This document shows positions 1-64,000 of a stretch of 64,000 nucleotides of DNA, piece by piece. This stretch comes from Mesorhizobium sp. WSM4313. Its GTDB lineage: Bacteria; Pseudomonadota; Alphaproteobacteria; Rhizobiales; Rhizobiaceae. The notes beneath the pieces are model-generated. The model ran no database searches and had not been told where the DNA came from. It saw nothing but the letters and a program-made list of their open reading frames with translations. The translations under genes and the position numbers were made by a program. The stretch spans positions 310,001 to 374,000 of the forward strand of contig NZ_NSFT01000003.1 of NCBI RefSeq assembly GCF_002294725.1, given 5' to 3'. Within the stretch, counting starts at the first letter, position 1. Every line of letters begins with the position of its first letter.

Positions 1-181
1 CAGCGCCGGCTACGCGTCGGCCGAGGACATACACCGGGTGGTGAGCGTCGTCCTGCAGTCGCGCTTCGCTGCGGTGCTCAAGACCGCCGAGTGGATCGAT
101 TGCCTGAAGACCGCGAAGTTGCCCGAGCGCGACACGATCTATGCGTCCAACCAGCGGGCCCTGCAGCGGAACGCAGCGTAA
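1..181 (+). CDS. C-terminal end of an unrecognised protein (cut by window edge)
   Basis: An open frame runs from base 2 to a TAA stop at 179-181 and encodes the last 59 residues of a protein; the start lies outside the window. The tail begins SAGYASAEDIHRVVSVV and ends with a polar stretch (NQRALQRNAA). No motif is recognised. It is followed within about 20 bases by a strong intrinsic terminator on the same strand, which supports it being the real end of a transcription unit. Confidence 0.6.
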   Translation, partial: SAGYASAEDIHRVVSVVLQSRFAAVLKTAEWIDCLKTAKLPERDTIYASNQRALQRNAA

Positions 182-201
182 CCCGAAGCCTTCAAAACAA
201 G

Positions 202-230
202 GGCGCCGCCAGGATGCGGCGCCTTTTTCT
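202..230 (+). terminator. Intrinsic terminator of the left-edge gene
   Basis: An 8-bp perfect stem (GGCGCCGC at 202-209 with GCGGCGCC at 216-223), a six-base loop and a run of five T at 224-228 form a classical rho-independent terminator. Confidence 0.85.
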
Positions 231-320
231 TGGCGCCAAATATCCAGCAAGAGCGTGAGCCATTTCACGGACGCCGTTCCGGTATTTTTAGAAAGTCGCC
301 GCGCATGTGAATAAGCGCGG

Positions 321-554
321 ATGGCTCGGGGGGCTGGATTGAAGGCGCGCGTTGCACGAACTTTGGTCGTCCTGACCCTCGCTGTCGGCGCGGCGCTGCT
401 GCCGTGGCCCGCCTTCGCGCAAGTGCCGCCGCATGCGCCAGGCACGATCTGCTTCACCCAATTCTTCTGGTGCTGGGCGCAACCGCCCGGGCCGGCCGGC
501 TATCCCTGCGGATGCCCGTCGCAATATGGCTTCGTGCAGGGTTATCTGGGCTAG
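321..554 (+). CDS. Small secreted cysteine-containing protein, unknown function
   Basis: A 77-residue protein with a good Sec signal peptide: basic N-terminus, hydrophobic core VVLTLAVGAALLPW, and a likely cleavage after PAFA near residue 33. The mature part is only about 44 residues, rich in Pro, Gly, aromatic residues and four Cys (TICF, FWCW, YPCGCP). It lies 15 bases before the next gene and is probably co-transcribed with it. The ATG at 321 has a poor ribosome-binding site; a TTG at 339, in frame and preceded by a run of G, could be the true start and keeps the signal peptide. Not assignable to a family. Confidence 0.5.
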   Translation: MARGAGLKARVARTLVVLTLAVGAALLPWPAFAQVPPHAPGTICFTQFFWCWAQPPGPAGYPCGCPSQYGFVQGYLG

Positions 555-569
555 TCGTCGGGGGGCGCG

Positions 570-1874
570 ATGACGACATTCCACGATCCTCTTGTCTCCG
601 GGTTGCTTGCCGACGCCAAGCTGGTTGCCGGCTACGGCCGCTACGGCGTGTTCAAGGACAGCGCGCTCTTCGCTGCGATCGGCGACGCGGAAAAACTCAG
701 TGACGCGAGCGCAAGCCAGCCCGAGGTCGTCAAACTTCAAACGGTGCTCAACGACTGCTCCAGCACCGTGCCGTTTTCAACCCTGGCTGCGCTGCGCACC
801 GGCTGGTCGCCGGGCGACATGTCGCGCCGGACCGCTCTCGCGACCTATTTCCTCATCGCCCTGTCGGTGACGATGATGATCGTCATCGGCAAGCTGACCT
901 ATGTCTACAACAGGGGCGTCTCGATCAACGCGGAACTGCAGGAGATCGACAACAACGATTTCAGCGCTCGGTTCGGGCAGTCGATCAGGCAGGTCTGGGC
1001 GACCAAGAAGCAATTGAGCTCGGCCGCCGCCCAGCAGGCGTCGGCGACCGATCTGACGCTTCTGAAGGACGCCTATTACAATTCCGTCGACAGCCTGCAT
1101 TCGCTTGACCAGCGTTTTTCCTCGTTGCTGGTGCGGGCGCAGGGGTTCATGACGCAGGAGGCGCCGTTTCCGCTCTGGGGCATGCAATGGGCCTATTGCA
1201 AGTTTTCGGCTTCCTCGGCCAAAGCGGGCGCGCTGCTTGATTTCTCGAACCCCAGGCAGATGGCGATTGACCAGTTCTGCGGCCAGCAAATCGCGCTGGC
1301 GCAACAGCAGAGCGGGGCCGGGAGCAGCCAGCCGCTCAAGCAGTCGGATTTCGATTGCAGGAACAACGGCAACACTCAAGGCGGCATGCAAGTCGTCAGT
1401 TCTACCGGGATGGTCGAAGACGTGAGCGCGGATTTCGACGCGGCGACACGCGATCTGCAGTGCGAAGGCGTCATCACCATCACGCCGAATTCGATTTCGA
1501 TGCTGACACTGCAGGCCAAGACGCTGAGCGAAGTCCTCAGCCCCTATGCGCTGTGGATCCTGCCCGCGCTTTACGGCGCGCTTGGCGGCATCATGTTCCA
1601 CATGCGCATGATCCTGAACCCGCTCTTACCCAATCCGCCGCTGTCGCGGCTCATTCATCGCATTGCGCTGGGCGGGCTTGCCGGGATGATCCTAGCCTGG
1701 TTCATGGCGCCGGGAACCAAGCTCGGCGGCGAGGTGACCGGCATAGGCTTCAGCCTGTTCACCTTCGCTTTCCTGTTCGGCTTCAGCCTCGATATCTTCT
1801 TCGCCATCCTCGACCAGTTCGTCTCGATGTCGGTCGCCGGCATCAAGAAGTTCGGCTCGCCCACGGTGGCGTGA
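570..1874 (+). CDS. Integral membrane protein, unknown function
   Basis: A 434-residue protein preceded by a G-rich ribosome-binding site (GGGGGGCG). One transmembrane helix is visible near residues 88-108 (TYFLIALSVTMMIVIGKLTY); a large polar region of about 220 residues follows, including three Cys, and three further hydrophobic segments close the protein (around 330-350, 365-382 and 392-415). The topology suggests a large extracytoplasmic domain held between one N-terminal and three C-terminal helices. The small secreted protein just upstream is probably expressed with it. I do not recognise the family; involvement in an envelope or secretion apparatus is only a guess. Confidence 0.65.
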   Translation: MTTFHDPLVSGLLADAKLVAGYGRYGVFKDSALFAAIGDAEKLSDASASQPEVVKLQTVLNDCSSTVPFSTLAALRTGWSPGDMSRRTALATYFLIALSVTMMIVIGKLTYVYNRGVSINAELQEIDNNDFSARFGQSIRQVWATKKQLSSAAAQQASATDLTLLKDAYYNSVDSLHSLDQRFSSLLVRAQGFMTQEAPFPLWGMQWAYCKFSASSAKAGALLDFSNPRQMAIDQFCGQQIALAQQQSGAGSSQPLKQSDFDCRNNGNTQGGMQVVSSTGMVEDVSADFDAATRDLQCEGVITITPNSISMLTLQAKTLSEVLSPYALWILPALYGALGGIMFHMRMILNPLLPNPPLSRLIHRIALGGLAGMILAWFMAPGTKLGGEVTGIGFSLFTFAFLFGFSLDIFFAILDQFVSMSVAGIKKFGSPTVA

Positions 1875-1887
1875 AAGCCGGCGAAGA

Positions 1888-1917
1888 AAAAAGGGCGCCG
1901 CGGTGGGGCGGCGCCCT
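1888..1917 (-). terminator. Intrinsic terminator of fhs
   Basis: A 9-bp stem (1894-1902 with 1909-1917) is followed on the minus strand by TTTTTT, placing a classical terminator about 23 bases beyond the fhs stop codon. Confidence 0.85.
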
Positions 1918-1940
1918 TGGGCTTTCAGTTCGAGCAGCGT

Positions 1941-3620
1941 CTAGAACAGGCCCTCGATCTGGCCGGTCTCGTTCAAGAAGATCTTCTCCGAGGACGGCGC
2001 CTTGGGCAGGCCCGGCATGGTCATGACCTCGCCGCAGATGATGACGACGAAGCCGGCGCCGGCCGATAGCCTGACCTCGCGCACCGGCACGGTATGGCCG
2101 GTCGGCGCGCCGCGCAGGTTCGGGTCGGTCGAGAACGAGTACTGGGTCTTGGCCATGCAGACCGGCAGGTTGCCGTAGCCGGCCTGCTCCCAGGCATGCA
2201 GCTGGTCGCGGATCGACTTGTCGGCGATCGCCTCGTCGCCGCGATAGATGCGCTTGACGATGGTGTTGACCTTCTCGAACAGCGGCATCTCGTCCGGGTA
2301 GAGCGGCGAGAACTGTGAGGCGCCGGATTCTGCGATCTCGACCACCTTCCTGGCGAGGTCCTCGATGCCTGCCGAGCCCTGCGCCCAGTGCTTGCACAGG
2401 ATGGCCTCGGCGCCCTGCGCCTTGACGAAGTCCTTCATCGCCTGGATCTCGGTTTCGGTGTCGGTGGTGAAGTGGTTGATCGCCACCACTGCCGGCACGC
2501 CGAACTGCTTCACATTCTCGATATGGCGGCCGAGATTCAGGCAGCCTTTCTTGACCGCCTCGATGTTTTCTTTGCCGAGGTCTTCCTTCTTGACGCCGCC
2601 ATTCATCTTCATGGCGCGCACCGTGGCGACGATGACCGCCGCCGACGGCTTCAGCCCCGCCTTGCGACACTTGATATCGAAGAACTTTTCCGCGCCGAGG
2701 TCGGCGCCGAAGCCGGCTTCGGTGACGACATAGTCGGCAAGCTTCAGCGCTGTCGTGGTGGCGACGACCGAGTTGCAGCCATGCGCGATGTTGGCGAACG
2801 GGCCGCCATGCACGAAGGCCGGGTTGTTCTCCAGCGTCTGCACCAAATTGGGCTGCATGGCGTCCTTGAGCAGAACTGCCATGGCGCCGTCGGCCTTGAG
2901 GTCGCGGGCATAGACCGGCGACTTGTCGCGGCGGTAGGCGACGATGATGTCGCCGAGGCGCTTCTCGAGGTCCTTGAGGTCGGTGGAGAGGCACAGGATC
3001 GCCATGACTTCGGAAGCCACGGTGATGTCGAAGCCGGCTTCGCGCGGATAACCGTTGGCGACGCCGCCGAGCGAGCAGATGATCTCGCGCAGCGCCCGAT
3101 CGTTCATGTCCATAACGCGGCGCCAGGCGACGCGGCGAGTATCGATGCCGAGCTCGTTGCCCCAATAGATGTGGTTGTCGATCAGCGCGGACAGCAAATT
3201 ATGCGCGGTGGTGATGGCGTGGAAGTCGCCGGTGAAGTGAAGGTTCATGTCCTCCATCGGCACCACCTGGGCGAGGCCGCCGCCGGCGGCGCCGCCCTTG
3301 ACGCCGAAATTCGGTCCGAGCGAGGCCTCGCGGATGCAGACGATCGCCTTCTTGCCGATGCGATTGAGGCCATCGCCAAGGCCGACCGTGGTGGTGGTCT
3401 TGCCTTCGCCGGCCGGCGTCGGGTTGATGGCGGTGACCAGGATCAGCTTGCCGTCCTTCCTGTCCTTCACCGACTTGATGAACTCGGCCGAGACCTTCGC
3501 CTTGTCGTGGCCATAGGGCAAGAGATGCTCGTTCGGGATGCCGATCTTGGCGCCGATCTCCTGGATCGGTTTCTTCCTGGCGGCGCGCGCGATCTCGATG
3601 TCGGACTTCACTTCGGCCAT
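1941..3620 (-). CDS. fhs: Formate-tetrahydrofolate ligase
   Basis: Cytosolic enzyme that joins formate to tetrahydrofolate with ATP to give 10-formyl-THF, feeding one-carbon units to purine and formyl-Met synthesis. The 559-residue length is normal for the family. The ATP-binding loop [10 protein letters not shown] sits at 68-77, followed by conserved stretches [19 protein letters not shown] and [19 protein letters not shown]; the C-terminal region has [10 protein letters not shown] and [10 protein letters not shown], all family hallmarks. The start has a strong ribosome-binding site (AGAGGAAAG). It is a single-gene unit ended by the terminator at 1888-1917; its promoter must lie in 3621-3934. 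Confidence 0.97.
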
Positions 3621-3934
3621 GACGGCTTTCCTCTGGATTGGGCGGTGGAAGGGACGGTTTTGATCATTTGTGCATGTTCGAAACGCCGCGCGGGCGCAAG
3701 GGTAAGTTCTAACCCTGTCGCGGCCGCGGCGTCAACTTCCATGCAACTAAGTTTCCTGCAAAGAAAAACTGCTGTTCCCGGTCCGACCCTGTTCGGGTCT
3801 TCGGCCCCGGTCGCTTGCGGCGTATAGAAGCCAGAGCCAAGACCGTTCCGCCGTCTCAAAACAGCCGCTGAATACGCGAAAAGCGACAGAGGCGACGGCG
3901 CAAATCCACCATCGCCGTGTCGCCTCGAAAGGCG
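3621..3934. other. Intergenic region upstream of fhs, with a hairpin at its left-strand end
   Basis: A 314-base gap without a convincing gene. It must hold the fhs promoter (minus strand). A hairpin at 3889-3926 (GAGGCGAC/GTCGCCTC outer stem, GGCG/CGCC inner stem) lies just beyond the stop codon of the DUF2333 gene and is followed on the minus strand by TTTT, so it may terminate that unit. No known folate- or ZTP-type riboswitch core was recognised. Confidence 0.45.
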
Positions 3935-5059
3935 CTATTGCGTGAGCACGTTGCTGATCTCGACCATGTTGGAGCGCACGCGCAGGATGTAGAAGCCCAT
4001 CGTCGTCAGATGCGTCGGCAGGAGCCAACCGTCTTCGCGGCCGTTGGCGATGATGAAGGGCTGGATGCGCAGCGCCGAGACGAATTGCGAATCCATCGTG
4101 TCCCAAAGGCTCTGCAGGTGCTTTTCCTTGATCACGTCGTCGAAGTCGGCCTGGGCGCCCTTCATCAAGCCGTAATATGCATAGAGCTGACCATAGGCGA
4201 ACCAGAAGCGGTCATCGGCGCGGGTATCGAACCAGCCATCATTGTGGTTTTCCGCGCGCTCCTTGAGGATGGCCGAGGTCGATCCGATGTCCGAGGAGAT
4301 GCGGTCGATATATTGCTTCAGATTGTCGGCACGGGCGTCGAACGTCGCCTGGCAGGTGGCCAGCCGGGCGTTGAAGTTTCGCAGCTTGCGCACCGCGTCG
4401 CGATAATAGCTCGGCGTCGGCGTCTTGGGGCCGAACGGGTTCAGGCCGAAATACCAGGTGTATTCATCGAACTGCAGATTGCCGCGCGCATCCTGCAGGT
4501 CGGCGTCGATCTGCGATGTCGTGCGCACGCGGCCGAGATTGTCGGCAAGCTCGGTCGCGGTGCGCCGCACCGCCTGGTTGATGCCGCGCTGGAAGGAGGC
4601 CTTGTTGTCCATCCAGGGCGTGTGGTCCCAATCGATGCCGAACAAGCCGAGCTTGTAGAGGATCATCGAGGAGATCCAGGCATTCTGGTTGACGTTGAAG
4701 TCCGTCAAATCGGCGGCAACCTGGGCGATCGCCGAGTTGCCGCATGTCTTGGCCGTATCAGTGCCGCTGCCGGCTGAAACCTGCTCGCCCGCCGACACGT
4801 TCCGCTTCTCGAACGTGTAGGTGTCGGGATAGTTCGGGTTGAAATTGTTCCACCACTGCGTGGCGTAGAAGAAATTGGCATAGAGGCCGATCAATACCAG
4901 AACGGCAAGGCCGACCACCGCCTTCAGAATCCAGCCGCGCTGGCCGTACCAGCGGCCAACCCACATGAACGGCCACAGGATGAGGCCGATGACGAAGCCG
5001 ATGCCGCGGCCGATCCATTGAAAAATCCGGGTGAAGAAGTTCACGATCGGGTCGAGCAT
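3935..5059 (-). CDS. DUF2333 family membrane-anchored protein
   Basis: A 374-residue protein with two hydrophobic helices at the N-terminus (about 13-34 and 45-66, WILKAVVGLAVLVLIGLYAN) separated by an aromatic and basic loop, then a large polar domain that should lie in the periplasm. The family (DUF2333) is conserved in Proteobacteria without assigned function. It is the last gene of the minus-strand run that begins at 11009; a 217-base gap filled with RIME-like repeats separates it from the 434-aa gene upstream, so co-transcription is likely but not certain. It would be the membrane component of that cluster. Confidence 0.8.
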   Translation of the reverse strand: MLDPIVNFFTRIFQWIGRGIGFVIGLILWPFMWVGRWYGQRGWILKAVVGLAVLVLIGLYANFFYATQWWNNFNPNYPDTYTFEKRNVSAGEQVSAGSGTDTAKTCGNSAIAQVAADLTDFNVNQNAWISSMILYKLGLFGIDWDHTPWMDNKASFQRGINQAVRRTATELADNLGRVRTTSQIDADLQDARGNLQFDEYTWYFGLNPFGPKTPTPSYYRDAVRKLRNFNARLATCQATFDARADNLKQYIDRISSDIGSTSAILKERAENHNDGWFDTRADDRFWFAYGQLYAYYGLMKGAQADFDDVIKEKHLQSLWDTMDSQFVSALRIQPFIIANGREDGWLLPTHLTTMGFYILRVRSNMVEISNVLTQ

Positions 5060-5075
5060 GGCTGTGGCACCCCTC

Positions 5076-5280
5076 AGAGCATTTCACCGTTTCAAGGGAA
5101 ATGGCGATCTGCCCTAACCCTTTGTTTTGGCGCAATTCCGGGCGGAAAACCGCCCACATTTTTCCTGGAATTGCTCTAGATCAGAATAACGTTTCGTTGA
5201 AACGTCATCCTGATCTAACTCTTTGTTGGAGCATGATTTCCCCCGAAAACCGGTTCCCACTTTTCGGAATCATGCTCTAG
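5076..5280. repeat. RIME-like mosaic repeat, three modules
   Basis: Three modules follow each other. Module A (5076-5178) starts AGAGCATTTCACCGTTTC and ends TTCCTGGAATTGCTCTAG, the same layout as the elements at 11319 and 16601. Module C (about 5176-5218) is a hairpin with TAGATCAGAATAACG and its near complement. Module B (5229-5280) is a palindrome with GAGCATGATT and AATCATGCTC arms around ACCGGTTCCCACTTTTCGG; it recurs at 57585 and 58377. The terminal CTAG contains the stop codon of the gene at 5277-6581. Confidence 0.85.
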
Positions 5281-6581
5281 TCAGTCAAACCGTAAAGGCG
5301 CGCGCGGAACGCCGCCTTGTCCTTCAGATATGTGGTTTTCAGAACGTCCACAACATGGCTTCGCCAGGCGTCGCTGAAGCCGTCATAATCCTTGTAGAAG
5401 CCGGGCTTGTTGAAGACGTAGCGCGACACGAAGTCCTGCGGCACGAAATCCGAGATCAGCTGGTTGGTCAGCCAGGCATCGGGATGATCGGGCTTGGCGC
5501 GCACGACGAGGAAACGCTGGCGCGGCGACACATCCTCGATCTTGAGATGGCCGAGCTGGGCGATCTCGCGCTTGGCGGCGTTGAGGAACGGGAAATTGCC
5601 GTCGCTGGCGATCAGGTCGGCGTGGCCAAGGATCCAGGTCTGCAGCCAGACCTTGTCGACATCGGTCAGATTGCGGTTGGGCTCGGCATCGCGGATCAGC
5701 GCCCGCACGATCATTTCGGCGCGGTGTTCGAGATAACCGGAAGTCTCGATCCAGGAGGCGCGCGGCAGGTCGAGGCGGCCGGTGGCGGCCAGGAAGCCGA
5801 ACACCTTGTCGGCGTCATTGATCGACAGATAGCTCACCTGCCAGGGGCGCGAGCGGCGGAACCCGGGAGCGGCCGGATCGCTGATCACCGTCGTCATGTC
5901 GGGGTCGACGAAGACATAGAGCCCGCCGAAATGGCTGGTCCAGTAGGCATTGTGGCGGAAGATCACTTGGTCCGGCACCAGCGCGTTCTCGCGGATGTCG
6001 CCGCAGACCTTGGCAAGGTCGACCATGCGCTCAAGCATGGCGTCGTCGCGCCAGGCGTCAGGCTCCTGCCTCAGCCGGTCGACGAGCTTGCCGAGCTCGG
6101 CCGCCTTGCCGAGCACGTCCTCGGCTGACAACACCTTGAACTCGACCTGGTTGATCGACAGCAGGTCCTCGATATCGTTGACCTTGGGAACCGAGTCCTC
6201 GATCTCGCCGTAGATGACGTCCTTGATGGTCAGCGCGTCGATGGCGCGCTGGTTCTTCGACATGAACTCGAACATCAGCTGCGAGGTGTTGGAGAAGGCG
6301 GTGTGGACCACCGGCAGGTCGATCTGCGACGGCGTCAGGATGATGAAACGGCGGTTGACCTCGTTGGGATCGAGATAGTCGTAGTCGCCGCATTCCTCGG
6401 CGATTTCGGGCGAGAAGCCGGTGCGGTCGATCTGGAAGCTCGCAAGCTTGGTGGGCTCGAGGCCGAAAGCGGCAAGCGCCTTGTTGTAGCGCTGGATGAG
6501 ATGCGGCTCGTCGATGGCGAGCAGCCTGCCGTAGATCAGCTCGTTGTCGCGCAGAAGGTCGGGTTTCTTGGCTGCTTTCAT
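5277..6581 (-). CDS. Conserved protein of unknown function in the AAA+ ATPase cluster (434 aa)
   Basis: A 434-residue soluble protein without signal peptide or membrane helix. It reads as a compact alpha/beta protein with acidic surface and several conserved-looking blocks (HTAFSNTSQLMFEFMSKNQ, VIFRHNAYWTSHFGGLYVFV). The start is placed at ATG 6581 (MKAAKKPDLL) because it has a good ribosome-binding site (GAAGGA); the 54 codons that remain open further upstream only translate a palindromic repeat. The TAG stop at 5277-5279 also lies in a repeat. It sits 225 bases after the AAA+ gene and before the DUF2333 gene. Function unknown; its place in the cluster suggests a partner of the ATPase. Confidence 0.85.
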   Translation of the reverse strand: MKAAKKPDLLRDNELIYGRLLAIDEPHLIQRYNKALAAFGLEPTKLASFQIDRTGFSPEIAEECGDYDYLDPNEVNRRFIILTPSQIDLPVVHTAFSNTSQLMFEFMSKNQRAIDALTIKDVIYGEIEDSVPKVNDIEDLLSINQVEFKVLSAEDVLGKAAELGKLVDRLRQEPDAWRDDAMLERMVDLAKVCGDIRENALVPDQVIFRHNAYWTSHFGGLYVFVDPDMTTVISDPAAPGFRRSRPWQVSYLSINDADKVFGFLAATGRLDLPRASWIETSGYLEHRAEMIVRALIRDAEPNRNLTDVDKVWLQTWILGHADLIASDGNFPFLNAAKREIAQLGHLKIEDVSPRQRFLVVRAKPDHPDAWLTNQLISDFVPQDFVSRYVFNKPGFYKDYDGFSDAWRSHVVDVLKTTYLKDKAAFRARLYGLTD

Positions 6582-6584
6582 CTG

Positions 6585-6791
6585 TCCTTCTCCCCGTTCA
6601 CGGGGAGAAGGTGCCCGATGGGCGGATGAGGGGCAGCGCACTCTTCCCTTCTCCCCTTGTGGGAGAAGGTGGATCGGCGCGATAGCGCCGAGACGGATGA
6701 GGGGTGTTCCAGCGGAGTGAGACGCTGGCGTTCCCTGGAGCACCCCTCATCCGTCGCCTTCGGCGACACCTTCTCCCACAAGGGGAGAAGG
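6585..6791. repeat. CTTCTCCCC-type palindromic repeats (two in tandem)
   Basis: A short unit at 6585-6612 (CCTTCTCCCC/GGGGAGAAGG) and a long palindrome at 6647-6791 with arms CTTCTCCCCTTGTGGGAGAA and its complement, and inner arms CGGATGAGGGGTG/CACCCCTCATCCG. The same long element recurs at 26024-26251 and 54137-54281. The short unit overlaps the ribosome-binding site of the gene starting at 6581. Confidence 0.9.
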
Positions 6792-6806
6792 CGAGGTCGG
6801 CGCAGC

Positions 6807-8717
6807 TCACGCATTCCACAGCCCCTTCTTCTTCAACTCCTCCATCTCGCGTGCTGCGCGCTCGCGCAGCCTGGCGTCGCGCAGGAGCTTCTCCACGGCG
6901 GCGTCGTCGGATTTATCGGAATAGCGGAACTCGGAATCGGCGTAGCGGTTGATCTCCTGCATGACCATGTCCATCGAGAACGGTCCGCGCAGTTCCTCGA
7001 TCATCGCCTTCTTGTCGTCGTAGCTCTTGTGCATGAAGGCTTCCGGCTTCTCGAACCAGTCGTCCGGCAGCTCGATGTCCATGGCGCGCATTTTTATCGC
7101 GTCGGTGACGTTCTTGATGGCGCGGCCGGTGAAGCGCGGCTCGGCGTCCTTGATCATGTGCAGATAGGTGCCGACATCGGCCATGGTCTTCGGCGCGCCG
7201 TTTTCCTTCATGTAGCGCTCATAGACCTTCATCAGCCCGTCTTCCTGCGGCTTTTCGTGCTCTTCATAAGCTTCGGCCACGGCGCGCCGGATTTCCTGCG
7301 CGGCATAGAGCTCGTGCTTGCCAAGCGGGATCTCGTGGTTCTTGCCGGCAAGCAGCACGAAGATGTCGATATAGTCGTCGCGCGTCTGCGGGCCGTCGAC
7401 CAGCCAGCGCGCGCCGGCGCGCTGGCGCAGCGCGTCGTCGACATTTTCCGGATAGTTGGAGAACATGCCGAAGGAGCAATTGCCGCGCACCACCGTCGAG
7501 GCGCCGGCGAAGGCGTCCATCAGGACGCCGGTGATCTCCTGCTGACCGGCGGAAGCACGGTCGTCGGAACGGCGCGCCGCCACCTGGTCGATGTCGTCGA
7601 TGGTGCCGAAGCCGATGACGCGCGGATTGAGCACGTTGTTGATGAACTGTCGGCAGTTCTGGCCCGACTTGCCCTGGTAGGACGAGATCTGGTCGACGCC
7701 GAAATTCTCATAGGCGAAGGGATAGCCGGCGACCTGGCAGTAGCCGTTGACGAGGCCGGCGATCATCTGGATCAGCGTCGTCTTGCCGGTGCCCGGCGCC
7801 CCGTCGCCGATGAAGGTGAACAGGAACCCGCCGAGCTCGACGAAGGGGTTCAGCTCGCGCTCGAAGTCGTAGGCCATGAGCATCTTGGCCAGCCTGACCG
7901 ACTGGAATTTGGCGATGTGGTTGCCGATGACCTCTTCCGGTTTCTTGAAGGTCATCACCAGCGGCTTGGTGCGCTTGCCGGGCGCGACGTCGAAACCATC
8001 GAGGGTGAAATCGTCGACGTCGATACGGATATGCGCATTTTCGAACGGGCCAATGCCGTCGAAGCGACCTTTGCGCGCAAGCAACCCGTCGATGGCGACG
8101 CGGGCGAAGGCGCGAGCGCGCGTCGTCAGGTCGGCGTCGTCCTTCGAGCCGGCTATTGCCTTGTCGAGACCGGCGATGATCGACTTGACCGCGTCCTGCG
8201 GTGTGTCGAACAGGAAGTCGGGCTCGGGGGTGTCGTTCGGCGCCTCGCCATCGCTGTCGATCAGCTGGAACAGATACGAAGCGAAACTGAAGGCGGAAAC
8301 GTAAGCCGAGGCCGACAGAAGCTTCTTGAAGGTGGCTGCCTCATCGCCTTCCAGCGGCGCACGCGCATTCCTCGCCTGCAGGCTTTCGAGGTCGGAGCCT
8401 TCGGCGAAGACGTCGGATATGGCGAGCGCGATCGCCAGGCCGCGGCGGGCGCGGTAGAGCAGCGTGTGCTGCGGGATGCTCATCAACTGGTCGTCGGGAT
8501 GAATGGCCGCTACTGTTTTCGTGAGCTCGACCTCGCGCGTGCGGCGCACCGAGCCGACCGACACGGTCGAGACGAAGCGGCGGTTGGTGCCGGCAAGCGC
8601 CGTGCCGGATTCGCGCGAAGGGTCCTCCAGCACGACGATGCGGGTGATGAAGCTCTGCGCGGTCGCGCGGTGCTTTTCGATTGCGGCTTCCGAGATCGTG
8701 GTCAGGCCGGTGTCCAT
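6807..8717 (-). CDS. AAA+ family ATPase with a long unique N-terminal region
   Basis: A 636-residue protein. About 300 residues of unrecognised sequence precede one AAA+ core: Walker A GAPGTGKTT at 306-314, Walker B VIGFGTIDDID at 367-377, a sensor 1 Asn in FGMFSNYP near 421 and a likely Arg finger in DDALRQRAGAR at 428-437. A helical region after the core includes charged repeats and ends ERAAREMEELKKKG. The domain set suggests an ATP-driven remodelling machine acting on a partner. The ATG at 8717 has a GGAG ribosome-binding site. It lies 23 bases after the 381-aa gene and is probably translated from the same mRNA. The specific substrate is unknown. Confidence 0.9.
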   Translation of the reverse strand: MDTGLTTISEAAIEKHRATAQSFITRIVVLEDPSRESGTALAGTNRRFVSTVSVGSVRRTREVELTKTVAAIHPDDQLMSIPQHTLLYRARRGLAIALAISDVFAEGSDLESLQARNARAPLEGDEAATFKKLLSASAYVSAFSFASYLFQLIDSDGEAPNDTPEPDFLFDTPQDAVKSIIAGLDKAIAGSKDDADLTTRARAFARVAIDGLLARKGRFDGIGPFENAHIRIDVDDFTLDGFDVAPGKRTKPLVMTFKKPEEVIGNHIAKFQSVRLAKMLMAYDFERELNPFVELGGFLFTFIGDGAPGTGKTTLIQMIAGLVNGYCQVAGYPFAYENFGVDQISSYQGKSGQNCRQFINNVLNPRVIGFGTIDDIDQVAARRSDDRASAGQQEITGVLMDAFAGASTVVRGNCSFGMFSNYPENVDDALRQRAGARWLVDGPQTRDDYIDIFVLLAGKNHEIPLGKHELYAAQEIRRAVAEAYEEHEKPQEDGLMKVYERYMKENGAPKTMADVGTYLHMIKDAEPRFTGRAIKNVTDAIKMRAMDIELPDDWFEKPEAFMHKSYDDKKAMIEELRGPFSMDMVMQEINRYADSEFRYSDKSDDAAVEKLLRDARLRERAAREMEELKKKGLWNA

Positions 8718-8740
8718 GAAGGATGCTCCGCGATTGACGG

Positions 8741-9886
8741 TCAGACGTCGCTGATCACCTGTCCGTTGGACAGGATGTGGACCTTGTAACCGGAAAAGAT
8801 CTTCTGCGCCTCGCCGGCGGCGTAGAGCGCCTGATAGGCCTCGTGCGGGATCAGCGCGTGGTTCTCGTAGCTCGACACGCCCTGGCGCGCCGCTTCGAGA
8901 TCGTCGGTGTTGATGAAGAATTCCTGCGTTGTCTTCTCGCTGGAGAACAGTCCCCTGCGGCCGGGCTTCTCGCTCTTGGAGAAGACTTCCTGGATGGTCC
9001 AGGTGAGCAGCCAGGCGTTCTGCGGCTTGCGCACCTTGGCCAGCACCTCGGCCACCGTCGAATTGTTCTGGGTGATGCCGGCCGAGTAGAAGGGTCCCAG
9101 CACCACGCGCCTCAGCTGCTTGGGATGCAGCGGCTCGAAATCCTTGTCGAGATTGACGGCGATCGTCGCCGGAGACAGCGTATAGGCCGAGTTCTTCTCG
9201 GTGAAATCGTCGAAGCGGTGCGCAAGCTCCGGGTTGAGCAAGCCGTCGACGGGAAGCGGGATATCGACCCGCTCGTTGAGCTTGCCGTTCACGTCGACCA
9301 GCTGGCGCACCATGCTTTCGGAGGAGTCCTCCACCGTCACCATGTAGACCAGCGGCAGGTTGGCGCTGCCGTCGAACGCGGCCCAGTGGACGAGATAATA
9401 TGGCCGCATTGTCTTCGGGTTGACCGAGACCTTTGCCGTCTGCGCCAGGGTGAAGGGGCCGAAGGTCGCCTCGCTCTTGACGTCCTCAAGATAGAGCCGC
9501 TCTGCCATCGACTTCTGCAGCGCCTCTGGGAATTCCTTGTGGCGCAGGATGAAGTCGGCCATCTCCTCGCGCAGCTCGCCGGCCTGCGGGATGTTGGCCA
9601 GCCGCGCATCGGCCTGCTGGCGGTCGTTTTCCAGCTCGAGCAGGTTCTGGAAGACGGGGTAGCCGCTTTCGGCGCGCGAGATGCGGAAGGTGTCCATGAA
9701 ACCGAGCCGGTTGCGCCAGCAGGCAAAGGACTTGTCCAGCCGCGCGATATACTCCGCGACGATCCTGGCGACGATGCCGTGCCGGTAGAGCGGCGAGCGG
9801 TCGTCGCGCATGAACACTTCCAGCCCGCTCAGCGCCGCCGTGATGGCGGAGAAATAGCGTACCGCGGCGTCGTTCTCAGGTGTCAT
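8741..9886 (-). CDS. Conserved protein of unknown function in the AAA+ ATPase cluster (381 aa)
   Basis: A 381-residue soluble protein with no signal peptide or transmembrane helix. The first 130 residues look helical (AVRYFSAITAALSGLEVFM, helices rich in Glu, Arg and Leu); the middle is predicted mixed alpha/beta (YYLVHWAAFDGSANLPLVYM). The gene lies 34 bases after the coiled-coil gene and 23 bases before the AAA+ ATPase, which is strong evidence for a shared operon and function. No family recognised. The ATG start has only a weak ribosome-binding site. Confidence 0.85.
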   Translation of the reverse strand: MTPENDAAVRYFSAITAALSGLEVFMRDDRSPLYRHGIVARIVAEYIARLDKSFACWRNRLGFMDTFRISRAESGYPVFQNLLELENDRQQADARLANIPQAGELREEMADFILRHKEFPEALQKSMAERLYLEDVKSEATFGPFTLAQTAKVSVNPKTMRPYYLVHWAAFDGSANLPLVYMVTVEDSSESMVRQLVDVNGKLNERVDIPLPVDGLLNPELAHRFDDFTEKNSAYTLSPATIAVNLDKDFEPLHPKQLRRVVLGPFYSAGITQNNSTVAEVLAKVRKPQNAWLLTWTIQEVFSKSEKPGRRGLFSSEKTTQEFFINTDDLEAARQGVSSYENHALIPHEAYQALYAAGEAQKIFSGYKVHILSNGQVISDV

Positions 9887-9920
9887 GTGGCTGCCGTGGA
9901 AATGAAATCAGCGGCGCCGC

Positions 9921-11009
9921 CTATTGCTGCACATAGTTGGCGGCGTTGTGCTTCTTCATCACATCGTCGAAGCGGCGGGCGAAAGCATCGTCGGCAAGCT
10001 TCTTGCGGCGCTGGATGTCGGCTGAAGCCACCATGTTCTTCTCATGCATCTCGAGCAGGTCGCCGATATGCTTCTGCGAGGCGGCGCCGATGCCGGCCAT
10101 CGTCTCCTCGGCCGTGTTGTCGACCTGGCTGCCCAGCGTGTTGATCTTGTGGGCGACGTCCTGCTGGGCGGCGGTCTTGAGCGAATCTTCCAGCGCCTTG
10201 TAGAGGACGATGCGCTGCTCGGTGTCGATGGTCAGCTTGTTGATCAGGGTCGACTGCGCGGCAATCTGGTTGTTGAGTGAATCGACGAAGGTCTGGAACA
10301 TCGAGGTGTAGCGCTCCAGCGTCTGGCTTTCGGCCAGCAGCTCCTGCTCCTTGGCCTGCTTTTCATTGTATTCGGTCGCCATTTTGGAGCGCTCGCCCTC
10401 AAGCTCGGTGCGCTCCTTCTGGGTCGTGGAGGCGGCGATCTTGTTTTCGATGTCGAGCAGCATCGGGTTCAATTCCTCGATGCGCTTCTGCACCGCTTCA
10501 AGATTGGTCATCGTCACCTTGCGGCGCTCGATAACCTGCGAAAGGCTGGCCTCGGAGGTCTTGTAGCGCTGGTCGAGGACCTGCTTCTGCGCCTTCAAGA
10601 TGCCGACGATGGTGTCCGACTTTGCCAGCAGCTCCTGCAGATTGCCGGCCAGCGACATATTGCGGACGCGGTCGGTGCGCATGCGCTGCTTGCGCTGCGC
10701 CGAAAAGACACCGACGAAGTTTTCCCAGCCGGTGTAGTTCTTCATGCTTTCGAACTCGGCGCCGAAGACATTGGTTGCGTCCTCGAGCCCGATGATCAGG
10801 TCGGCAATATTGCCTTCCATGACTTTCTGCTGCTTGAGCACGTCCTCGATGCGGGCGTTCTCGATGTCGAAATTGGCGTCGCCGATCTTCTTGTCGGCCT
10901 GAGCAAGCGTGTCGAGCACGGTGCCGGACTGCTCGATCTTGCTGCGCATGTCCTGCACGACCTGCTTGGTCTTGGCAATTTCGGCATCGAAATTCTGCAA
11001 TGTCGCCAT
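9921..11009 (-). CDS. Coiled-coil protein, first gene of the AAA+ ATPase cluster
   Basis: A 362-residue, strongly helical, charged protein with heptad-like coiled coils over most of its length (for example AEIAKTKQVVQDMRSKIEQS, and a long Glu/Lys/Gln-rich stretch around 170-270). There is no signal peptide or membrane segment. The start at 11009 (MATLQNF) is chosen for its GGGAGG ribosome-binding site; the open frame continues 28 codons upstream without one. It leads the five-gene minus-strand run. Shape and context resemble scaffold or filament-like partners of AAA+ machines, and a loose likeness to TelA-type tellurite proteins was considered but is not supported by motifs. Confidence 0.85.
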   Translation of the reverse strand: MATLQNFDAEIAKTKQVVQDMRSKIEQSGTVLDTLAQADKKIGDANFDIENARIEDVLKQQKVMEGNIADLIIGLEDATNVFGAEFESMKNYTGWENFVGVFSAQRKQRMRTDRVRNMSLAGNLQELLAKSDTIVGILKAQKQVLDQRYKTSEASLSQVIERRKVTMTNLEAVQKRIEELNPMLLDIENKIAASTTQKERTELEGERSKMATEYNEKQAKEQELLAESQTLERYTSMFQTFVDSLNNQIAAQSTLINKLTIDTEQRIVLYKALEDSLKTAAQQDVAHKINTLGSQVDNTAEETMAGIGAASQKHIGDLLEMHEKNMVASADIQRRKKLADDAFARRFDDVMKKHNAANYVQQ

Positions 11010-11439
11010 TGGGGCCTCCCGCTTCGGCATCCGTTTCCGTGTCGTGGCGGCGAATATATGTGGGGCTTCAAGGGATTGAAAGAAGGAAGACAAAGGGAAG
11101 CGTCAAAACAAAAGAATTGGTTAGGTCCTTGAAAGGCAAGGCTAGCATGCGCATGGCGCCTAGTAACGCGCGCCATCATCGAACAGCTTTTGCTGACATG
11201 CCCTAAGGTCTTGTTTTTGCGAACGGCCATGAAACAGCGCCGGCAAATATCTTGCGGCGGCGATGCCGGTTTCACCGGCGCCGGTCAGGGCTTGAAGCGG
11301 TTTTAGGACGACATCCAGCTCTAGAGCGGTTCAGCGTTTCACGGAATCGCCGAACCGCTCTAAGTCTTTGTTTTTACACAATCCCGGACGGAAAACCGCT
11401 ACGCACTTTTCCTGGGATTGCTCTATGCAGGCTTTCGGC
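11010..11439. other. Intergenic region between tdk and the AAA+ cluster
   Basis: A 430-base gap. The part at 11010-11310 should hold the promoter of the minus-strand cluster; no convincing gene or hairpin was seen there. The part at 11319-11426 is a RIME-like repeat, annotated separately. Confidence 0.5.
11319..11426. repeat. RIME-like module A
   Basis: Begins with the hairpin AGAGCGGTTCAGCG/CGAACCGCTCT, then CTTTGTTTTTACACAATCCC and GGACGGAAAACCGCTACGCA, ending TTTTCCTGGGATTGCTCTA. The order matches 5076-5178 and 16601-16706 closely. It lies just beyond the stop codon of tdk. Confidence 0.85.
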
Positions 11440-12051
11440 TCAGCGGTTGACAAAGCCGATGAAGTCGTCGGGCGCGGCCCGGCCCATCTCCTCTTCCCAA
11501 TGCCTTCGGCAGAGCGAGACATAGACGTCCTTGCCGATCGCCACCTGCTCGCCCTGCTTCGCCACCTTGCCGTCGGGCCCCAGGCGCACCACCATCGTCG
11601 CCTTACGGCCGCAACGGCAGATGGTGCGGACCTCGCGCAGGTCGTCGGCGATGGCGAGCAGAGCGCGCGAGCCGGAGAACAGATTACCCTGGAAGTCGGT
11701 GCGCAGGCCGTAGCACATGACCGGAATGCCTAGACGGTCGGCGATGCGGGCGAGCTGCCAGACCTGCTCTTCCTCGAGGAACTGCGCCTCGTCGACGAAG
11801 ATGCAATGCACAGGGCCATGCCGATGGTGCTCGGCGACCGTGGCATAGAGGTCGTCGCCGTCGCGGAAAATCTCTGCCTCGGATTCGAGACCGATGCGCG
11901 ACGAGATCAGCCCGGTGTCGCCCTTACGATAGTGGCCGGCGACGAACAGCATCGTCGACATACCGCGTTCGCGATAATTGTAAGACGCTTGCAAAAGCAT
12001 CGTCGTCTTGCCGGCGTTCATCGTCGCGTAGTGGAAGTAAAGCTTGGCCAT
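11440..12051 (-). CDS. tdk: Thymidine kinase
   Basis: Cytosolic salvage enzyme that phosphorylates thymidine with ATP. The 203-residue length fits the bacterial type II family. Visible motifs are the P-loop ATMNAGKTT at 9-17, the Walker B/catalytic segment IFVDEAQFL at 84-92 with Glu88 as base, the substrate loop YGLRTDFQGNLF, and zinc-ligand Cys pairs in CRCG and near SLCRRHW. A stand-alone gene; a strong hairpin (12063-12114) ends right at its ribosome-binding site and may influence its expression. Confidence 0.96.
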   Translation of the reverse strand: MAKLYFHYATMNAGKTTMLLQASYNYRERGMSTMLFVAGHYRKGDTGLISSRIGLESEAEIFRDGDDLYATVAEHHRHGPVHCIFVDEAQFLEEEQVWQLARIADRLGIPVMCYGLRTDFQGNLFSGSRALLAIADDLREVRTICRCGRKATMVVRLGPDGKVAKQGEQVAIGKDVYVSLCRRHWEEEMGRAAPDDFIGFVNR

Positions 12052-12062
12052 GTCGCTCTTTT

Positions 12063-12114
12063 GGGTGTGTCGGGATTCAGGCGAGGCCGGCTCGACCTGA
12101 ATCTCGACACACCC
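12063..12114. repeat. Hairpin of the GATTCAGGT/ACCTGAATC family in the tdk leader
   Basis: Arms GGGTGTGTCGGGATTCAGGC and GACCTGAATCTCGACACACC pair over about 22 bases around a GC-rich loop. The arms resemble the ends of the longer palindrome at 39942-40085 (GATATTCAGGT / ACCTGAATCTC). It lies 11 bases upstream of the tdk start. Confidence 0.8.
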
Positions 12115-12242
12115 TAAGCCGACTTGCCGCGGCTCGGGGAGAGGGCACCGGCTCCGTCCACCAAAAACTCGATGTCGTTCAAAAAGCTGTCATGTCGCTT
12201 AATGGCCAGCGCGCGCCGTTCGTCGCGACGTTGAACCGCTTG

Positions 12243-12264
12243 AAACAACATCAAAATGGTGTTT
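12243..12264. promoter_or_regulatory. Imperfect dyad upstream of choX, possible operator
   Basis: AAACAACAT and ATGGTGTTT are near-complementary arms around a CAAA core, about 75 bases before choX. In the only gene-free stretch where the choX promoter can lie. A regulator-binding role is inference. Confidence 0.3.
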
Positions 12265-12336
12265 GGCTGACGAAACAAGGCGGGCGCAAGAACCGTGACT
12301 TCGCTTTGCCTCGGAAATCCAATGGGAGATAAGTTC

Positions 12337-13272
12337 ATGTCGCGTATGAAATCTTTCGTCGCAGGCCTCGGCCTTGCGGCGTTCCTGTCGACAACCGCCG
12401 CCAATGCCGGCGATCCGGCGAGCTGCAAGGCCGTGCGGCTGTCGGATGTCGGCTGGACCGACATCCAGGCCACCACGGGCCTCGCCTCGGTGCTGCTCAC
12501 CGCGCTCGGCTATGAGCCGCAGACGATCCAGCTTTCGGTGCCGGTGACCATGGCCTCGCTGAAGAACAAGGACCTGGACGTCTTCCTCGGCAATTGGATG
12601 CCGTCGATGACCAACGACATCAAGGACTACACCAAGGAAGGCTCGATCGAGACGATCAGCACCAACCTGACCGGCGCCGGCTATGGCATCGTCGTGCCGA
12701 CCTATGTCGCGGATGCCGGTGTCAAGACGCTGACCGATCTCGGCAAGTTCAAGGACAAGTTCAACGGCAAGATTTACGGCATCGAGGCCGGCAATGACGG
12801 CAACCGCATCATCCTGGACATGATCAAGAACCCGAAGGACAACCTCGAAGGCTTCGAGCTGGTCGAATCCTCGGAGGCCGGCATGCTGACGCAGGCCGAG
12901 CAGTCGATGAAGAACAATGAGTGGATCGCCTTCCTCGGCTGGACGCCGCATCCGGTGATGGGCGCCATGAAGATCACCTATCTCGACGGCATGGGCGACA
13001 GCGGCTTCGGCGCCGCCACCGTCTATACCATCGTGCGCAAGGGCTACACCACCGAATGCCCGAACGCCGGCAAGTTCATCGCCAACCTGAAGTTCAATCT
13101 CGACATGGAAGGCGAGATGATGGACGCGATCCTCAAGGGTGGCGATCCGCAGACGGTGGCGACCGATTGGCTGAAGAAGCATCCGGACGCGGTGGCGCCC
13201 TGGATCGCCGGCGTCACCACCTTTGATGGCGGCGACGCGGCGGCTGCCGTCAAGACCGCGCTCGGGGGCTGA
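12337..13272 (+). CDS. choX: Choline ABC transporter substrate-binding protein
   Basis: Periplasmic receptor that captures choline for uptake as a carbon/nitrogen source and osmoprotectant precursor. The 311-residue protein starts at ATG 12337 (MSRMKSF), preceded by GGGAGA; the signal peptide ends AANA near residue 23. Typical glycine betaine/choline-receptor (OpuAC-type) sequence follows, with DVGWTDIQATT, LDVFLGNWMPSM and WTPHPVM, the last two carrying aromatic residues of the ligand cage. Cys pair in ASCKA and TECPN. It is first in choXWV and is separated from choW by an intrinsic terminator, which would make it more abundant than the membrane parts. Confidence 0.95.
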   Translation: MSRMKSFVAGLGLAAFLSTTAANAGDPASCKAVRLSDVGWTDIQATTGLASVLLTALGYEPQTIQLSVPVTMASLKNKDLDVFLGNWMPSMTNDIKDYTKEGSIETISTNLTGAGYGIVVPTYVADAGVKTLTDLGKFKDKFNGKIYGIEAGNDGNRIILDMIKNPKDNLEGFELVESSEAGMLTQAEQSMKNNEWIAFLGWTPHPVMGAMKITYLDGMGDSGFGAATVYTIVRKGYTTECPNAGKFIANLKFNLDMEGEMMDAILKGGDPQTVATDWLKKHPDAVAPWIAGVTTFDGGDAAAAVKTALGG

Positions 13273-13303
13273 TCCGCTTGGGACCGGCATGATTTCCGAA
13301 AAA

Positions 13304-13332
13304 GGGCAGCCCTCGAAGAGGCTGCCCTTTTT
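13304..13332 (+). terminator. Internal terminator/attenuator between choX and choW
   Basis: A perfect 8-bp stem (GGGCAGCC 13304-13311 with GGCTGCCC 13320-13327) and five T (13328-13332). It lies 31 bases beyond choX and 64 bases before choW. An A-run on the left also allows termination in the other direction. Confidence 0.85.
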
Positions 13333-13395
13333 CATATGCCTGGAGACGTGAGAGGATAACCGTGCGGCGAGCGCGGCGAAGCCGAGAGGGGAAAG

Positions 13396-14250
13396 ATGGA
13401 TCCGATTTCTAAATTCCTGACCGACTACAAAATTCCGATCGGGCCATGGGGCAAGGCTTTCTTCGGTTTCCTGACCGACAATTTCGACACCATCTTCCGC
13501 GCATTTTCAAACGGTCTGAATTTCATCCTCGACGGAGCAGTGAGCCTCCTGCTCATGGTGCCGCCGGTTTTGTTGGCCCTGGTCATCGCGTTCATCGCCT
13601 GGCTCTTACAGCGTTCGCGGCCGCTCGCCATCGGCGTCTTCCTCGGCCTGATCTTCATCATCAACCAGAATCTGTGGAAACAGACGGTGCAGACGCTGGT
13701 GCTGGTCGTTGCCGCCGCCGCAATGGCAATGGCGATCGGCGTGCCGCTCGGCATCTGGGCGGCGCACAAGCCGAAGGTCTACCGCGTCATGCTGCCGGTG
13801 CTCGACCTGATGCAGACGCTGCCGACCTTCGTCTACCTGATACCGGTGCTCACCCTGTTCGGGCTCGGCAATGCGCCCGGCCTCATCGTCACCATCATCT
13901 TCGTCATCCCGACGGCCGTTCGGCTCACCCATCTCGGCGTCGTTTCGGTGCCCAAGGCAATCATCGAAGCGGGCGAGGCGTTCGGCGCCACCAAGCGCCA
14001 GCTTCTGTGGAAGGTGGAGCTGCCCTCGGCGCTGCCGACCATCATGGCGGGCCTGACGCAATCGATCATGCTGTCGCTGTCGATGGTGGTGTTCGCCGCC
14101 CTGATCGGCGCCGGTGGCCTCGGCACCGAAATCAACCGGGCGCTCGGCTCGCGGCGCATCGATCTCGGGCTTGAGGCCGGCCTCGCCATCGTCGTGCTCG
14201 CCATCGTGCTCGACCGCATGACCCGCATCGGCGTTGGAGGCAAGAAATGA
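13396..14250 (+). CDS. choW: Choline ABC transporter permease
   Basis: Inner-membrane channel subunit, 284 residues with about six hydrophobic helices (MVPPVLLALVIAFIAWLL, VLVVAAAAMAMAIGVPLG, ALIGAGGLG and others). The cytoplasmic coupling loop EAGEAFGATKRQLLWKVELP is the EAA motif that docks on the ATPase. Similar to ProW/OpuAB permeases. GAGAGGGG precedes the ATG. Its stop overlaps the start of choV by four bases, so the two are translationally coupled. Confidence 0.95.
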   Translation: MDPISKFLTDYKIPIGPWGKAFFGFLTDNFDTIFRAFSNGLNFILDGAVSLLLMVPPVLLALVIAFIAWLLQRSRPLAIGVFLGLIFIINQNLWKQTVQTLVLVVAAAAMAMAIGVPLGIWAAHKPKVYRVMLPVLDLMQTLPTFVYLIPVLTLFGLGNAPGLIVTIIFVIPTAVRLTHLGVVSVPKAIIEAGEAFGATKRQLLWKVELPSALPTIMAGLTQSIMLSLSMVVFAALIGAGGLGTEINRALGSRRIDLGLEAGLAIVVLAIVLDRMTRIGVGGKK

Positions 14251-15428
14251 CCGTCGCGGTTGATTTCAAGAATGTAGACATCGTCTTCGGCGCCGACCAG
14301 GCCGGTTCGCTGGCGCTGATCGACCAGGGCGCAACGCGCGCCGAGATTCTCGAAAAGACCGGCAATGTGCTCGGATGCGCCGACGCCAGCCTCACCGTGC
14401 ACGAAGGCGAGATCTCGGTGTTGATGGGCTTGTCCGGTTCCGGCAAGTCGACGCTGCTGCGGGCCGTCAACCGGCTCAACGTCGTGTCGCGCGGCCAGGT
14501 GCTCGTCAAGGACGGCGACCGCATCGTCGATGTCGTCACCTGCGACGAGGCGACCTTGCGGCGGTTGCGGCAGAAGCAGGTGGCCATGGTGTTCCAGCAG
14601 TTCGGCCTGCTGCCATGGCGCACGGTCGAGGAAAATGTCGGCTTCGGCCTCGAGCTTGCCGGCGTGCCGGAGGCGGAACGCAAGGCGCGCGTGCAGAAGC
14701 AATTGCAACTGGTCCATCTCGACCAATGGTCGAAGAAATATGCCCATGAGCTTTCGGGCGGCATGCAGCAGCGCGTCGGTCTCGCCCGGGCTTTCGCCAC
14801 CGAGGCGCCGATCCTGTTGATGGACGAGCCGTTCTCGGCGCTCGACCCGCTTATCCGCACCAAGCTGCAGGACGAATTGCTGCAGCTCCAGGCCGAGCTG
14901 AAGAAGACCATCATCTTCGTCAGCCACGACCTCGAGGAGGCGCTGAAGATCGGCAGCCACATCACGATCATGGAGGGCGGCCGCATCGTGCAGACCGGCG
15001 CGCCGGAAGACATCGTCTTGCGCCCTGCCAACGACTATGTCCGCGACTTCATCGCCAATGTGAATCCGCTGTCGGTGCTGACGGCGTGGAACGTGATGCG
15101 GGACCGCCGCGACCTGGAGCAGGGCGACAATGGTTGGGTGTGGCTCGACCGGCGCAAGACGACACGCTTCAAGATCGACGACCACGGCCTTGTGGCGGCG
15201 GCCGAGCGCGACGGCAAGCCGGCGGTGTGGGTGTCCTGCGCCGATGTCGAGCGCCAGCCGGAGGAGGGCGCCCAGGTGTTCTGGGCCAATCCCGGCACGC
15301 CGCTGAAAACGGTGATGCTCGCCATGCACCGGTCGCAGACGGCGCCGGTGGCGCTGTTCGACGAAGGCTCGCGCTTCGTCGGCTCGATTGGCATCAGGGA
15401 CGTGCTGAGTGCTGTGCTGAGGCGGTAG
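14247..15428 (+). CDS. choV: Choline ABC transporter ATP-binding protein
   Basis: Cytoplasmic ATPase that powers choline uptake. The 393-residue protein has Walker A GLSGSGKST at 61-69, Q-loop FQQFGLLP, signature LSGGMQQRV at 169-177, Walker B ILLMDEP at 189-195 and switch His in FVSHD. After residue 260 it carries the CBS-like C-terminal region typical of ProV/OpuAA proteins, used in that family for osmotic regulation; the two halves of the region are visible but degenerate. It starts with ATG overlapping the choW stop. Last gene of the operon. Confidence 0.95.
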   Translation: MTVAVDFKNVDIVFGADQAGSLALIDQGATRAEILEKTGNVLGCADASLTVHEGEISVLMGLSGSGKSTLLRAVNRLNVVSRGQVLVKDGDRIVDVVTCDEATLRRLRQKQVAMVFQQFGLLPWRTVEENVGFGLELAGVPEAERKARVQKQLQLVHLDQWSKKYAHELSGGMQQRVGLARAFATEAPILLMDEPFSALDPLIRTKLQDELLQLQAELKKTIIFVSHDLEEALKIGSHITIMEGGRIVQTGAPEDIVLRPANDYVRDFIANVNPLSVLTAWNVMRDRRDLEQGDNGWVWLDRRKTTRFKIDDHGLVAAAERDGKPAVWVSCADVERQPEEGAQVFWANPGTPLKTVMLAMHRSQTAPVALFDEGSRFVGSIGIRDVLSAVLRR

Positions 15429-15534
15429 GTGTCAGCCTTTTGGACGGACACGAGGTGTGCCGCTGGCGGGCACCTCGCGCTTGTTCTAGACTGGCCGGCA
15501 GCCGAACAACCGGCGTCAGGCGAAAGAGGCGCGA

Positions 15535-16572
15535 ATGATCTTCCGTCAGCTCTTCGATTCCGTTTCGGGCACCTATTCCTACCTGCTCGCAAGCCGGCGC
15601 GGCGGCGAGGCGTTGATCATCGATCCGGTGCTGGAAAAAGTCGACCGCTACCTGCAACTGGTCAACGAGCTGGACCTGAGGCTGGTCAAGGCGGTGGACA
15701 CGCACCTCCATGCCGACCATATCACCGGCCTCGGCGCGCTGCGCGACAAGACGCATTGCGTGACCGTGATGGGTGAGCAGACCAAGGCCGACGTGGTATC
15801 GATGCGGCTTGCCGATGGCGACAAGCTCGGCATCGAAGGCCTGGCGCTCGACGTCATCTACACGCCGGGCCACACCGACGATTCCTACAGCTTCATCCTG
15901 CCGGATCGTGTGTTCACCGGCGACACGCTGCTCATCCGCGGCACCGGCCGCACCGACTTCCAGAACGGCGATCCGCGCCAGCAATATGAATCGATCTTCG
16001 GCCGCCTGCTCAAGCTGCCCGACGAGACGCTGATCTTCCCAGCGCATGACTACAAGGGCGAGACCGTGTCGACGATCGGCGAGGAAAAGGCCTTCAATCC
16101 GCGCCTGCAGGTGAAGTCGGTCGACGAGTATGTGAACATCATGAACAATCTCAATCTGTCCAACCCGAAAATGATGGATGTGGCCGTGCCCGCCAACATG
16201 CGGGTCGGGCTGCATCAGGACGACATCGCCAGCCGCGGCTGGGCGGTCAGCGCGGAGCAGGCGCTGGCGCTGGTCGGGCGGGCCGACGTGGCGCTGATCG
16301 ACCTGCGCGAGCAAACCGAGCGCGAGCGACACGGGGTCATCCCCGGCGCGATCCATCTTCCCTATGCGCGGCTGCAGGAAAACATCGCCGCCGGCGGCAT
16401 GTTGCACGAGCTGGCGAAATCGACCAGCAAACAGATCCTGTTCTACTGCGCCTTCGGCGAGCGCTCGGCGATGGCGGTGCAAGCGGCGCAGGATGTCGGG
16501 ATTACCAGCGCCCGCCATATCCAGGGCGGCATCGACGCCTGGCGGAAAGCCAGCGGCCCGCTGATGCATTAA
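15535..16572 (+). CDS. Persulfide dioxygenase-rhodanese fusion protein
   Basis: A 345-residue, two-domain protein. Residues 1-230 are an ETHE1-like metallo-beta-lactamase domain with THLHADH at 56-62, the ligand His in TPGHTDDS, and FTGDTLLIRGTGRTDF, which is characteristic of glutathione-persulfide dioxygenases rather than glyoxalase II. Residues 240-345 are a rhodanese domain with the active Cys in FYCAFGERSA. The fusion oxidises persulfide sulfur to sulfite and can transfer sulfur to sulfite giving thiosulfate, so it detoxifies sulfide. It stands alone 106 bases after choV with no obvious regulator; that it belongs to sulfur homeostasis with the nearby cysteine synthase-like gene is inference. 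Confidence 0.92.
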   Translation: MIFRQLFDSVSGTYSYLLASRRGGEALIIDPVLEKVDRYLQLVNELDLRLVKAVDTHLHADHITGLGALRDKTHCVTVMGEQTKADVVSMRLADGDKLGIEGLALDVIYTPGHTDDSYSFILPDRVFTGDTLLIRGTGRTDFQNGDPRQQYESIFGRLLKLPDETLIFPAHDYKGETVSTIGEEKAFNPRLQVKSVDEYVNIMNNLNLSNPKMMDVAVPANMRVGLHQDDIASRGWAVSAEQALALVGRADVALIDLREQTERERHGVIPGAIHLPYARLQENIAAGGMLHELAKSTSKQILFYCAFGERSAMAVQAAQDVGITSARHIQGGIDAWRKASGPLMH

Positions 16573-16706
16573 AGCGCGTCGCACTTCTGGGCGACATGCA
16601 CTAGTGCGTTTCACCGTTTCACGGAAACGGCGAAACGCCCTATCTCTTTGTTTTTTACGCAATTCCGGACGGAAAACCGCTCACACTTTTCCTGGAATTG
16701 CTATAG
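16572..16706. repeat. RIME-like repeat (module D fragment plus module A)
   Basis: A short fragment TAAAGCGCGTCGCACTT at 16571-16587, as seen at 57534, precedes module A (16601-16706) with arms GTGCGTTTCACCGTTTC and GGCGAAACGCCCTA, then CGGACGGAAAACCGC and TTTTCCTGGAATTGCTATA. It fills the whole gap between the convergent genes on either side. Confidence 0.85.
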
Positions 16707-16721
16707 GCGCGCCGGCCAGGT

Positions 16722-18794
16722 TCAGTTCAGCCCGATGAGCTTGGCGCCGTTCCGGAACAGTGCTTCTCCATCCCGGTCGAAACGGAATGTCGCGATGAAA
16801 TCGTCGGCGCGATAGTTCGGCAAGGTGTTGCGGATAGCGGCGGCGAAGGTTCGCGCCTCTTCCTGCCGGCCGGCCAGCGCCAGGCAATGAGCGGCGATCG
16901 CCAGGATGATGAGATGGGCGTTAGGGCGTGCCGCCGCTTTCAGCGCCCATTCGGCCGCCGCTTCGAATTCGCCCAGCCTCGCATGCGCCATGGCGCGCGC
17001 GCCCATCATGCCGAACAGCAGCGGATCGAAGGGGCTTAGATGGCGGGAATGGTCGGATGAGCCGATCGCCGATTGCGGGTCGCCCGATTGCGAATGGACG
17101 AAGGACAGCGCGTAGTGGCCGAGCGCGAAATTGGGACTGAGGTCGACGGCGCTCGCGAGCTCCAGCAGCGAGCCGTCCTGCTCGCCGCGCAGCCATAGCG
17201 CGCGGCCCATCGCCCAATGGGCGGCGGGGTTGCGGTCGTCGACCAAAAGGCTCTGGCCGGCGCTTTCGAAGGCAAGCGCGGTCTCGCGGTCGCGGTCGCC
17301 CCAGCGCTGGAAAGCATTCTGCCAGTGGGTGAAGGACATGCCGGCATAGGCGCGTGCGAAAGTAGGATCGAGCTTCAACGCCTCGCCGAAGAAATGCTGC
17401 GCCAGCTCGTTTTCCTGGCGGGTGAAGCGATACATGTGCCAAAGGCCGCGATGGTAAGCCTCCCAGGCATTGAGCGAGTTTGGCGCTTTCAGCAATGCGC
17501 GGTTGCGTTCCACCGTCGCGATCTCGGCGGCGAGCGATGAGACGATGCTGTTGCCGATATCCTCGATGACGATGAAGATGTCGTCGGGTTTGTGCTCGAA
17601 GGTCTCGGCCCAAACGATCCTTGCTGTGCGGACCTCGACAAGCTCGACCGAGACGATGAACCGGCCCGGCAGAGCCCGCACCGAGCCTGTCGCGACATAG
17701 TCGACATTCAGCCTGCGCCCGGCGTCTTCCGGCGCGATGTTCTTCTCGGCGAGCGCGAAGACAGAGCCGCGGGCGATAACGAAGAAATCGCGCAGCTTGG
17801 CAAGTCGTGTGATGATGTCATGCGTGAGGCCATCGGCAAGCCCGCCGCGGAAGCCGCCAGTGCCGGCGCTCTCCGCAAACGGCATCACCGCGAGCGAAGC
17901 CCGGCGCGTCGCAACGGGCTCGGATTCGTCCGCGGCGACCGGCGATTCCGAAACCGGGAAAGCCGGCCCGGATCGGGCGCATGCCGTTGCGCCGGCGTTC
18001 CGGGCTCTTATCTCCTGCCAAGCCTCGCGCAATGGCGTGAAATCCAGCTCTTCCGAGCGAAACAACTCCGCTGCCGTGGCAAGATGCTCTTCGCCGGCGC
18101 CGATCTGCCCGCGCCGGGCCAGATTTTCCAGCAGCGCCACATGCGCGCGGCCGTCGAAGGGCGCTAGCTCCAGCCATTTGTCGATATAAGCGCCGGCCTC
18201 ATCGGTTCCACGTGGGAGAAGCCCAATGATATGCTCCAGAACCGCGACATGGCATGCGCTGAAACGGCGGCGCTGCGCCGTCAGCCAGCTGCCGAAATGC
18301 GGGCTGCGATCGAGCTCGAGGCCGTCGAGAAAATCGCCGGCGAAATGTTGCGAAATCGCCTGCAGCCGCACGAGATCGAGCGTCTGGACACCTTCGGCCA
18401 CCGCCGAGGCGGCATCCAGCGCGTCCACATGGACATCGTCAAGACGGAGCGACACCATATCGCCGTCGGTTTCGACCCGGCGCAAGCCCGCTTCGTCGAG
18501 CGCGGCACGCAGCTTGCTCAGGCACCAGCGCAACTCGCCGCGCGGATCGTTGGGCACGTCCCAGAGAAGTTCGCAAAGACGGCTGCGGCTGACTGGGTGG
18601 GGCGCCAGCGCCAGATAAGCAAGCAGGGCGCGCAGCTTGCGTGACGAAGGCAAGGCCACAGGAACATCGTCGCGCATGATCGTAAACGGGCCGAGCAGCC
18701 TGATCGAAAGGCTGGCTGCCATGCCTTTCAGAGTCGACCGAACGGATTCCACGTCCGTTTCCACGCTCGCTCCCACGTCGAACAGTTGGTCCAT
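16722..18794 (-). CDS. SARP-like transcriptional regulator with TolB-like and TPR domains
   Basis: A 690-residue protein. After a short N-terminal extension, residues about 29-120 form an OmpR-type winged helix (SIRLLGPFTIMRDDVPVALP, SSRKLRALLAYLAL), then a bacterial transcriptional activator domain to about 270. Residues 300-430 resemble the N-terminal part of TolB and of TPR-type cyclase proteins (SLAVMPFAESAG, DGLTHDIITRLAKL, VDYVATGSVR), and TPR-like repeats fill the rest. No cyclase or kinase domain is present. It is transcribed divergently from the cysteine synthase-like gene 170 bases away and is the obvious candidate to control it. A start at ATG 18722 is possible instead. Confidence 0.85.
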   Translation of the reverse strand: MDQLFDVGASVETDVESVRSTLKGMAASLSIRLLGPFTIMRDDVPVALPSSRKLRALLAYLALAPHPVSRSRLCELLWDVPNDPRGELRWCLSKLRAALDEAGLRRVETDGDMVSLRLDDVHVDALDAASAVAEGVQTLDLVRLQAISQHFAGDFLDGLELDRSPHFGSWLTAQRRRFSACHVAVLEHIIGLLPRGTDEAGAYIDKWLELAPFDGRAHVALLENLARRGQIGAGEEHLATAAELFRSEELDFTPLREAWQEIRARNAGATACARSGPAFPVSESPVAADESEPVATRRASLAVMPFAESAGTGGFRGGLADGLTHDIITRLAKLRDFFVIARGSVFALAEKNIAPEDAGRRLNVDYVATGSVRALPGRFIVSVELVEVRTARIVWAETFEHKPDDIFIVIEDIGNSIVSSLAAEIATVERNRALLKAPNSLNAWEAYHRGLWHMYRFTRQENELAQHFFGEALKLDPTFARAYAGMSFTHWQNAFQRWGDRDRETALAFESAGQSLLVDDRNPAAHWAMGRALWLRGEQDGSLLELASAVDLSPNFALGHYALSFVHSQSGDPQSAIGSSDHSRHLSPFDPLLFGMMGARAMAHARLGEFEAAAEWALKAAARPNAHLIILAIAAHCLALAGRQEEARTFAAAIRNTLPNYRADDFIATFRFDRDGEALFRNGAKLIGLN

Positions 18795-18922
18795 ATTCTA
18801 TCACCAAACACGACAGGGCGCATCCGGCAGCGAATTTTCGAGCCGGACGCGGCCTTTGCCGAATTGCCGGCAAGTCACACGCAACTAGCGCGGCAAGGTG
18901 TCGAAACCGCGCCGCCCAATTC

Positions 18923-18939
18923 GCCGGTTTGTAACCGGC
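18923..18939. promoter_or_regulatory. Perfect dyad upstream of the cysteine synthase-like gene, possible operator
   Basis: GCCGGTT, three bases, AACCGGC: a perfect 7-bp inverted repeat 26 bases before the start at 18965 and within the divergent control region shared with the SARP-like regulator. Role inferred from position only. Confidence 0.4.
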
Positions 18940-18964
18940 ACGTGAGGAGATCGAGGAGAGAGCC

Positions 18965-20050
18965 ATGTTGCATCAATTGAAAATCAGGACCACGGCCGGT
19001 CGCGGTCGGCTGTTCGACAGCATTCTCGACACGGTCGGCGACACGCCGGTCATCCGCATCAACAATCTCGGGCCAGGTCACGCGACGATCTATGTGAAGG
19101 CGGAGTTCTTCAACCCGGCGGCCTCGGTGAAGGACCGGCTGGCGCTCAACATCATCGAGGAAGGCGAGCGCAGCGGTAAGCTCAAGCCTGGCCAGACCGT
19201 GGTCGAGGCGACGAGCGGCAATACCGGCATCGGCCTCGCCATGGTCTGCGCGCAGAAAGGCTATCCGCTGGTGGTGACGATGGCCGACAGCTTCTCGATC
19301 GAGCGCCGCAAGCTAATGCGCATGCTGGGCGCCAAGGTGGTGCTGACGCCGCGCGCCCAAAAAGGTTTCGGCATGTACAAGAAGGCGGTCGAGCTCGCCG
19401 AAGCCAATGGCTGGTTCCTGGCGCGCCAGTTTGAGACCGAGGCCAATGCCGCCATTCACGAGGCGACGACGGCGCGCGAGATCATCAATGACTTCGCCGG
19501 CTCGAGGCTGGACGTGCTTGTCACCGGCTACGGCACGGGCGGCACGATGGCCGGCGTGGGCCGCGTGCTGCGCCGCGAGCGGCCGGAGGTGAAGATCGTG
19601 CTCGCCGAGCCGGCGAACGCGCAGCTGATCGGCAGCGGCAAGGCCCAGGAGCGCGGCGCCGGCGGTGCGCCGTCCGCCAGCCATCCGGCCTTCGAACCGC
19701 ATCCGATCCAGGGCTGGACGCCGGACTTCATCCCCAACGTGCTGCAGGAGGCGATCGACCAACGCTATTATGACGAGGTGGTGCCGATCCCCGGTCCCGA
19801 AGGCATCAAATGGACGAAGGCGCTGGCGCGGCAGGAGGGCATTTTCACCGGCATCTCCGGCGGCGCCACTTTCGCCGTGGCGCGGCAGATCGCGGGAAAG
19901 GCCCCGGCCGGCTCGGTGATCCTGTGCATGCTGCCCGACACGGGAGAGCGCTACATGTCGACGCCGCTTTTCGACGGCATCGAGGCCGAGATGGACGCCG
20001 AGGAGACGGCGCTGTCGCGCTCGACGCCGAGCTGCCAGTTCGAAGGCTGA
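18965..20050 (+). CDS. Cysteine synthase family PLP enzyme
   Basis: A 361-residue fold-type II PLP enzyme. The PLP Lys is in NPAASVKDRLA (Lys56), the substrate loop is TSGNTGIG at 84-91, and the phosphate loop is GYGTGGTMAGVG. These match O-acetylserine sulfhydrylases (CysK/CysM). The C-terminal tail is longer than in E. coli CysK. GAGGAGAGAG precedes the ATG. A terminator hairpin follows before the decarboxylase gene. It could make cysteine or, like many paralogues, a related beta-substituted alanine; the neighbouring decarboxylase makes the second idea worth testing. Gene symbol withheld because several paralogues usually exist. Confidence 0.9.
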   Translation: MLHQLKIRTTAGRGRLFDSILDTVGDTPVIRINNLGPGHATIYVKAEFFNPAASVKDRLALNIIEEGERSGKLKPGQTVVEATSGNTGIGLAMVCAQKGYPLVVTMADSFSIERRKLMRMLGAKVVLTPRAQKGFGMYKKAVELAEANGWFLARQFETEANAAIHEATTAREIINDFAGSRLDVLVTGYGTGGTMAGVGRVLRRERPEVKIVLAEPANAQLIGSGKAQERGAGGAPSASHPAFEPHPIQGWTPDFIPNVLQEAIDQRYYDEVVPIPGPEGIKWTKALARQEGIFTGISGGATFAVARQIAGKAPAGSVILCMLPDTGERYMSTPLFDGIEAEMDAEETALSRSTPSCQFEG

Positions 20051-20062
20051 GAACAGAAACGC

Positions 20063-20096
20063 GACGCCGCCCCCGCATGGCGGCGTCGTTCTTTTA
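20063..20096 (+). terminator. Intrinsic terminator after the cysteine synthase-like gene
   Basis: A 9-bp stem (GACGCCGCC 20063-20071 with GGCGGCGTC 20079-20087) followed by GTTCTTTTA. It sits 36 bases before the decarboxylase start, so expression of the second gene would be lowered or separately driven. Confidence 0.75.
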
Positions 20097-20131
20097 TGCG
20101 CGGGTCGACCCACGCCGGCGGGAGAGGCGAG

Positions 20132-21613
20132 ATGGATATATTTCCGGAAGCGACCAACGCGGAGGAAACGCTCGATCCGCCGGATTGGGCCGATGTGGGA
20201 GCGCTCTCGCACCGAATCCTCGACGATGCCATCGCCTATCTCGAGGATGTCCGCAACCGGCCGGTCTGGCGCGAGATGCCGGCCGAGGTGCGGGCATTCT
20301 TCGGCGCACCTTTGCCGCGCTCGCCGGCGCCGGCGGCTGACGTCTATGACGACGTCGCCCGCAACGTGATGCCTTACCCGATGGGCAACATCCATCCGCG
20401 TTTCTGGTCCTGGTATATGGGATCCAGCAACTTCACCGGCGCGCTCGGCGATTTCCTGGCGGCGATCCAGGGCTCCAATCTCGGCGGCGGCAACCATGCC
20501 GCCGCACTGATGGACAGCCAGGTCGTCAACTGGATGAAGGAGATGGTCGGTTTCCCGGTCTCGGCCAGCGGCACCCTGGTCAGCGGCGGCTCGATGGCCA
20601 ACATTATCGGACTTACCGTGGCGCGCAACGTCAAGGCAGGCGTCGACGTGCGCGAGCGGGGTGTCGGCGCCATGCCGAAGCCGTTGCGCTACTACGCCTC
20701 GGACCAGGTCCATTCCTGTCATCGCAAGGCTGTGGAGGCGCTCGGCCTCGGCAATCAGGCGCTGCGGCGCATCCAGACCGATGCCGGCTTGCGCATCGAT
20801 ATCGCCGCGCTCAAGGCGGCAATCGCGGAGGACCGCGAGGCGGGCTTCAGGCCGGCCTGCGTGATCGGCACCGCCGGCACCGTCAACGCCGGCGCGGTCG
20901 ACGACCTGCGGGCGCTGGCGAGCGTGGCGGCCGAAGAGGACCTCTGGTTCCATGTCGACGGCTGCATCGGCGCGCTCATCGCGATCGCGCCTAAGAACCG
21001 ATCGCTCGTCGCCGGCATCGAACAGGCGGATTCGATCGCACTCGATCCGCATAAATGGCTGCACGCGCCGTTCGAAGCCGGCTGCGCCCTGGTGCGGGAC
21101 GCATCCCAGCACCGCAACACGTTTGCCGTGACGCCGGAATATCTGGAATCGACGCCGCGGGGCCTGGCCTCCGGAGAGTGGCTGCACGATTATGGGCTTC
21201 AAACGTCGCGCGGCTTCCGTGCGCTCAAGATCTGGATGGCGCTGAAGGAGCATGGCGTCGAGAAGTTCGGCCGCCTTATCGACCAGAACATCGCCCAGGC
21301 CCGCCACCTCACCCGGCTGATCGAGGCGGAGCCGGCGCTCGAACTGATGGCGCCAACCACCATCAACATCGTCAGCTTCCGCCACCGGCTGGATGGCGCG
21401 TCGGAGGAAAAGCTCAAGGCGTTCAACACCGAGATCATGCTGAGACTCCAGGAGGAGGGCATCGCGGCCTTGTCCGACACCACGGTGCAGGGCCGGCATT
21501 GCCTGAGGGTGGCAATCGCCAATCACCGCACTCGCCGGGACGATCTCGACCTGCTGGTCGCGGAGATGCTCCGGCTGGGACGGGAAATCGCGGCTACCGC
21601 GACATTAATGTGA
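20132..21613 (+). CDS. Group II PLP-dependent amino acid decarboxylase
   Basis: A 493-residue enzyme of the aromatic amino acid/glutamate/histidine decarboxylase family. Visible are the substrate-side motif NIHPRFWSWYMGSSN, a PLP-stacking His in QVHSCHRK (His194), DGCIGA with Asp276, and the PLP Lys in DPHKW (Lys308). Start at ATG 20132 is chosen for GGGAGAGGCG upstream. Sequence alone does not settle the substrate; aromatic amino acids, cysteine sulfinate or a product of the neighbouring cysteine synthase-like enzyme are all possible. It is followed by a convergent YciI gene. Confidence 0.9.
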   Translation: MDIFPEATNAEETLDPPDWADVGALSHRILDDAIAYLEDVRNRPVWREMPAEVRAFFGAPLPRSPAPAADVYDDVARNVMPYPMGNIHPRFWSWYMGSSNFTGALGDFLAAIQGSNLGGGNHAAALMDSQVVNWMKEMVGFPVSASGTLVSGGSMANIIGLTVARNVKAGVDVRERGVGAMPKPLRYYASDQVHSCHRKAVEALGLGNQALRRIQTDAGLRIDIAALKAAIAEDREAGFRPACVIGTAGTVNAGAVDDLRALASVAAEEDLWFHVDGCIGALIAIAPKNRSLVAGIEQADSIALDPHKWLHAPFEAGCALVRDASQHRNTFAVTPEYLESTPRGLASGEWLHDYGLQTSRGFRALKIWMALKEHGVEKFGRLIDQNIAQARHLTRLIEAEPALELMAPTTINIVSFRHRLDGASEEKLKAFNTEIMLRLQEEGIAALSDTTVQGRHCLRVAIANHRTRRDDLDLLVAEMLRLGREIAATATLM

Positions 21614-21633
21614 AACGCGGACCTAAGCGTATT

Positions 21634-22008
21634 TCAACCAGCCTGCAGCGTGGCGCCCGGAAGATAGAGCATGATCGGTCGGATCTCGTAGACGGCGGTG
21701 GGGTTGACGCGCTTGAGATCGCGCGCCGCGGCAATCGCCTCGTCCTGGGTCGCGCAGTCGAGGACATAGAGGCCGAGCAACTGCTCCTTGGTCTCGGCGA
21801 AGGGACCGTCGATCACCAAGCCGTCGCCCGGACCGCGCAGCGTCACGGCCTTGGCCGTCGCGCCGAGCCTGGCCGCGGGCCCGAGCTTGCCCTCGCGCGT
21901 CAGCCTGTCGTTGACCTCGAGCAGGTCTTTCATCAGCGCCGCATCCTCATCGGGCGACCAGGACTGCACGGTGTCTTCGACATGATAGGCAAGGACGGCG
22001 TAGAACAT
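21634..22008 (-). CDS. YciI family (DGPF-domain) protein
   Basis: A 124-residue cytosolic protein of the YCII-related family, with the diagnostic DGPFAETKE motif near residue 67 and a ferredoxin-like alpha/beta pattern. Such proteins often sit beside ECF sigma factors, but none is visible here. Function in this genome is unknown. It converges on the decarboxylase gene and lies 95 bases beyond the end of the histidine kinase gene in the opposite sense of transcription order. Confidence 0.9.
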   Translation of the reverse strand: MFYAVLAYHVEDTVQSWSPDEDAALMKDLLEVNDRLTREGKLGPAARLGATAKAVTLRGPGDGLVIDGPFAETKEQLLGLYVLDCATQDEAIAAARDLKRVNPTAVYEIRPIMLYLPGATLQAG

Positions 22009-22103
22009 GGGTGGATTTCCCTCGTGACCAGGCGGGCCGCACTATCACAAGGATGGTTCGGCTGATCCAGTGGCGCCGGTGGCGGACAGAGCCCACTCCT
22101 GAC

Positions 22104-23513
22104 TCAAGCTGCCAGCGGCAGCCGCAGCTCCGTCAACAGCCCGCCACCGGGGTAGTTGGAGAGATCGACCTCGCCGCCGGCGCCGCGCGCGATGTTGCGG
22201 GCGATTGTGAGGCCGAGGCCTAGACCGCCAGTGGTGCGGTTGCGCGATTCCTCCAGCCGCACGAAGGAGCCGAACACCGCGTCCAGCTTCGCCTGCGGGA
22301 TGCCGGGGCCCTCGTCGCGGATTGAAAGCGTGATCGTGTCACCCGATCGCCGCACGCCGAGATGCGCCTTTTTGCCGTAGGTCACCGCATTTTGGATGAG
22401 ATTGGTGATGCAGCGCCGCAGCGCCACCGGCCGCGCGACGCAGATCAGGCCGCGCGACGGGACCACGCCTTCGTCGAAGGACGCGCCGTCGAAGGAGTCC
22501 GCCACCGATTCCACCAGCGACCAGAAATCGATCCGCTCGGCCTTTTCCTCAGTCACCTCGAATTTGGCGAAGTCGATGACCGAGCTGGCGATGCTTTCGA
22601 TGTCGGCGAGGTCGTGCGCCAGCGCCTCGCGCGCGGGCGACCTGCGCAACAGTTCGAGACGCAGGCGCATCCGGGTCAGCGGCGTGCGCAGATCATGCGC
22701 CAGTGCTGCCGCGAGATGCTCGCGGTCCTCGACATAATCGCGCAGCCGCATCTGCATGGCATTTATCGCCTTTGCGGCCGCGCGGATCTCGCGGCTGCCG
22801 CTTTCGGCGATCGGCGGGCTTTTCAGATCGTTGCCAATGCGCGTCACCGCCGTTTCCATCATCCGGTAGGGCGCGGTCAGCCGGCGCAGCGACCAGATCG
22901 ACATGATGATGATCAAGCCGGCGATCAGTGAGTAAAGCGGCAGGCTGTCGAGGCTCAGAATCGGTCCCGCCGGCGTGATCGGTTCGGTGAAATTCAGCCA
23001 CTGCCCGTCGGAAAAGCGCAGCGAGGCGGTCAGCTTATCGCTTTGCGCGAAATCCGCGGCCAGGACCAGCAGGTCGCGCTCGACCTGGCCGACATCCTTG
23101 TTCACCGCCTGCCCGTCTGGGACATCGGCCTCCTGGGTGGCCGGATCGCGCCGCACGCGCGCATCGGTGATGCCGAACTTCGACAAGCGTCCGACCAGGA
23201 TATCCTCCAACTCGGCAAGCTGGTCGTCGCCGGCGATCGAAGAGGTGACGGCGGGCGTGTCCGAAACCGTCAGCGCATAGGTCGAGTTGAACAGGCCGGA
23301 GGCGGTCGCCTTGCGCTCTTCGGGCGTGGCGTCATGCATCAGCTGCACCAGCGAATAGGCGCGGTCGTTCAACCGGTAGAGATCGACGACGCCGTTGGCG
23401 GCGGCCCGATCGCGCGCGACGATGTAAAGCGTTGTCACCTGGCTCAGCATGAGACCGGCAATGACGATGAGCAGCACCCAGACTGGCAGGGTCTGCGGCA
23501 GGAAGCGTCTCAT
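22104..23513 (-). CDS. Sensor histidine kinase (EnvZ/OmpR type)
   Basis: A 469-residue inner-membrane kinase. Helix 1 spans about 11-33 and helix 2 about 192-210, framing a 160-residue periplasmic sensor. A HAMP linker follows, then the H-box LAAALAHDLRTPLTR with His273, the N-box NLIQNAVTYG, the G1 box DEGPGIP and the G2 box GLGLGLTIARNI. Its start overlaps the stop of the response regulator by four bases (ATGA), so the two are coupled. The signal is unknown; the small secreted proteins transcribed divergently next door are possible targets. Confidence 0.95.
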   Translation of the reverse strand: MRRFLPQTLPVWVLLIVIAGLMLSQVTTLYIVARDRAAANGVVDLYRLNDRAYSLVQLMHDATPEERKATASGLFNSTYALTVSDTPAVTSSIAGDDQLAELEDILVGRLSKFGITDARVRRDPATQEADVPDGQAVNKDVGQVERDLLVLAADFAQSDKLTASLRFSDGQWLNFTEPITPAGPILSLDSLPLYSLIAGLIIIMSIWSLRRLTAPYRMMETAVTRIGNDLKSPPIAESGSREIRAAAKAINAMQMRLRDYVEDREHLAAALAHDLRTPLTRMRLRLELLRRSPAREALAHDLADIESIASSVIDFAKFEVTEEKAERIDFWSLVESVADSFDGASFDEGVVPSRGLICVARPVALRRCITNLIQNAVTYGKKAHLGVRRSGDTITLSIRDEGPGIPQAKLDAVFGSFVRLEESRNRTTGGLGLGLTIARNIARGAGGEVDLSNYPGGGLLTELRLPLAA

Positions 23514-24226
23514 TCGGCCGTCGTCTCGGGCAGGAACTGATAGCCGCCGCTGCGCACGGTCAGGATCAGTTTCGGCGTTTTCGGATCGTCTTCCATCTTG
23601 CGGCGCAGCCGGCTCACCAGAATGTCGACGCTGCGGTCGAAGCTGTAGCCGGTGTCGCCGCCGGACAGCTCGATCAGCTGCTCACGGGTAAGCACGCGCT
23701 GCGCGCTCTTGACGAAGGTCTGCAGCAAGTTGAACTCCGCCATCGTCAGCTCAACCCGGACGTCGTCGGGCGCGGTCAGGCGGCGGCGCGCGCAATCCAT
23801 AGTCCAGCCGGCAAAGCGGTAGACCTGCCTGGCGGCGGGCCGACGCGGCTCGGCGCTGCCGTTGCGTCTCAGCACGGCGCGGATGCGGGCCAACAGCTCG
23901 CGCGGATCGAAGGGCTTGGGCACGTAGTCGTCTGCCCCCATTTCGAGGCCCACAACACGGTCGGTCGTTTCGGTGACCGCGGTCAGCATGATGATCGGCG
24001 TGGTGTAGTTGGCGCGGATCTCGCGGCAAAGCTCAAGTCCGCTTTTGCCGGGCAACATCACGTCGAGAACGATCAGGTCGACCGGCGTGCGGCGCAGGAC
24101 CGCTTCCATCTCGGTGCCGTCGCCGGCCACCGTCGTGTGCAGCCCGCGCTTGTGGAAGAACTCCTGCAGCAGGTCGCGTATGCCCTTGTCGTCGTCGACG
24201 ATCAGTATGTGCGCATCGGATTTCAC
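23510..24226 (-). CDS. OmpR family response regulator
   Basis: A 238-residue two-domain regulator. The receiver has the acidic pocket VDDD at 10-13, phosphoacceptor Asp55 in LIVLDVMLPG, Thr82 in LTA and Lys104 in PKP. The C-terminal winged helix ends with SVDILVSRLRRK and VRSGGYQF, typical of OmpR/PhoB. A GTG at 24226, preceded by AGG, is chosen as start because the receiver begins at once; the frame stays open 46 codons upstream without a recognisable domain. First gene of the two-component operon. Confidence 0.92.
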   Translation of the reverse strand: MKSDAHILIVDDDKGIRDLLQEFFHKRGLHTTVAGDGTEMEAVLRRTPVDLIVLDVMLPGKSGLELCREIRANYTTPIIMLTAVTETTDRVVGLEMGADDYVPKPFDPRELLARIRAVLRRNGSAEPRRPAARQVYRFAGWTMDCARRRLTAPDDVRVELTMAEFNLLQTFVKSAQRVLTREQLIELSGGDTGYSFDRSVDILVSRLRRKMEDDPKTPKLILTVRSGGYQFLPETTAE

Positions 24227-24472
24227 TCGAAACCTATCATTCTCTTTGCCGGCTCTTGCTGGATATCCGTTCGAGACAACCCACACGATAGAATTCGGGC
24301 CACATCTTGGCCAGTGGCCGCGATCGCCGCGTCGGCTGAGTGCCCAGAAACAATCCAGAAACAAAATTCTACAATCGAGAAAAACTGGTGAAAAATTTCA
24401 AAGGCATAACCGGTGCCGTGGCGGTCAGGTCATCGGCTGCGACGCAAGTTTCCGGAGTAACGGACAAGACCA

Positions 24473-24778
24473 ATGCAGAGGTTCTGGATCAGCGTGATGG
24501 GTGCTTTGCTCAGCATATCGCTCATCACAGCCGCGGACGGCGCCTCCACCGCAAAGGTCGTCGCTCCGCTCACCCGGACCGAGCGCTGCACCAATCTGAG
24601 CCGTCAGGTTGACGAAGCTCTCGAAACCCATGCCGCGGCAACGCAGGTCACCGCGGCGAAAGCACTGCAAAGAAGGGGGAACCGGTTCTGCGCCAACAAG
24701 AAGCAGGCACAGGGAATCCGGATGCTCGCAAATGCTTTGAAGCTGCTTGGAGTGGCACCGATCGATCCCGTTCAGTGA
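24473..24778 (+). CDS. Small secreted protein, unknown function
   Basis: A 101-residue protein with a Sec signal peptide (WISVMGALLSISLITAADGA, cleavage near residue 24). The mature part is helical and basic, with two Cys (RCTNLS and RFCANKK) that may form a disulfide. It starts 246 bases from the response regulator on the opposite strand and lies 37 bases before another exported small protein, so the pair may be one unit under that two-component system. Family not recognised. Confidence 0.65.
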   Translation: MQRFWISVMGALLSISLITAADGASTAKVVAPLTRTERCTNLSRQVDEALETHAAATQVTAAKALQRRGNRFCANKKQAQGIRMLANALKLLGVAPIDPVQ

Positions 24779-24815
24779 CACCCACCCAGACCCGCAAGAA
24801 AAAGGAAATGAAGCC

Positions 24816-25091
24816 ATGAAGAAGTCCATCCTCTCCGCCCTCGGCCTCGGTGTTGCTCTCGCCTTCGCGATGCCGGCGCTCGGCAACGCCGCCGCCACGA
24901 CGACGGCTGCCCCGGCTGCTTCGACCGCGACCACCACGGCTGCTCCGGCGGATAGCACGGCTGCGAAGCCGATGAAGAAGGTCGCTGCCAAGAAGGCCTG
25001 CAAAGTGACCAAGACGCACAAGTGCCCGGTCAAGAAGAAAGCGTCGGCTGCGAAGCCCGTTGCTGCGAAGCCGGCTGCCAAGAAGCCCTGA
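24816..25091 (+). CDS. Small exported Ala/Lys/Pro-rich protein
   Basis: A 91-residue protein starting at ATG 24816 (MKKSILSALG) after AAGGAAATG. A signal peptide (LGLGVALAFAMPALGNAAA) is followed by a low-complexity chain of Ala, Thr, Pro and then Lys, ending in AAK/AAKP repeats with two Cys (KKACKVTKTHKCPVKK). The histone H1-like tail suggests a cationic, unstructured envelope protein. Function unknown. Confidence 0.7.
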   Translation: MKKSILSALGLGVALAFAMPALGNAAATTTAAPAASTATTTAAPADSTAAKPMKKVAAKKACKVTKTHKCPVKKKASAAKPVAAKPAAKKP

Positions 25092-25243
25092 TCCAGCGCT
25101 CTGCGCCACTAGACGAAGCCGCTCCGGTCGATTTCGGCAGGGGCGGCTTGCTTGCGGCAGGGAGCCCGAAACCAGCAGGTTTCCACCGCGCTCAAGTCCG
25201 ATCCTTAACCCGATCGCAATGCCGGTGCTGTAGGACAGTCCGC

Positions 25244-25576
25244 ATGAAGAAGCGGTTTTCGTCCCTGATGCGTTCGCTGACCCTCGGCGGCCTGATCGCC
25301 ACCGCGGTGGCACGATCGTTGATCATCTTTACCGCAAGCCCCGTGCCGGATCCCGCCAGCGGCAGGACCGAGCCCGAGCTGTTCGCTCCGCTGATCTCTT
25401 CAAGCTTCGACTACATCACGCCGGCGCAGTCCTGGGTCCTGATCCTGCTGGCCGGTGCGACCGTGATCGGCTTTGTCGCCTGGATGTTGTTCGCCTTCGT
25501 CGAACGCGGCTCCGACATGGATGGCGGTGCAGGTTCCGGCAGATCGGGCACCGCGTTGCGCCGCCAGGGCCGTTGA
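25244..25576 (+). CDS. Small membrane protein, unknown function
   Basis: A 110-residue protein with an N-terminal hydrophobic segment (LGGLIATAVARSLIIF) and a second helix around 62-84 (WVLILLAGATVIGFVAWMLF), leaving a short loop outside and a Gly/Arg-rich tail inside. The ATG at 25244 is preceded by AGGAC. It follows the Ala/Lys-rich gene by 152 bases. Not recognised; the coding call rests on the membrane pattern and start site. Confidence 0.5.
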   Translation: MKKRFSSLMRSLTLGGLIATAVARSLIIFTASPVPDPASGRTEPELFAPLISSSFDYITPAQSWVLILLAGATVIGFVAWMLFAFVERGSDMDGGAGSGRSGTALRRQGR

Positions 25577-25704
25577 CCGTTCGGCAGTGATTCCCCACAT
25601 AGGGCTGATGGTCCAAGCCGGCATTACCCGCGCGTGGAATTGGACGGATATTTGCTGCGTGACAGAATGAGAGCGAGAGAGCCCAGTTCTCGCTGGTGGA
25701 TCCG

Positions 25705-26010
25705 ATGCCCGAAACCGTCCTCAAACCCCGCACTAAGACGCAGCCGAAAACCGAGCGGCCGAAGCTCTACAAAGTCATCCTCGTCAATGACGATTTCACG
25801 CCGCGCGAGTTCGTGGTGACGGTGCTCAAGGGCGAATTCAAGCTCAGTGAGGATCAGGCGCGTCGCGTCATGATCACCGCGCATACGCGCGGCGTGTGCG
25901 TCGTCGCGGTGTTTACGCGCGATATCGCCGAGACCAAGGCGACGCGGGCGACCGACGCCGGCAAGGCCAAGGGCTATCCGCTGCTGTTCACCACAGAACC
26001 GGAAGAGTAG
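25705..26010 (+). CDS. clpS: ATP-dependent Clp protease adaptor ClpS
   Basis: Cytosolic adaptor that hands N-degron substrates to ClpA/ClpP. The 101-residue protein has an unstructured N-terminal tail and then the ClpS fold: YKVILVNDDFTPREFVV, where Asp/Asn residues bind the N-terminal amine, and VMITAHTRGVCVVAVFTRD. ATG 25705 is used; a GTG three codons earlier is an alternative. The clpA gene is not adjacent here, and a repeat and a convergent operon follow. Confidence 0.95.
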   Translation: MPETVLKPRTKTQPKTERPKLYKVILVNDDFTPREFVVTVLKGEFKLSEDQARRVMITAHTRGVCVVAVFTRDIAETKATRATDAGKAKGYPLLFTTEPEE

Positions 26011-26023
26011 GGGCAGGCGCTTT

Positions 26024-26251
26024 CCCTTCTCCCCTTGTGGGAGAAGGTGGCCGCGAAGCGGCCGGATGAGGGGTGCTCCAGGGAACGCCGACGCCTCACT
26101 CCGCTGGAACACCCCTCATCCGTCTCGGCGCTGCGCGCCGATCCACCACCCGGCCCTTTGCAGGCTCAGGGCGTTCGAAGCTCGAAAAGCCAAGCAATTG
26201 GCTTTTCGTCCGCTAACGCGGACCGCTTCTCACCCCACAAGGGGAGAAGGA
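26024..26251. repeat. CTTCTCCCC-type palindromic repeat with an inserted hairpin
   Basis: Same element as 6647-6791 and 54137-54281, between the convergent ends of clpS and the next gene. The right arm is interrupted near 26149-26232 by about 80 extra bases that include the perfect hairpin GAAAAGCCAA/TTGGCTTTTC (near 26184-26207). Confidence 0.85.
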
Positions 26252-26262
26252 AGAAGGTGGCG

Positions 26263-28350
26263 TCACCGCCCTTCGCGATACCACATCGAGCCGATGGCGA
26301 GCAGCAGCAGGCCGAGGCCGAGGAAACCGCCGAACAGCGGCACGCGCGACACGGCCTTGAGGGTACTGTCGTCGGTGGTGCGCAGGCCGATCCAGTCGTC
26401 GCCCGACGCGGCCGCTGAAGAGCGGACGGGAACGATCGACGGCAGTGTCAAGCCGCCGGCGAGATTGCCGAGCGTCAACGACGGAGCCAGCCGCCGCACG
26501 CTGCCGCCGGTCGCCTCAGCGGGCGCCTTCAGCCGATCCTCGGTCGAGATCACGTCGGAAAATTCCGGCGCGTTGATCGGGCCGACATGGGCAAGCGCGG
26601 TAAGGTCGCCATTGCCGATCTGGTAAAGGCCGATCTCGCCGGTCTGCAAGCTGCCGGTGAAAATGCCGGGCTCGGCTTTCTCGAGCTTCACCGCCACCGC
26701 CTTGCCGGACGGCGTGATGACCTGGGCGGGACCGGGATCGTCGCTCATCGTCTGGCGGCGGATTTCGAGCATCATGCCGCGGCCGTCGGCGGTTAGCCGT
26801 TCTTCTTCCAGTTCCGGCTCCTTCATCAGCCAGTGGGCGATGCGGCGATAAAGCTGGACATGCGGCCCGCCGCCCTCGAAGCCGCGCGCCCACAGCCAGC
26901 CCTGATCGGACAGGAGCATGCCGACACGGCCCTCGCCCTTGCGAGCGAGCAGGAGCAGGGGCCGATCGTCGGCGCCTTTCATCACCACTTCGCCTTCCGG
27001 GTTCTTGACGCCGATGGTGCGGAACCAGCGGCTCCAATGCGGCGGCTCGCTTGCCGAGCCGTCGAGCCCGCGCGTCACCGGATGGCGCTGGCCGAGATCG
27101 GTCAGGCGCGGGTAGAAGGCCTTGTCCACCACCTCGCCGGTCGGCATGGCCGGCAGCGCGGCATTGAGCGGCGTGCGGGCAATGGAGTTCTCGCCGGCAT
27201 ATTCGGGGCCGGCGGCAATCAGCAGCGCGCCGCCCTTTTCGACATATTCGGAAATGTAGTCGTAATAGAGGATCGGCAGCACGTCGCGGTGCTGGTAGCG
27301 GTCGAAGATGATCAGATCGAAATCCTTGATCTTCTCGACGAACAGCTCGCGCGTCGGGAAAGCGATCAGCGACAGCTCATTGATCGGCGTTCCGTCCTGC
27401 TTTTCCGGCGGACGCAGGATCGTGAAGTGGACGAGATCGACCGACGCGTCCGACTTCAAAAGGTTGCGCCAGGTGCGCTCGCCGGCATGCGGTTCGCCGG
27501 AAACCAGGAGCACGCGCAGGTTCTCGCGGATGCCGTCGACCAGGGCAATCGCCCGGTTGTTGGCGTCAGTCAGCTCGCCGGGCTCCCGGTCGATGCCGAG
27601 CTGGACGATGTTGCGGCCGGCATTGGGTATGGTGACCGAGAGCTTCATCGGCTGGCCGACGGTCGCGTGCTCGACCGAGACCTGCTCGCCATTGACCGAG
27701 ACGCGCACGTCCACCGGAGCGCCGTCGCCTTCCGTCGAGATGACGCGGTAGGTCATGTCGAGCGGCTTGCCGACGAGACCGAAGCGCGGCGCGTTCTCGA
27801 AGCGGATGCGACGGTCCTTCTCATGCTCGTTGCCGGTGATCAGCGCATGCAGCGGCGCGTTGAACTCCGGCGCGCCGGCAGGCGCATCATGCACCTCGCC
27901 GTCGGTGATCATGACGGCACCGCCGATGCGCGACGGCGGCACGTCGCGGAAGACGCCTTCCAGCGCGTTGAACAGCCTGGTTTCGGTGCGCTCGTCGGCG
28001 GCTTCGGACTTGCCGGCCTCGACGACACGGACATCGAACTGCTTGAAGCGGGCAAGACGCTGCTGCAGGCCGGCCAGCGCCTCGTCGGTCTGCTTGGTGC
28101 GGTCGCCGATGTCCTGGCTCTGGCTGCGGTCGACGACGAGGGCGACGACGCTCTTCAGCGCCTCGCGCTCCTCGGCGAGGAAAACGGGATTGAGCAATGA
28201 AGCGGCGAGTGCGAGCAGCGCGATGAAGCGCAATGCCGAGCCGCGCTGGCGGAACCACAGGCCGACCAGCGCCAGCAAAAGCAGGGGCACGAAGAGCAGG
28301 CCGAAGAGAGGCCAGGAGAGAAGCGGTTCGAATGAGATGGACCAGTTCAT
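26263..28350 (-). CDS. Membrane protein with amidotransferase-like/VWA-like fold, MoxR cluster
   Basis: A 695-residue protein with two N-terminal helices (WPLFGLLFVPLLLLALVGLW and LRFIALLALAASLLNPVFLA) and a C-terminal helix near the end (VPLFGGFLGLGLLLLAIGSMWYR). Between lie a VWA-like region with SVVALVVDRSQSQD and then a glutamine amidotransferase-like region (LRVLLVSGEPHAGERTW, FDLIIFDRYQ, GGALLIAAGPEYAG). The catalytic Cys/His of true amidotransferases are not evident. Last gene of the MoxR operon, three bases after the previous one; probably part of a periplasmic or membrane-linked complex of unknown role. Confidence 0.88.
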   Translation of the reverse strand: MNWSISFEPLLSWPLFGLLFVPLLLLALVGLWFRQRGSALRFIALLALAASLLNPVFLAEEREALKSVVALVVDRSQSQDIGDRTKQTDEALAGLQQRLARFKQFDVRVVEAGKSEAADERTETRLFNALEGVFRDVPPSRIGGAVMITDGEVHDAPAGAPEFNAPLHALITGNEHEKDRRIRFENAPRFGLVGKPLDMTYRVISTEGDGAPVDVRVSVNGEQVSVEHATVGQPMKLSVTIPNAGRNIVQLGIDREPGELTDANNRAIALVDGIRENLRVLLVSGEPHAGERTWRNLLKSDASVDLVHFTILRPPEKQDGTPINELSLIAFPTRELFVEKIKDFDLIIFDRYQHRDVLPILYYDYISEYVEKGGALLIAAGPEYAGENSIARTPLNAALPAMPTGEVVDKAFYPRLTDLGQRHPVTRGLDGSASEPPHWSRWFRTIGVKNPEGEVVMKGADDRPLLLLARKGEGRVGMLLSDQGWLWARGFEGGGPHVQLYRRIAHWLMKEPELEEERLTADGRGMMLEIRRQTMSDDPGPAQVITPSGKAVAVKLEKAEPGIFTGSLQTGEIGLYQIGNGDLTALAHVGPINAPEFSDVISTEDRLKAPAEATGGSVRRLAPSLTLGNLAGGLTLPSIVPVRSSAAASGDDWIGLRTTDDSTLKAVSRVPLFGGFLGLGLLLLAIGSMWYREGR

Positions 28351-28353
28351 GAT

Positions 28354-31176
28354 CTACTGCCCCAGCCGTTCGAGCAGCACCGGCACATGCACCTGATCGG
28401 ATTTGTAGTTGCCGGTCAGCATGTACATCATGATGTTGACGCCGGCGCGCAGCGCGTAGATGCGCTGCATCGGGTCCGGCGGCACGGTCGGCAGCATCGG
28501 ATCGCCGTTCTCGTCGATGGCCCAGGCCCCGGCGAAATCATTGGCGGTAATCATGATCGGCGAGACGCCGTCGCCGGTGCGCACGGGCCGGTTCTCGGTG
28601 TTGCTGGCGTCGAGCGAGGCCTCGACCCAGAGCGGGCTGCCGTTGAAGCGGCCGGGGAACTCCGGAAGGATGAAGAAGGATTTGGTCAGCACGTGGTCCG
28701 ACGGCACCGGCTCCAGCGGCGGCACGTTGAGATTGCCGAGGATGTCGCGCAGCCGCTCGGTCGCCGGGCTTGCCGAGCCGGCGCCGATGCCGTTGGAAAA
28801 CTGGTCGCGCGTATCGAACAGAACCGTGCCGCCCTGCTGCATATAGGCGTCGATGCGGGCGATCGCCGCCTGGCTGGGCATGGGCGCCGTCGCATCGATC
28901 GGCCAATAGATCAGCGGGAAGAATGACAGCTCGTCCTTGGCGATGTCGACGCCCGCCGGCGGCCCGGGCTCAAGCGCGGTCTTTTCGATGAGGAAACGGG
29001 TGAGGCCTTCGAGGCCGGCGCGGCTGATCGAATCGACGCCCGGCTCGCCGGTGATGACATAGGCGATGCGGGTTTTCGAAATATCCTCGATCGCCTGGGT
29101 GTCGCCGGGCTTGGAATCATCGGCGCGGACAAGATCGGCATGGCCGAAGAGGCCGCCCAGCACGACCAGAACGGCCGCGGCGGTCGCCGCCGTGCCTGCG
29201 CGGCGCGGCCGGCGCGCCAGCAGTCCGCCCATCCAGAACACGGCCAAAGTGTCGAGCACCATCAACAGCAGCGCGATGGCGACCAGCGGCCCCTTCAGGT
29301 TCTCCGATTCATCGAAGGCATAGGGGATGGCTGTCACCGGCAGCGAAACCTGCGGACGGACCAGCGGCGTGAACGTGCTCGACGCATCGAGCAGATTGTG
29401 CGCGAAGACGCCGGTCTCGGAGCCGTAAAGGCCGGGCGGATTCTCCAGCGTCACCGGCAGCGGACCGGCGCCGGGCACCAGCGGTCGGGCATCCGGCGAG
29501 GGCGGCGTCAGGGTGCCGTCTGCTCCGATCATGCGGTAGGGCGCGAGCGACGCGGCGGCGGCTTCGGCATTGGCGATCGCGGCGCCCTGGTTGCGCGACA
29601 ATTGCACGACACGCCGCAGCATTTCGACGAAGCTGCCGGAGATCGGCAGGTTCGACCAGGTCGCCTCAGGCGTGACATGGAAGAGCACCAGCGTGCCCTT
29701 GTCCTTCTTCATGCCCGTCACCAGCGGCGTGCCGTCGGCGAGCGTGGCCCAGGTACGCTCGACGATGTCGGGCGTCGGCTCGGCCAGAACCTGCCGGCTC
29801 ACCGTCACCTCGGAGGGCGGCGAGAGGTCGGCGAAGGGGCCGCTCTTCGGGAATTCGGTCACCGCCTGCGGCGTCGTCCACGACAGCGCGCCGCCCAGCG
29901 CGCGCTCGCCGCTGCGCAGCCTGACCGGCAAAAGGTCGTCGTCATTGCCGGACGCGGCAAGGCGGGGACCGGCAAAACGGACCAGCGTGCCGCCCTTGTC
30001 GACCCAGTCGACCAGCCGCTGCTTGACCTGCGCCGGGATGGTGCCGACGTCGGCCATGATGATCATCGCCGGCTTCTGGTCGAGAAGCTGCGGAATGGCG
30101 TCGGCGAGATCGGCGCTCGACGGCTCGACCAGGTCGGCAAAGGGCTGCAGGGCGCGGCGGATGTAATAGAGCGGCGACAGAAGCGGCTGCGCCTGGTCGG
30201 CCTCGGCCTGCGACAGAAGGCCGACGCGGCGGCGTTTCGAGCTCTCGTCCAGCACGCGCACGGCGCCGGCTTGGTGCTCGCCGTCGAGCGCGATCGAAGC
30301 GAAGTCGTTGCGCAGCTCGAAGGGAACCGCCATCGTCCCCGTGGCGGTGGCTTCGCCCGGCGCGAAGGTCAGCGTCGCATCGGCGATGCGGCGGCCCTTG
30401 TCGTCGAAGGCGCCAGCGGTGACCTGCGCCGGCGCCGGATTGCCCGGCGCGCGAATGGCGCTCAAAGCGAAACCATCGACCTGGTTGTCGGCGCCGATCA
30501 GGCCGGTCACGGAAGGCCGGTCGGACGTGGCCCAGACCAGCCGTGTCGCATTCTTTTCGAGCAGCGTCTTGAAAGCGGCCTCGTCGCCTTTGGCGGCAAG
30601 CCCATCGGCGAGCACCGCAACGCTGGCGCCCGGCAGGCGCTCCAACGCGGCGGCGACGCGGGCGTAGACGGCGGGCCTGTCGGTAGGAATCGGCCGCGGC
30701 TTGGCGGCGCGCAGGTGATCGAGCGCGCCCGAAGCGTCGAAAGGGCCGATCTCGGCATTGGGCTTCTCGGCGGTGAAGGCGATCACGACCGGCACGCCGT
30801 TCGAGCCGGCGTCGGCGATCAGCCGCTCGGCGGTGGCGACGCGCTTGTTCCAGTCGGCGGCGCTTGCCCAGCCATTGTCGATGACAAGCGCCAGGGCGGC
30901 GCCCTCCGCCGGCAGTTTTTCGCGCGGGTTGAAGACCGGCTCGGCCAGCGCCGTGACGATGAGCGCCGCCATCAGCAACCGAAGCAGCGTCAGCCACCAT
31001 GGGCTTTGCTGCGGGGTTTCTTCGCGCCTCAGGACCCGGGCGAGGATTCTCAGCGGCGGAAAAACTTCCGTTTGCGGCCTAGGCGGGGTAAGCCGCAGCA
31101 GCCACCAGATCACCGGCAGGGCCAGAAGGCCCCACAGCACCATGGGCGCCCCGAAGGAAAGCGGCAGCCAGCTCAT
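28354..31176 (-). CDS. BatA-type N-terminal/DUF4159 membrane protein
   Basis: A 940-residue protein. The N-terminus has the BatA-like pair of helices with PPRPQTEVFPPLRIL and a VWA-like region (ALALVIDNGWASAADW). A hydrophobic segment near residue 625-645 (VAIALLLMVLDTLAVFWMGG) and one near 655-675 lead to a C-terminal DUF4159 domain (RIAYVITGEPGVDSISRAG, GGTVLFDTRDQFS, FFILPEFPGRFNG). It starts four bases inside the DUF58 gene end and is part of the same operon. In the family such proteins go with MoxR and DUF58 proteins; precise function unknown. Confidence 0.92.
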   Translation of the reverse strand: MSWLPLSFGAPMVLWGLLALPVIWWLLRLTPPRPQTEVFPPLRILARVLRREETPQQSPWWLTLLRLLMAALIVTALAEPVFNPREKLPAEGAALALVIDNGWASAADWNKRVATAERLIADAGSNGVPVVIAFTAEKPNAEIGPFDASGALDHLRAAKPRPIPTDRPAVYARVAAALERLPGASVAVLADGLAAKGDEAAFKTLLEKNATRLVWATSDRPSVTGLIGADNQVDGFALSAIRAPGNPAPAQVTAGAFDDKGRRIADATLTFAPGEATATGTMAVPFELRNDFASIALDGEHQAGAVRVLDESSKRRRVGLLSQAEADQAQPLLSPLYYIRRALQPFADLVEPSSADLADAIPQLLDQKPAMIIMADVGTIPAQVKQRLVDWVDKGGTLVRFAGPRLAASGNDDDLLPVRLRSGERALGGALSWTTPQAVTEFPKSGPFADLSPPSEVTVSRQVLAEPTPDIVERTWATLADGTPLVTGMKKDKGTLVLFHVTPEATWSNLPISGSFVEMLRRVVQLSRNQGAAIANAEAAAASLAPYRMIGADGTLTPPSPDARPLVPGAGPLPVTLENPPGLYGSETGVFAHNLLDASSTFTPLVRPQVSLPVTAIPYAFDESENLKGPLVAIALLLMVLDTLAVFWMGGLLARRPRRAGTAATAAAVLVVLGGLFGHADLVRADDSKPGDTQAIEDISKTRIAYVITGEPGVDSISRAGLEGLTRFLIEKTALEPGPPAGVDIAKDELSFFPLIYWPIDATAPMPSQAAIARIDAYMQQGGTVLFDTRDQFSNGIGAGSASPATERLRDILGNLNVPPLEPVPSDHVLTKSFFILPEFPGRFNGSPLWVEASLDASNTENRPVRTGDGVSPIMITANDFAGAWAIDENGDPMLPTVPPDPMQRIYALRAGVNIMMYMLTGNYKSDQVHVPVLLERLGQ

Positions 31177-32087
31177 GCGACCGCCCTTCCGAAATTGGTG
31201 CCGTCAGCGGTCATCGCCAGGTGGACGCGCACCAGCGCCTCGGAGGCGAGGCGGTCGGTGTGGTTGACGGTGTAGCTCCAGCCGAGACGCTTGCACCAGG
31301 CAGCCAGTTCGTCGCGGCGGGCCCGGTAAAGCAGGCGGTATTCCTCGGCCAGCATCTCGGCGCGGCCGGCGGTCAGCTTGTCGCCGGTCTCGGGATCGGT
31401 GAACTCGGTGCGGCCGGCATAGGGGAAGGTCTCTTCGGCCGGGTCGGCCACCTCGATCAGATGCGCACGCACGCCGTGGCGGGCGAGCACGTCGAGCCAG
31501 GCCATGGTTTCCTCGACCGGATCGAGGAAATCGCTGACCAGCACGATGTCGCAGAAACGGCGGATGGCCGACAGATCGGGCTTGGCCGGAAGCGCGGCGG
31601 CGTGGCTGAGCTGGGCGGCGATCCGCTCGGCGCCGTTGCGGGCGGTGAACGGATCCGTCAGGCCCGGCCAGGCGATGCGCTCGCCGCTGCGCGACAAGAG
31701 CTCGGCCAAGGCGAGCGCCAGCACCAGCGCGCGCGATTGCTTGGAGACGCTTGCCGCGGCCGATTTGTAGAGCATGGAAGGCGAGGGGTCGGCCCAGAGC
31801 CAGACGGTGTGCGCGGCTTCCCATTCGCGGTCGCGCACATAAGTATGGTCGTCTCTCGCGGAGCGGCGCCAGTCGATGCGCGATGAATCCCCTTCGACAT
31901 AGGGCCGGAACTGCCAGAAATTCTCGCCGATGCCGCGCTTGCGACGGCCATGCCAGCCGGCGATCACCGTATTGACGATACGGCGTGCCTCGACCAGCAG
32001 GTCCGGCACCAGTGAAGCCCGCAACCGGCCACGGGCGAGCGCGTCGCGCGTTGCAACCGGTGCCTGGACCTCGCCTATTCGACCCAT
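31173..32087 (-). CDS. DUF58 domain protein
   Basis: A 304-residue soluble protein of the DUF58 family. The hallmark block reads RPYVEGDSSRIDWRRSARDD near residues 62-81, followed by WLWADPSPSM, a VWA-like metal-site remnant. Such proteins are encoded with MoxR ATPases and BatA proteins throughout bacteria. Its ATG overlaps the stop of the MoxR gene by one base and its end overlaps the next gene by four bases, so all are coupled. Confidence 0.95.
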   Translation of the reverse strand: MGRIGEVQAPVATRDALARGRLRASLVPDLLVEARRIVNTVIAGWHGRRKRGIGENFWQFRPYVEGDSSRIDWRRSARDDHTYVRDREWEAAHTVWLWADPSPSMLYKSAAASVSKQSRALVLALALAELLSRSGERIAWPGLTDPFTARNGAERIAAQLSHAAALPAKPDLSAIRRFCDIVLVSDFLDPVEETMAWLDVLARHGVRAHLIEVADPAEETFPYAGRTEFTDPETGDKLTAGRAEMLAEEYRLLYRARRDELAAWCKRLGWSYTVNHTDRLASEALVRVHLAMTADGTNFGRAVA

Positions 32088-33091
32088 CAGATGCCTTTTG
32101 CCAGCTTCGCCACCACGTCGCGCACGGAAGTGCCTTCGGCGCGGGCGGCGAAAGTCAGCGCCATGCGATGCTGCAGCACCGGTTCGGCCAAGGCGCGAAC
32201 GTCGTCGACCGAGGGCGCCAACCTGCCATCATATAGGGCGCGGGCGCGGGCGCACAGGGTGAGCGCCTGGCTGGCGCGGGGACCTGGCCCCCAGGCGACG
32301 TGCTTGTCCGTCTCGGCATTGCCCTGGCCTGGCCGGGCCGAACGCACCAGCTTGAGGATCGCCTCGACGACGCTTTCCGGCACCGGCATGCGCCGGATCA
32401 GCGTCTGGATTTCCCTCAGCCGTGCCGGCTGCAGCACATTGTCGGCCTTGGCTTCGTCGACGCCGGTGGTTTCGAGCAGGATACGGCGTTCCGCCTCAAT
32501 CTCGGGATAGAGGATGTCGACCTGCATCAGAAAGCGGTCGAGCTGAGCCTCCGGCAGCGGGTAGGTGCCTTCCTGTTCCAGCGGGTTCTGCGTCGCCAGC
32601 ACGTGGAAGGGCGCGGGCAGGTCGTGGCGGGCGCCGGCGATGGTGACGTGATATTCCTGCATGGCCTGCAGCAGCGCCGATTGCGTGCGCGGCGAAGCGC
32701 GGTTGATCTCGTCGGCCATCAGCAATTGCGTGAAGATCGGCCCGGAAATGAAGCGGAAGGAGCGCTTGCCGAACTCGTCCTGTTCCATCACCTCGGAACC
32801 GAGGATGTCCGACGGCATCAGGTCGGGCGTGAACTGGACGCGGCGCGAATCAAGGCCGAGCACGATGCCTAGTGTCTCGACCAGCTTGGTCTTGGCGAGG
32901 CCCGGCACGCCGACCAGCAGCGCATGACCGCCGGCCAGCAGAGCCACCAGCGTGCGCTCGACGACCGCCTCCTGGCCGAAGATCACCCTGCCGACCGCGT
33001 CGCGGATCCTGGAGATATCGGCCAGCGCCTTTTCGGCTTCCTCGATCATCGCTTTTTCGCTGATCGGGCTTTCCTTGATCATCACGCTCAT
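32087..33091 (-). CDS. MoxR family AAA+ ATPase
   Basis: A 334-residue cytosolic AAA+ ATPase, first gene of the operon. Walker A GVPGLAKTK at 61-69, Walker B LLMADEINRA at 123-132, sensor 1 ATQNP and the sensor 2 region QALTLCARARA are visible. MoxR proteins act as chaperone-like remodellers for VWA-domain partners, which the next genes encode. It starts 154 bases from a divergent DUF1285 gene. Confidence 0.95.
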   Translation of the reverse strand: MSVMIKESPISEKAMIEEAEKALADISRIRDAVGRVIFGQEAVVERTLVALLAGGHALLVGVPGLAKTKLVETLGIVLGLDSRRVQFTPDLMPSDILGSEVMEQDEFGKRSFRFISGPIFTQLLMADEINRASPRTQSALLQAMQEYHVTIAGARHDLPAPFHVLATQNPLEQEGTYPLPEAQLDRFLMQVDILYPEIEAERRILLETTGVDEAKADNVLQPARLREIQTLIRRMPVPESVVEAILKLVRSARPGQGNAETDKHVAWGPGPRASQALTLCARARALYDGRLAPSVDDVRALAEPVLQHRMALTFAARAEGTSVRDVVAKLAKGI

Positions 33092-33245
33092 GCCGTTCGA
33101 TCCTTGTGGTTGGAAATGCCGGCCTGCACTCTCGATGCCGCAGAATGCCGCGATTCGGCCTCACCTGGCGCCTGTAATTGAACTTAAATCACAGACTCGG
33201 GCGGACAAGGCTGACAATCGGGACAACAGTGACTATTTCGTGACC

Positions 33246-33920
33246 ATGGCCGAACGCAGCGAACATCGTGAACAAACGCCCGACGAACAGAGCGCTGGCG
33301 AGCACAGCTTGAGCAAACAGAGCCTGATCGGCGCCACAGAAGCGCGCGGCCTGGAGGCGCTGATCTCCCGCGCGGCCCGGGCCGGCAAGGGGCCGGCGCC
33401 GGTCGAGCGCTGGAATCCGGAGTTCTGCGGCGACCTCGACATGGAGATCAAGGCCGACGGGACCTGGTTCTATCTCGGCACGCCGATCGGCCGCATGCCG
33501 CTGGTGCAGCTCTTTTCCAGCGTGTTGCGCAAGGATGCCGACGGCAAGACCTATCTGGTGACGCCGGTCGAGCGGGTTGGGATCCGCGTCGTCGACGCAC
33601 CCTTCATCGCCGTCGAAATGAACGTGTCCGGGAGCGGGAACGACCAGGTTGTCACCTTCCGCACGAATGTCGGCGATGTCGTCGCCGCCGGCCCCGGCCA
33701 TGCGCTGCGCTTCGTCGACGAGGACGAAACCGGCGGACTGAAACCCTATGTGCTGGTGCGCGGACGACTGGAAGCGCTGTTGGCGCGTCCGGTGATGTAT
33801 GAGTTGGTCGAGCATGGCGAGGAGATCGACATCGGCGGCAAGGCGATGTTCGCCATTCGCTCGGGCGGAGAGGTCTATCCGATCATGCCGGCCGAGAAAC
33901 TGAAGCGGCTGAGCGCGTGA
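33246..33920 (+). CDS. DUF1285 family protein
   Basis: A 224-residue cytosolic protein of the DUF1285 family, recognised by WNPEFCGDLDMEIKADGTWF, YLGTPIGRMPLVQLFSSVLR and YLVTPVERVGIRV. The first 50 residues are polar and variable. The ATG at 33246 is the first plausible start beyond the divergent promoter region. The stop overlaps the next start by one base. The genes always seem to travel with the Nudix and CCA genes in rhizobia; the role is not known. Confidence 0.92.
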   Translation: MAERSEHREQTPDEQSAGEHSLSKQSLIGATEARGLEALISRAARAGKGPAPVERWNPEFCGDLDMEIKADGTWFYLGTPIGRMPLVQLFSSVLRKDADGKTYLVTPVERVGIRVVDAPFIAVEMNVSGSGNDQVVTFRTNVGDVVAAGPGHALRFVDEDETGGLKPYVLVRGRLEALLARPVMYELVEHGEEIDIGGKAMFAIRSGGEVYPIMPAEKLKRLSA

Positions 33921-34552
33921 TGGACCAGGTTACGCCGGCGGCGTTTTCGGTCGCGGATTTTCGGGCGCGCGTCGCGGCGCAAGCGGCGATCGTCCCCGGC
34001 GACGAATTCGGCGATCATCGCTTCAATCCCGGCCATCCCAGGCTCAAGCACATCAAGCCGCTGCGCGACGCGGCGGTGCTGATTCCCGTGGTCGACCGCG
34101 CCGAGGGCGCCATGGTGCTGCTCACCAAGCGCGCCGAGAAGCTGCGCAGCCATTCCGGCCAGGTGGCCTTTCCAGGCGGCACCATTGATGCGACCGATGC
34201 AAGCCCCGAGGCAACCGCTTTGCGCGAGACCTTCGAGGAGATCGGCCTCGAACGGGATTTCGTCGAGATCATCGGCCGCATGCCCGACTACGTCGCCGGC
34301 AGCGGCTACCGCATCGTGCCGGTGCTTGCCATCGTGCGCCAGGGTTTTTTGCTGACGCTCAATGCCGATGAGGTCGACGCGGCTTTCGAGGTGCCCCTGA
34401 GTTTCCTGATGGATCCGGCCAACCACGCGCGCGACAGCCGCATGTGGAACGAGCTCGAATGGTTCTTCTACGAGATGCCCTATGGCGGCCAGCGTATCTG
34501 GGGCGTCACCGCCGGCATAATCCGCACGCTCTATGAAAGGCTTTATGGTTGA
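33920..34552 (+). CDS. Nudix CoA pyrophosphatase-like hydrolase
   Basis: A 210-residue Nudix hydrolase of the CoA diphosphatase (NudL/YeaB) type. The family motif LLTKRAEKLRSHSGQVAFPG precedes the Nudix box GGTIDATDASPEATALRETF plus EEIG, in which the Glu residues bind Mg. It would split CoA or acyl-CoA to phosphopantetheine derivatives and 3',5'-ADP. ATG 33920 overlaps the DUF1285 stop; a GTG one codon earlier is an alternative. Its end overlaps the TTG start of the CCA gene. Confidence 0.92.
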   Translation: MDQVTPAAFSVADFRARVAAQAAIVPGDEFGDHRFNPGHPRLKHIKPLRDAAVLIPVVDRAEGAMVLLTKRAEKLRSHSGQVAFPGGTIDATDASPEATALRETFEEIGLERDFVEIIGRMPDYVAGSGYRIVPVLAIVRQGFLLTLNADEVDAAFEVPLSFLMDPANHARDSRMWNELEWFFYEMPYGGQRIWGVTAGIIRTLYERLYG

Positions 34553-35817
34553 CCGCTGAGGCGTCACTCTCGGGCAAGGCCGATTGGCTGGCCGACAAGC
34601 ATCTGCAGAAGCTTCTTGCCGCGCTGAAGCAGGGCGGCGAGGAAGCGCGTGTCGCCGGCGGCGCGGTGCGCAATGCGCTGATCGGCCAGCCGGTCGCCGA
34701 CATCGACATCGCCGCGACCACCGTGCCCGAGGAAACGGTCCGGCGCGCGGAGGCGGCCGGTTTCAAGACGGTGCCGACAGGCATTGAGCATGGCACGATC
34801 ACGGTGATCGCCGGCGGCAAGCCTTATGAGGTGACGACGCTCAGGGCCGATGTCGAGACCGACGGCCGGCGGGCAAAGGTGATCTTCGGGCGCGATTGGA
34901 AAGCGGACGCCGAGCGGCGCGACTTCACCATCAACGCGCTCTACGCCAAAGCGGACGGCACGGTCGTCGATCTCGTCGGCGGCGTCGCCGATATAGAGGG
35001 GAGGCGGCTGCGTTTCATCGGCGACGCGGAGGCGCGCATCCGCGAGGATTATCTGCGCATCCTGCGCTTTTTCCGTTTCTTTGCCTGGTATGGCGACGGA
35101 CGGCCGGACGCGGAAGGGCTGAAGGCCTGTGCCAGGCTGAAGGACGGACTTGCCCGGCTTTCGGCCGAACGCGTCTGGTCCGAGCTGAAGAAGCTGCTGT
35201 CGGCTCCAGATCCCTCGCGCGCGCTCTTATGGATGCGCCAGGCAGGCGTGCTCACCGCCGTGCTGCCGGAAAGCGAGAAGTGGGGCATCGACGCCATCCA
35301 TGGCCTGGTCAAAACTGGAAAAGATCTCGGCTGGGCCGCCGATCCTGTGCTGAGGCTGGAGGCGATCGTCCCGCCCGATGCCGTGCGCATGAAGACGCTT
35401 GGCGAGCGGCTGCGATTGTCGAACGACGAGGCCGGCCGCCTGCGGCATTGGGCACTGACCATCGCGCCGGATGCCAAGGCGACGGAGACCGAGCTGGCCA
35501 AGAAACTCTATTACGGCGACCGCAACGGCTATATCGACCGCATTCGGCTGGCGCTTGCCGCCGCGCGGACACGCGCAGTCGAGGACAATCAGGCGATGAT
35601 GGAAGCCGGCGGCTTTTCACGCCTGCTCAATTTCACGCTGAAATGGGAAAAGCCGGTGTTTCCGATAAAAGGCGCCGACCTGACCGCGCTTGGCGCGTCG
35701 CCAGGACCGAAGCTCGGCGCCACGCTGAAGAACCTCGAGAAGGAATGGGTCGAGTCCGGCTTCACCCTGGAACGCGGCGCGCTGGTGGAACGCGCCGCGC
35801 AGGCGCTGGAGAGCTAG
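34549..35817 (+). CDS. cca: CCA tRNA nucleotidyltransferase (poly(A) polymerase family)
   Basis: A 422-residue class II nucleotidyltransferase that adds or repairs the 3' CCA end of tRNAs. The catalytic core has GGAVRNALIG at 37-46 and the metal-binding DID at 51-53, then RRDFTINALY and EDYLRILRFFRF, which bind tRNA and nucleotide. It starts with TTG at 34549, overlapping the stop of the Nudix gene; no ATG in frame is better placed, so translation is probably coupled. Last gene of the three-gene operon. Confidence 0.93.
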   Translation: MTAEASLSGKADWLADKHLQKLLAALKQGGEEARVAGGAVRNALIGQPVADIDIAATTVPEETVRRAEAAGFKTVPTGIEHGTITVIAGGKPYEVTTLRADVETDGRRAKVIFGRDWKADAERRDFTINALYAKADGTVVDLVGGVADIEGRRLRFIGDAEARIREDYLRILRFFRFFAWYGDGRPDAEGLKACARLKDGLARLSAERVWSELKKLLSAPDPSRALLWMRQAGVLTAVLPESEKWGIDAIHGLVKTGKDLGWAADPVLRLEAIVPPDAVRMKTLGERLRLSNDEAGRLRHWALTIAPDAKATETELAKKLYYGDRNGYIDRIRLALAAARTRAVEDNQAMMEAGGFSRLLNFTLKWEKPVFPIKGADLTALGASPGPKLGATLKNLEKEWVESGFTLERGALVERAAQALES

Positions 35818-35841
35818 ACGAGCCGGAACGGCCGGTGCCTG

Positions 35842-36822
35842 TCAGTGTATGGCCACAGGAGCGAGAGCGCGCGAGAGACTTGCTTCGCCCTTGCCGTAGA
35901 CGGACGGGTCGTAATTGGCCAGCGTGTCGGTGCGGGCCGTATTGAGCAGGTCGTTGGTGATCTGGACGGGCGTCGCCTTGGTGAACTTGCTGCCGATGAT
36001 CGCAGCATAGCCGGAGATGATCGGCGCGGCAAAAGACGTTCCGTAGAGCCCGGTCTTGTCACCCTCGACGCCGACCACCAGGAAGTGGCTCTGCACAGCC
36101 TGGTCGGAGCCGGCATAATTGGAATACCAGGCGAGCTGGGCCTTGTTGGCTGTGGTTCCGTTCGTCGACAGCGCGCCGACGAAGATCGCGGTCGGTTTGC
36201 CGATCAAAGCAAGGTCGAGATAGTCCTGCTGGCCACCAGTGACCCCGCCAACAGCGACCGCGTCGTTGCCGGCCGCCTTCGAGACGATGGCCGAACCTTT
36301 GGTGGCGTAGGAGATGATCGAGGACTCCTCCGGAGCCCACCAGATCTGGTTCGCGCTGTAGCCCGCGGTTGTGTACATGCCGTAGCTCAGGTTCAGCACA
36401 TTAAGGCCGCGTGCCAGCGAAACGGCCGTGCCGGTCGAGAAATCCTTGGAGCGGATGGTCGCGGCGGGAGCAATCATGCTTGCTTCCTCGCGCGTCCATT
36501 CGCCGTGTCGCTGGGTCTGCACGCCGATCCCGAAATTGCCGGAAAAGCGCGAGGTGCTGCTGAAGTCGTCGACCATGGTGATGGTGACGCCCTTGCCCTT
36601 GTAGCCGGCGGCCCATGCCGCGCCGACGTCGGGGCTCATCCAGTTCTGTACCGTTTGCGTCGTGCGCGCGACCGGTATCTTTGCGCTCACGCAGATGGAG
36701 CCGCCGCCATGGCAGAGCGCCGCCGTCTCGTCCGCGCCGAGGCCCTCCTGCGCCGAGGCAATGGGCGCCGAAAGGATGGCAAGGGCGGCAACGAGGCCGA
36801 ATTTCAGGTGACCAGCAGACAT
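35842..36822 (-). CDS. Secreted subtilisin-family (S8) serine peptidase
   Basis: A 326-residue exported protease. Start at ATG 36822 (MSAGHLKF) with GGAG upstream; signal peptide to about residue 24 (PIASA before QEG). The catalytic set of the S8 family can be traced: Asp85 in TMVDDFSS, His106 in QRHGEWT, oxyanion Asn186 in KAAGND and Ser263 in YGTSFAAPIISGYAA. The His region is atypical (HGEW rather than HGTH), so activity or specificity may be unusual. Two Cys lie just after the signal. It follows a small outer-membrane-type protein gene by 85 bases. Confidence 0.85.
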   Translation of the reverse strand: MSAGHLKFGLVAALAILSAPIASAQEGLGADETAALCHGGGSICVSAKIPVARTTQTVQNWMSPDVGAAWAAGYKGKGVTITMVDDFSSTSRFSGNFGIGVQTQRHGEWTREEASMIAPAATIRSKDFSTGTAVSLARGLNVLNLSYGMYTTAGYSANQIWWAPEESSIISYATKGSAIVSKAAGNDAVAVGGVTGGQQDYLDLALIGKPTAIFVGALSTNGTTANKAQLAWYSNYAGSDQAVQSHFLVVGVEGDKTGLYGTSFAAPIISGYAAIIGSKFTKATPVQITNDLLNTARTDTLANYDPSVYGKGEASLSRALAPVAIH

Positions 36823-36907
36823 GTTCCAACTCCAGCCAAACAAGAACCAGGACGGGCGATCGCGCGTTTCGGGACGAGATGGACTTTTCATTCGCGGCTC
36901 CCGGCGA

Positions 36908-37489
36908 TCAGAAAGTGAGACGATAATTCAGCCACAGATGCATGCTCTCAGGCTTGGCGCTAACCAGGTATTTCAGGGTTTCCTGCGGCGCCATCTCACC
37001 GGCTGCGAGCCGGCAATTGACACTGTAGGAGCCCAGATCCCCGTAGTCGGCCAGGCAAGGTTTCTCGGTGAGGTTTCCGCCGATGATCGACGTTACGGAC
37101 AGCGATAGGGTGCTGTTCGGATTCGGATGCGTCTGGGTGAGGAAACCGAGCTTCAGGCTGGGCCCGATGCTGTATTTGTCGCCTTGTTCGCCGGTCCCGA
37201 ACCCCCAAAGGATGCCGGTGTTTTCGGTAACCTGGGTGAGCAGGTCGACATGCATGTCTACCCAGTTCGTGTGGTACCATTGGTTGAATGAGACCCAGCT
37301 TCCATTCTGCAGCTCATAGCCGCCACCGCCGAGGCCTCGGGCACGGTCGCTCAGCGGCGACCCCTGATGCATGCCGATCAGCGAGGTGGTCATCATTTCC
37401 TGGGCGGTCGCGGGAGACGCGCCGAGACATGCGCACAGCAGCAGCGCCGCCTCGCACGATGTGCCCCTCTTGCCGGATCGTTCGCGCAT
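36908..37489 (-). CDS. Small outer-membrane-type protein next to the subtilase
   Basis: A protein of about 193 residues if started at ATG 37489 (MRERSGKRG); the frame stays open to 37570. A signal peptide (AALLLCACLGASPATAQ) is followed by alternating hydrophobic/polar stretches with many Gly, Trp and Tyr and a C-terminal aromatic residue (LWLNYRLTF), the usual signature of an outer-membrane beta-barrel. Transcribed just before the S8 peptidase. Specific function unknown; a role in surface display or export of the peptidase is only a hypothesis. Confidence 0.65.
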   Translation of the reverse strand: MRERSGKRGTSCEAALLLCACLGASPATAQEMMTTSLIGMHQGSPLSDRARGLGGGGYELQNGSWVSFNQWYHTNWVDMHVDLLTQVTENTGILWGFGTGEQGDKYSIGPSLKLGFLTQTHPNPNSTLSLSVTSIIGGNLTEKPCLADYGDLGSYSVNCRLAAGEMAPQETLKYLVSAKPESMHLWLNYRLTF

Positions 37490-37773
37490 GCGCGAAACAC
37501 CTCGCCCCACCGATCCGGTCAGCGCCTTGGGTGGCGGCGAGTTTCTCGGCCAGCCCTGCAGCCGGATCATTTGCCCGACGGTGGCACGAATTCCGTTACC
37601 GCAAACTTAAATGAGACGACTCGAATATAAGTATCTGTTTGAAATGCCGGGCCGGTCCGGACCTTCCGGGATCGACTCAGGCAAATTGGTTCGCAACTCG
37701 CGATGGAACATGCTCAGGCCCTGAGCCGTCCTGATTTCGCTACCGGTCGATCTGTTCGAAGGTGAGGAGTCCC

Positions 37774-37959
37774 TCAGGCCGCGTCGCGAACCTTCTGGAT
37801 GCGGGAGCGTATCGCCTCGATCATCGTCTCGCGGATGACGGTCTCGCCATGCGTCTCGCGCATGTGCTCGACGGCACGGCGCATCACCTCGGCTTCTTCC
37901 TCGGCGCGCGTATGCCAGTCGCAGCCGGGGACAAGCGACCCGCATTGGAATTCCTTCAT
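37774..37959 (-). CDS. DUF1059 family small protein
   Basis: A 61-residue protein starting at ATG 37959 (MKEFQCGSLV) after GGAAAGT. The pattern CGSLVPGCDW, an acidic middle and HMRETHGE are typical of DUF1059. The two Cys and two His suggest metal binding in a small helical fold. Function unknown. Confidence 0.88.
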   Translation of the reverse strand: MKEFQCGSLVPGCDWHTRAEEEAEVMRRAVEHMRETHGETVIRETMIEAIRSRIQKVRDAA

Positions 37960-38051
37960 GGGACTTTCCTTTCCTCGTTCTGCTGGAAAACCATAACACA
38001 TGCGACCGGTTTCGGTTGCATCGCAGCCCGCGGCAGACTGCTTTTCTCTCC

Positions 38052-38087
38052 AAAAAAGGAAGGCGGAGCAGTGCTGCCCCGCCTTCC
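38052..38087 (-). terminator. Intrinsic terminator of the DUF1344 gene
   Basis: A 9-bp stem (GGAAGGCGG 38058-38066 with CCGCCTTCC 38079-38087) followed on the minus strand by six T (A-run at 38052-38057), 41 bases beyond the DUF1344 stop. Confidence 0.85.
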
Positions 38088-38128
38088 TTGCCGCCTGAGA
38101 ACTCGATCTGCCTTTGACGGGCAGGCCT

Positions 38129-38389
38129 TCACTTCATGATCTTGACGGCCTCGGCAATCTTGTTCTTGCCGCTCATGTCCCAGGAGACGCGAACCTTCTC
38201 GCCGGCCTGGATGCCGGGATCCTTGAAGGCCTTGGACAGCTTGAAAGTGGATCCGTCGTCCAGAACAAGGCTCATGGCCGTTCCGTCAAAGCTCTTGACG
38301 GTGCCGGTGGTGTGCTTGACCGCTGCGAACGCGGCGCCGCCGGAGGCGAGAAGGGCGGCGGTAGCTGCGGTCACGATAAGCTTGCGCAT
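38129..38389 (-). CDS. DUF1344 family small exported protein
   Basis: An 86-residue protein with a Sec signal peptide (LIVTAATAALLASGGAAFA) and a compact beta-rich mature domain (TGTVKSFDGTAMSLVLDDGS). The family is common in Rhizobiales as one- or multi-copy periplasmic proteins without assigned role. ATG 38389 is preceded by AGGAGAG. The gene is a single unit ended by the terminator at 38052-38087. Confidence 0.9.
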   Translation of the reverse strand: MRKLIVTAATAALLASGGAAFAAVKHTTGTVKSFDGTAMSLVLDDGSTFKLSKAFKDPGIQAGEKVRVSWDMSGKNKIAEAVKIMK

Positions 38390-38649
38390 GGCGTGCTCTC
38401 CTGGAATGCGGGTGCCCGATTCGGCGAGGCACCTCTCGTGATCAGGGTCGTCAAGTCGCGCCGGCTCACGGCCGGAGGGAGACGAGATGATCTCCGCTTC
38501 GACCGCCGGCGCTTCCCGACCCGGCGATCTTAAATAGCTCAATTTTTTCAAAAGGATATTAGACGAAAAAGATATCGTCCCTGCCACATTGCCGGCCAAG
38601 ATTCGGCGAATTGGACAGCAATGCGGCCGTCGCCGCGCTCACCGGATCG

Positions 38650-39564
38650 TTACGGCCATTTTACCTCGGGCGGCAGGCTGGACAGGATCGAGGCGACATT
38701 GCCGCCGGTTTTCAGGCCGAAGATGGTGCCGCGATCGTGAAGCAAGTTGAATTCGACGTAGCGGCCGCGCCGGATGAGCTGTTCCTCGCGCTCGCCATCG
38801 GTCCAGTTCTGGTTGAAGTTGCCCCGCACCAGATGGGCATAGACGACGAGAAAAGAACGTCCGACATCCTGGACGAAATTGAGATCGGCGTCCCAGCCGC
38901 CCCTGTCCTCGTCAGAATGCAGCCAGTCGAAGAAGATGCCGCCGATGCCGCGCGGCTCGTTGCGGTGCGGCAGGAAGAAATACTCGTCGCACCAGGATTT
39001 GAATTTGGGATAGTCGGCGACGGCGGCGTTCTTCTCGCAGGCGAACTGCATGGCGCGATGGAAGGCGATCGTGTCGGGATCGTCCTGGGTTCGGCGGCGG
39101 TCGAGCACCGGCGTCAGATCGGCGCCGCCACCGAACCACTGGCGCGTGGTGACGACCATGCGGGTATTCATATGCACGGCCGGCACGTTGGGGTTCCAGG
39201 GGTGGGCAATCAACGAGATGCCGCTCGCCCAGAAGCGCGGGTCTTCCTCGGCGCCGGGAATCTGCTTCCTGAACTCGGGCGAGAATTCGCCATGGACGGT
39301 CGAGGTATGGACGCCGACCTTCTCGAAGACGCGGCCGCGCATCATCGACATGGTGCCGCCGCCGCCGCGGCCGTCGTCGCGCTCCCAGGGGGTCTTCTCG
39401 AAATGGCCGGGCGACCATGACGCTTGCGGGCCGGTGAGTTCCTGCTCGATCTGCTCGAAAGTGGCGCAGATGCGCTCGCGCAAGGCCTCGAACCACAGAC
39501 GTGCCTTCATCTTCTTCTGCTCGATGTCGGCCGGCAGGCCCACGGGAAGGTCAGGTCTTTCCAA
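38650..39564 (-). CDS. hemF: Oxygen-dependent coproporphyrinogen III oxidase
   Basis: A 304-residue cytosolic enzyme that uses O2 to turn coproporphyrinogen III into protoporphyrinogen IX in haem synthesis. Typical blocks are visible: [61 protein letters not shown] and [15 protein letters not shown]. Length matches the family. A single gene; the bc1 complex genes 10 kb away use its product, but no operon link is seen. Confidence 0.97.
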
Positions 39565-39685
39565 TTCGGTCTCCAGTCGCAGGCGCGCTTGCCTGACAAA
39601 TGACTCGTCTTTTCAGGGCGCGATCCCTAATCTCTTGAGAGGAAGGGTCAAGTCCTGTCTGACCAAGGTGCAAGGGAGTTCCTTC

Positions 39686-39943
39686 GTGCGCACCCCGGCA
39701 AGACCGCCGCTGGATGGCTTACGCAAGAGGCTGGAGCGCTCACGGGCTGAGCGCGAAAACCAGCCGCGCGACGGTTTCCTGCGCGAAACCTTCGTGCTGC
39801 CGCGCCCGGATGCGCGCCTGAAGGCCAAGGAGTGGTTCGAGCGTTTTCCGAAACAGGCCTACTGGACCGAGATCGAAAGCTGGTTCGAGCGCCCGGGCGA
39901 CGTGATCGAGTTTACCATGCGGCGGCTGCCGGCGGCCGATTAA
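39686..39943 (+). CDS. Small protein of unknown function
   Basis: An 85-residue basic protein starting with GTG at 39686, eight bases after GGAG. It is rich in Arg, Glu and aromatic residues (KEWFERFPKQAYWTEIESW) and has no signal or membrane helix. The TAA stop falls at the very start of a long palindromic repeat, whose first bases continue TAAGGTGCATTG. The gene is divergent from hemF. Coding call rests on start site and amino acid use; family unknown. Confidence 0.6.
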   Translation: MRTPARPPLDGLRKRLERSRAERENQPRDGFLRETFVLPRPDARLKAKEWFERFPKQAYWTEIESWFERPGDVIEFTMRRLPAAD

Positions 39944-40085
39944 GGTGCATTGATATTCAGGTGATGCCGGCCTGCAAATGGCGGCTTCCTGCGCTTCCGG
40001 TGCTCACGTACTTTAAGTACGCTCCGCTCCGGTTCTCGGAAGCCACCATTTTCGACTCGGCCTGACCTGAATCTCAATGCACCTT
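39942..40085. repeat. Long imperfect palindrome between convergent genes
   Basis: Outer arms AAGGTGCATTGATATTCAGG and CCTGAATCTCAATGCACCTT match at all but one position; inner arms GCCGGCCTGCAAATGGCGGC and GCCACCATTTTCGACTCGGC pair with gaps, and the centre is GTACTTTAAGTAC. The whole 144 bases can fold into one long hairpin. Arms resemble the hairpin at 12063-12114. It lies between the convergent 85-aa gene and soxR. Confidence 0.85.
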
Positions 40086-40097
40086 GGCGACAGACTG

Positions 40098-40541
40098 TCA
40101 GCGCACCGCCAGCCGTCTCGCCCCCGTCCCCTCCTTGGCCAGCCGATCTTCCTTGTTCCTCAGCGGGCATTTGTCGATCGACATGCAGCCGCAGCCGATG
40201 CAATCGGTCAGGCCGTCGCGCAATTTCTTGAGCTGGGCGATCTTCTGGTCGAGCTCGTCGCGCCAGGCTGTCGAAAGCAGGTTCCAGTCCTCGCGGTTCG
40301 GTGTGCGCTCTTCCGGCAGCGACTGGAACGCCCGGGCGATGTCGGCAAGCGAGATGCCGACCTCCTGGGCGACGCGGATGATCGCCACGCGCCGAAGCAC
40401 GTCGCGGCTGTAGCGCCGCTGGTTGCCGGAGGTGCGGTGGCTGCGGATCAGGCCGCGCGCCTCGTAGAAATGCAGCGCCGATACCGCAACGCCGCTGCGA
40501 ACGGCCACCTGGCCGACCGTCAATTCCCTTGCCGGAGCCAT
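40098..40541 (-). CDS. soxR: Redox-sensitive transcriptional regulator SoxR
   Basis: A 147-residue MerR-family regulator. An N-terminal winged helix ([20 protein letters not shown]) is followed by a dimer helix and the [2Fe-2S] site with Cys114, Cys117, Cys119 and Cys125 in [12 protein letters not shown]. Oxidation of the cluster by redox-cycling compounds turns on target promoters. ATG 40541 is chosen because MAPARELT begins the usual N-terminus. A SoxR-type operator lies 19 bases upstream, suggesting self-control. Confidence 0.95.
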
Positions 40542-40559
40542 CTCGATTTTTCCGCTTGA

Positions 40560-40577
40560 CCTCAAGTTAAGTTGAGC
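40560..40577. promoter_or_regulatory. SoxR-type operator upstream of soxR
   Basis: CCTCAAGTTAAGTTGAGC is a close match to the known SoxR box (CCTCAAGTTAACTTGAGG), an inverted repeat that separates the -35 and -10 boxes of controlled promoters. It lies 19 bases before the soxR ATG on the minus-strand side. Confidence 0.85.
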
Positions 40578-40689
40578 TTGTAGCCAACAAATGTCGATAG
40601 GGCAATTGCAGGAGAAGGCGATGTGCGCCTGGGTGAGAATGACGCCGCGAGTGGAGCCTGCGCGCGGCAATGAAGAGGGGTTCGGGGTT

Positions 40690-41148
40690 CTAGCCGAGCT
40701 GGCGCAGCGCTTCGCCCGCGACCATGGCGACGGACAGCGCGACATTGATGCTGCGCGCTCCGGGCCGCATCGGGATGGTCAGTCGCGCATCCGCCGCCTG
40801 GTGGACCTGGTCCGGCACGCCGGCGGATTCGCGGCCGAACAAAAGGATGTCGCCGGCAGCGAAAGCAAAGTCGGTGTACGCGGTCGTGGCTTTGGTGGTG
40901 AGCAGCACGAGGCGGCGCGCGCCGGTCTTTCGCCACTCCTCGAAGGCGTGCCAGTCGGCATGGCGGGAAAGCGCCGCCATTTCGAGGTAGTCCATGCCGG
41001 CCCGTTTCAGCGCCCGGTCGGAGAGCGGGAAACCAGCCGGCTCGATGATGTCGACGCCGATACCGAGGCAGGCGGCGAAGCGCAGGATTGTCCCGGTGTT
41101 GCCGGCGATATCCGGCTGGTAGAGCGCGATGCGGAGACGATCGTTCAT
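40690..41148 (-). CDS. trmL: tRNA (cytidine(34)-2'-O)-methyltransferase
   Basis: A 152-residue SPOUT methyltransferase that methylates the wobble ribose of certain leucine tRNAs. The knotted family signature is complete: [17 protein letters not shown] at the N-terminus, [12 protein letters not shown] in the middle and [20 protein letters not shown] at the end. A single gene between soxR and the leader region of the ABC exporters. Confidence 0.96.
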
Positions 41149-41288
41149 TTCCGTATCCTGCTAATAAGTGGCAGATCGGCCACAGGCGCCTGCGGCTTTC
41201 GGCGATTCCTGGACTGGCGGGTGGCCATTTTCTGCGAAGTCGAGTATATGCTCACCATCGTCAACCCGAACCGAAGGAGGGGGACCAC

Positions 41289-41366
41289 ATGATGACCATG
41301 CACTTCCAGCTCCTCTCCGGGGCACCCCTATGCCCACTGGCGGTTTCGGTACGACGATTCTTCTGA
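41289..41366 (+). CDS. Short leader ORF before the ABC exporter cluster
   Basis: A 25-codon frame (MMTMHFQLLSGAPLCPLAVS, ending RRFF) directly preceded by an excellent ribosome-binding site, GGAGGGGG, six bases before the ATG. It ends 66 bases before the next gene. Its position and strong start point to a translated leader peptide, possibly for attenuation; an alternative is a very small membrane-active peptide. No database support is claimed. Confidence 0.5.
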   Translation: MMTMHFQLLSGAPLCPLAVSVRRFF

Positions 41367-41432
41367 TACTTTAAGTCCTCATCGCACCGATTCCCGCCGA
41401 ACCCAGTTTTCGGCCTTCGAAGGAATCTTGCG

Positions 41433-42008
41433 ATGTTTTTCAAACTGCCAAAGGGGCGCCGTGCCCCAGCTGAGCGTGTCCGGACCGACGCTAGTCGTGT
41501 CCCGGCCGATTCGATCCGCGCCTTCGGCCGAATGCCGATGATCGAGGACGCATCACCCTTTTTAACGCATTTGCATATGGAGGACGGACCAATGTTCGAT
41601 CCCTACAAGATACCGGGGTCAAGAAGCCTGCATGAACGCAAGGTGGCTACCTGGGCGCTGCTGATCGGCGAGACCTATTCGTCGGCGGTACATGCCGAGG
41701 AACGGCGCAGGCCGCATCGCGGCATGCTGCCGGACGTCGATTTCTCGCGCGCGGTGCCCGATCACAGCCGGCCCACGCTGGTGCGCCGGATCATCCGCTT
41801 GATCCGGCCGGGCGACAGGAGCAGGGCTGGTTCCGCCCTTTCGTCCGGAAGTTCCGGGCCGTCAGGGACGTCAAACGAGCCTGTCGGCGAAATGCCGGCG
41901 AAACCCTATATTGCGCGGGACAGGGCCGGCGATGCGGATGATTCCGTATCGCCGGCCCGCAATGCCGCGCGGCCGCAAAGCCTTGCCCATCAATCCCGCG
42001 CCGCGTGA
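41433..42008 (+). CDS. Unknown protein upstream of the ABC exporters
   Basis: A 191-residue frame starting at ATG 41433 with AAGGA eight bases upstream. A central block around residues 53-95 (MFDPYKIPGSRSLHERKVAT, ALLIGETYSSAVHAEERRRP) looks like a real folded segment; the last 60 residues are Ser/Arg/Pro-rich and could be disordered. A second start at 41592 (MFDPYK), with its own GGAGG, is equally good. No family recognised. It ends 25 bases before the first exporter gene. Confidence 0.5.
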   Translation: MFFKLPKGRRAPAERVRTDASRVPADSIRAFGRMPMIEDASPFLTHLHMEDGPMFDPYKIPGSRSLHERKVATWALLIGETYSSAVHAEERRRPHRGMLPDVDFSRAVPDHSRPTLVRRIIRLIRPGDRSRAGSALSSGSSGPSGTSNEPVGEMPAKPYIARDRAGDADDSVSPARNAARPQSLAHQSRAA

Positions 42009-42033
42009 GCGCCTAGATAGTCGAGTGCCTGGA

Positions 42034-43914
42034 ATGTTCCGCTGGTTTGAAAACAGGCTCGATCCGTTTCCCGCCGCGGAGCCGGTCGAGCCGCCGAAGA
42101 CGCTGATCGCCTTCTGCGTGCATTACACGCGCGGCGCCTGGCCCTACATCATCCTCGACGCGGTGCTGGTGACGGCGATCGCCTTTACCGAAGTCTGGAT
42201 GTTCGGGTTCCTCGGCCGCATCGTCGACTGGCTGTCGGCGCAAAACCGCGAAACCTTCCTGCAGACCGAGAGCTGGAAGCTCGCCGGCATGGCTTTCGTC
42301 GTGCTGTTCGCGCTGCCGGGCACGGTATGGCTGCATTCGCTCCTCAACCAGCAGACGCTGATGGGCAATTATCCCATGCGCATCCGCTGGCAGGTGCACC
42401 GCTATCTGCTCAAGCAGTCGATGGCCTTCTATCAGGACGAGTTCGCCGGCCGCATCGCCACCAAGCTGATGCAGACCGCGCTCGCCGTGCGCGAATGCGT
42501 AATCAAGCTGATCGACGTGCTGAATTACGTCGTCGTCTACTTCCTCGGCATGCTGTTCATCGTCGGCTCGGCCGACTGGCGTTTGGCGGCGCCGCTCGCC
42601 GTATGGCTGGCCGGCTATATCGGTCTGCTGCGCTTTTTCATTCCGCGGCTCGGCAAGGTCGGCGAGGAGCAGGCCAATGCGCGTTCGACCATGACCGGCC
42701 GCGTCGTCGACAGCTACACCAACATCCAGACGGTGAAGCTGTTTTCGCATGCGCGGCGCGAGGCGACCTTCGCCAGGGAAGGCATGGCGAGCTTCCTCGG
42801 CACCGTCTACCGCTCGATGCGGCTGGTGACGGTGCTTTACGGTCTGCTCTACATCCTGAATTCGCTGCTGCTGTTCTCGGTGACGGCGATCTCGCTGTGG
42901 CTTTGGCTCGGCCAGGCGGTGACGATCGGCGCGGTCGCCGTGGTCATCGGCCTGGTGCTGCGCATGTGGGGCATGTCGCAGTGGATCATGTGGGAGATGT
43001 CGGGCCTGTTCGAGAATATCGGCACAGTGCAGGACGGCATCCAGTCGATCTCGCTGCCGCGTCTCGTCGAAGACCGGCCCGGCGCGAAGGACATCGCCGT
43101 CAGCCAGGGTGAAATCCGCTTTGACGACATCCGCTTCCACTACGGCAAGCAGAAGGGCGTCATCGAGAACCTGACGCTGACGGTAAAGCCCGGCGAGAAA
43201 GTCGGCATTGTCGGTCGCTCCGGCGCGGGCAAGTCGACGCTGGTCAATCTGTTGCTGCGCTTCTACGACCTGGAAAGCGGCAGGATCCTCGTTGACGGCC
43301 AGGAGATTGCGGCGGTGACGCAGGATTCTTTGCGCGCGCAGATCGGCATGGTCACGCAGGACACTTCGCTGCTGCACCGCTCGGTGAAGGAGAACATCCT
43401 CTATGGCCGGCCGGACGCGACCGACGAAATGCTCATCGAGGCGGCGCGCCGGGCGGAGGCGCTCGATTTCATCGGCGGGCTCTCGGACCATAACGGCCGC
43501 AAGGGATTCGATGCCCATGTCGGCGACCGCGGCGTCAAACTGTCCGGCGGCCAGCGGCAGCGCATCGCGATTGCCCGCGTCATGCTGAAGGACGCGCCGA
43601 TCCTCATCCTCGACGAGGCGACGTCGGCGCTCGATTCGGAAGCCGAGGCGGCCATCCAGGAGAACCTGTACAAGCTGATGCAGGGCAAGACCGTCATCGC
43701 CATCGCGCACCGCCTGTCGACGATCGCGGCGATGGACCGGCTCGTCGTCATGGACAAGGGGCACATCATCGAGGAAGGGTCGCATGAGGAGCTCGTCGCC
43801 AAGGGCGGGCTCTACGCCCAGCTCTGGCAACGCCAGTCCGGCGGCTTCCTGCTCGATGACGCGCCGGCTGAGCCCGATGCCAGGTCGCTTCGATCCGAGA
43901 TGGCTGCGGAATAA
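42034..43914 (+). CDS. ABC exporter half-transporter 1 (permease-ATPase fusion)
   Basis: A 626-residue type IV (MsbA-like) ABC exporter. Six hydrophobic helices occupy about residues 30-310; the ATPase half has Walker A GRSGAGKST near 394-402, the signature LSGGQRQR near 503 and Walker B ILILDEATSALD. Start ATG 42034 (MFRWFENRLDPF) matches the starts of its two paralogues. As a half-transporter it must pair with itself or a paralogue next door. Substrate unknown; candidates are lipids, peptides or drugs. Confidence 0.92.
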   Translation: MFRWFENRLDPFPAAEPVEPPKTLIAFCVHYTRGAWPYIILDAVLVTAIAFTEVWMFGFLGRIVDWLSAQNRETFLQTESWKLAGMAFVVLFALPGTVWLHSLLNQQTLMGNYPMRIRWQVHRYLLKQSMAFYQDEFAGRIATKLMQTALAVRECVIKLIDVLNYVVVYFLGMLFIVGSADWRLAAPLAVWLAGYIGLLRFFIPRLGKVGEEQANARSTMTGRVVDSYTNIQTVKLFSHARREATFAREGMASFLGTVYRSMRLVTVLYGLLYILNSLLLFSVTAISLWLWLGQAVTIGAVAVVIGLVLRMWGMSQWIMWEMSGLFENIGTVQDGIQSISLPRLVEDRPGAKDIAVSQGEIRFDDIRFHYGKQKGVIENLTLTVKPGEKVGIVGRSGAGKSTLVNLLLRFYDLESGRILVDGQEIAAVTQDSLRAQIGMVTQDTSLLHRSVKENILYGRPDATDEMLIEAARRAEALDFIGGLSDHNGRKGFDAHVGDRGVKLSGGQRQRIAIARVMLKDAPILILDEATSALDSEAEAAIQENLYKLMQGKTVIAIAHRLSTIAAMDRLVVMDKGHIIEEGSHEELVAKGGLYAQLWQRQSGGFLLDDAPAEPDARSLRSEMAAE

Positions 43915-43926
43915 CGCGATCGCGAT

Positions 43927-43993
43927 TGCAGCAACTCCGTCCGGAATTGCGCAAAACAAAGACTTGGAGCGGCCCGGCGGTTCTGTGAGCCGT
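43927..43993. repeat. Fragment of RIME-like module A, reverse orientation
   Basis: CGTCCGGAATTGCGCAAAAC and AAAGACTTGGAGCGGC, then a hairpin GAGCGGCCCGGCGG/CCGTCGAGCCGCTC, are the reverse complement of parts of the module at 11319-11426. It lies between exporter genes 1 and 2. Confidence 0.75.
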
Positions 43994-44120
43994 CGAGCCG
44001 CTCCGGCATCAAGGTTACGGCGATTGCGGGGAATCGATCCCGGGCGTAACCACGACCTGGCCAGAGGGCTGCTGGCGACCAGATCGGTTGCCGGCGGATT
44101 TCCGGCGCGATGAGAGAAAA

Positions 44121-46013
44121 ATGTTCGACCGCATCTTCGCCTGGTTCGAAAGCCGTTATTCGCCGGTGGCGCTGGCCGACGACAGGCAGCCGCCAATGGG
44201 GCTTTGGCGGTTCTACTGGTATTTCATAAGACAGTTTCGCGCTGCCTATCGGCTGCGCATGATCATCGTTGCCGTAGCGGCGGTAGTGGACGCGATGCTG
44301 CCGATTTTCGTCGGCCTGATCGTCGGCCTGCTCTCCAGCACCAAGCCAGGCAATTTCTTCGCTGCGCACATGCCGTTGCTCGTCATGATGGCGATCGTCG
44401 TGCTGCTGCGTCCGCTGTCGATGGTTGTCGATGGTCTCATCCGCAACCACGCTATCGCGCCGAACCTCATCGACCTCATCCGCTGGCAGAGCCATTGGCA
44501 CGTCGTGCGCCAGGACTGGTCGTTCTTCCAGAACGACTTCGCCGGCCGCATCGGAACCAAGGTCATGCAGAGCGGCGATTCGGTGGAGATGAGCGTCAAC
44601 CTCACCGTCGATGCGGTCTGGTACGCGCTGGTCTTCGTCGCAGTCGCCATCGTCGTGCTGGCGCGGCTCGACACGTTGCTGCTGGCTGTGGTGGCGGTGT
44701 GGCTGGTATTCTACTGCCTCATCTTCTGGTCTGCGATGCCGAAGATCACCCAGCGCTCGTCCCAACTGTCGGAGCGGTGGTCGCAGGTGAGCGGCCGCAT
44801 GGTCGACAGCTACACCAACATCCTGACGCTCAAGACGTTCTCGACCGGCGAGCACGAAGACAAATATGTCTCGCAGGCGGTGGTCGAGCATGCCGACACG
44901 TTTTACCAGCTGATGCGCGTTTTCACGCTGATGTGGTCGGCCCTGTTCGTCCTCAACGCGGCGCTGCTCATCGCCATAAGCTGGCTGGCGCTGGCCGGCT
45001 GGAACGCGGGGACCATGGCTACGGCAGCCGTGGCGACCGCGATACCGTTCGCGCTGCAGATCGCCAATATCTCCGGCAGGATCCTCGATGTCGGCGCCAA
45101 CGTTTTCCGGCAGATCGGCGTTGCCAGCAATTCGATGACGACGATCGCGCGTCCCATCACCATGCAGGACCAGCCTGACGCACCGGCCCTCGCCGTGACC
45201 GCCGGCGGCATCGAGTTCGACCGGGTGAATTTCAACTACTGGCGCAAGGACGGCAAAGGCGGCGTCATCGACAATCTGTCGCTGAAGATCGCGCCGGGCG
45301 AGCGGGTCGGCCTGATCGGTCGCTCCGGGGCCGGCAAGTCGACGCTGGTCAATCTCGTGCTGCGGCTGTTCGACGTGCAGGACGGCAAGGTGCTGATCGA
45401 CGGACAGGACATCCGCCACGTCTCGCAAGAGAGCGTTCGCGCGGCGATCGGCTTCGTCAACCAGGACACGTCGCTCTTGCATCGATCCGTTCGCGAGAAC
45501 CTCAAATATGGACGCCAGTCGGCCAGCGACGAGGCCATGTTCAGCGCCGCAAAAGCCGCTCAGGTCGACGATGTGATCGCGGCACTGACCGATCCGTATG
45601 GGCAGAGCGGCTATGAGGCGCTTGTCGGCGAACGCGGCGTGAAGCTGTCCGGCGGCCAGCGGCAACGCATCGCAATTGCCCGCGTTATGCTGAAGGACGC
45701 GCCGATCCTCATTCTCGACGAGGCCACCTCCGCGCTCGATTCGGAAGTGGAGGCCGCCATTCAGGAGAACCTCTACAAGCTCATGCAGGGCAAGACCGTC
45801 ATCGCCATCGCCCACCGGCTGTCGACCATCGCGGCGATGGACAGGCTGGTGGTGATGGACAAGGGACGCATCGTTGAGGACGGCTCGCATGAGACCTTGA
45901 TCGCCAAGGGTGGGCTCTACGCCCAGCTCTGGCGGCGCCAGTCGGGCGGTTTCCTGCTCGAGGAAAAGCAGGCCGCCGACGATCTGGCGGCGAAAGGTGA
46001 AGCCGCGGAATGA
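44121..46013 (+). CDS. ABC exporter half-transporter 2 (permease-ATPase fusion)
   Basis: A 630-residue paralogue of the gene before it. N-terminal helices are followed by the ATPase half with Walker A GRSGAGKST near 400, LSGGQRQR near 509 and ILILDEATSALDSEVEAAIQ. The ATG at 44121 (MFDRIFAWFESR) follows GAGAGAAAA closely. A 206-base gap with a RIME fragment separates it from exporter 1; its stop overlaps the start of exporter 3 by four bases. Confidence 0.92.
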   Translation: MFDRIFAWFESRYSPVALADDRQPPMGLWRFYWYFIRQFRAAYRLRMIIVAVAAVVDAMLPIFVGLIVGLLSSTKPGNFFAAHMPLLVMMAIVVLLRPLSMVVDGLIRNHAIAPNLIDLIRWQSHWHVVRQDWSFFQNDFAGRIGTKVMQSGDSVEMSVNLTVDAVWYALVFVAVAIVVLARLDTLLLAVVAVWLVFYCLIFWSAMPKITQRSSQLSERWSQVSGRMVDSYTNILTLKTFSTGEHEDKYVSQAVVEHADTFYQLMRVFTLMWSALFVLNAALLIAISWLALAGWNAGTMATAAVATAIPFALQIANISGRILDVGANVFRQIGVASNSMTTIARPITMQDQPDAPALAVTAGGIEFDRVNFNYWRKDGKGGVIDNLSLKIAPGERVGLIGRSGAGKSTLVNLVLRLFDVQDGKVLIDGQDIRHVSQESVRAAIGFVNQDTSLLHRSVRENLKYGRQSASDEAMFSAAKAAQVDDVIAALTDPYGQSGYEALVGERGVKLSGGQRQRIAIARVMLKDAPILILDEATSALDSEVEAAIQENLYKLMQGKTVIAIAHRLSTIAAMDRLVVMDKGRIVEDGSHETLIAKGGLYAQLWRRQSGGFLLEEKQAADDLAAKGEAAE

Positions 46014-47893
46014 TGAAAGGCGTCTATCGCTGGTTCGAGGGCTGGGTCTATCCATTCCGCGAGCCCGTGAATCTTCGGCCTCCGGCCAGCGTCGGCGGCT
46101 TCCTCTGGCACTATGTCGGGCAGGCCAAGCTCGCCTTCTTCGCCATGCTCATCATCGGCGGCATCGCGCCGCTGGTCGAGGCCGGCCTGTTCTATTTCGT
46201 CGGAAGATTGGTCGATATTCTCGACCAGCTACCCGGCGAGCGCAGCTGGCACGCGCTGTGGGCGGCCGCCGGTCCCGAGCTCCTGTTCATGGGCGCCGTG
46301 GTTCTGTTCATCCGCACTCTGGTGGTCGGCCTGTCGGCGCTGGTCGACGAGCAGACGATCACGCCCGGATTCTACAATCTGGTGCGCTGGCAGGCGCACC
46401 GGCACGTCTCGCGCCAATCCTATGCCTTCTTCCAGAACGATTTCGCCGGCCGCATCGCAACAAAAGTCTGGCAGGCGGGGCAGGCGACCGGCGACCTGAT
46501 GGAGAGCTTCATCGAGGTGGTCTGGTTCATGATCGTCTACACGGTGACAACGCTCGCGCTGGTCGCCGGTCTCGATCTGCGGCTGGCGGTGCTGGTGGTG
46601 ATCTGGATCGCTGCCTTCGGCTGGCTGGCGAAACTCTATCTGCCGGCTATCCGCAAGCATGCCGAGGCGACCGCCGAGGCCGGTTCGATGATCACCGGCC
46701 GCATCGTCGATTCCTACTCGAACGTGCAGACGTTGAAGCTGTTTTCGGCCGACGGCGACGATCGCTATATTCGCAGCGGCTTCGGCATCTATCTCGACGC
46801 GCTGCGGCCGTTCACACGCCGGCTGACCGGCGTGCGCATGGCGCTGACCATGCTCTCCGGCATCATGATCACGGCGATCGCCGCGTTCGCCATCTATCTG
46901 TGGGTCGAAGGCTCGATCACGGTCGGCGCCGTCGCCTTCACGCTGTCGCTGGTGCTCAGGCTCAACATGCTGCTTGGAAGGCTGATGATGCAGCTCAACG
47001 GCATCCTGAGGAATCTCGGCGTGCTGGAGAATTCCAAGGCGCTGATCTCGCAGCCGCTCGGCCTCACCGACGCGCCGGACGCCAAGGAACTGGTCGTCGC
47101 CGGCGGCCGCATCGACGTCAGGAACGTCACCTTCCATTATGGCAAGGGGGCCGGAGTGCTCGACGGCATCGACCTCGTCGTGCATCCGGGCGAGAAGGTC
47201 GGGCTGGTCGGCCCGTCGGGCGCCGGCAAGACGACCTTGGCCAACCTGATCCTGCGCCTCTATGACCTCGAGGGCGGCCAGATCCTGATCGACGGCCAAG
47301 ACATCGCGCATGTGACGCAGAACTCGCTGCGCGGCAATATCGGCGTGGTCAGCCAGGATACCGCACTTTTCCACCGCTCGCTGCGCGACAACATCAAGCT
47401 CGGCATGCCGGACGCGACCGATGCGCAGGTGATCGCCGCGGCCCGGAAAGCCGAGGCGCATGACTTCATCCTGGGGCTGCGCGACAACCGCGAGCGCTCC
47501 GGCTATGAGGCCTATGTCGGCGAGCGTGGCGTGAAGCTGTCCGGCGGCCAGCGGCAGCGCGTCGCCATCGCGCGCGTCTTCCTCAAGGATGCGCCGATCC
47601 TGATCCTCGATGAGGCAACCTCGGCGCTCGATTCCGACATCGAGGCGGCGATCCAGGAGAACCTGACCAGACTGATGGAGAACAAGACCGTGATCGCCAT
47701 CGCGCACCGGCTGTCGACCATCGCAGCGCTCGACCGGCTCGTGGTGCTGGACGGCGGCCGCATCGTCGAACAGGGCACGCATGACGAGCTGGTGGCGCTC
47801 GACGGGCTCTATGCGCGGCTCTGGAAGCGGCAGTCCGGCGGCTTCCTGTTCAACGAGGAAAGCGCGCTGGAAGAGACGCGGCCAGCGGAGTAG
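46010..47893 (+). CDS. ABC exporter half-transporter 3 (permease-ATPase fusion)
   Basis: A 627-residue third paralogue. Six helices, then Walker A GPSGAGKTT near 401, LSGGQRQR near 511 and ILILDEATSALDSDIEAAIQ. It differs from the other two in Walker A (GPSGAGKTT, not GRSGAGKST) and in its helices (for example LTMLSGIMITAIAAFAIYLW), and is translationally coupled to exporter 2 (ATGA overlap), suggesting that 2 and 3 form a heterodimer. Substrate unknown. Confidence 0.92.
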   Translation: MMKGVYRWFEGWVYPFREPVNLRPPASVGGFLWHYVGQAKLAFFAMLIIGGIAPLVEAGLFYFVGRLVDILDQLPGERSWHALWAAAGPELLFMGAVVLFIRTLVVGLSALVDEQTITPGFYNLVRWQAHRHVSRQSYAFFQNDFAGRIATKVWQAGQATGDLMESFIEVVWFMIVYTVTTLALVAGLDLRLAVLVVIWIAAFGWLAKLYLPAIRKHAEATAEAGSMITGRIVDSYSNVQTLKLFSADGDDRYIRSGFGIYLDALRPFTRRLTGVRMALTMLSGIMITAIAAFAIYLWVEGSITVGAVAFTLSLVLRLNMLLGRLMMQLNGILRNLGVLENSKALISQPLGLTDAPDAKELVVAGGRIDVRNVTFHYGKGAGVLDGIDLVVHPGEKVGLVGPSGAGKTTLANLILRLYDLEGGQILIDGQDIAHVTQNSLRGNIGVVSQDTALFHRSLRDNIKLGMPDATDAQVIAAARKAEAHDFILGLRDNRERSGYEAYVGERGVKLSGGQRQRVAIARVFLKDAPILILDEATSALDSDIEAAIQENLTRLMENKTVIAIAHRLSTIAALDRLVVLDGGRIVEQGTHDELVALDGLYARLWKRQSGGFLFNEESALEETRPAE

Positions 47894-47902
47894 AACGGCA
47901 TC

Positions 47903-48214
47903 ATGTCGGTACGCATGCCTATGAATTTCGGACGGTCAGGCGCGCAGGAAAGCGCGCTCGATCTGCTCGGCCACGAAATCCTCGCCGAGGAGGCCGCAGC
48001 GCTCGGCCGCGCCGGCCGGCGTGTCGAGGAAACCCTTGCCAGATTGCGCGAGAGCGGCGAGGGCGAGCATCGCAACCGGCTGCTCAAGGAGGCGGCAGCG
48101 GCCGTCCATGCCTATTTCATCCAGCGCGAGCTTTGCGGTTTGCGCAAGCATGACGCCGTGATCCGCGAATACGACATCCCGCGCGCGGTGCTGGTCAGGC
48201 TCGGCGCCAGCTAG
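47903..48214 (+). CDS. Small conserved helical protein, unknown function
   Basis: A 103-residue, Ala/Glu/Arg-rich helical protein (LGHEILAEEAAALGRAGRRV, LLKEAAAAVHAYFIQRELCG). No signal or membrane helix. It begins nine bases after exporter 3, so it may belong to that operon, and overlaps the end of the convergent hydrolase gene by four bases. Coding is supported by tight spacing and amino acid pattern; role unknown. Confidence 0.75.
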   Translation: MSVRMPMNFGRSGAQESALDLLGHEILAEEAAALGRAGRRVEETLARLRESGEGEHRNRLLKEAAAAVHAYFIQRELCGLRKHDAVIREYDIPRAVLVRLGAS

Positions 48215-49065
48215 GCGCCGATTTCCTGGCGAAAACGCGCCAATCGCGCAGCAAGGGCTCCGGGATTCTCGTCGGCGACGAAGTGGCCGCTACCCGGGAT
48301 GATGTCGCCTTCGACATTGGATAGGCCTGCTGCCTTCAAGCCGTCGAGATAGTCGGCGATGTCGCCGGATTCGGCCGAGCCTCTGAGATAAAGAACCGGC
48401 GTGGCGATCGGCGTCGCGGATGGGTGGGAATTGACCTTGGCGTCCGCGGCAAAGGCGCGGTACCAGTCGAAGCCGGCCTTGAGGCTTTCCGGCCGCGAAT
48501 AGGCCTTGGCATAGATGTCCCTGGCTTCCGCAGGGATCGCCGATTTTTCCTTCGAAAGAATATCGAAGAAGAAATCGAAATAGGCGCGCTCATGGCCGCT
48601 CACCAGTATCTCGGGCAAGGCCGGGATCGCATGAAAGGCGAAATGCCAGATACGCGGGTTGCGGATGACATCTTGCCACGGCGCCACGCCGGGGATGACG
48701 ACGTCCATGATCACCGCGCCGGTCAAATTTTCGGGCTCGTCGCGCAACAGCGCGAAGACGATCTGGCCGCCGACGTCATGACCGGCGACGATGACCTGCC
48801 GCAAGCCGCAAACGGCGATCAGCCCCTTCATCAATCTGGCCAGATATGCCTTTTCTCCGGTCTCGGGCGCGCCGTGTGAACCGCCGATGCCCGGCAAGTC
48901 CGGCGCGACCACGCGCTGGTCGCCGGCCAGCTCGTCGACGATTGCCTCAAAAGCATGGGAGCTTTGCGGCCAACCATGCAGCAGCAGAAGGCCCGGCGCA
49001 TCGGGCGGCCCTGCGTCCCGGATCGCGATAGCCAGCCCCTCGACCTCAACGGTGCGCTGTCGCAT
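48211..49065 (-). CDS. Alpha/beta hydrolase, epoxide hydrolase/dehalogenase type
   Basis: A 284-residue alpha/beta-hydrolase. The oxyanion motif is HGWPQ at 30-34, the nucleophile elbow AGHDVGG places Asp97 as nucleophile (Asp, as in epoxide hydrolases and haloalkane dehalogenases, not Ser), and the catalytic His lies in GSGHFVADE near 262. Acid and cap regions fit the family. A single gene near a cupin; substrate unknown. Confidence 0.92.
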   Translation of the reverse strand: MRQRTVEVEGLAIAIRDAGPPDAPGLLLLHGWPQSSHAFEAIVDELAGDQRVVAPDLPGIGGSHGAPETGEKAYLARLMKGLIAVCGLRQVIVAGHDVGGQIVFALLRDEPENLTGAVIMDVVIPGVAPWQDVIRNPRIWHFAFHAIPALPEILVSGHERAYFDFFFDILSKEKSAIPAEARDIYAKAYSRPESLKAGFDWYRAFAADAKVNSHPSATPIATPVLYLRGSAESGDIADYLDGLKAAGLSNVEGDIIPGSGHFVADENPGALAARLARFRQEIGA

Positions 49066-49146
49066 GCTTCATCTCCATCGATGCCAGATCGATGGAACTA
49101 GGCTGCAATCAGCGTTCGGACAGGCCCGGTCCGACGATCGGAAGAA

Positions 49147-49491
49147 TCATTCCAACCATTCGGTGATGAAGTGGCCGTTCTCGTGTTTGTCGGTGCTTTC
49201 GAGCGGGCCAGGCCCGAGATTGGTGAATTTGTGCGGCGTGTCGGGCGGCACGATCAGGATCTGGCCGGCCGTGGCCTTGATCTCCTGGTCGCCGACCGTG
49301 AACAGGCCGGTGCCGGAACGGATGACGAAGATTTCCGCGTAGGGATGCTTGTGCAGACGTGGGCCGCCGCCGACAGTCGGCTGATAGTTGAAGATCAGGC
49401 AGGAATTGGCACCGAACTGGCCGCATTGCAGCTCGCCTTTCCAGCAGTCGGGGGCGTCGGCCCAGCTGTCGCGTTCAATGACATGCGCCAT
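49147..49491 (-). CDS. Cupin domain protein
   Basis: A 114-residue single-domain cupin. The metal site motif RLHKHPYAEIFVIRSG and the second motif IVPPDTPHKFTNLG are visible. ATG 49491 (MAHVIERDSW) is used; its ribosome-binding site is weak, and the frame is open upstream for many codons without likely coding content. Small stand-alone cupins bind sugars or metals or act as isomerases; none is specified here. It follows the hydrolase gene in transcription order reversed: this gene is upstream and may be co-transcribed with it. Confidence 0.85.
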   Translation of the reverse strand: MAHVIERDSWADAPDCWKGELQCGQFGANSCLIFNYQPTVGGGPRLHKHPYAEIFVIRSGTGLFTVGDQEIKATAGQILIVPPDTPHKFTNLGPGPLESTDKHENGHFITEWLE

Positions 49492-49801
49492 GACGCCAGA
49501 ATAGACCGGGCCAGGAGCCGATGTCGAGGCGAACACCGGCTCGATTGACCCCGGATTTCCCGCTGTTTCACCCTGTCCGGCGGCCTGGCGGGGACGCGTC
49601 GGCCTGGGCCGCCGCGCATCCCCGCGACAATCTGCCCTTGTGGTCTCACCCCGCTGGACAAAAACGGGCCGCACGCATAAACCGAACTCCAAATGCCGGA
49701 GGAATTCGCTAGCCTGTTCGCCATGCGCTGTCGGGCAGGTGCGATTGAGCGGGGACAAGGCTCGGCCTCCGGTTAGGAAGAGGCGAAAGGATCAGGCACC
49801 C

Positions 49802-50362
49802 GTGAGCGCAACCGACATCCACGATCCCAACCGTCGCGATTTTCTCTACGTAGCCACCGGCATGGCCGCCGTTGTCGGCGCCGGAGCCGTCGCGTGGCCG
49901 TTCATCGACCAGATGCGCCCCGATGCCTCGACCCTGGCGCTGGCTTCGGTCGAGGTCGATGTTTCTTCACTGCAGCCCGGCAGCTCGCTGGTCGTCAAGT
50001 GGCGCGGCAAGCCGGTGGTGGTGCGCAACCGCACCGAAAAGGAAATGAAGGACGGCGCGGCCGTCAATCTCGCCGATCTCAAGGATCCGATCGCGCGCAA
50101 CGCCAACCTGCCGTCCGACGCGCCGGCGACCGACGCCAACCGCACCACGCCCGGCAAGGAAGCCTGGATGGTGATGGTGCAGGTCTGCACGCATCTCGGC
50201 TGCATCCCGCTCGGCCAGGAAGGCGATTTCGGCGGCTGGTTCTGCCCGTGCCACGGTTCGCAATACGACACCGCCGGCCGCATCCGCAAAGGCCCGGCGC
50301 CGGAGAACATGGCGATCCCGGTATTCAAGTTCATTTCCGATACCAAGATCCTTATCGGTTGA
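49802..50362 (+). CDS. petA: Ubiquinol-cytochrome c reductase Rieske iron-sulfur subunit
   Basis: The 186-residue Rieske protein of the cytochrome bc1 complex. A twin-arginine motif ([10 protein letters not shown] at 11-20) and one helix ([14 protein letters not shown]) export and anchor it. The 2Fe-2S ligands are in CTHLGC (Cys129, His131) and CPCHGSQYD (Cys148, His151), with the disulfide pair Cys134/Cys150. It starts with GTG 49802 after AAAGGA. First gene of petABC; the next starts 16 bases after. Confidence 0.97.
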
Positions 50363-50378
50363 GGCAGGGGACATTTCG

Positions 50379-51677
50379 ATGAGCGAGGGACACTCGACCT
50401 ATACGCCCAAGACCGGTATCGAGCGCTGGTTCGACGCCCGCATGCCGCTGCCGCGGCTGGTCCATGACAGCTTCGTCGCCTATCCAGTGCCGCGCAACCT
50501 CAACTACATGTGGACGTTCGGCGGTATCCTGTCGCTCATGCTGGCCGCGCAGATCCTGACCGGCATCGTGCTGGCGATGCACTACACCTCCGACACCAAT
50601 CTCGCCTTCGATTCGGTCGAGAAGATCATGCGCGACGTGAATTCGGGATGGCTCTTGCGCTATCTCCATTCCAATGGCGCCTCGTTCTTCTTCGTCGCCG
50701 TCTACATCCATATTTTCCGCGGCCTGTTCTACGGCTCCTACAAGGCGCCGCGCGAGCTCTTGTGGATCCTCGGCTGCATCATCTACCTCCTAATGATGGC
50801 CACCGGCTTCATGGGCTACGTGCTGCCTTGGGGCCAGATGAGCTTCTGGGGCGCTACCGTCATCACCGGCTTCTTCAGCGCCATTCCGCTGGTGGGGAAC
50901 TGGATCCAGGAACTACTGCTCGGCGGCTTCGCCGTCGACAATCCGACGCTGAACCGCTTCTTTGCGCTGCATTACCTGTTGCCGTTCATGATCGCCGGCG
51001 TCGTCGTGCTGCACATCTGGGCGCTGCATGTCGTGGGCCAGTCGAACCCGACCGGCATCGAGGTCAAGTCTAAGACCGACACCGTCGCCTTCACGCCCTA
51101 CGCCACCATCAAGGACGCGTTCGGCATGATCGTGTTCCTCTTCGTCTTCGCCTATTTCGTCTTCTACCTGCCGAACTTTCTCGGCCATCCGGATAACTAC
51201 ACGGTCGCCAACCCGCTGAAGACGCCGGCCCACATCGTTCCGGAATGGTACTTCCTGCCGTTCTACGCGATCCTGCGCGCCATCACCTTCAATATCGGCC
51301 CGATCAACTCCAAGCTCGGCGGCGTGCTGTGCATGTTCGGCGCCATCGCCATGCTGTTCCTGGTGCCGTGGCTCGACACTTCCAAGGTGCGCTCGGCGGT
51401 CTATCGTCCATGGTACAAGCTGTTCTTCTGGCTGTTCGTAGCCGACGCCATCCTGCTCGGCTGGCTGGGCTCGCAGCCGGCGGAAGGCAGCTATGTGTTC
51501 ATGGCGCAGATGGCGACGCTGTTCTACTTCGCCTTCTTCCTCGTCGTCATGCCGGTGCTCGGCCTGATCGAGACGCCGCGCAGGCTGCCGAACTCGATCA
51601 CCGAGGCCGTGCTTGAAAAGAAAAAGGGCAGCGGGCATCCGGCACGCGCTACCGCCGCGCCGGAAATCACGGGCTGA
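50379..51677 (+). CDS. petB: Cytochrome b of the bc1 complex
   Basis: A 432-residue polytopic inner-membrane subunit carrying both b-type haems and the quinone sites. Haem ligands are His97, His111, His198 and His212; the Qo-site motif PEWY is at 288-291. Eight or so helices are visible. The ribosome-binding site AGGGGA precedes the ATG. It is separate from cytochrome c1, unlike the fused fbcH gene known from Bradyrhizobium. Confidence 0.98.
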
Positions 51678-51698
51678 GAATCTGAGGGGATTTTGGGT

Positions 51699-52556
51699 AT
51701 GAAGAAGATTCTCACCTCGCTGGCGCTGCTTGGCCTGGTGGTCGCGGGCACCGCTGCCATCGCCGCCGAAGAGGAACACAACGCGGCCGCTCCGACGCAT
51801 TTCCCGATCAACGAACCGAAGGAAATGAGCTGGAGCTTCGCCGGTCCGTTCGGCACCTATGACAAGGCGCAGCTGCAGCGCGGCCTGAAGGTCTACAAGG
51901 AAGTCTGCTCGGCCTGCCACTCGATGAACCTGGTGGCTTTCCGCACGCTGGAAGGCCTCGGCTATTCGGAGGCGCAGATCAAGACTTTGGCCGCCGAATA
52001 CACCATCCATGACGGCCCGAACGATGCCGGCGACATGTTCGATCGTCCCGGCAAGCCGTCGGATCACTTCCCGGCGCCGTTCCCGAACACGGAGGCCGCC
52101 GCTGCCGCCAATGGCGGCGCCGCGCCGCCCGACATGTCGCTGCTTGCCAAGGCGCGCGGCGTCGAGCGCGGCTTCCCGCGCTTCATCTTCGACATCTTCA
52201 CCCAGTATGCGCAGGGCGGCCCGGACTACATCCACTCGCTGCTCACCGGCTACGACCAGACGCCGCCGGCCGGCATGGTGATCCCGGAAGGCACGCACTA
52301 CAACCCGTACTTCCTGTCCGGCGTGTCGTTGAAGATGCCCAAGCCGCTCTCGGACGGCCAGGTGACCTATGACGACGGCTCGCCGCAGACCGTCGACCAG
52401 TATGCGCGCGACGTCTCGGCCTTCCTGATGTTCGCCGCCGAGCCGCATCTCGAGGATCGCAAGAAAACCGGCTTCCGCGTCATGATATTTCTGCTGGTCT
52501 TCGGCGCATTGGTCTACATGACCAAGCGCAGGGTGTGGGCCGACGTGGCGCACTGA
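51699..52556 (+). CDS. petC: Cytochrome c1 of the bc1 complex
   Basis: A 285-residue periplasmic, membrane-anchored c-type cytochrome. Signal peptide to about residue 22 (AAIAA), haem-attachment motif CSACH at 70-74, and a C-terminal anchor helix near 263-276 (MIFLLVFGALVYM) before basic KRR. ATG 51699 after GAGGGG. It passes electrons to soluble or membrane cytochrome c. Last gene of petABC, followed by a terminator. Confidence 0.97.
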   Translation: MKKILTSLALLGLVVAGTAAIAAEEEHNAAAPTHFPINEPKEMSWSFAGPFGTYDKAQLQRGLKVYKEVCSACHSMNLVAFRTLEGLGYSEAQIKTLAAEYTIHDGPNDAGDMFDRPGKPSDHFPAPFPNTEAAAAANGGAAPPDMSLLAKARGVERGFPRFIFDIFTQYAQGGPDYIHSLLTGYDQTPPAGMVIPEGTHYNPYFLSGVSLKMPKPLSDGQVTYDDGSPQTVDQYARDVSAFLMFAAEPHLEDRKKTGFRVMIFLLVFGALVYMTKRRVWADVAH

Positions 52557-52584
52557 GGGGGCGTCGATCGCAAGAATTTCAAAA

Positions 52585-52607
52585 GGGCGCCACAAGGCGC
52601 CCTTTTG
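52585..52607 (+). terminator. Intrinsic terminator of petABC
   Basis: A 7-bp stem (GGGCGCC 52585-52591 with GGCGCCC 52596-52602) with a four-base loop and TTTTG, 29 bases beyond petC; an A-run on the left allows reverse action. Confidence 0.85.
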
Positions 52608-52695
52608 TATTTCGGCACGCGCAAACCGGGGCCGTGTCACATGACCGTCATCGCTCGTGGCGATCCTGTCTCGCACTCACCAAAGGATCGCACCC

Positions 52696-53391
52696 ATGAA
52701 AAGATATGCATCGCTCGCGGCGGGTTTCCTGCTGCTTGTCACCGGATATGTCGCCCATGCCGATGAGGCCCAGCCTTTCGTCACCAGCAAGGACATTGAC
52801 CTGACGATGATCCTGCCGCCGCCACCGGCCAATGACTCGGCGGAAACCAAAGCCGAGCTCGGCGAGGTGCTGACGCTGCAGGTGACGCGCACGCCGGAAA
52901 TGGAAAAGCGCGCCATCGCCGACGCCGAGGAGAATATCTGGCGCTTCGCCGACGTCATGGGCCCGAATTTCAACAAGGAGAAGCTGCCGAAGTTCAGTGC
53001 CTTCTTCGATCGCGTCGTGGCGACCGAAGGCGCCGTCGTTGATCCGGCCAAGGATGTCTGGAAGCGGCCGCGGCCGCATCAGCTCAGCGATCTGGTCAAG
53101 CCGGTCGTGAAGCTGTCGAGCTCCGGTTCCTGGCCGTCTGGCCATGCGACGGTCGGCACCATGATGGGCATCGTCCTTGCCGACATGGTCCCCGAAAAGC
53201 CCGCCGAGATCATGGCGCGCGCGGCCGAATTCGCCCACAACCGCGTGGTCGGCGGCATCCACTATCCGTCCGACATCGAGATGGGCAAGATCTCCGGCAG
53301 CGTGATCGCCGCGGTCCTGCTCAACCGTCCAGATTTCAAGGCCGAGTACGAAGTGGCGCGCTCCGAGCTGCGCTCGGATCTCGGCATGTAG
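52696..53391 (+). CDS. Class A non-specific acid phosphatase (PAP2 family)
   Basis: A 231-residue exported phosphatase. Start ATG 52696 (MKRYASLAAG) after AAAGGA; signal peptide to about residue 22. The three-part PAP2 signature is complete: KX6RP at 119-127, PSGH at 147-150 with the acid-base His, and R183/H189/D193 in HNRVVGGIHYPSD with nucleophile His189. Related to PhoN/PhoC. It releases phosphate from organic phosphomonoesters in the periplasm. Single gene ended by the terminator at 53418-53442. Confidence 0.94.
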   Translation: MKRYASLAAGFLLLVTGYVAHADEAQPFVTSKDIDLTMILPPPPANDSAETKAELGEVLTLQVTRTPEMEKRAIADAEENIWRFADVMGPNFNKEKLPKFSAFFDRVVATEGAVVDPAKDVWKRPRPHQLSDLVKPVVKLSSSGSWPSGHATVGTMMGIVLADMVPEKPAEIMARAAEFAHNRVVGGIHYPSDIEMGKISGSVIAAVLLNRPDFKAEYEVARSELRSDLGM

Positions 53392-53417
53392 CCGCTCGGT
53401 AGCGCCTGCTTTTCGAA

Positions 53418-53442
53418 GGGCGCCTTCGCGGGCGCCCTTTTT
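53418..53442 (+). terminator. Intrinsic terminator of the acid phosphatase gene
   Basis: Stem GGGCGCC 53418-53424 with GGCGCCC 53431-53437, loop TTCGCG and five T, 26 bases beyond the stop. Confidence 0.85.
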
Positions 53443-53585
53443 CATTACGGCCGAGGCCGATGGGTGCCGATCCTTTGCCGGATGTGCTTGTCTCTGGCGC
53501 GACATCGCGGTAGCCGTTGTCGGTCGCGTCGGGCAGCAAAGGCCGACGCCGCCAAATCCGACAGCCGGACACGCGGAAAGCCTCG

Positions 53586-54131
53586 ATGAAATCCTCCCTT
53601 GAAGACACGCTGCTTGCGGCCATCCGCACCATTCCGGATTACCCCAGGCCCGGCATCCTGTTTCGCGACATCACCACGCTGCTTGGCGACGCGCGCGCCT
53701 TTCGCCGTGCCATCGACGAGCTGGTCCATCCCTATGCGGGATTGAAGATCGACAAGATCGCCGGCATCGAGGCGCGCGGCTTCATCCTCGGCGGCGCCGT
53801 GGCGCACCAGCTTTCGGCAGGCTTCGTGCCGATCCGCAAGAAAGGCAAGCTGCCCTACGAGACGGTGCGCGTCGCCTACAGCCTCGAATACGGCCTGGAC
53901 GAGATGGAGATGCACAAGGACGGCGTCTCGCCGGGCGAGAAGGTGATCGTGGTCGACGACCTGATCGCCACCGGCGGTACGGCGGAAGCCGCGGTGAAGC
54001 TGCTCAGGCAGATCGGCGCCGACATCGTCGCGGCATGCTTCGTCATCGACTTGCCCGACCTCGGCGGCCGCCAGAAGCTGGAAGCGCTAGGCGTGCCGGT
54101 GAGGACGTTGATCGGGTTCGAGGGGCATTGA
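53586..54131 (+). CDS. apt: Adenine phosphoribosyltransferase
   Basis: A 181-residue cytosolic salvage enzyme that makes AMP from adenine and PRPP. The PRPP-binding motif [14 protein letters not shown] lies at 120-133; [13 protein letters not shown] and the flexible loop [12 protein letters not shown] are also typical. ATG 53586 after GGAAAG. Its 3' end abuts the palindromic repeat at 54137, which may act as its terminator. Confidence 0.97.
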
Positions 54132-54136
54132 TCTTT

Positions 54137-54281
54137 CCCTTCTCCCCTTGTGGGAGAAGGTGTCGCCGAAGGCGACGGATGAGGGGTGTTCCAGGGAACG
54201 CCAACGTCGCACTTCGCTGGAACACCCCTCATCCGTCTCGGCGCTGCGCGCCGATCCACCTTCTCCCACAAGGGGAGAAGG
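54137..54281. repeat. CTTCTCCCC-type palindromic repeat
   Basis: Third copy of the element at 6647-6791, with intact outer arms (CCCTTCTCCCCTTGTGGGAG) and inner arms (GATGAGGGGTGTTCC / GGAACACCCCTCATC). It fills the gap between the convergent apt and MaoC-like genes. Confidence 0.9.
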
Positions 54282-54288
54282 AGAGGCG

Positions 54289-54759
54289 CTATCCCACCTT
54301 CACCAGAACGGCGCTGTCGAACTCAATCACCTTGTCGCCGGTCGAATCGAAGCCTTCCGAACGCAGCGTCAGCAGGTTCCAGCCTGGGCGCCCGGCGAGC
54401 GGGCGGTGCGCCTGCGCGGTGCGCGTGAAAGTCACGGTCTCGCCGGCATAGACCGGCTTCAGCCATTTCAAATTGCGGAAGCCGGGCGAGGGGCCGAACT
54501 CGGGCTGCGGACCGGGGCCTGTCCAGCGCACGCCCTCGGTCTCCATGCGCTTTTCGAGATTGTATTTCATCCAGGTGGCGGCAGTGTGCCAGCCTGAGGC
54601 GCAGAGCCCGCCAAGCACGCTCTTCTTCGCCGCCTCTTCATCGACGTGGAAGACCTGCGGATCGTATTTGTTGGCGAACGCCTTGATCTCGTCGGCTTCG
54701 AATTTATGCGAGCCGAGCGTGACGGTCTCGCCGATCAGGAAATACTCGTCCAGGGTCAT
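54289..54759 (-). CDS. MaoC family dehydratase-like protein, second of a pair
   Basis: A 156-residue hotdog-fold protein of the MaoC/R-hydratase group. FANKYDPQVFHVDEEAAKKS carries the catalytic Asp and His of the (R)-hydratase motif, followed by GGLCASGWHTAATWMK. It starts four bases inside the end of the other MaoC gene and is clearly co-translated. The two likely form a heterodimer. Substrate (enoyl-CoA) not known. Confidence 0.92.
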   Translation of the reverse strand: MTLDEYFLIGETVTLGSHKFEADEIKAFANKYDPQVFHVDEEAAKKSVLGGLCASGWHTAATWMKYNLEKRMETEGVRWTGPGPQPEFGPSPGFRNLKWLKPVYAGETVTFTRTAQAHRPLAGRPGWNLLTLRSEGFDSTGDKVIEFDSAVLVKVG

Positions 54760-55226
54760 GACAGGTCCCTTGCGGCATCACGCGCGAGGAACATGCCAGT
54801 GTTTTCGAGCTCGAAGACGCTTTCGCCGCGCTGGTTGACGAGCTCGCTGCGCATGGTGATCAAGCCGAGCTGCGGCCTCGATTTCGACTGGCGCTTGGAA
54901 ATTATGGTGAGCGTGCCGGTAAGCCTGTCGCCGGCCAGCACCGGCTTCTTCCATTTCACATGCTCGATGCCGGGCGAGCCCTGCGAGGTCGAATCGAGCA
55001 GGAAGGCGTCGCACAGCATGCGCATGAACATCGCGCAGGTGTGCCAGCCCGAGGCCGAAAGACCGCCAAGAATGCTGGCCTTGCCGGCTTCCTCGTCGAG
55101 ATGCATCGGCTGGGCATCGAACTCCGCGGCGAATTCGATGATCTCGGCGGCACTTACGTCCTTGCTGCCGAGGTCGAGCGAGGCGCCCTCGGCGAAGTCC
55201 TCATAGGCCCAGGTCTTTCCGGTCAT
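54756..55226 (-). CDS. MaoC family dehydratase-like protein, first of a pair
   Basis: A 156-residue hotdog-fold protein. FAAEFDAQPMHLDEEAGKAS shows the Asp and His positions of (R)-specific enoyl-CoA hydratases, and GGLSASGWHTCAMFMRML follows. Same length and layout as its partner, so the pair looks like a duplication. No acyl-CoA gene is adjacent; corA lies upstream on the same strand but is separated by 114 bases. Confidence 0.92.
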   Translation of the reverse strand: MTGKTWAYEDFAEGASLDLGSKDVSAAEIIEFAAEFDAQPMHLDEEAGKASILGGLSASGWHTCAMFMRMLCDAFLLDSTSQGSPGIEHVKWKKPVLAGDRLTGTLTIISKRQSKSRPQLGLITMRSELVNQRGESVFELENTGMFLARDAARDLS

Positions 55227-55340
55227 GTCGGCAATCCGGTTGACGAACGCGATCCCCCAAGGATCGGAAAACCCGGATGCCGGCCCAAGTCGATTTGGTC
55301 AAGTGATTTCTGGTAAGCCAGCTGTCGCCGGCCAAGTCCG

Positions 55341-56315
55341 TCAGAGCCAGCCGCGGCGGCGGAAATACCAGAAGGGCAGGATCGCCGAGACCACCATCAG
55401 GGCGATGGCGAAGGGGTAGCCGAACTCCCATTTGAGCTCGGGGATGATGTCGAAGTTCATGCCGTAGATCGAGGCGACCAGCGTCGGCGGCAGGAAGATG
55501 ACGGCGGCGACCGAGAAGATCTTGATGATGGCATTCTGCTCGATCGAGATCATGCCGAGCGTGGCGTCGAGCAGGAAGGAGATCTTCTGCGACAGGAAGG
55601 TGGCATGGTCGGCGAGCGAGAGCACGTCGCGCGACAGCGTCTTGATGCGGGCGCGCACATCCTTGCTCATCTTGGTCTGGTCAGCGACGTGGGCGAGAAA
55701 GCCGGCCAGGCGCTGCAACGAGATCAGGCTGTCGCGGACCGAGGAAGCGATGTCCTCCTTGCGGCCGATGCCTTTCAGGAGCTCCTGGAAATCGCGGTTG
55801 CGCTTCGAGGCCTTGGTCGAGCGCGCTTCGAAAATGTCGCGCGAGATCGTTTCCACCTCGCGGCCGGCGCGCTCGAGGATGTCGGCCAGGCGATCGACGA
55901 TCGCCTCGAGGAGGCCGATCAGGATGGTGTCGCCGCTGGTGCAGCCGGTCGCCACCTTTTCGGCGCGCTGCGGGAAGGTCTTGAAGGCCTTGGGCTCGTG
56001 ATATCGGATGGTGATCAGCCTCTTGCCGGCGAGCGCGAAGGTCACCGGCGACATCAAGGGATCGTCGGCCTCGGTCTGCGCCGGCAGCACGGCGGTCATG
56101 AAGTAGCCGCCGTCCTCGATATAGAGCCGGCTCGAAATCTCGATCTCTTCCATCTCCTCGCGGGTCGGAATGGCAATGCCCAGCCAGCTCTCGATGCGCG
56201 CCTCTTCCTCCTTGGTCGGGTTGAGAAGGTCGGCCCAGACGACCCTGTCGCCATCCGCCGCAAGGTCCTCGGTAAGACGCAGGCGATCATTGTCCACGAC
56301 GAAGGTTTTTATCAT
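55341..56315 (-). CDS. corA: Magnesium/cobalt transport protein CorA family
   Basis: A 324-residue divalent-cation channel. A long cytosolic alpha/beta and coiled-coil part is followed by helix 1 (IFSVAAVIFLPPTLVASIYG), the ion-selecting GMN motif at 285-287, a short loop and helix 2 (FAIALMVVSAILPFWYF), ending RRRGWL. It carries Mg2+ into the cell as a pentamer. Single gene; no Mg-sensing leader was recognised in the 19-base gap to ychF, so it may be transcribed with ychF. Confidence 0.95.
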   Translation of the reverse strand: MIKTFVVDNDRLRLTEDLAADGDRVVWADLLNPTKEEEARIESWLGIAIPTREEMEEIEISSRLYIEDGGYFMTAVLPAQTEADDPLMSPVTFALAGKRLITIRYHEPKAFKTFPQRAEKVATGCTSGDTILIGLLEAIVDRLADILERAGREVETISRDIFEARSTKASKRNRDFQELLKGIGRKEDIASSVRDSLISLQRLAGFLAHVADQTKMSKDVRARIKTLSRDVLSLADHATFLSQKISFLLDATLGMISIEQNAIIKIFSVAAVIFLPPTLVASIYGMNFDIIPELKWEFGYPFAIALMVVSAILPFWYFRRRGWL

Positions 56316-56334
56316 CGCCGGGTCTCCCTGGAGA

Positions 56335-57438
56335 TCAGGTGTTGAACTTGAACAGCATGATGTCGCCGTCCTGAACGACGTATTCCTTGCCCTCGTCGCG
56401 CGCCTTGCCAGCTTCCTTGGCGGCTGCCTCGCCGCCCAGCGTGACGAAGTCGTTGTAGGAGATCGTCTGGGCGCGGATGAAGCCGCGCTCGAAGTCGGTG
56501 TGGATGACGCCGGCCGCCTGCGGCGCCTTATCGCCCTTGTGGATCGTCCAGGCGCGCGTTTCCTTCGGCCCGACGGTGAAATAGGTGATCAGGTGCAGGA
56601 GCTCGTAGCCGGCGCGGATCACCTTGTTGAGGCCCGGCTCATCGAGGCCGATCGAGGCAAGGAACTCCATTTCCTCCTCGTCTGAAAGCTGGGCGACTTC
56701 AGCCTCGATCGCCGCTGAGATCACAACCGTGCCGGCGCCCTGCGCGGCCGCCATTTTCTCCACCGCCCTGGTGTGCTCGTTGCCGGTGGCGGCGTCCGCC
56801 TCGGCGACGTTGCAGACATAGAGAACGGGATGCGAGGTGAGCAGATTCAGCCCCTGCAGGATGCGCAGGTCCTCCGCGGCGATGCCGTTGAGCAGGAAGC
56901 GCGTCGGCTTGCCGGCCTGCAGAAGCTCGAGCGCGGCCTCCATCATGGGCAGGACGGCCATGGCTTCCTTGTCCTTGCCGGCGGCGCGCTTGCGGATCTG
57001 GGCGATGCGGCGCTCGAGGCTTTCGAGGTCGGCGAGCATCAGCTCGGTCTCGACCGTCTCGGCGTCGGCGACAGGGTCGATACGGCCTTCGACATGGGTG
57101 ATGTCGTCATCCTCGAAGCAGCGCAGCACATGCACAATGGCGTCGACCTCGCGGATGTTGGCGAGGAACTGGTTGCCCAGCCCTTCGCCCTTGGAGGCGC
57201 CGCGCACCAGGCCGGCGATATCGACGAAGGAGATGCGGGTCGGAATGATCTCCTTCGACTTGCCGATCGCCGCGATCTTCTGCAGGCGCGGGTCGGGCAC
57301 CGCCACCTCGCCGGTGTTCGGCTCGATGGTGCAGAAAGGATAGTTGGCGGCCTGCGCGGCGGCCGTCCTGGTCAGCGCGTTGAACAGCGTCGACTTGCCG
57401 ACGTTGGGCAAGCCAACGATGCCACATTTGAAACCCAT
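56335..57438 (-). CDS. ychF: Redox-regulated ATPase YchF
   Basis: A 367-residue universal P-loop protein of the Obg group that hydrolyses ATP and binds ribosomes. P-loop GLPNVGKST at 9-17, switch 2 [19 protein letters not shown], the altered G4 motif (NVAE near 210) that favours ATP, and a C-terminal TGS domain ending in [11 protein letters not shown]. It lies upstream of corA and downstream of pth on the same strand. Confidence 0.97.
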
Positions 57439-57532
57439 GTTCGTCCAATCCTGTCGGAAATTCGATTTTGGTGAGGGCTATGGGCGATAGGGGTGACGAA
57501 CGTCAAGCCCCATGCCTTTATCGTGACAGGGC

Positions 57533-57640
57533 CTAAAGCGCGTCGCGATCTTTTAGATTCGCTCCCTGCGCTTTAGGCTTTTGATTTTGCGCATGTCTTT
57601 ACCCCGAAACCGGTTCCCACTTTCGGGAGACATGCTTTAG
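57533..57640. repeat. RIME-like repeat (modules D and B)
   Basis: Module D, TAAAGCGCGTCGCGATCTTT to CCCTGCGCTTTA, is a hairpin; module B follows from about 57585 with ACCGGTTCCCACTTTCGG and ACATGCTTTAG. It lies between ychF and pth; the final CTTTAG contains the stop codon of pth on the minus strand (CTA at 57637-57639). Confidence 0.85.
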
Positions 57641-58359
57641 TCCTTGCCAAAGAGCTTCTTCAGCATGGCAGCCATCGGGCCGCTTTCTGGAAGCTTTGCC
57701 GCCGGCTGCTGCGGGCGCGCCTGGCGGACATGGCTTTGCTGCTTCGGCGCCTTGGGCGGCGGGCGGTCGTCGTCGCCGGTCGGCACAAGCTTGTCGCGCA
57801 AGGCGAGCGTGACGCGGTTCATGAACGAGCTGTCGTCGCCCTTGGCGAGCAAGCCGGCAGCGTCGGCGATTGCGTCCAGCAGGACATCGAGCCACTCGCG
57901 GTCGGCCTTGGCGAAATCGCCAAGCACATGGCCGTGCACCATCTCCTTGACGCCGGGATGGCCGACGCCGATGCGCACCCGGCGATAGGCGTTGCCGACA
58001 TGCTGGTCGAGCGAGCGGATGCCGTTATGGCCGCCGGAGCCGCCGCCCACCTTGACCCGGAGCTTGCCGGCAGCAAGGTCGATCTCGTCGTAGAAGACGG
58101 TGAGGGCGGATGGTTCGAGCTTGTAGAAGCGCAGCGCTTCGCCGACCGACTGTCCGGAGAGGTTCATGAAGGTCTGCGGCTTGATCAGCAGGATTTTTTC
58201 GCCGCCGAGCGTGCCTTCTGAGACCAGGCCCTGGAATTTTCTCGACCAGGGCGAAAAGGAATGGCGGCGGGCAATCGCGTCCGCCGCCATGAAGCCGACG
58301 TTGTGCCGGTTGTTTTCGTATTTCGCGCCCGGATTGCCGAGGCCTGCAAAGACAAGCAT
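57637..58359 (-). CDS. pth: Peptidyl-tRNA hydrolase
   Basis: A 240-residue enzyme that frees tRNA from dropped-off peptidyl-t[21 protein letters not shown] at the N-terminus carries the catalytic His (19) and Asn (9); [23 protein letters not shown] and [14 protein letters not shown] follow. It is about 45 residues longer than E. coli Pth owing to a Pro/Gln-rich tail ([20 protein letters not shown]), common in rhizobia. Like the 434-aa gene at 5277, it ends inside a RIME module. Confidence 0.96.
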
Positions 58360-58375
58360 CGCCGCCTCCAGACTT

Positions 58376-58428
58376 AGAGCACGATGCCGAAAAGTGGGAA
58401 GCGGTTTTCGGAAAACATCATGCTCTAT
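58376..58428. repeat. RIME-like module B
   Basis: AGAGCACGATGCCGAAAAGT and ACATCATGCTCT are the arms of the palindrome, around GGGAAGCGGTTTTCGG; the reverse of the module at 5229-5280. It lies between rplY and pth. Confidence 0.8.
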
Positions 58429-58470
58429 TTCTTTAGTTTAGAGCCGGATGAAATCATCCGGCTCGGAGAA

Positions 58471-59112
58471 TTACTTCTCTTCGGCCTCCGGAGCCGCCGT
58501 CTCTTCCACAGCTTCCGTGGTCGCTTCCGTCTCCGGCTTCATCGCCGACGAGCCGGCAACGGTCGCGATGGTGAAATCGCGATCGGAGATGACCGGCTTG
58601 ACGCCGGCCGGCAGCTTGACCGCCGAGATATGGATCGAATCGCCGATGTCGGTGCCGGTGAGATCGACGGTGATGAACTCCGGGATCGCGTTGGCCGGGC
58701 AGTGGAACTCGACTTCGTGACGAACGATGTTGAGCACGCCGCCGCGCTTGATGCCTGGCGACTTGTCTTCATTGATGAAGTGGACAGGCACGTCGACATT
58801 GACTTCGGTGTCCTTGCCGATGCGCAGGAAGTCGACATGGACAGGAAAATCCTTGACCGGGTCGAGCTGGAAATCCTTCGGCAGGACCTGGATCTTCTTG
58901 CCGTCGACATCGATCGTGGCGATCGTGGTCAGAAACCCGCCGCCATGGATCTTGTAGAAGATGTCCTTGTAGTTGAGCGCAATCGCCAGGGGAGGCTGCT
59001 TGTCGCCATAGATAACTGCAGGCACTTTACCGTCGCGACGAACTGCACGGGCGGACCCCTTACCGACCTGTTCGCGCGCTTCGGCTTTCAGCTCATAAGC
59101 ATCGTGGCTCAT
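58471..59112 (-). CDS. rplY: 50S ribosomal protein L25/Ctc
   Basis: A 213-residue ribosomal protein of the long (TL5/Ctc) form that binds 5S rRNA. The N-terminal L25 domain has [20 protein letters not shown] and VIYGDKQPP; the beta-rich second domain is followed by an acidic Glu/Ala/Thr tail ([20 protein letters not shown]). ATG 59112 ([10 protein letters not shown]) after AAAGGAAA is the start. Followed by pth in the order usual in Proteobacteria. Confidence 0.97.
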
Positions 59113-59458
59113 GGCATTTCCTTTCGCGTGTTGTGGAGCGTTCGCGGCCGGCAAACCCGTCCGTAAACGTCGAAAGCCGTCGCGGCCTTGCACGATCTGT
59201 CGATGCGTTTGGCGATCCAAAAGCGTCTAGAGGATCATGCAGGCCCGGCCGGCCTTCCTCCGCGTTGCCTCCAAGGGTGTCTACGCGGGTGGCGGCTCTA
59301 TAGCGGAAGGCGGGCAAGGGTGCAAGCGGTTGGCCGGGCGGGTTGCGGGCGGTTTCCGGTGCCGAAAGGATAAACCGGAAATCCGACTTGCGGCAAATGT
59401 AGGAACGCGCAGTTCTCAGCCGTCCTGCGGGCATGTGGCCAAATCCATGGGGACCAAT
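59113..59458. other. Divergent intergenic region between rplY and the glutathione transferase gene
   Basis: A 346-base gap that must hold the promoters of rplY (minus) and of the GST-like gene (plus). No gene, hairpin or known riboswitch was recognised. Confidence 0.4.
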
Positions 59459-60103
59459 ATGAAGCTTCTGTTCAGCCGCAATCCCAATCCTCGCCTCGCG
59501 GTCGCGACGGCGCGCCATCTCAAGGCGGAGATCGCGTTCGAGTTCGCATCGCCCATGGCGCCGGGGCAGGCCGAACGCTATCGCGCGCTGAACCCCAATC
59601 TGACCTTGCCGATCCTGGTCGGGCCGGGATGGAGTCTTTGGGAGGCCGATGCCATCGCCTGCCGGCTTTCGCGCGAGATGCATTCGGATTTCTGGCGCGG
59701 CGGGCAGGACGAGCCGGACATGATCCGCTGGATCAGCTGGGGCAAGGAACGGTTCGCTTTCGCTTGCGACATGGTGCATTTCGAGCGTGGGACCAAGCAG
59801 CGCTATGGACTCGGTCCTATCGACCACGCGCTGGTCGAGGAGGGATTGAGGCAGTTCCACGCCGCCGCCGCGATCCTCGAGCCTGAGCTTGCCGGACGCG
59901 AATGGCTGGTCGGCAATTCCGTCTCCTATGCCGACTTCCGCATGGCGACGTTCCTGCCTTTCAACGATGCCGCCCGATTGCCGCTCGACGACTACCCATC
60001 TATCCGCCGCTGGTATGGCCGGCTCGAGGCGATCGATGCCTGGCGCGACCCGTTCCAGGGACTTCAGGCGCCTCCACTGGCTCCGGTCAAGATCGAGGCC
60101 TGA
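59459..60103 (+). CDS. Glutathione S-transferase family protein
   Basis: A 214-residue protein with a thioredoxin-like N-terminal domain (MKLLFSRNPNPRLAVATARH, NPNLTLPILV with the cis-Pro, EADAIACRL) and a helical C-terminal domain containing GREWLVGNSVSYADFRMATF, the typical GST capping motif. ATG 59459 is used because GGGGA lies at the right distance; a start at 59447 is possible. Substrate unknown. A terminator hairpin follows at 60136. Confidence 0.9.
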   Translation: MKLLFSRNPNPRLAVATARHLKAEIAFEFASPMAPGQAERYRALNPNLTLPILVGPGWSLWEADAIACRLSREMHSDFWRGGQDEPDMIRWISWGKERFAFACDMVHFERGTKQRYGLGPIDHALVEEGLRQFHAAAAILEPELAGREWLVGNSVSYADFRMATFLPFNDAARLPLDDYPSIRRWYGRLEAIDAWRDPFQGLQAPPLAPVKIEA

Positions 60104-60135
60104 CCCGCATGGGCTGAACCAATCAACGCTTCTCC

Positions 60136-60169
60136 CGCGCAAACTCAATCCGTTTGCGCGGCGCGTTTT
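60136..60169 (+). terminator. Probable terminator of the glutathione transferase gene
   Basis: A 9-bp stem (CGCGCAAAC 60136-60144 with GTTTGCGCG 60152-60160) and TTTT at 60166-60169. The T-run is short, so strength is uncertain. Confidence 0.6.
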
Positions 60170-60197
60170 GAAATCTTCTCGCTCATTTAATTATACA
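60168..60197 (+). promoter_or_regulatory. Candidate promoter of the organosulfur operon
   Basis: TTGAAA (60168-60173), 18 bases, TATACA (60192-60197), in an AT-rich patch unusual for this genome, about 47 bases before the start at 60244. Match is partial; inference. Confidence 0.4.
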
Positions 60198-60243
60198 AAA
60201 TCTGTAGTCTTAATGAAGAAGTGTCCGCGAGGAGAGCCCGAAC

Positions 60244-60801
60244 ATGACAAAGAAGCTGGTGGTTGGATTTTCCGGCAATCTGACCCGTCCGTCAAAGACC
60301 AAGGCATTTATCACGCAGATCGCGGACGAAGCGGCTGGCCGCATCGGGGCGGCCTCGGCGGTCCATGACATTGAAGATCTCGGTCTATCGTTCCCGTCGG
60401 CACGGCGCATTTCCGATCTCGATCAAACGGCGCGCAATATCGTTGAGCAATTGCTCGGCGCCGACGTTCTGGTGGTGGGGTCGCCGACCTTCAAAGGCAG
60501 CTATACCGGACTTTTCAAGCACTTGTTCGATCTGCTCGATCCGTCGTCGCTGCGCGGCAAGCCGATCATTCTCGTTGCCACGGGCGGCGGCGAGCGCCAT
60601 TCGCTGATCGTCGAGCATCAGCTGCGGCCGCTGTTCGGATTCTTCGAAGCGCTCACCATGCCGACCGCGATCTACGCTTCCGACAAGGATTTCACCGACG
60701 GCGTGCTGGTGTCGGAAGCTACCCAAGCCCGCGCCCGACAGGCCGTTGCCGAGGTTTTGCGCATCGTTGGCGAAACTCGCAGCGTCGGCCTCGCCGCCTG
60801 A
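60244..60801 (+). CDS. NADPH-dependent FMN reductase, flavodoxin-like
   Basis: A 185-residue flavin reductase (SsuE/MsuE family). VGFSGNLTRPSKTKAF binds the flavin phosphate, and VVGSPTFKGSYTGLFKHLFD is the conserved mid-region; LVATGGGERHSL is also typical. It would supply FMNH2 to the monooxygenase encoded 37 bases downstream. Start after GAGGAG. First gene of an operon with monooxygenase, permease and binding protein. Confidence 0.93.
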   Translation: MTKKLVVGFSGNLTRPSKTKAFITQIADEAAGRIGAASAVHDIEDLGLSFPSARRISDLDQTARNIVEQLLGADVLVVGSPTFKGSYTGLFKHLFDLLDPSSLRGKPIILVATGGGERHSLIVEHQLRPLFGFFEALTMPTAIYASDKDFTDGVLVSEATQARARQAVAEVLRIVGETRSVGLAA

Positions 60802-60838
60802 ATTCAGGCAGTCGTTTTGGAACCCGAAGGATCAGCCC

Positions 60839-62203
60839 ATGACCAGCCCCAGCACATCCAGACAGATCAAGCTCGGCGCCTTTCTGCCCGGCGGCGGCCA
60901 GCACGTCGCGGCTTGGCGCCATCCGGACGCGCCGGCCGATGGCGCGACCAATTTCGAGTTCCACAAGCAACTCGCACTGACCGCCGAGCGGGGTCTGTTC
61001 GACGCCTATTTCCTGGCTGACAATCTCACCATCGGCCTCGGCGCCCGTGAAGGCGGCAACGCCAAGATCGCCGGTTTCGAGCCGGTGACATTGTTTGCCG
61101 CGCTGGCGCCGTTGACCACGCATATCGGCTTCATCGCCACCGCCTCGACCACCTATGAAGAACCCTACACGCTCGCGCGCAAATTCGCCTCGCTCGATCT
61201 TTTGTCGAACGGGCGCGCCGGCTGGAACGTGGTGACGTCGGCCGGCGACGACACGGCGCGCAACTTCAATCGTGACGTCCAGCCCAATCATGCCGAGCGC
61301 TATGCGCGGGCGCATGAGCATGTCGAAACGGTCAAGGCGCTGTGGGACAGCTGGGAAGACGACGCCTTCATTCGCGACAAGAAGACGGGCCGTTTCTACG
61401 ACAAGGACAAGCTGCATGACGTGAACCACAAGGGCGCGCATTTCAGCGTCAAGGGGCCGCTCAACGTGCCGCGTCCGGTGCAGGGTCATCCGGTGGTCGT
61501 GCAGGCGGGACAGTCGGAGGACGGTCGCGGGCTCGCGGCGGCGTCGGCCGAGGTGATATTCACGGCGCATCAGAACCTTGCCTCGGCGCAGGAATTCTAT
61601 CGCGACATCAAGGCGCGCGTCGCGGCGACCGGGCGCGATCCGGCGCAGGTGCTTATCATGCCGGGCGTGGCGCCCTTCGTCGGCCGCACCGAAGAGGAGG
61701 CCCGTGCCAAATACCAGCAGCTTAACGACCTGATCCTGCCGGAGGACGGCGTGGCGCTGCTCAACGGACTTGCCGGCCAGACGCTCGACCTCAGGGACTA
61801 TCCGCTCGACGGCCCGCTGCCGCCGAGCAGGGAGACCGAAGGCATGAAGAGCCGCCAGGCGCTGATCCGCCAGATTGCGGACGAGCATAATTTCACGATC
61901 CGCCAGCTCTATCAGTGGGTTGCGACCGCGCGCGGCCATTACACGGTCATCGGCAGCGCCGCCCAAGTCGCGGATCAGCTGGAGGAATGGTTCACGAGCG
62001 AGGGCGCCGACGGCTTCAACATCCTGCCGCCATGGCTGCCCGGCGCGCTCGACGACTTCGTAGACCTGGTGATCCCGGAGCTGCAGCGTCGCGGCCTGTT
62101 CCGCACCGCTTACGAGGGCAGCACGCTGCGCGAAAATCTTGGCCTGAGGCGACCGCAGAATCCGTGGGCGGCCGCGCGCTCGACCGTGCTCGCCGCCGAA
62201 TGA
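60839..62203 (+). CDS. FMNH2-dependent monooxygenase (NtaA/SnaA/DszA/SfnG group)
   Basis: A 454-residue flavin monooxygenase of the luciferase-like superfamily, in the NtaA/SnaA/DszA subgroup, recognised by FHKQLALTAERGLFDAYFLA, NGRAGWNVVTSAGDDTARNF, HVETVKALWDSWEDDA and QAGQSEDGRGLAA. It needs reduced FMN from its partner. The context points to an organosulfur compound (sulfonate, sulfone or sulfide). ATG 60839 follows GAAGGA. Exact substrate cannot be told. Confidence 0.93.
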   Translation: MTSPSTSRQIKLGAFLPGGGQHVAAWRHPDAPADGATNFEFHKQLALTAERGLFDAYFLADNLTIGLGAREGGNAKIAGFEPVTLFAALAPLTTHIGFIATASTTYEEPYTLARKFASLDLLSNGRAGWNVVTSAGDDTARNFNRDVQPNHAERYARAHEHVETVKALWDSWEDDAFIRDKKTGRFYDKDKLHDVNHKGAHFSVKGPLNVPRPVQGHPVVVQAGQSEDGRGLAAASAEVIFTAHQNLASAQEFYRDIKARVAATGRDPAQVLIMPGVAPFVGRTEEEARAKYQQLNDLILPEDGVALLNGLAGQTLDLRDYPLDGPLPPSRETEGMKSRQALIRQIADEHNFTIRQLYQWVATARGHYTVIGSAAQVADQLEEWFTSEGADGFNILPPWLPGALDDFVDLVIPELQRRGLFRTAYEGSTLRENLGLRRPQNPWAAARSTVLAAE

Positions 62204-62227
62204 TTCCTGACGCGAGAGGGCAAGACG

Positions 62228-63076
62228 ATGACTTTGCAGCATATCGAAAAGACGGTCGGTATCGGCCGGCATGAGGGTGGCAGCGGCACCGGCATGGAGC
62301 CGCTGCACCTCCTGACGCGGACTTCGGCGCGAATCCTGTCGCGTTATGGCGTGCTGCTCGGCTTCCTCGTGTTCTGGCAGGTGGCAGCGAGCAGCGGCTG
62401 GGTCAATTCGGCCGTGCTGCCGCCGGTCGACACGATCGTCGCGGCGCTCTGGAAGGGCCTCATTGGCGGCAGCCTGCTCGGCGACATAGCCATCAGCCTG
62501 CAGCGTGCCGGCCTTGCATTCGCGGCGGCCGTCGTCGTTGCCATTCCGCTTGGCCTGGTCATGGGCCAGGCGCGTGCCGTGGAGACCGCGCTCGACCCGA
62601 TCCTGCAGCTGTTCCGTCAGACCTCGGCGCTGGCGCTCTACCCGGTGTTCATCCTGCTTTTGGGACTGGGTGAAGCTTCGAAGGTGTTCGTCATCTTCTG
62701 GGCGACGCTGTTTCCGCTGCTGCTCAACACCATCAGCGGCGTCAAGGAGGTCGACCCGAAGCTGCTCGAAATGGCGCGCGCCTATGGTGCCCGGCGGCTG
62801 ACGATTTTCCGTCGCGTCGTGCTGCCGGGCGCGGTGCCGTCGATCTTCGTCGGCCTGCGGCTCGGCGCCACGACCGCGCTGCTGCTCTTGATCGCTTCGG
62901 AGATGATCGGTGCCAACAAGGGCATCGGCTTCCAGGTGATGAATGCCCAGTACAATTTCCAGATTCCGCTGATGTTCGCGGCGATCGTCATCCTGGCGGC
63001 ACTCGGCCTGATCGCCAACCAGGTGCTGGTCGTCCTGCAGCGGCGGCTGTGTCGTTGGAATGTTTCAGCCGGCTAA
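62228..63076 (+). CDS. ABC transporter permease, SsuC/TauC type
   Basis: A 282-residue inner-membrane permease with about six helices. The cytosolic coupling loop EMARAYGARRLTIFRRVVLP contains the EAA-like motif, and IASEMIGANKGIGFQVMN is characteristic of sulfonate/nitrate/taurine importers. An N-terminal tail of about 35 residues precedes helix 1. It works with the binding protein encoded next; the ATPase gene is probably beyond the window. Confidence 0.93.
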   Translation: MTLQHIEKTVGIGRHEGGSGTGMEPLHLLTRTSARILSRYGVLLGFLVFWQVAASSGWVNSAVLPPVDTIVAALWKGLIGGSLLGDIAISLQRAGLAFAAAVVVAIPLGLVMGQARAVETALDPILQLFRQTSALALYPVFILLLGLGEASKVFVIFWATLFPLLLNTISGVKEVDPKLLEMARAYGARRLTIFRRVVLPGAVPSIFVGLRLGATTALLLLIASEMIGANKGIGFQVMNAQYNFQIPLMFAAIVILAALGLIANQVLVVLQRRLCRWNVSAG

Positions 63077-63120
63077 GCACCCAAACCTTCACCACTCCCA
63101 AAACAACGAAAGGCTTGATC

Positions 63121-64000
63121 ATGAGCATCACCCGCCGTTCGCTTCTCCTGCGCGCTCCGCTTGCTGCCGGCATTCTCGCCGGCCTGCCGTCGATCGCTAT
63201 GGCGCAAGCCGCATCCGTCAAGATCCGCTATCTCGCCAGCCGCGGCAGCATCTCCCCGCATGAGCTGGCCGACGCGCTCGGCTATTTCAAGGGCCTCGGC
63301 ATCGAGCTCGAAAATGTCGGCTATGCCGCGGGCGGCCCGGAATCGCTGTTCGCGCTCGCGTCCGGCAGCGTCGACCTGGGCTCGGCAGCCACGCCGGCGG
63401 TGATCAACTCTATCGCCGGCGGCAACGACTTCGTCGCGGCTTATCCCAGCAACGGCATCAACAAGGATGTGAAGAGTGTCTTCTACGTGCTGGAAGACAG
63501 TCCGATCAAATCGATCGCCGACATTGCCGGCAAGACGATCTCGGTCAACACGCTCGGCGCCCATCTCGACTATACGGTGCGCGAAGCGCTGCACAGCGTT
63601 GGCCTGCCGCCGGACGCGGCCAAGCTGGTGGTGGTGCCCGGGCCGCAGCTCGAACAAACCTTGCGCTCGCGTCAGGTCGATGTCGCCGGGCTGGGTTATT
63701 GGCAAGCGACGTTTGCGGGCCAACTGGTCAGCAATGGCGGCGTGCGCGGCGTCTTCAACGATACCGACGTGCTCGGCGAAATCGCCGGTGGCTTCGTCGT
63801 GCTGCGTCGTGATTTCATCGCGGCGAATCCGGATGCGGCCCGCAACTTCGTCGAACAGTCGGCGCGCGCGTCGGACTGGTCGCGGCAAAATCCGGACGAG
63901 ACGCGCAAGCTGCTCGCCGACATTCTCAACAGGCGTGGCGAGAATGGCGAGCTGGCGCGCTACTGGACCGGCTTCGGCCTGCGCGAGAAGGCGGCGGTGA
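63121..64000 (+). CDS. ABC transporter substrate-binding protein, SsuA type (cut by window edge)
   Basis: The frame opens at ATG 63121 and runs to the right edge with no stop: 293 residues seen. The signal has a twin-arginine-like SITRRSLLL start and cleavage near AMA-QAAS (residue 28). The mature part shows the SsuA/THI5-like pattern: IRYLASRGSISPHELADALG, FALASGSVDLGSAATP, and GKTISVNTLGAHLDYTVREA. It should capture an aliphatic sulfonate-like ligand for the permease just upstream. Confidence 0.93.
   Translation, partial: MSITRRSLLLRAPLAAGILAGLPSIAMAQAASVKIRYLASRGSISPHELADALGYFKGLGIELENVGYAAGGPESLFALASGSVDLGSAATPAVINSIAGGNDFVAAYPSNGINKDVKSVFYVLEDSPIKSIADIAGKTISVNTLGAHLDYTVREALHSVGLPPDAAKLVVVPGPQLEQTLRSRQVDVAGLGYWQATFAGQLVSNGGVRGVFNDTDVLGEIAGGFVVLRRDFIAANPDAARNFVEQSARASDWSRQNPDETRKLLADILNRRGENGELARYWTGFGLREKAAV

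Follow-up and report, generated by a model that had tools for sequence, protein, structure and literature searches.

Among the described arrangements closest to the locus considered here are the ESCRT-III/Vps4 and PspA-AAA systems, as far as these are set out in the relevant part of PMC11237479. Common to those systems and to this locus are a classic-type AAA ATPase beside a helical protein, a C-terminal stretch of the helical protein whose presence goes with that of the ATPase, and membrane proteins nearby. The locus lies in a 64-kb window (the whole stretch of DNA analysed), whose minus strand holds five open ORFs at the positions given in a preliminary description.

The first core gene encodes a coiled-coil protein (CC; 9921..11009, start ATG at 11009, 362 aa). 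It is followed on the same strand by a 381-aa protein, U381 (8741..9886), for which no Pfam family was found, an AAA ATPase of 636 aa (6807..8717) and a 434-aa protein (5277..6581). The latter had been taken for an unknown family and is now assigned to Pfam DUF6638 (PF20343, E 5.8e-70, 236.8 bits, residues 17-431). The fifth gene (3935..5059, 374 aa) encodes a DUF2333 membrane protein, as anticipated, with a match to PF10095 (E 3.2e-23, 82.6 bits vs a cut-off of 22) and two N-terminal hydrophobic stretches. The short gaps noted at the outset, of 34 bases between CC and U381 and 23 between U381 and the ATPase, were recovered, while 225 bases separate the ATPase from DUF6638 and 217 separate DUF6638 from DUF2333. 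Palindromic repeats occupy the first of these longer gaps (6582..6806, no strand assigned), including GGGGAGAAGG / CCTTCTCCCC arms at 6586, 6602, 6647 and 6782. Since the ATPase-DUF6638 distance is 40 bases or less in 18 of 79 Phyllobacteriaceae-type loci, these repeats look like local insertions and would lie outside the machine itself.

Profile searches of 299 proteobacterial genomes found the ATPase, U381 and DUF6638 in an identical set of 20, and CC in the same 20 plus four more. The order CC-U381-ATPase-DUF6638 on one strand was seen in 90 of 92 loci, and the remaining two are interrupted by contig ends (L039 on the DUF6638 and DUF2333 side, L083 on the CC and U381 side). All four core genes are also adjacent in Vibrio and on a Rhizobium leguminosarum plasmid, and plasmid-borne copies occur in both of these groups. 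Because the core set is conserved across bacterial classes, its association goes beyond chance. Within the same-family draw the ATPase was present in 69 of 116 genomes, and DUF6638 was found in 4 of the 240 genomes of a class draw, a patchy distribution outside two families. A thymidine kinase gene accompanies the cluster in 70, and a formate-THF ligase gene in 74, of 80 named stretches (both among the matches listed), and the place of the cluster is therefore largely fixed.

The membrane protein behaves differently from the core. DUF2333 is the fifth gene in 79 of the 80 named (Phyllobacteriaceae-type) loci, the exception, L039, being cut by a contig end. It is replaced by DUF1523 in 12/12 loci of other groups, and neither family was found next to the core in Vibrio or on the R. 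leguminosarum plasmid. DUF2333 also occurs in 26 of 120 genomes, including genomes without the ATPase. The expectation that five families stay together thus held for the four core genes and failed for DUF2333. Judged by gene content, the cluster consists of four conserved core genes and an exchangeable membrane protein. DUF2333 probably acts as the membrane receptor for CC in Phyllobacteriaceae, since it remains the neighbour of CC even where the ATPase is gone. Elsewhere, a PspA gene was found near DUF2333 in 2 of 18 other stretches, a count in which neighbours may have been missed since the DUF2333 ORF itself was recovered in 10 of the 18; the ten DUF2333 neighbours from these other stretches had no Pfam family in common.

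The ATPase matches Pfam AAA (PF00004) from residue 306 with 44.5 bits (cut-off 21.2). The roughly 300 residues before it gave no Pfam match at E <= 1, bearing out the unique N-terminus that had been described. On the strength of this profile match, the protein is a classic-type member of the AAA superfamily. Its motifs, all on the minus strand, are highly conserved among 93 sequences. Walker A (residues 304-313, GDGAPGTGKT; 7779..7808) reads GDGxPGTGKT in 93/93, pore loop 1 (residues 346-351, SYQGKS; 7665..7682) is S/E-YQGKS in 93/93 and lines up with its aromatic counterpart in i-AAA and Rpt ATPases, and the Arg-finger region (residues 427-437, DDALRQRAGAR; 7407..7439) carries DDALRQR in 93/93. 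The canonical Walker B has Asp-Glu, a usual though not a defining feature of the Pfam AAA family. Here, Walker B (residues 372-377, TIDDID; 7587..7604) has Asp-Asp in 93/93 sequences and Asp-Glu in 0/93. We therefore make no claim of canonical ATP hydrolysis for this ATPase; any hydrolysis is predicted from the Asp-Asp pair to be slow and switch-like.

The helical partner offers a possible substrate for this motor. CC lacks a hydrophobic segment, and its AF2 model contains helices only and is poor (mean pLDDT 64.9), so that polymer formation by CC is only an idea. Its tail (residues 276-318; 10056..10184, minus strand) has the highest share of invariant positions in the protein, with 15 of 43 positions invariant vs 39 of 319 elsewhere (96 sequences), within borders chosen after a break in the profile match was known. 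The preceding segment, residues 241-275, is better kept than the tail among distant sequences (mean identity 0.61 and 0.54, respectively).

The break itself comes from four genomes (G043, G107, G253 and G265) in which the ATPase, U381 and DUF6638 are absent and CC and DUF2333 are kept at the same place. In all four, thymidine kinase lies upstream of CC and DUF2333 follows it; formate-THF ligase lies downstream in three, and the fourth shows a ligase match of 45 residues before its stretch breaks off. The CC profile match in these motor-less genomes breaks at position 274 or 275 and picks up again at 313-326, and residues 276-318 share 2-14% identity with the window (4/4). By comparison, the match reaches at least position 312 in all 69 family-draw genomes that have the ATPase. 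One further genome with full-length CC and no ATPase (G643) was not counted as motor-less, as its contig ends 510 bases past CC and the genome is 68% complete. The tail-less proteins form one clade (support 0.982), which means that the correlation between tail and motor reflects one event. They have also diverged elsewhere, with identities to the window of 6-29% over residues 1-48 and 0-17% over residues 351-362, and the L224 copy additionally lacks about residues 172-230; this divergence may be the decay of an idle gene. The loss of the tail in relatives without the motor suggests that the motor grips CC at residues 276-318, making the tail a candidate motor contact.

Taken together, these patterns lead us to a favoured, though tentative, reading of the four-gene core. 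The ATPase would assemble into a ring and CC into polymers, the ring would contact the conserved CC tail, and ATP-driven threading or pulling of CC would dismantle or reshape an assembly of coiled coils close to the inner membrane. U381 and the DUF6638 protein may serve as adaptors; known adaptor or substrate domains were not found, and solved structures gave no believable match to the profiles of CC, U381, DUF6638 or DUF2333. The observations behind this motor model are the co-occurrence, the gene order, the ATPase motifs, the absence of the tail in one motor-less clade and the exchange of the membrane partner.

Other functions have been considered for such a gene set. U381 is predicted as N-terminal helices and a mixed alpha/beta domain (mean pLDDT 88.5), and the fold of the latter (residues 156-343; 8858..9421, minus strand) shows a weak T-fold trend in VIA-align, with nothing at E <= 0.001 in Foldseek searches of the PDB and viral libraries. 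If U381 were a T-fold enzyme or bound a purine- or pterin-like ligand, the ATPase might activate or reload it in the manner of rubisco activase, making the cluster a metabolic activase or assembly factor, which we regard as unlikely. Also unlikely, and slightly more so, is a TelA/Ter-like module for envelope or metal stress, in which CC would be a distant likeness of TelA and the ATPase would be its stress-responsive partner. Both CC and TelA are long and soluble, and a TelA gene is found elsewhere in 8 of 9 genomes with the cluster vs 13 of 111 without it (a 120-genome draw, among the matches listed, in counts that ignore kinship). However, the window's own genome gave no TelA match, no TerB/TerC/TerD-type family was found among the scanned neighbours, and CC as a TelA relative was rejected, with no TelA profile match at E <= 1 and profile-profile (hhalign) values of 1.1-1.4%.

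A scaffold for cell shape, division or polar growth, in which CC would be a coiled coil of the cytoskeleton and the ATPase would control its turnover, has a low probability, marginally below that of a stress module. It would fit the long helices predicted for CC, membrane partners that combine hydrophobic segments with long soluble parts, and the conserved place in Phyllobacteriaceae. Yet no division or cell-wall gene was tied to the core in the examined loci, and 47 of the 116 same-family genomes do without the ATPase, which is therefore not needed there. Very improbable is an anti-phage or other conflict system, even with an AAA ATPase among uncharacterised partners, the patchy distribution outside two families, the plasmid copies and weak PADLOC matches of the AAA domain to IetA and TRIP13 (E 4e-4 and 5e-4). 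The other four proteins matched no PADLOC family at E <= 1, phage sequences gave no match to the ATPase, the syntenic Phyllobacteriaceae locus has a largely fixed place, and ATPase identity is about 93-98% across most Mesorhizobium loci. The defence role, one of the options in the preliminary description, accordingly finds no direct support.

The motor reading, if true, would give bacteria one more machine that takes coiled-coil assemblies apart at the membrane, and the DUF2333 and DUF1523 families, for which the literature found gives no function, would gain a first partner. The four-gene ATPase machine occurs in Mesorhizobium, Sinorhizobium, Rhodobacteraceae-like and Halomonas-like genomes, and nothing found gives it a name or a function. 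The joint natural loss of the motor and one CC segment also provides a precise handle on who pulls on what. The earlier view of an unfamiliar ATPase within an undescribed unit stands, as family profile and solved-structure searches gave the ATPase no family name other than that of the AAA superfamily. Neither a description of the four-gene set nor a published experiment on any cluster member was found in open-licence literature, and the conserved unit is apparently new to it. A portion of PMC3687685 gives Sinorhizobium meliloti SMc02733 as a ChvI-bound intragenic fragment, with its product not given there; no link between this number and the cluster genes was found, and nothing is drawn from it here.

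How, then, does the cluster relate to known machines? By sequence, the best solved relatives of the ATPase are the i-AAA protease, Rpt/PAN and AFG2, in matches that are weak (best E 2.7e-6 for a single sequence and 3.9e-5 for the profile). The alignment with these classic AAA unfoldases takes in Walker A, the aromatic pore loop, the sensor-1 Asn and the first part of the Arg-finger region, whereas the Asp-Asp Walker B and the 300-residue N-terminus are the ATPase's own, and no protease family match was found in it. Its N-terminus also gave no Pfam match to an MIT domain at E <= 1, and the ATPase is for this reason not filed as Vps4. TelA/KlaA (PF05816) resembles CC in being soluble and of similar length, but the two have no profile relation, and TelA sits elsewhere where a genome has both.

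A fainter likeness links CC to PspA. No Pfam PspA or Snf7 match was found in CC at E <= 1; profile comparison, with TelA and PspA sets of 16 and 21 sequences read in the matching frame, gave a weak similarity between CC residues 93-180 and the first 71 residues of PspA, and two runs placed it in the same register. The hhalign values were 23.6% with 25 CC sequences and 46.1% with 96, compared with at most 2.4% for 20 block-shuffled controls, at most 0.9% for reversed controls and 8.0% for TelA against PspA. This weak similarity (24-46%) makes an ESCRT-III-like reading conceivable. Under it, CC would be a far-diverged PspA-like polymer on DUF2333 or DUF1523 receptors, which a slow Asp-Asp AAA ring and two adaptors would strip off the membrane via the CC tail. 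We consider such an ESCRT-III/Vps4-like membrane remodeller doubtful. The main text of PMC11237479 contains 0 occurrences of 'DUF2333' and 'DUF6638', and relative to the PspA-AAA systems, as that source presents them, U381 and the DUF6638 protein are two extra core proteins of this cluster that are unnamed there.

The cluster is a real and conserved AAA machine of four genes, apparently undescribed so far, whose membrane partner is swapped. On the minus strand of the window, five open reading frames lie where the preliminary description placed them, separated by 34, 23, 225 and 217 bases: a coiled-coil protein (9921-11009), a 381-aa protein (8741-9886), an AAA ATPase (6807-8717), a 434-aa protein (5277-6581) and a DUF2333 protein (3935-5059). 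Pfam agrees on DUF2333, while the 434-aa protein, earlier listed as unknown, belongs to the known family DUF6638. The AAA domain of the ATPase begins at residue 306, and the nearest matches to this protein are from Mesorhizobium. For the coiled coil and the 381-aa protein, Pfam returned no family above cut-off; NCBIfam and PADLOC searches of the cluster proteins gave weak matches at most, and the top PHROGs match was a function-unknown family against the AAA domain (E 1.4e-7). Hydrophobic segments were predicted in none of the window copies of the four core proteins. Elsewhere in the window, the plus-strand gene at 570-1874 encodes another protein of 434 aa, which has three hydrophobic segments and gave no believable match in Pfam, NCBIfam, PHROGs or PADLOC; tblastn matched it in 8 of 91 related stretches.

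The five families had been expected to stay together, and four of them do. In a 299-genome draw of the phylum, with one search per core family (ATPase threshold E <= 1e-20), the ATPase, DUF6638 and the 381-aa protein were each found in 20 genomes and the coiled coil in 24, all four sharing one common set of 20. Nine of these belong to the window's genus, nine to one other family of the class and one to another family of the order; the last lies beyond the class, and its 381-aa protein shares 96% identity with one from Halomonas. The ATPase occurs in 69/116 genomes of the window's own family. The core system is thus frequent in some few groups and patchily distributed overall, since DUF6638 was present in only 4 of 240 genomes in a separate class draw spanning 203 genera.

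Gene order is kept as well. Across 92 loci (80 contigs mostly from Mesorhizobium and relatives, plus 12 distant loci), the one-strand order coiled coil, 381-aa protein, ATPase, DUF6638 holds in 90; the other two, L039 and L083, are cut by contig ends. An ATPase relative is also present in four records of ~0.9 Mb replicons annotated as Vibrio vulnificus or V. parahaemolyticus plasmids. One of these, examined in detail, carries the four core genes in unchanged order, and a second has a similar annotated layout. The four core genes are also found on a Rhizobium leguminosarum plasmid.

In the 79 scored loci of the Mesorhizobium-type set, the first two gaps tend to be short, with medians of 35 and 24 bases. 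The ATPase-DUF6638 gap ranges from -13 to 1914 bases and is 40 bases or less in 18/79, so the repeats that lie there in the window seem to have been inserted late into a more compact unit. The GGGGAGAAGG / CCTTCTCCCC arms from this gap recur at window positions 26025, 26241, 54138 and 54272. Other genes also occur within the unit. For instance, the Sinorhizobium meliloti locus L220 (CP090106.1, 11100-12845) has an endonuclease-domain gene and an IS4-type element between ATPase and DUF6638; this 3.7 Mb record is labelled pSymB, and its size suggests a chromosome. At the distant locus L109, the same interval contains a gene for a DUF3825 protein (10305-11129; PF12873, E 1.8e-8). Between the coiled-coil and 381-aa genes, L109 (6682-6981) and another distant locus, L103 (6039-6344), each encode a small protein that has one or two hydrophobic segments.

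The fifth family is where the expected togetherness fails. DUF2333 follows DUF6638 in 79 of 80 Mesorhizobium-type loci, the remaining one being cut by a contig end, and in 0/12 distant loci. There, DUF1523 takes its place in all 12, Pfam agreeing in the six scanned in the right frame, and a small protein of ~88 residues is present in 10. DUF2333 has two predicted hydrophobic segments; of the two DUF1523 proteins scored, one has two and the other a single one. Both families were missing from the plasmid stretches of Vibrio and R. leguminosarum. DUF2333 also occurs without the core, the family being present in 26/120 genomes of one draw. The unit therefore consists of four core proteins and a membrane partner that can be exchanged. 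Among DUF2333 stretches of other genomes, 2/18 (L200:6474-8905 and L201:6303-9510) have a PspA gene on the DUF2333 strand at a distance of 0.7 to 1.5 kb, the ORF picker having recovered DUF2333 in only 10/18.

Four genomes of the window's family (G043, G107, G253, G265) have a coiled-coil relative, and searches for the ATPase, the 381-aa protein and DUF6638 gave no match in them. Each of them has the coiled coil flanked by thymidine kinase and DUF2333. Formate-THF ligase comes next in three of them, and in the fourth the stretch runs out inside a ligase match. These motor-less loci are the window's chromosomal place minus three genes. In each copy the coiled-coil profile match breaks at 274 or 275 and resumes at 313-326, and residues ~172-230 are additionally missing from the copy at L224. 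Across 100 aligned sequences (96 full-length, Vibrio included, and the four motor-less copies), 15/43 positions of the tail (276-318, borders picked post hoc once the break was known) are invariant among the full-length proteins, against 39/319 elsewhere. Identity in the motor-less copies is 2-14% in the tail versus 15-51% in segments from 49 to 275. Besides the post hoc borders, other points weigh against a link between tail and motor: the ends of the motor-less copies (1-48, 351-362) are poorly kept too, as they are in distant full-length proteins; by mean identity distant sequences keep 241-275 better than the tail; and the four copies belong to a single clade (support 0.982), so this is one event, for which decay is an alternative explanation. 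In the family draw, the coiled-coil match reaches at least position 312 in 69/69 ATPase genomes. Three genomes there have the coiled coil without the ATPase: G043 and G265 are tail-less, and G643, 68% complete and cut at a contig end, has the tail.

Walker A, an S/E-YQGKS loop and DDALRQR are each present in 93/93 ATPase sequences, and sensor-1 MFSN in 92/93. In profile alignment the YQGKS loop coincides with the aromatic pore loop of the i-AAA and Rpt ATPases; on established AAA knowledge, the protein is therefore most naturally read as a motor that threads its substrate. Walker B is T[I/V]DD, with Asp at the usual Glu position, in 93/93, and the Vibrio ATPase has it as well. Glu-to-Asp changes in AAA Walker B tend to slow hydrolysis; turnover is predicted to be slow or regulated because the Asp-Asp form is fixed. 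The mechanism proposed for the four-gene machine is plausible and sharply testable.

Among 5.39 million open-licence papers, no mention of DUF6638 (PF20343) was found, and the sole mention of DUF2333, in a passage of PMC5256989, concerns a gene adjoining an orphan type VI secretion locus. Neither name occurs in the main text of an mSystems survey of PSP partners (PMC11237479). The coiled coil was considered as TelA, which Pfam search and profile comparison ruled out. TelA (PF05816) genes do occur elsewhere in at least 8/9 ATPase-cluster genomes (G051, G055, G071, G067, G083, G099, G115, G050) versus at least 13/111 others, a count that ignores kinship, which may explain the association; none was found in the window's own 6.33 Mb genome. 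Profile-profile comparison (hhalign) aligned coiled-coil residues 93-180 (window 10470-10733) with the start of PspA at 23.6% with 25 sequences and 46.1% with 96, in identical register and beginning at a common G-[IV]-F-S motif. Controls reached at most 2.4% (20 block-shuffled) and 0.9% (reversed), and TelA against PspA gave 8.0%. This weak similarity is suggestive of relatedness rather than proof, because helical families look alike. Unlike Vps4, the window ATPase has no MIT domain match, and the coiled coil has no Pfam match to PspA or Snf7; for these reasons the core set is not classed with ESCRT-III/Vps4. In outline, however, this core would work in a manner like ESCRT-III and Vps4.
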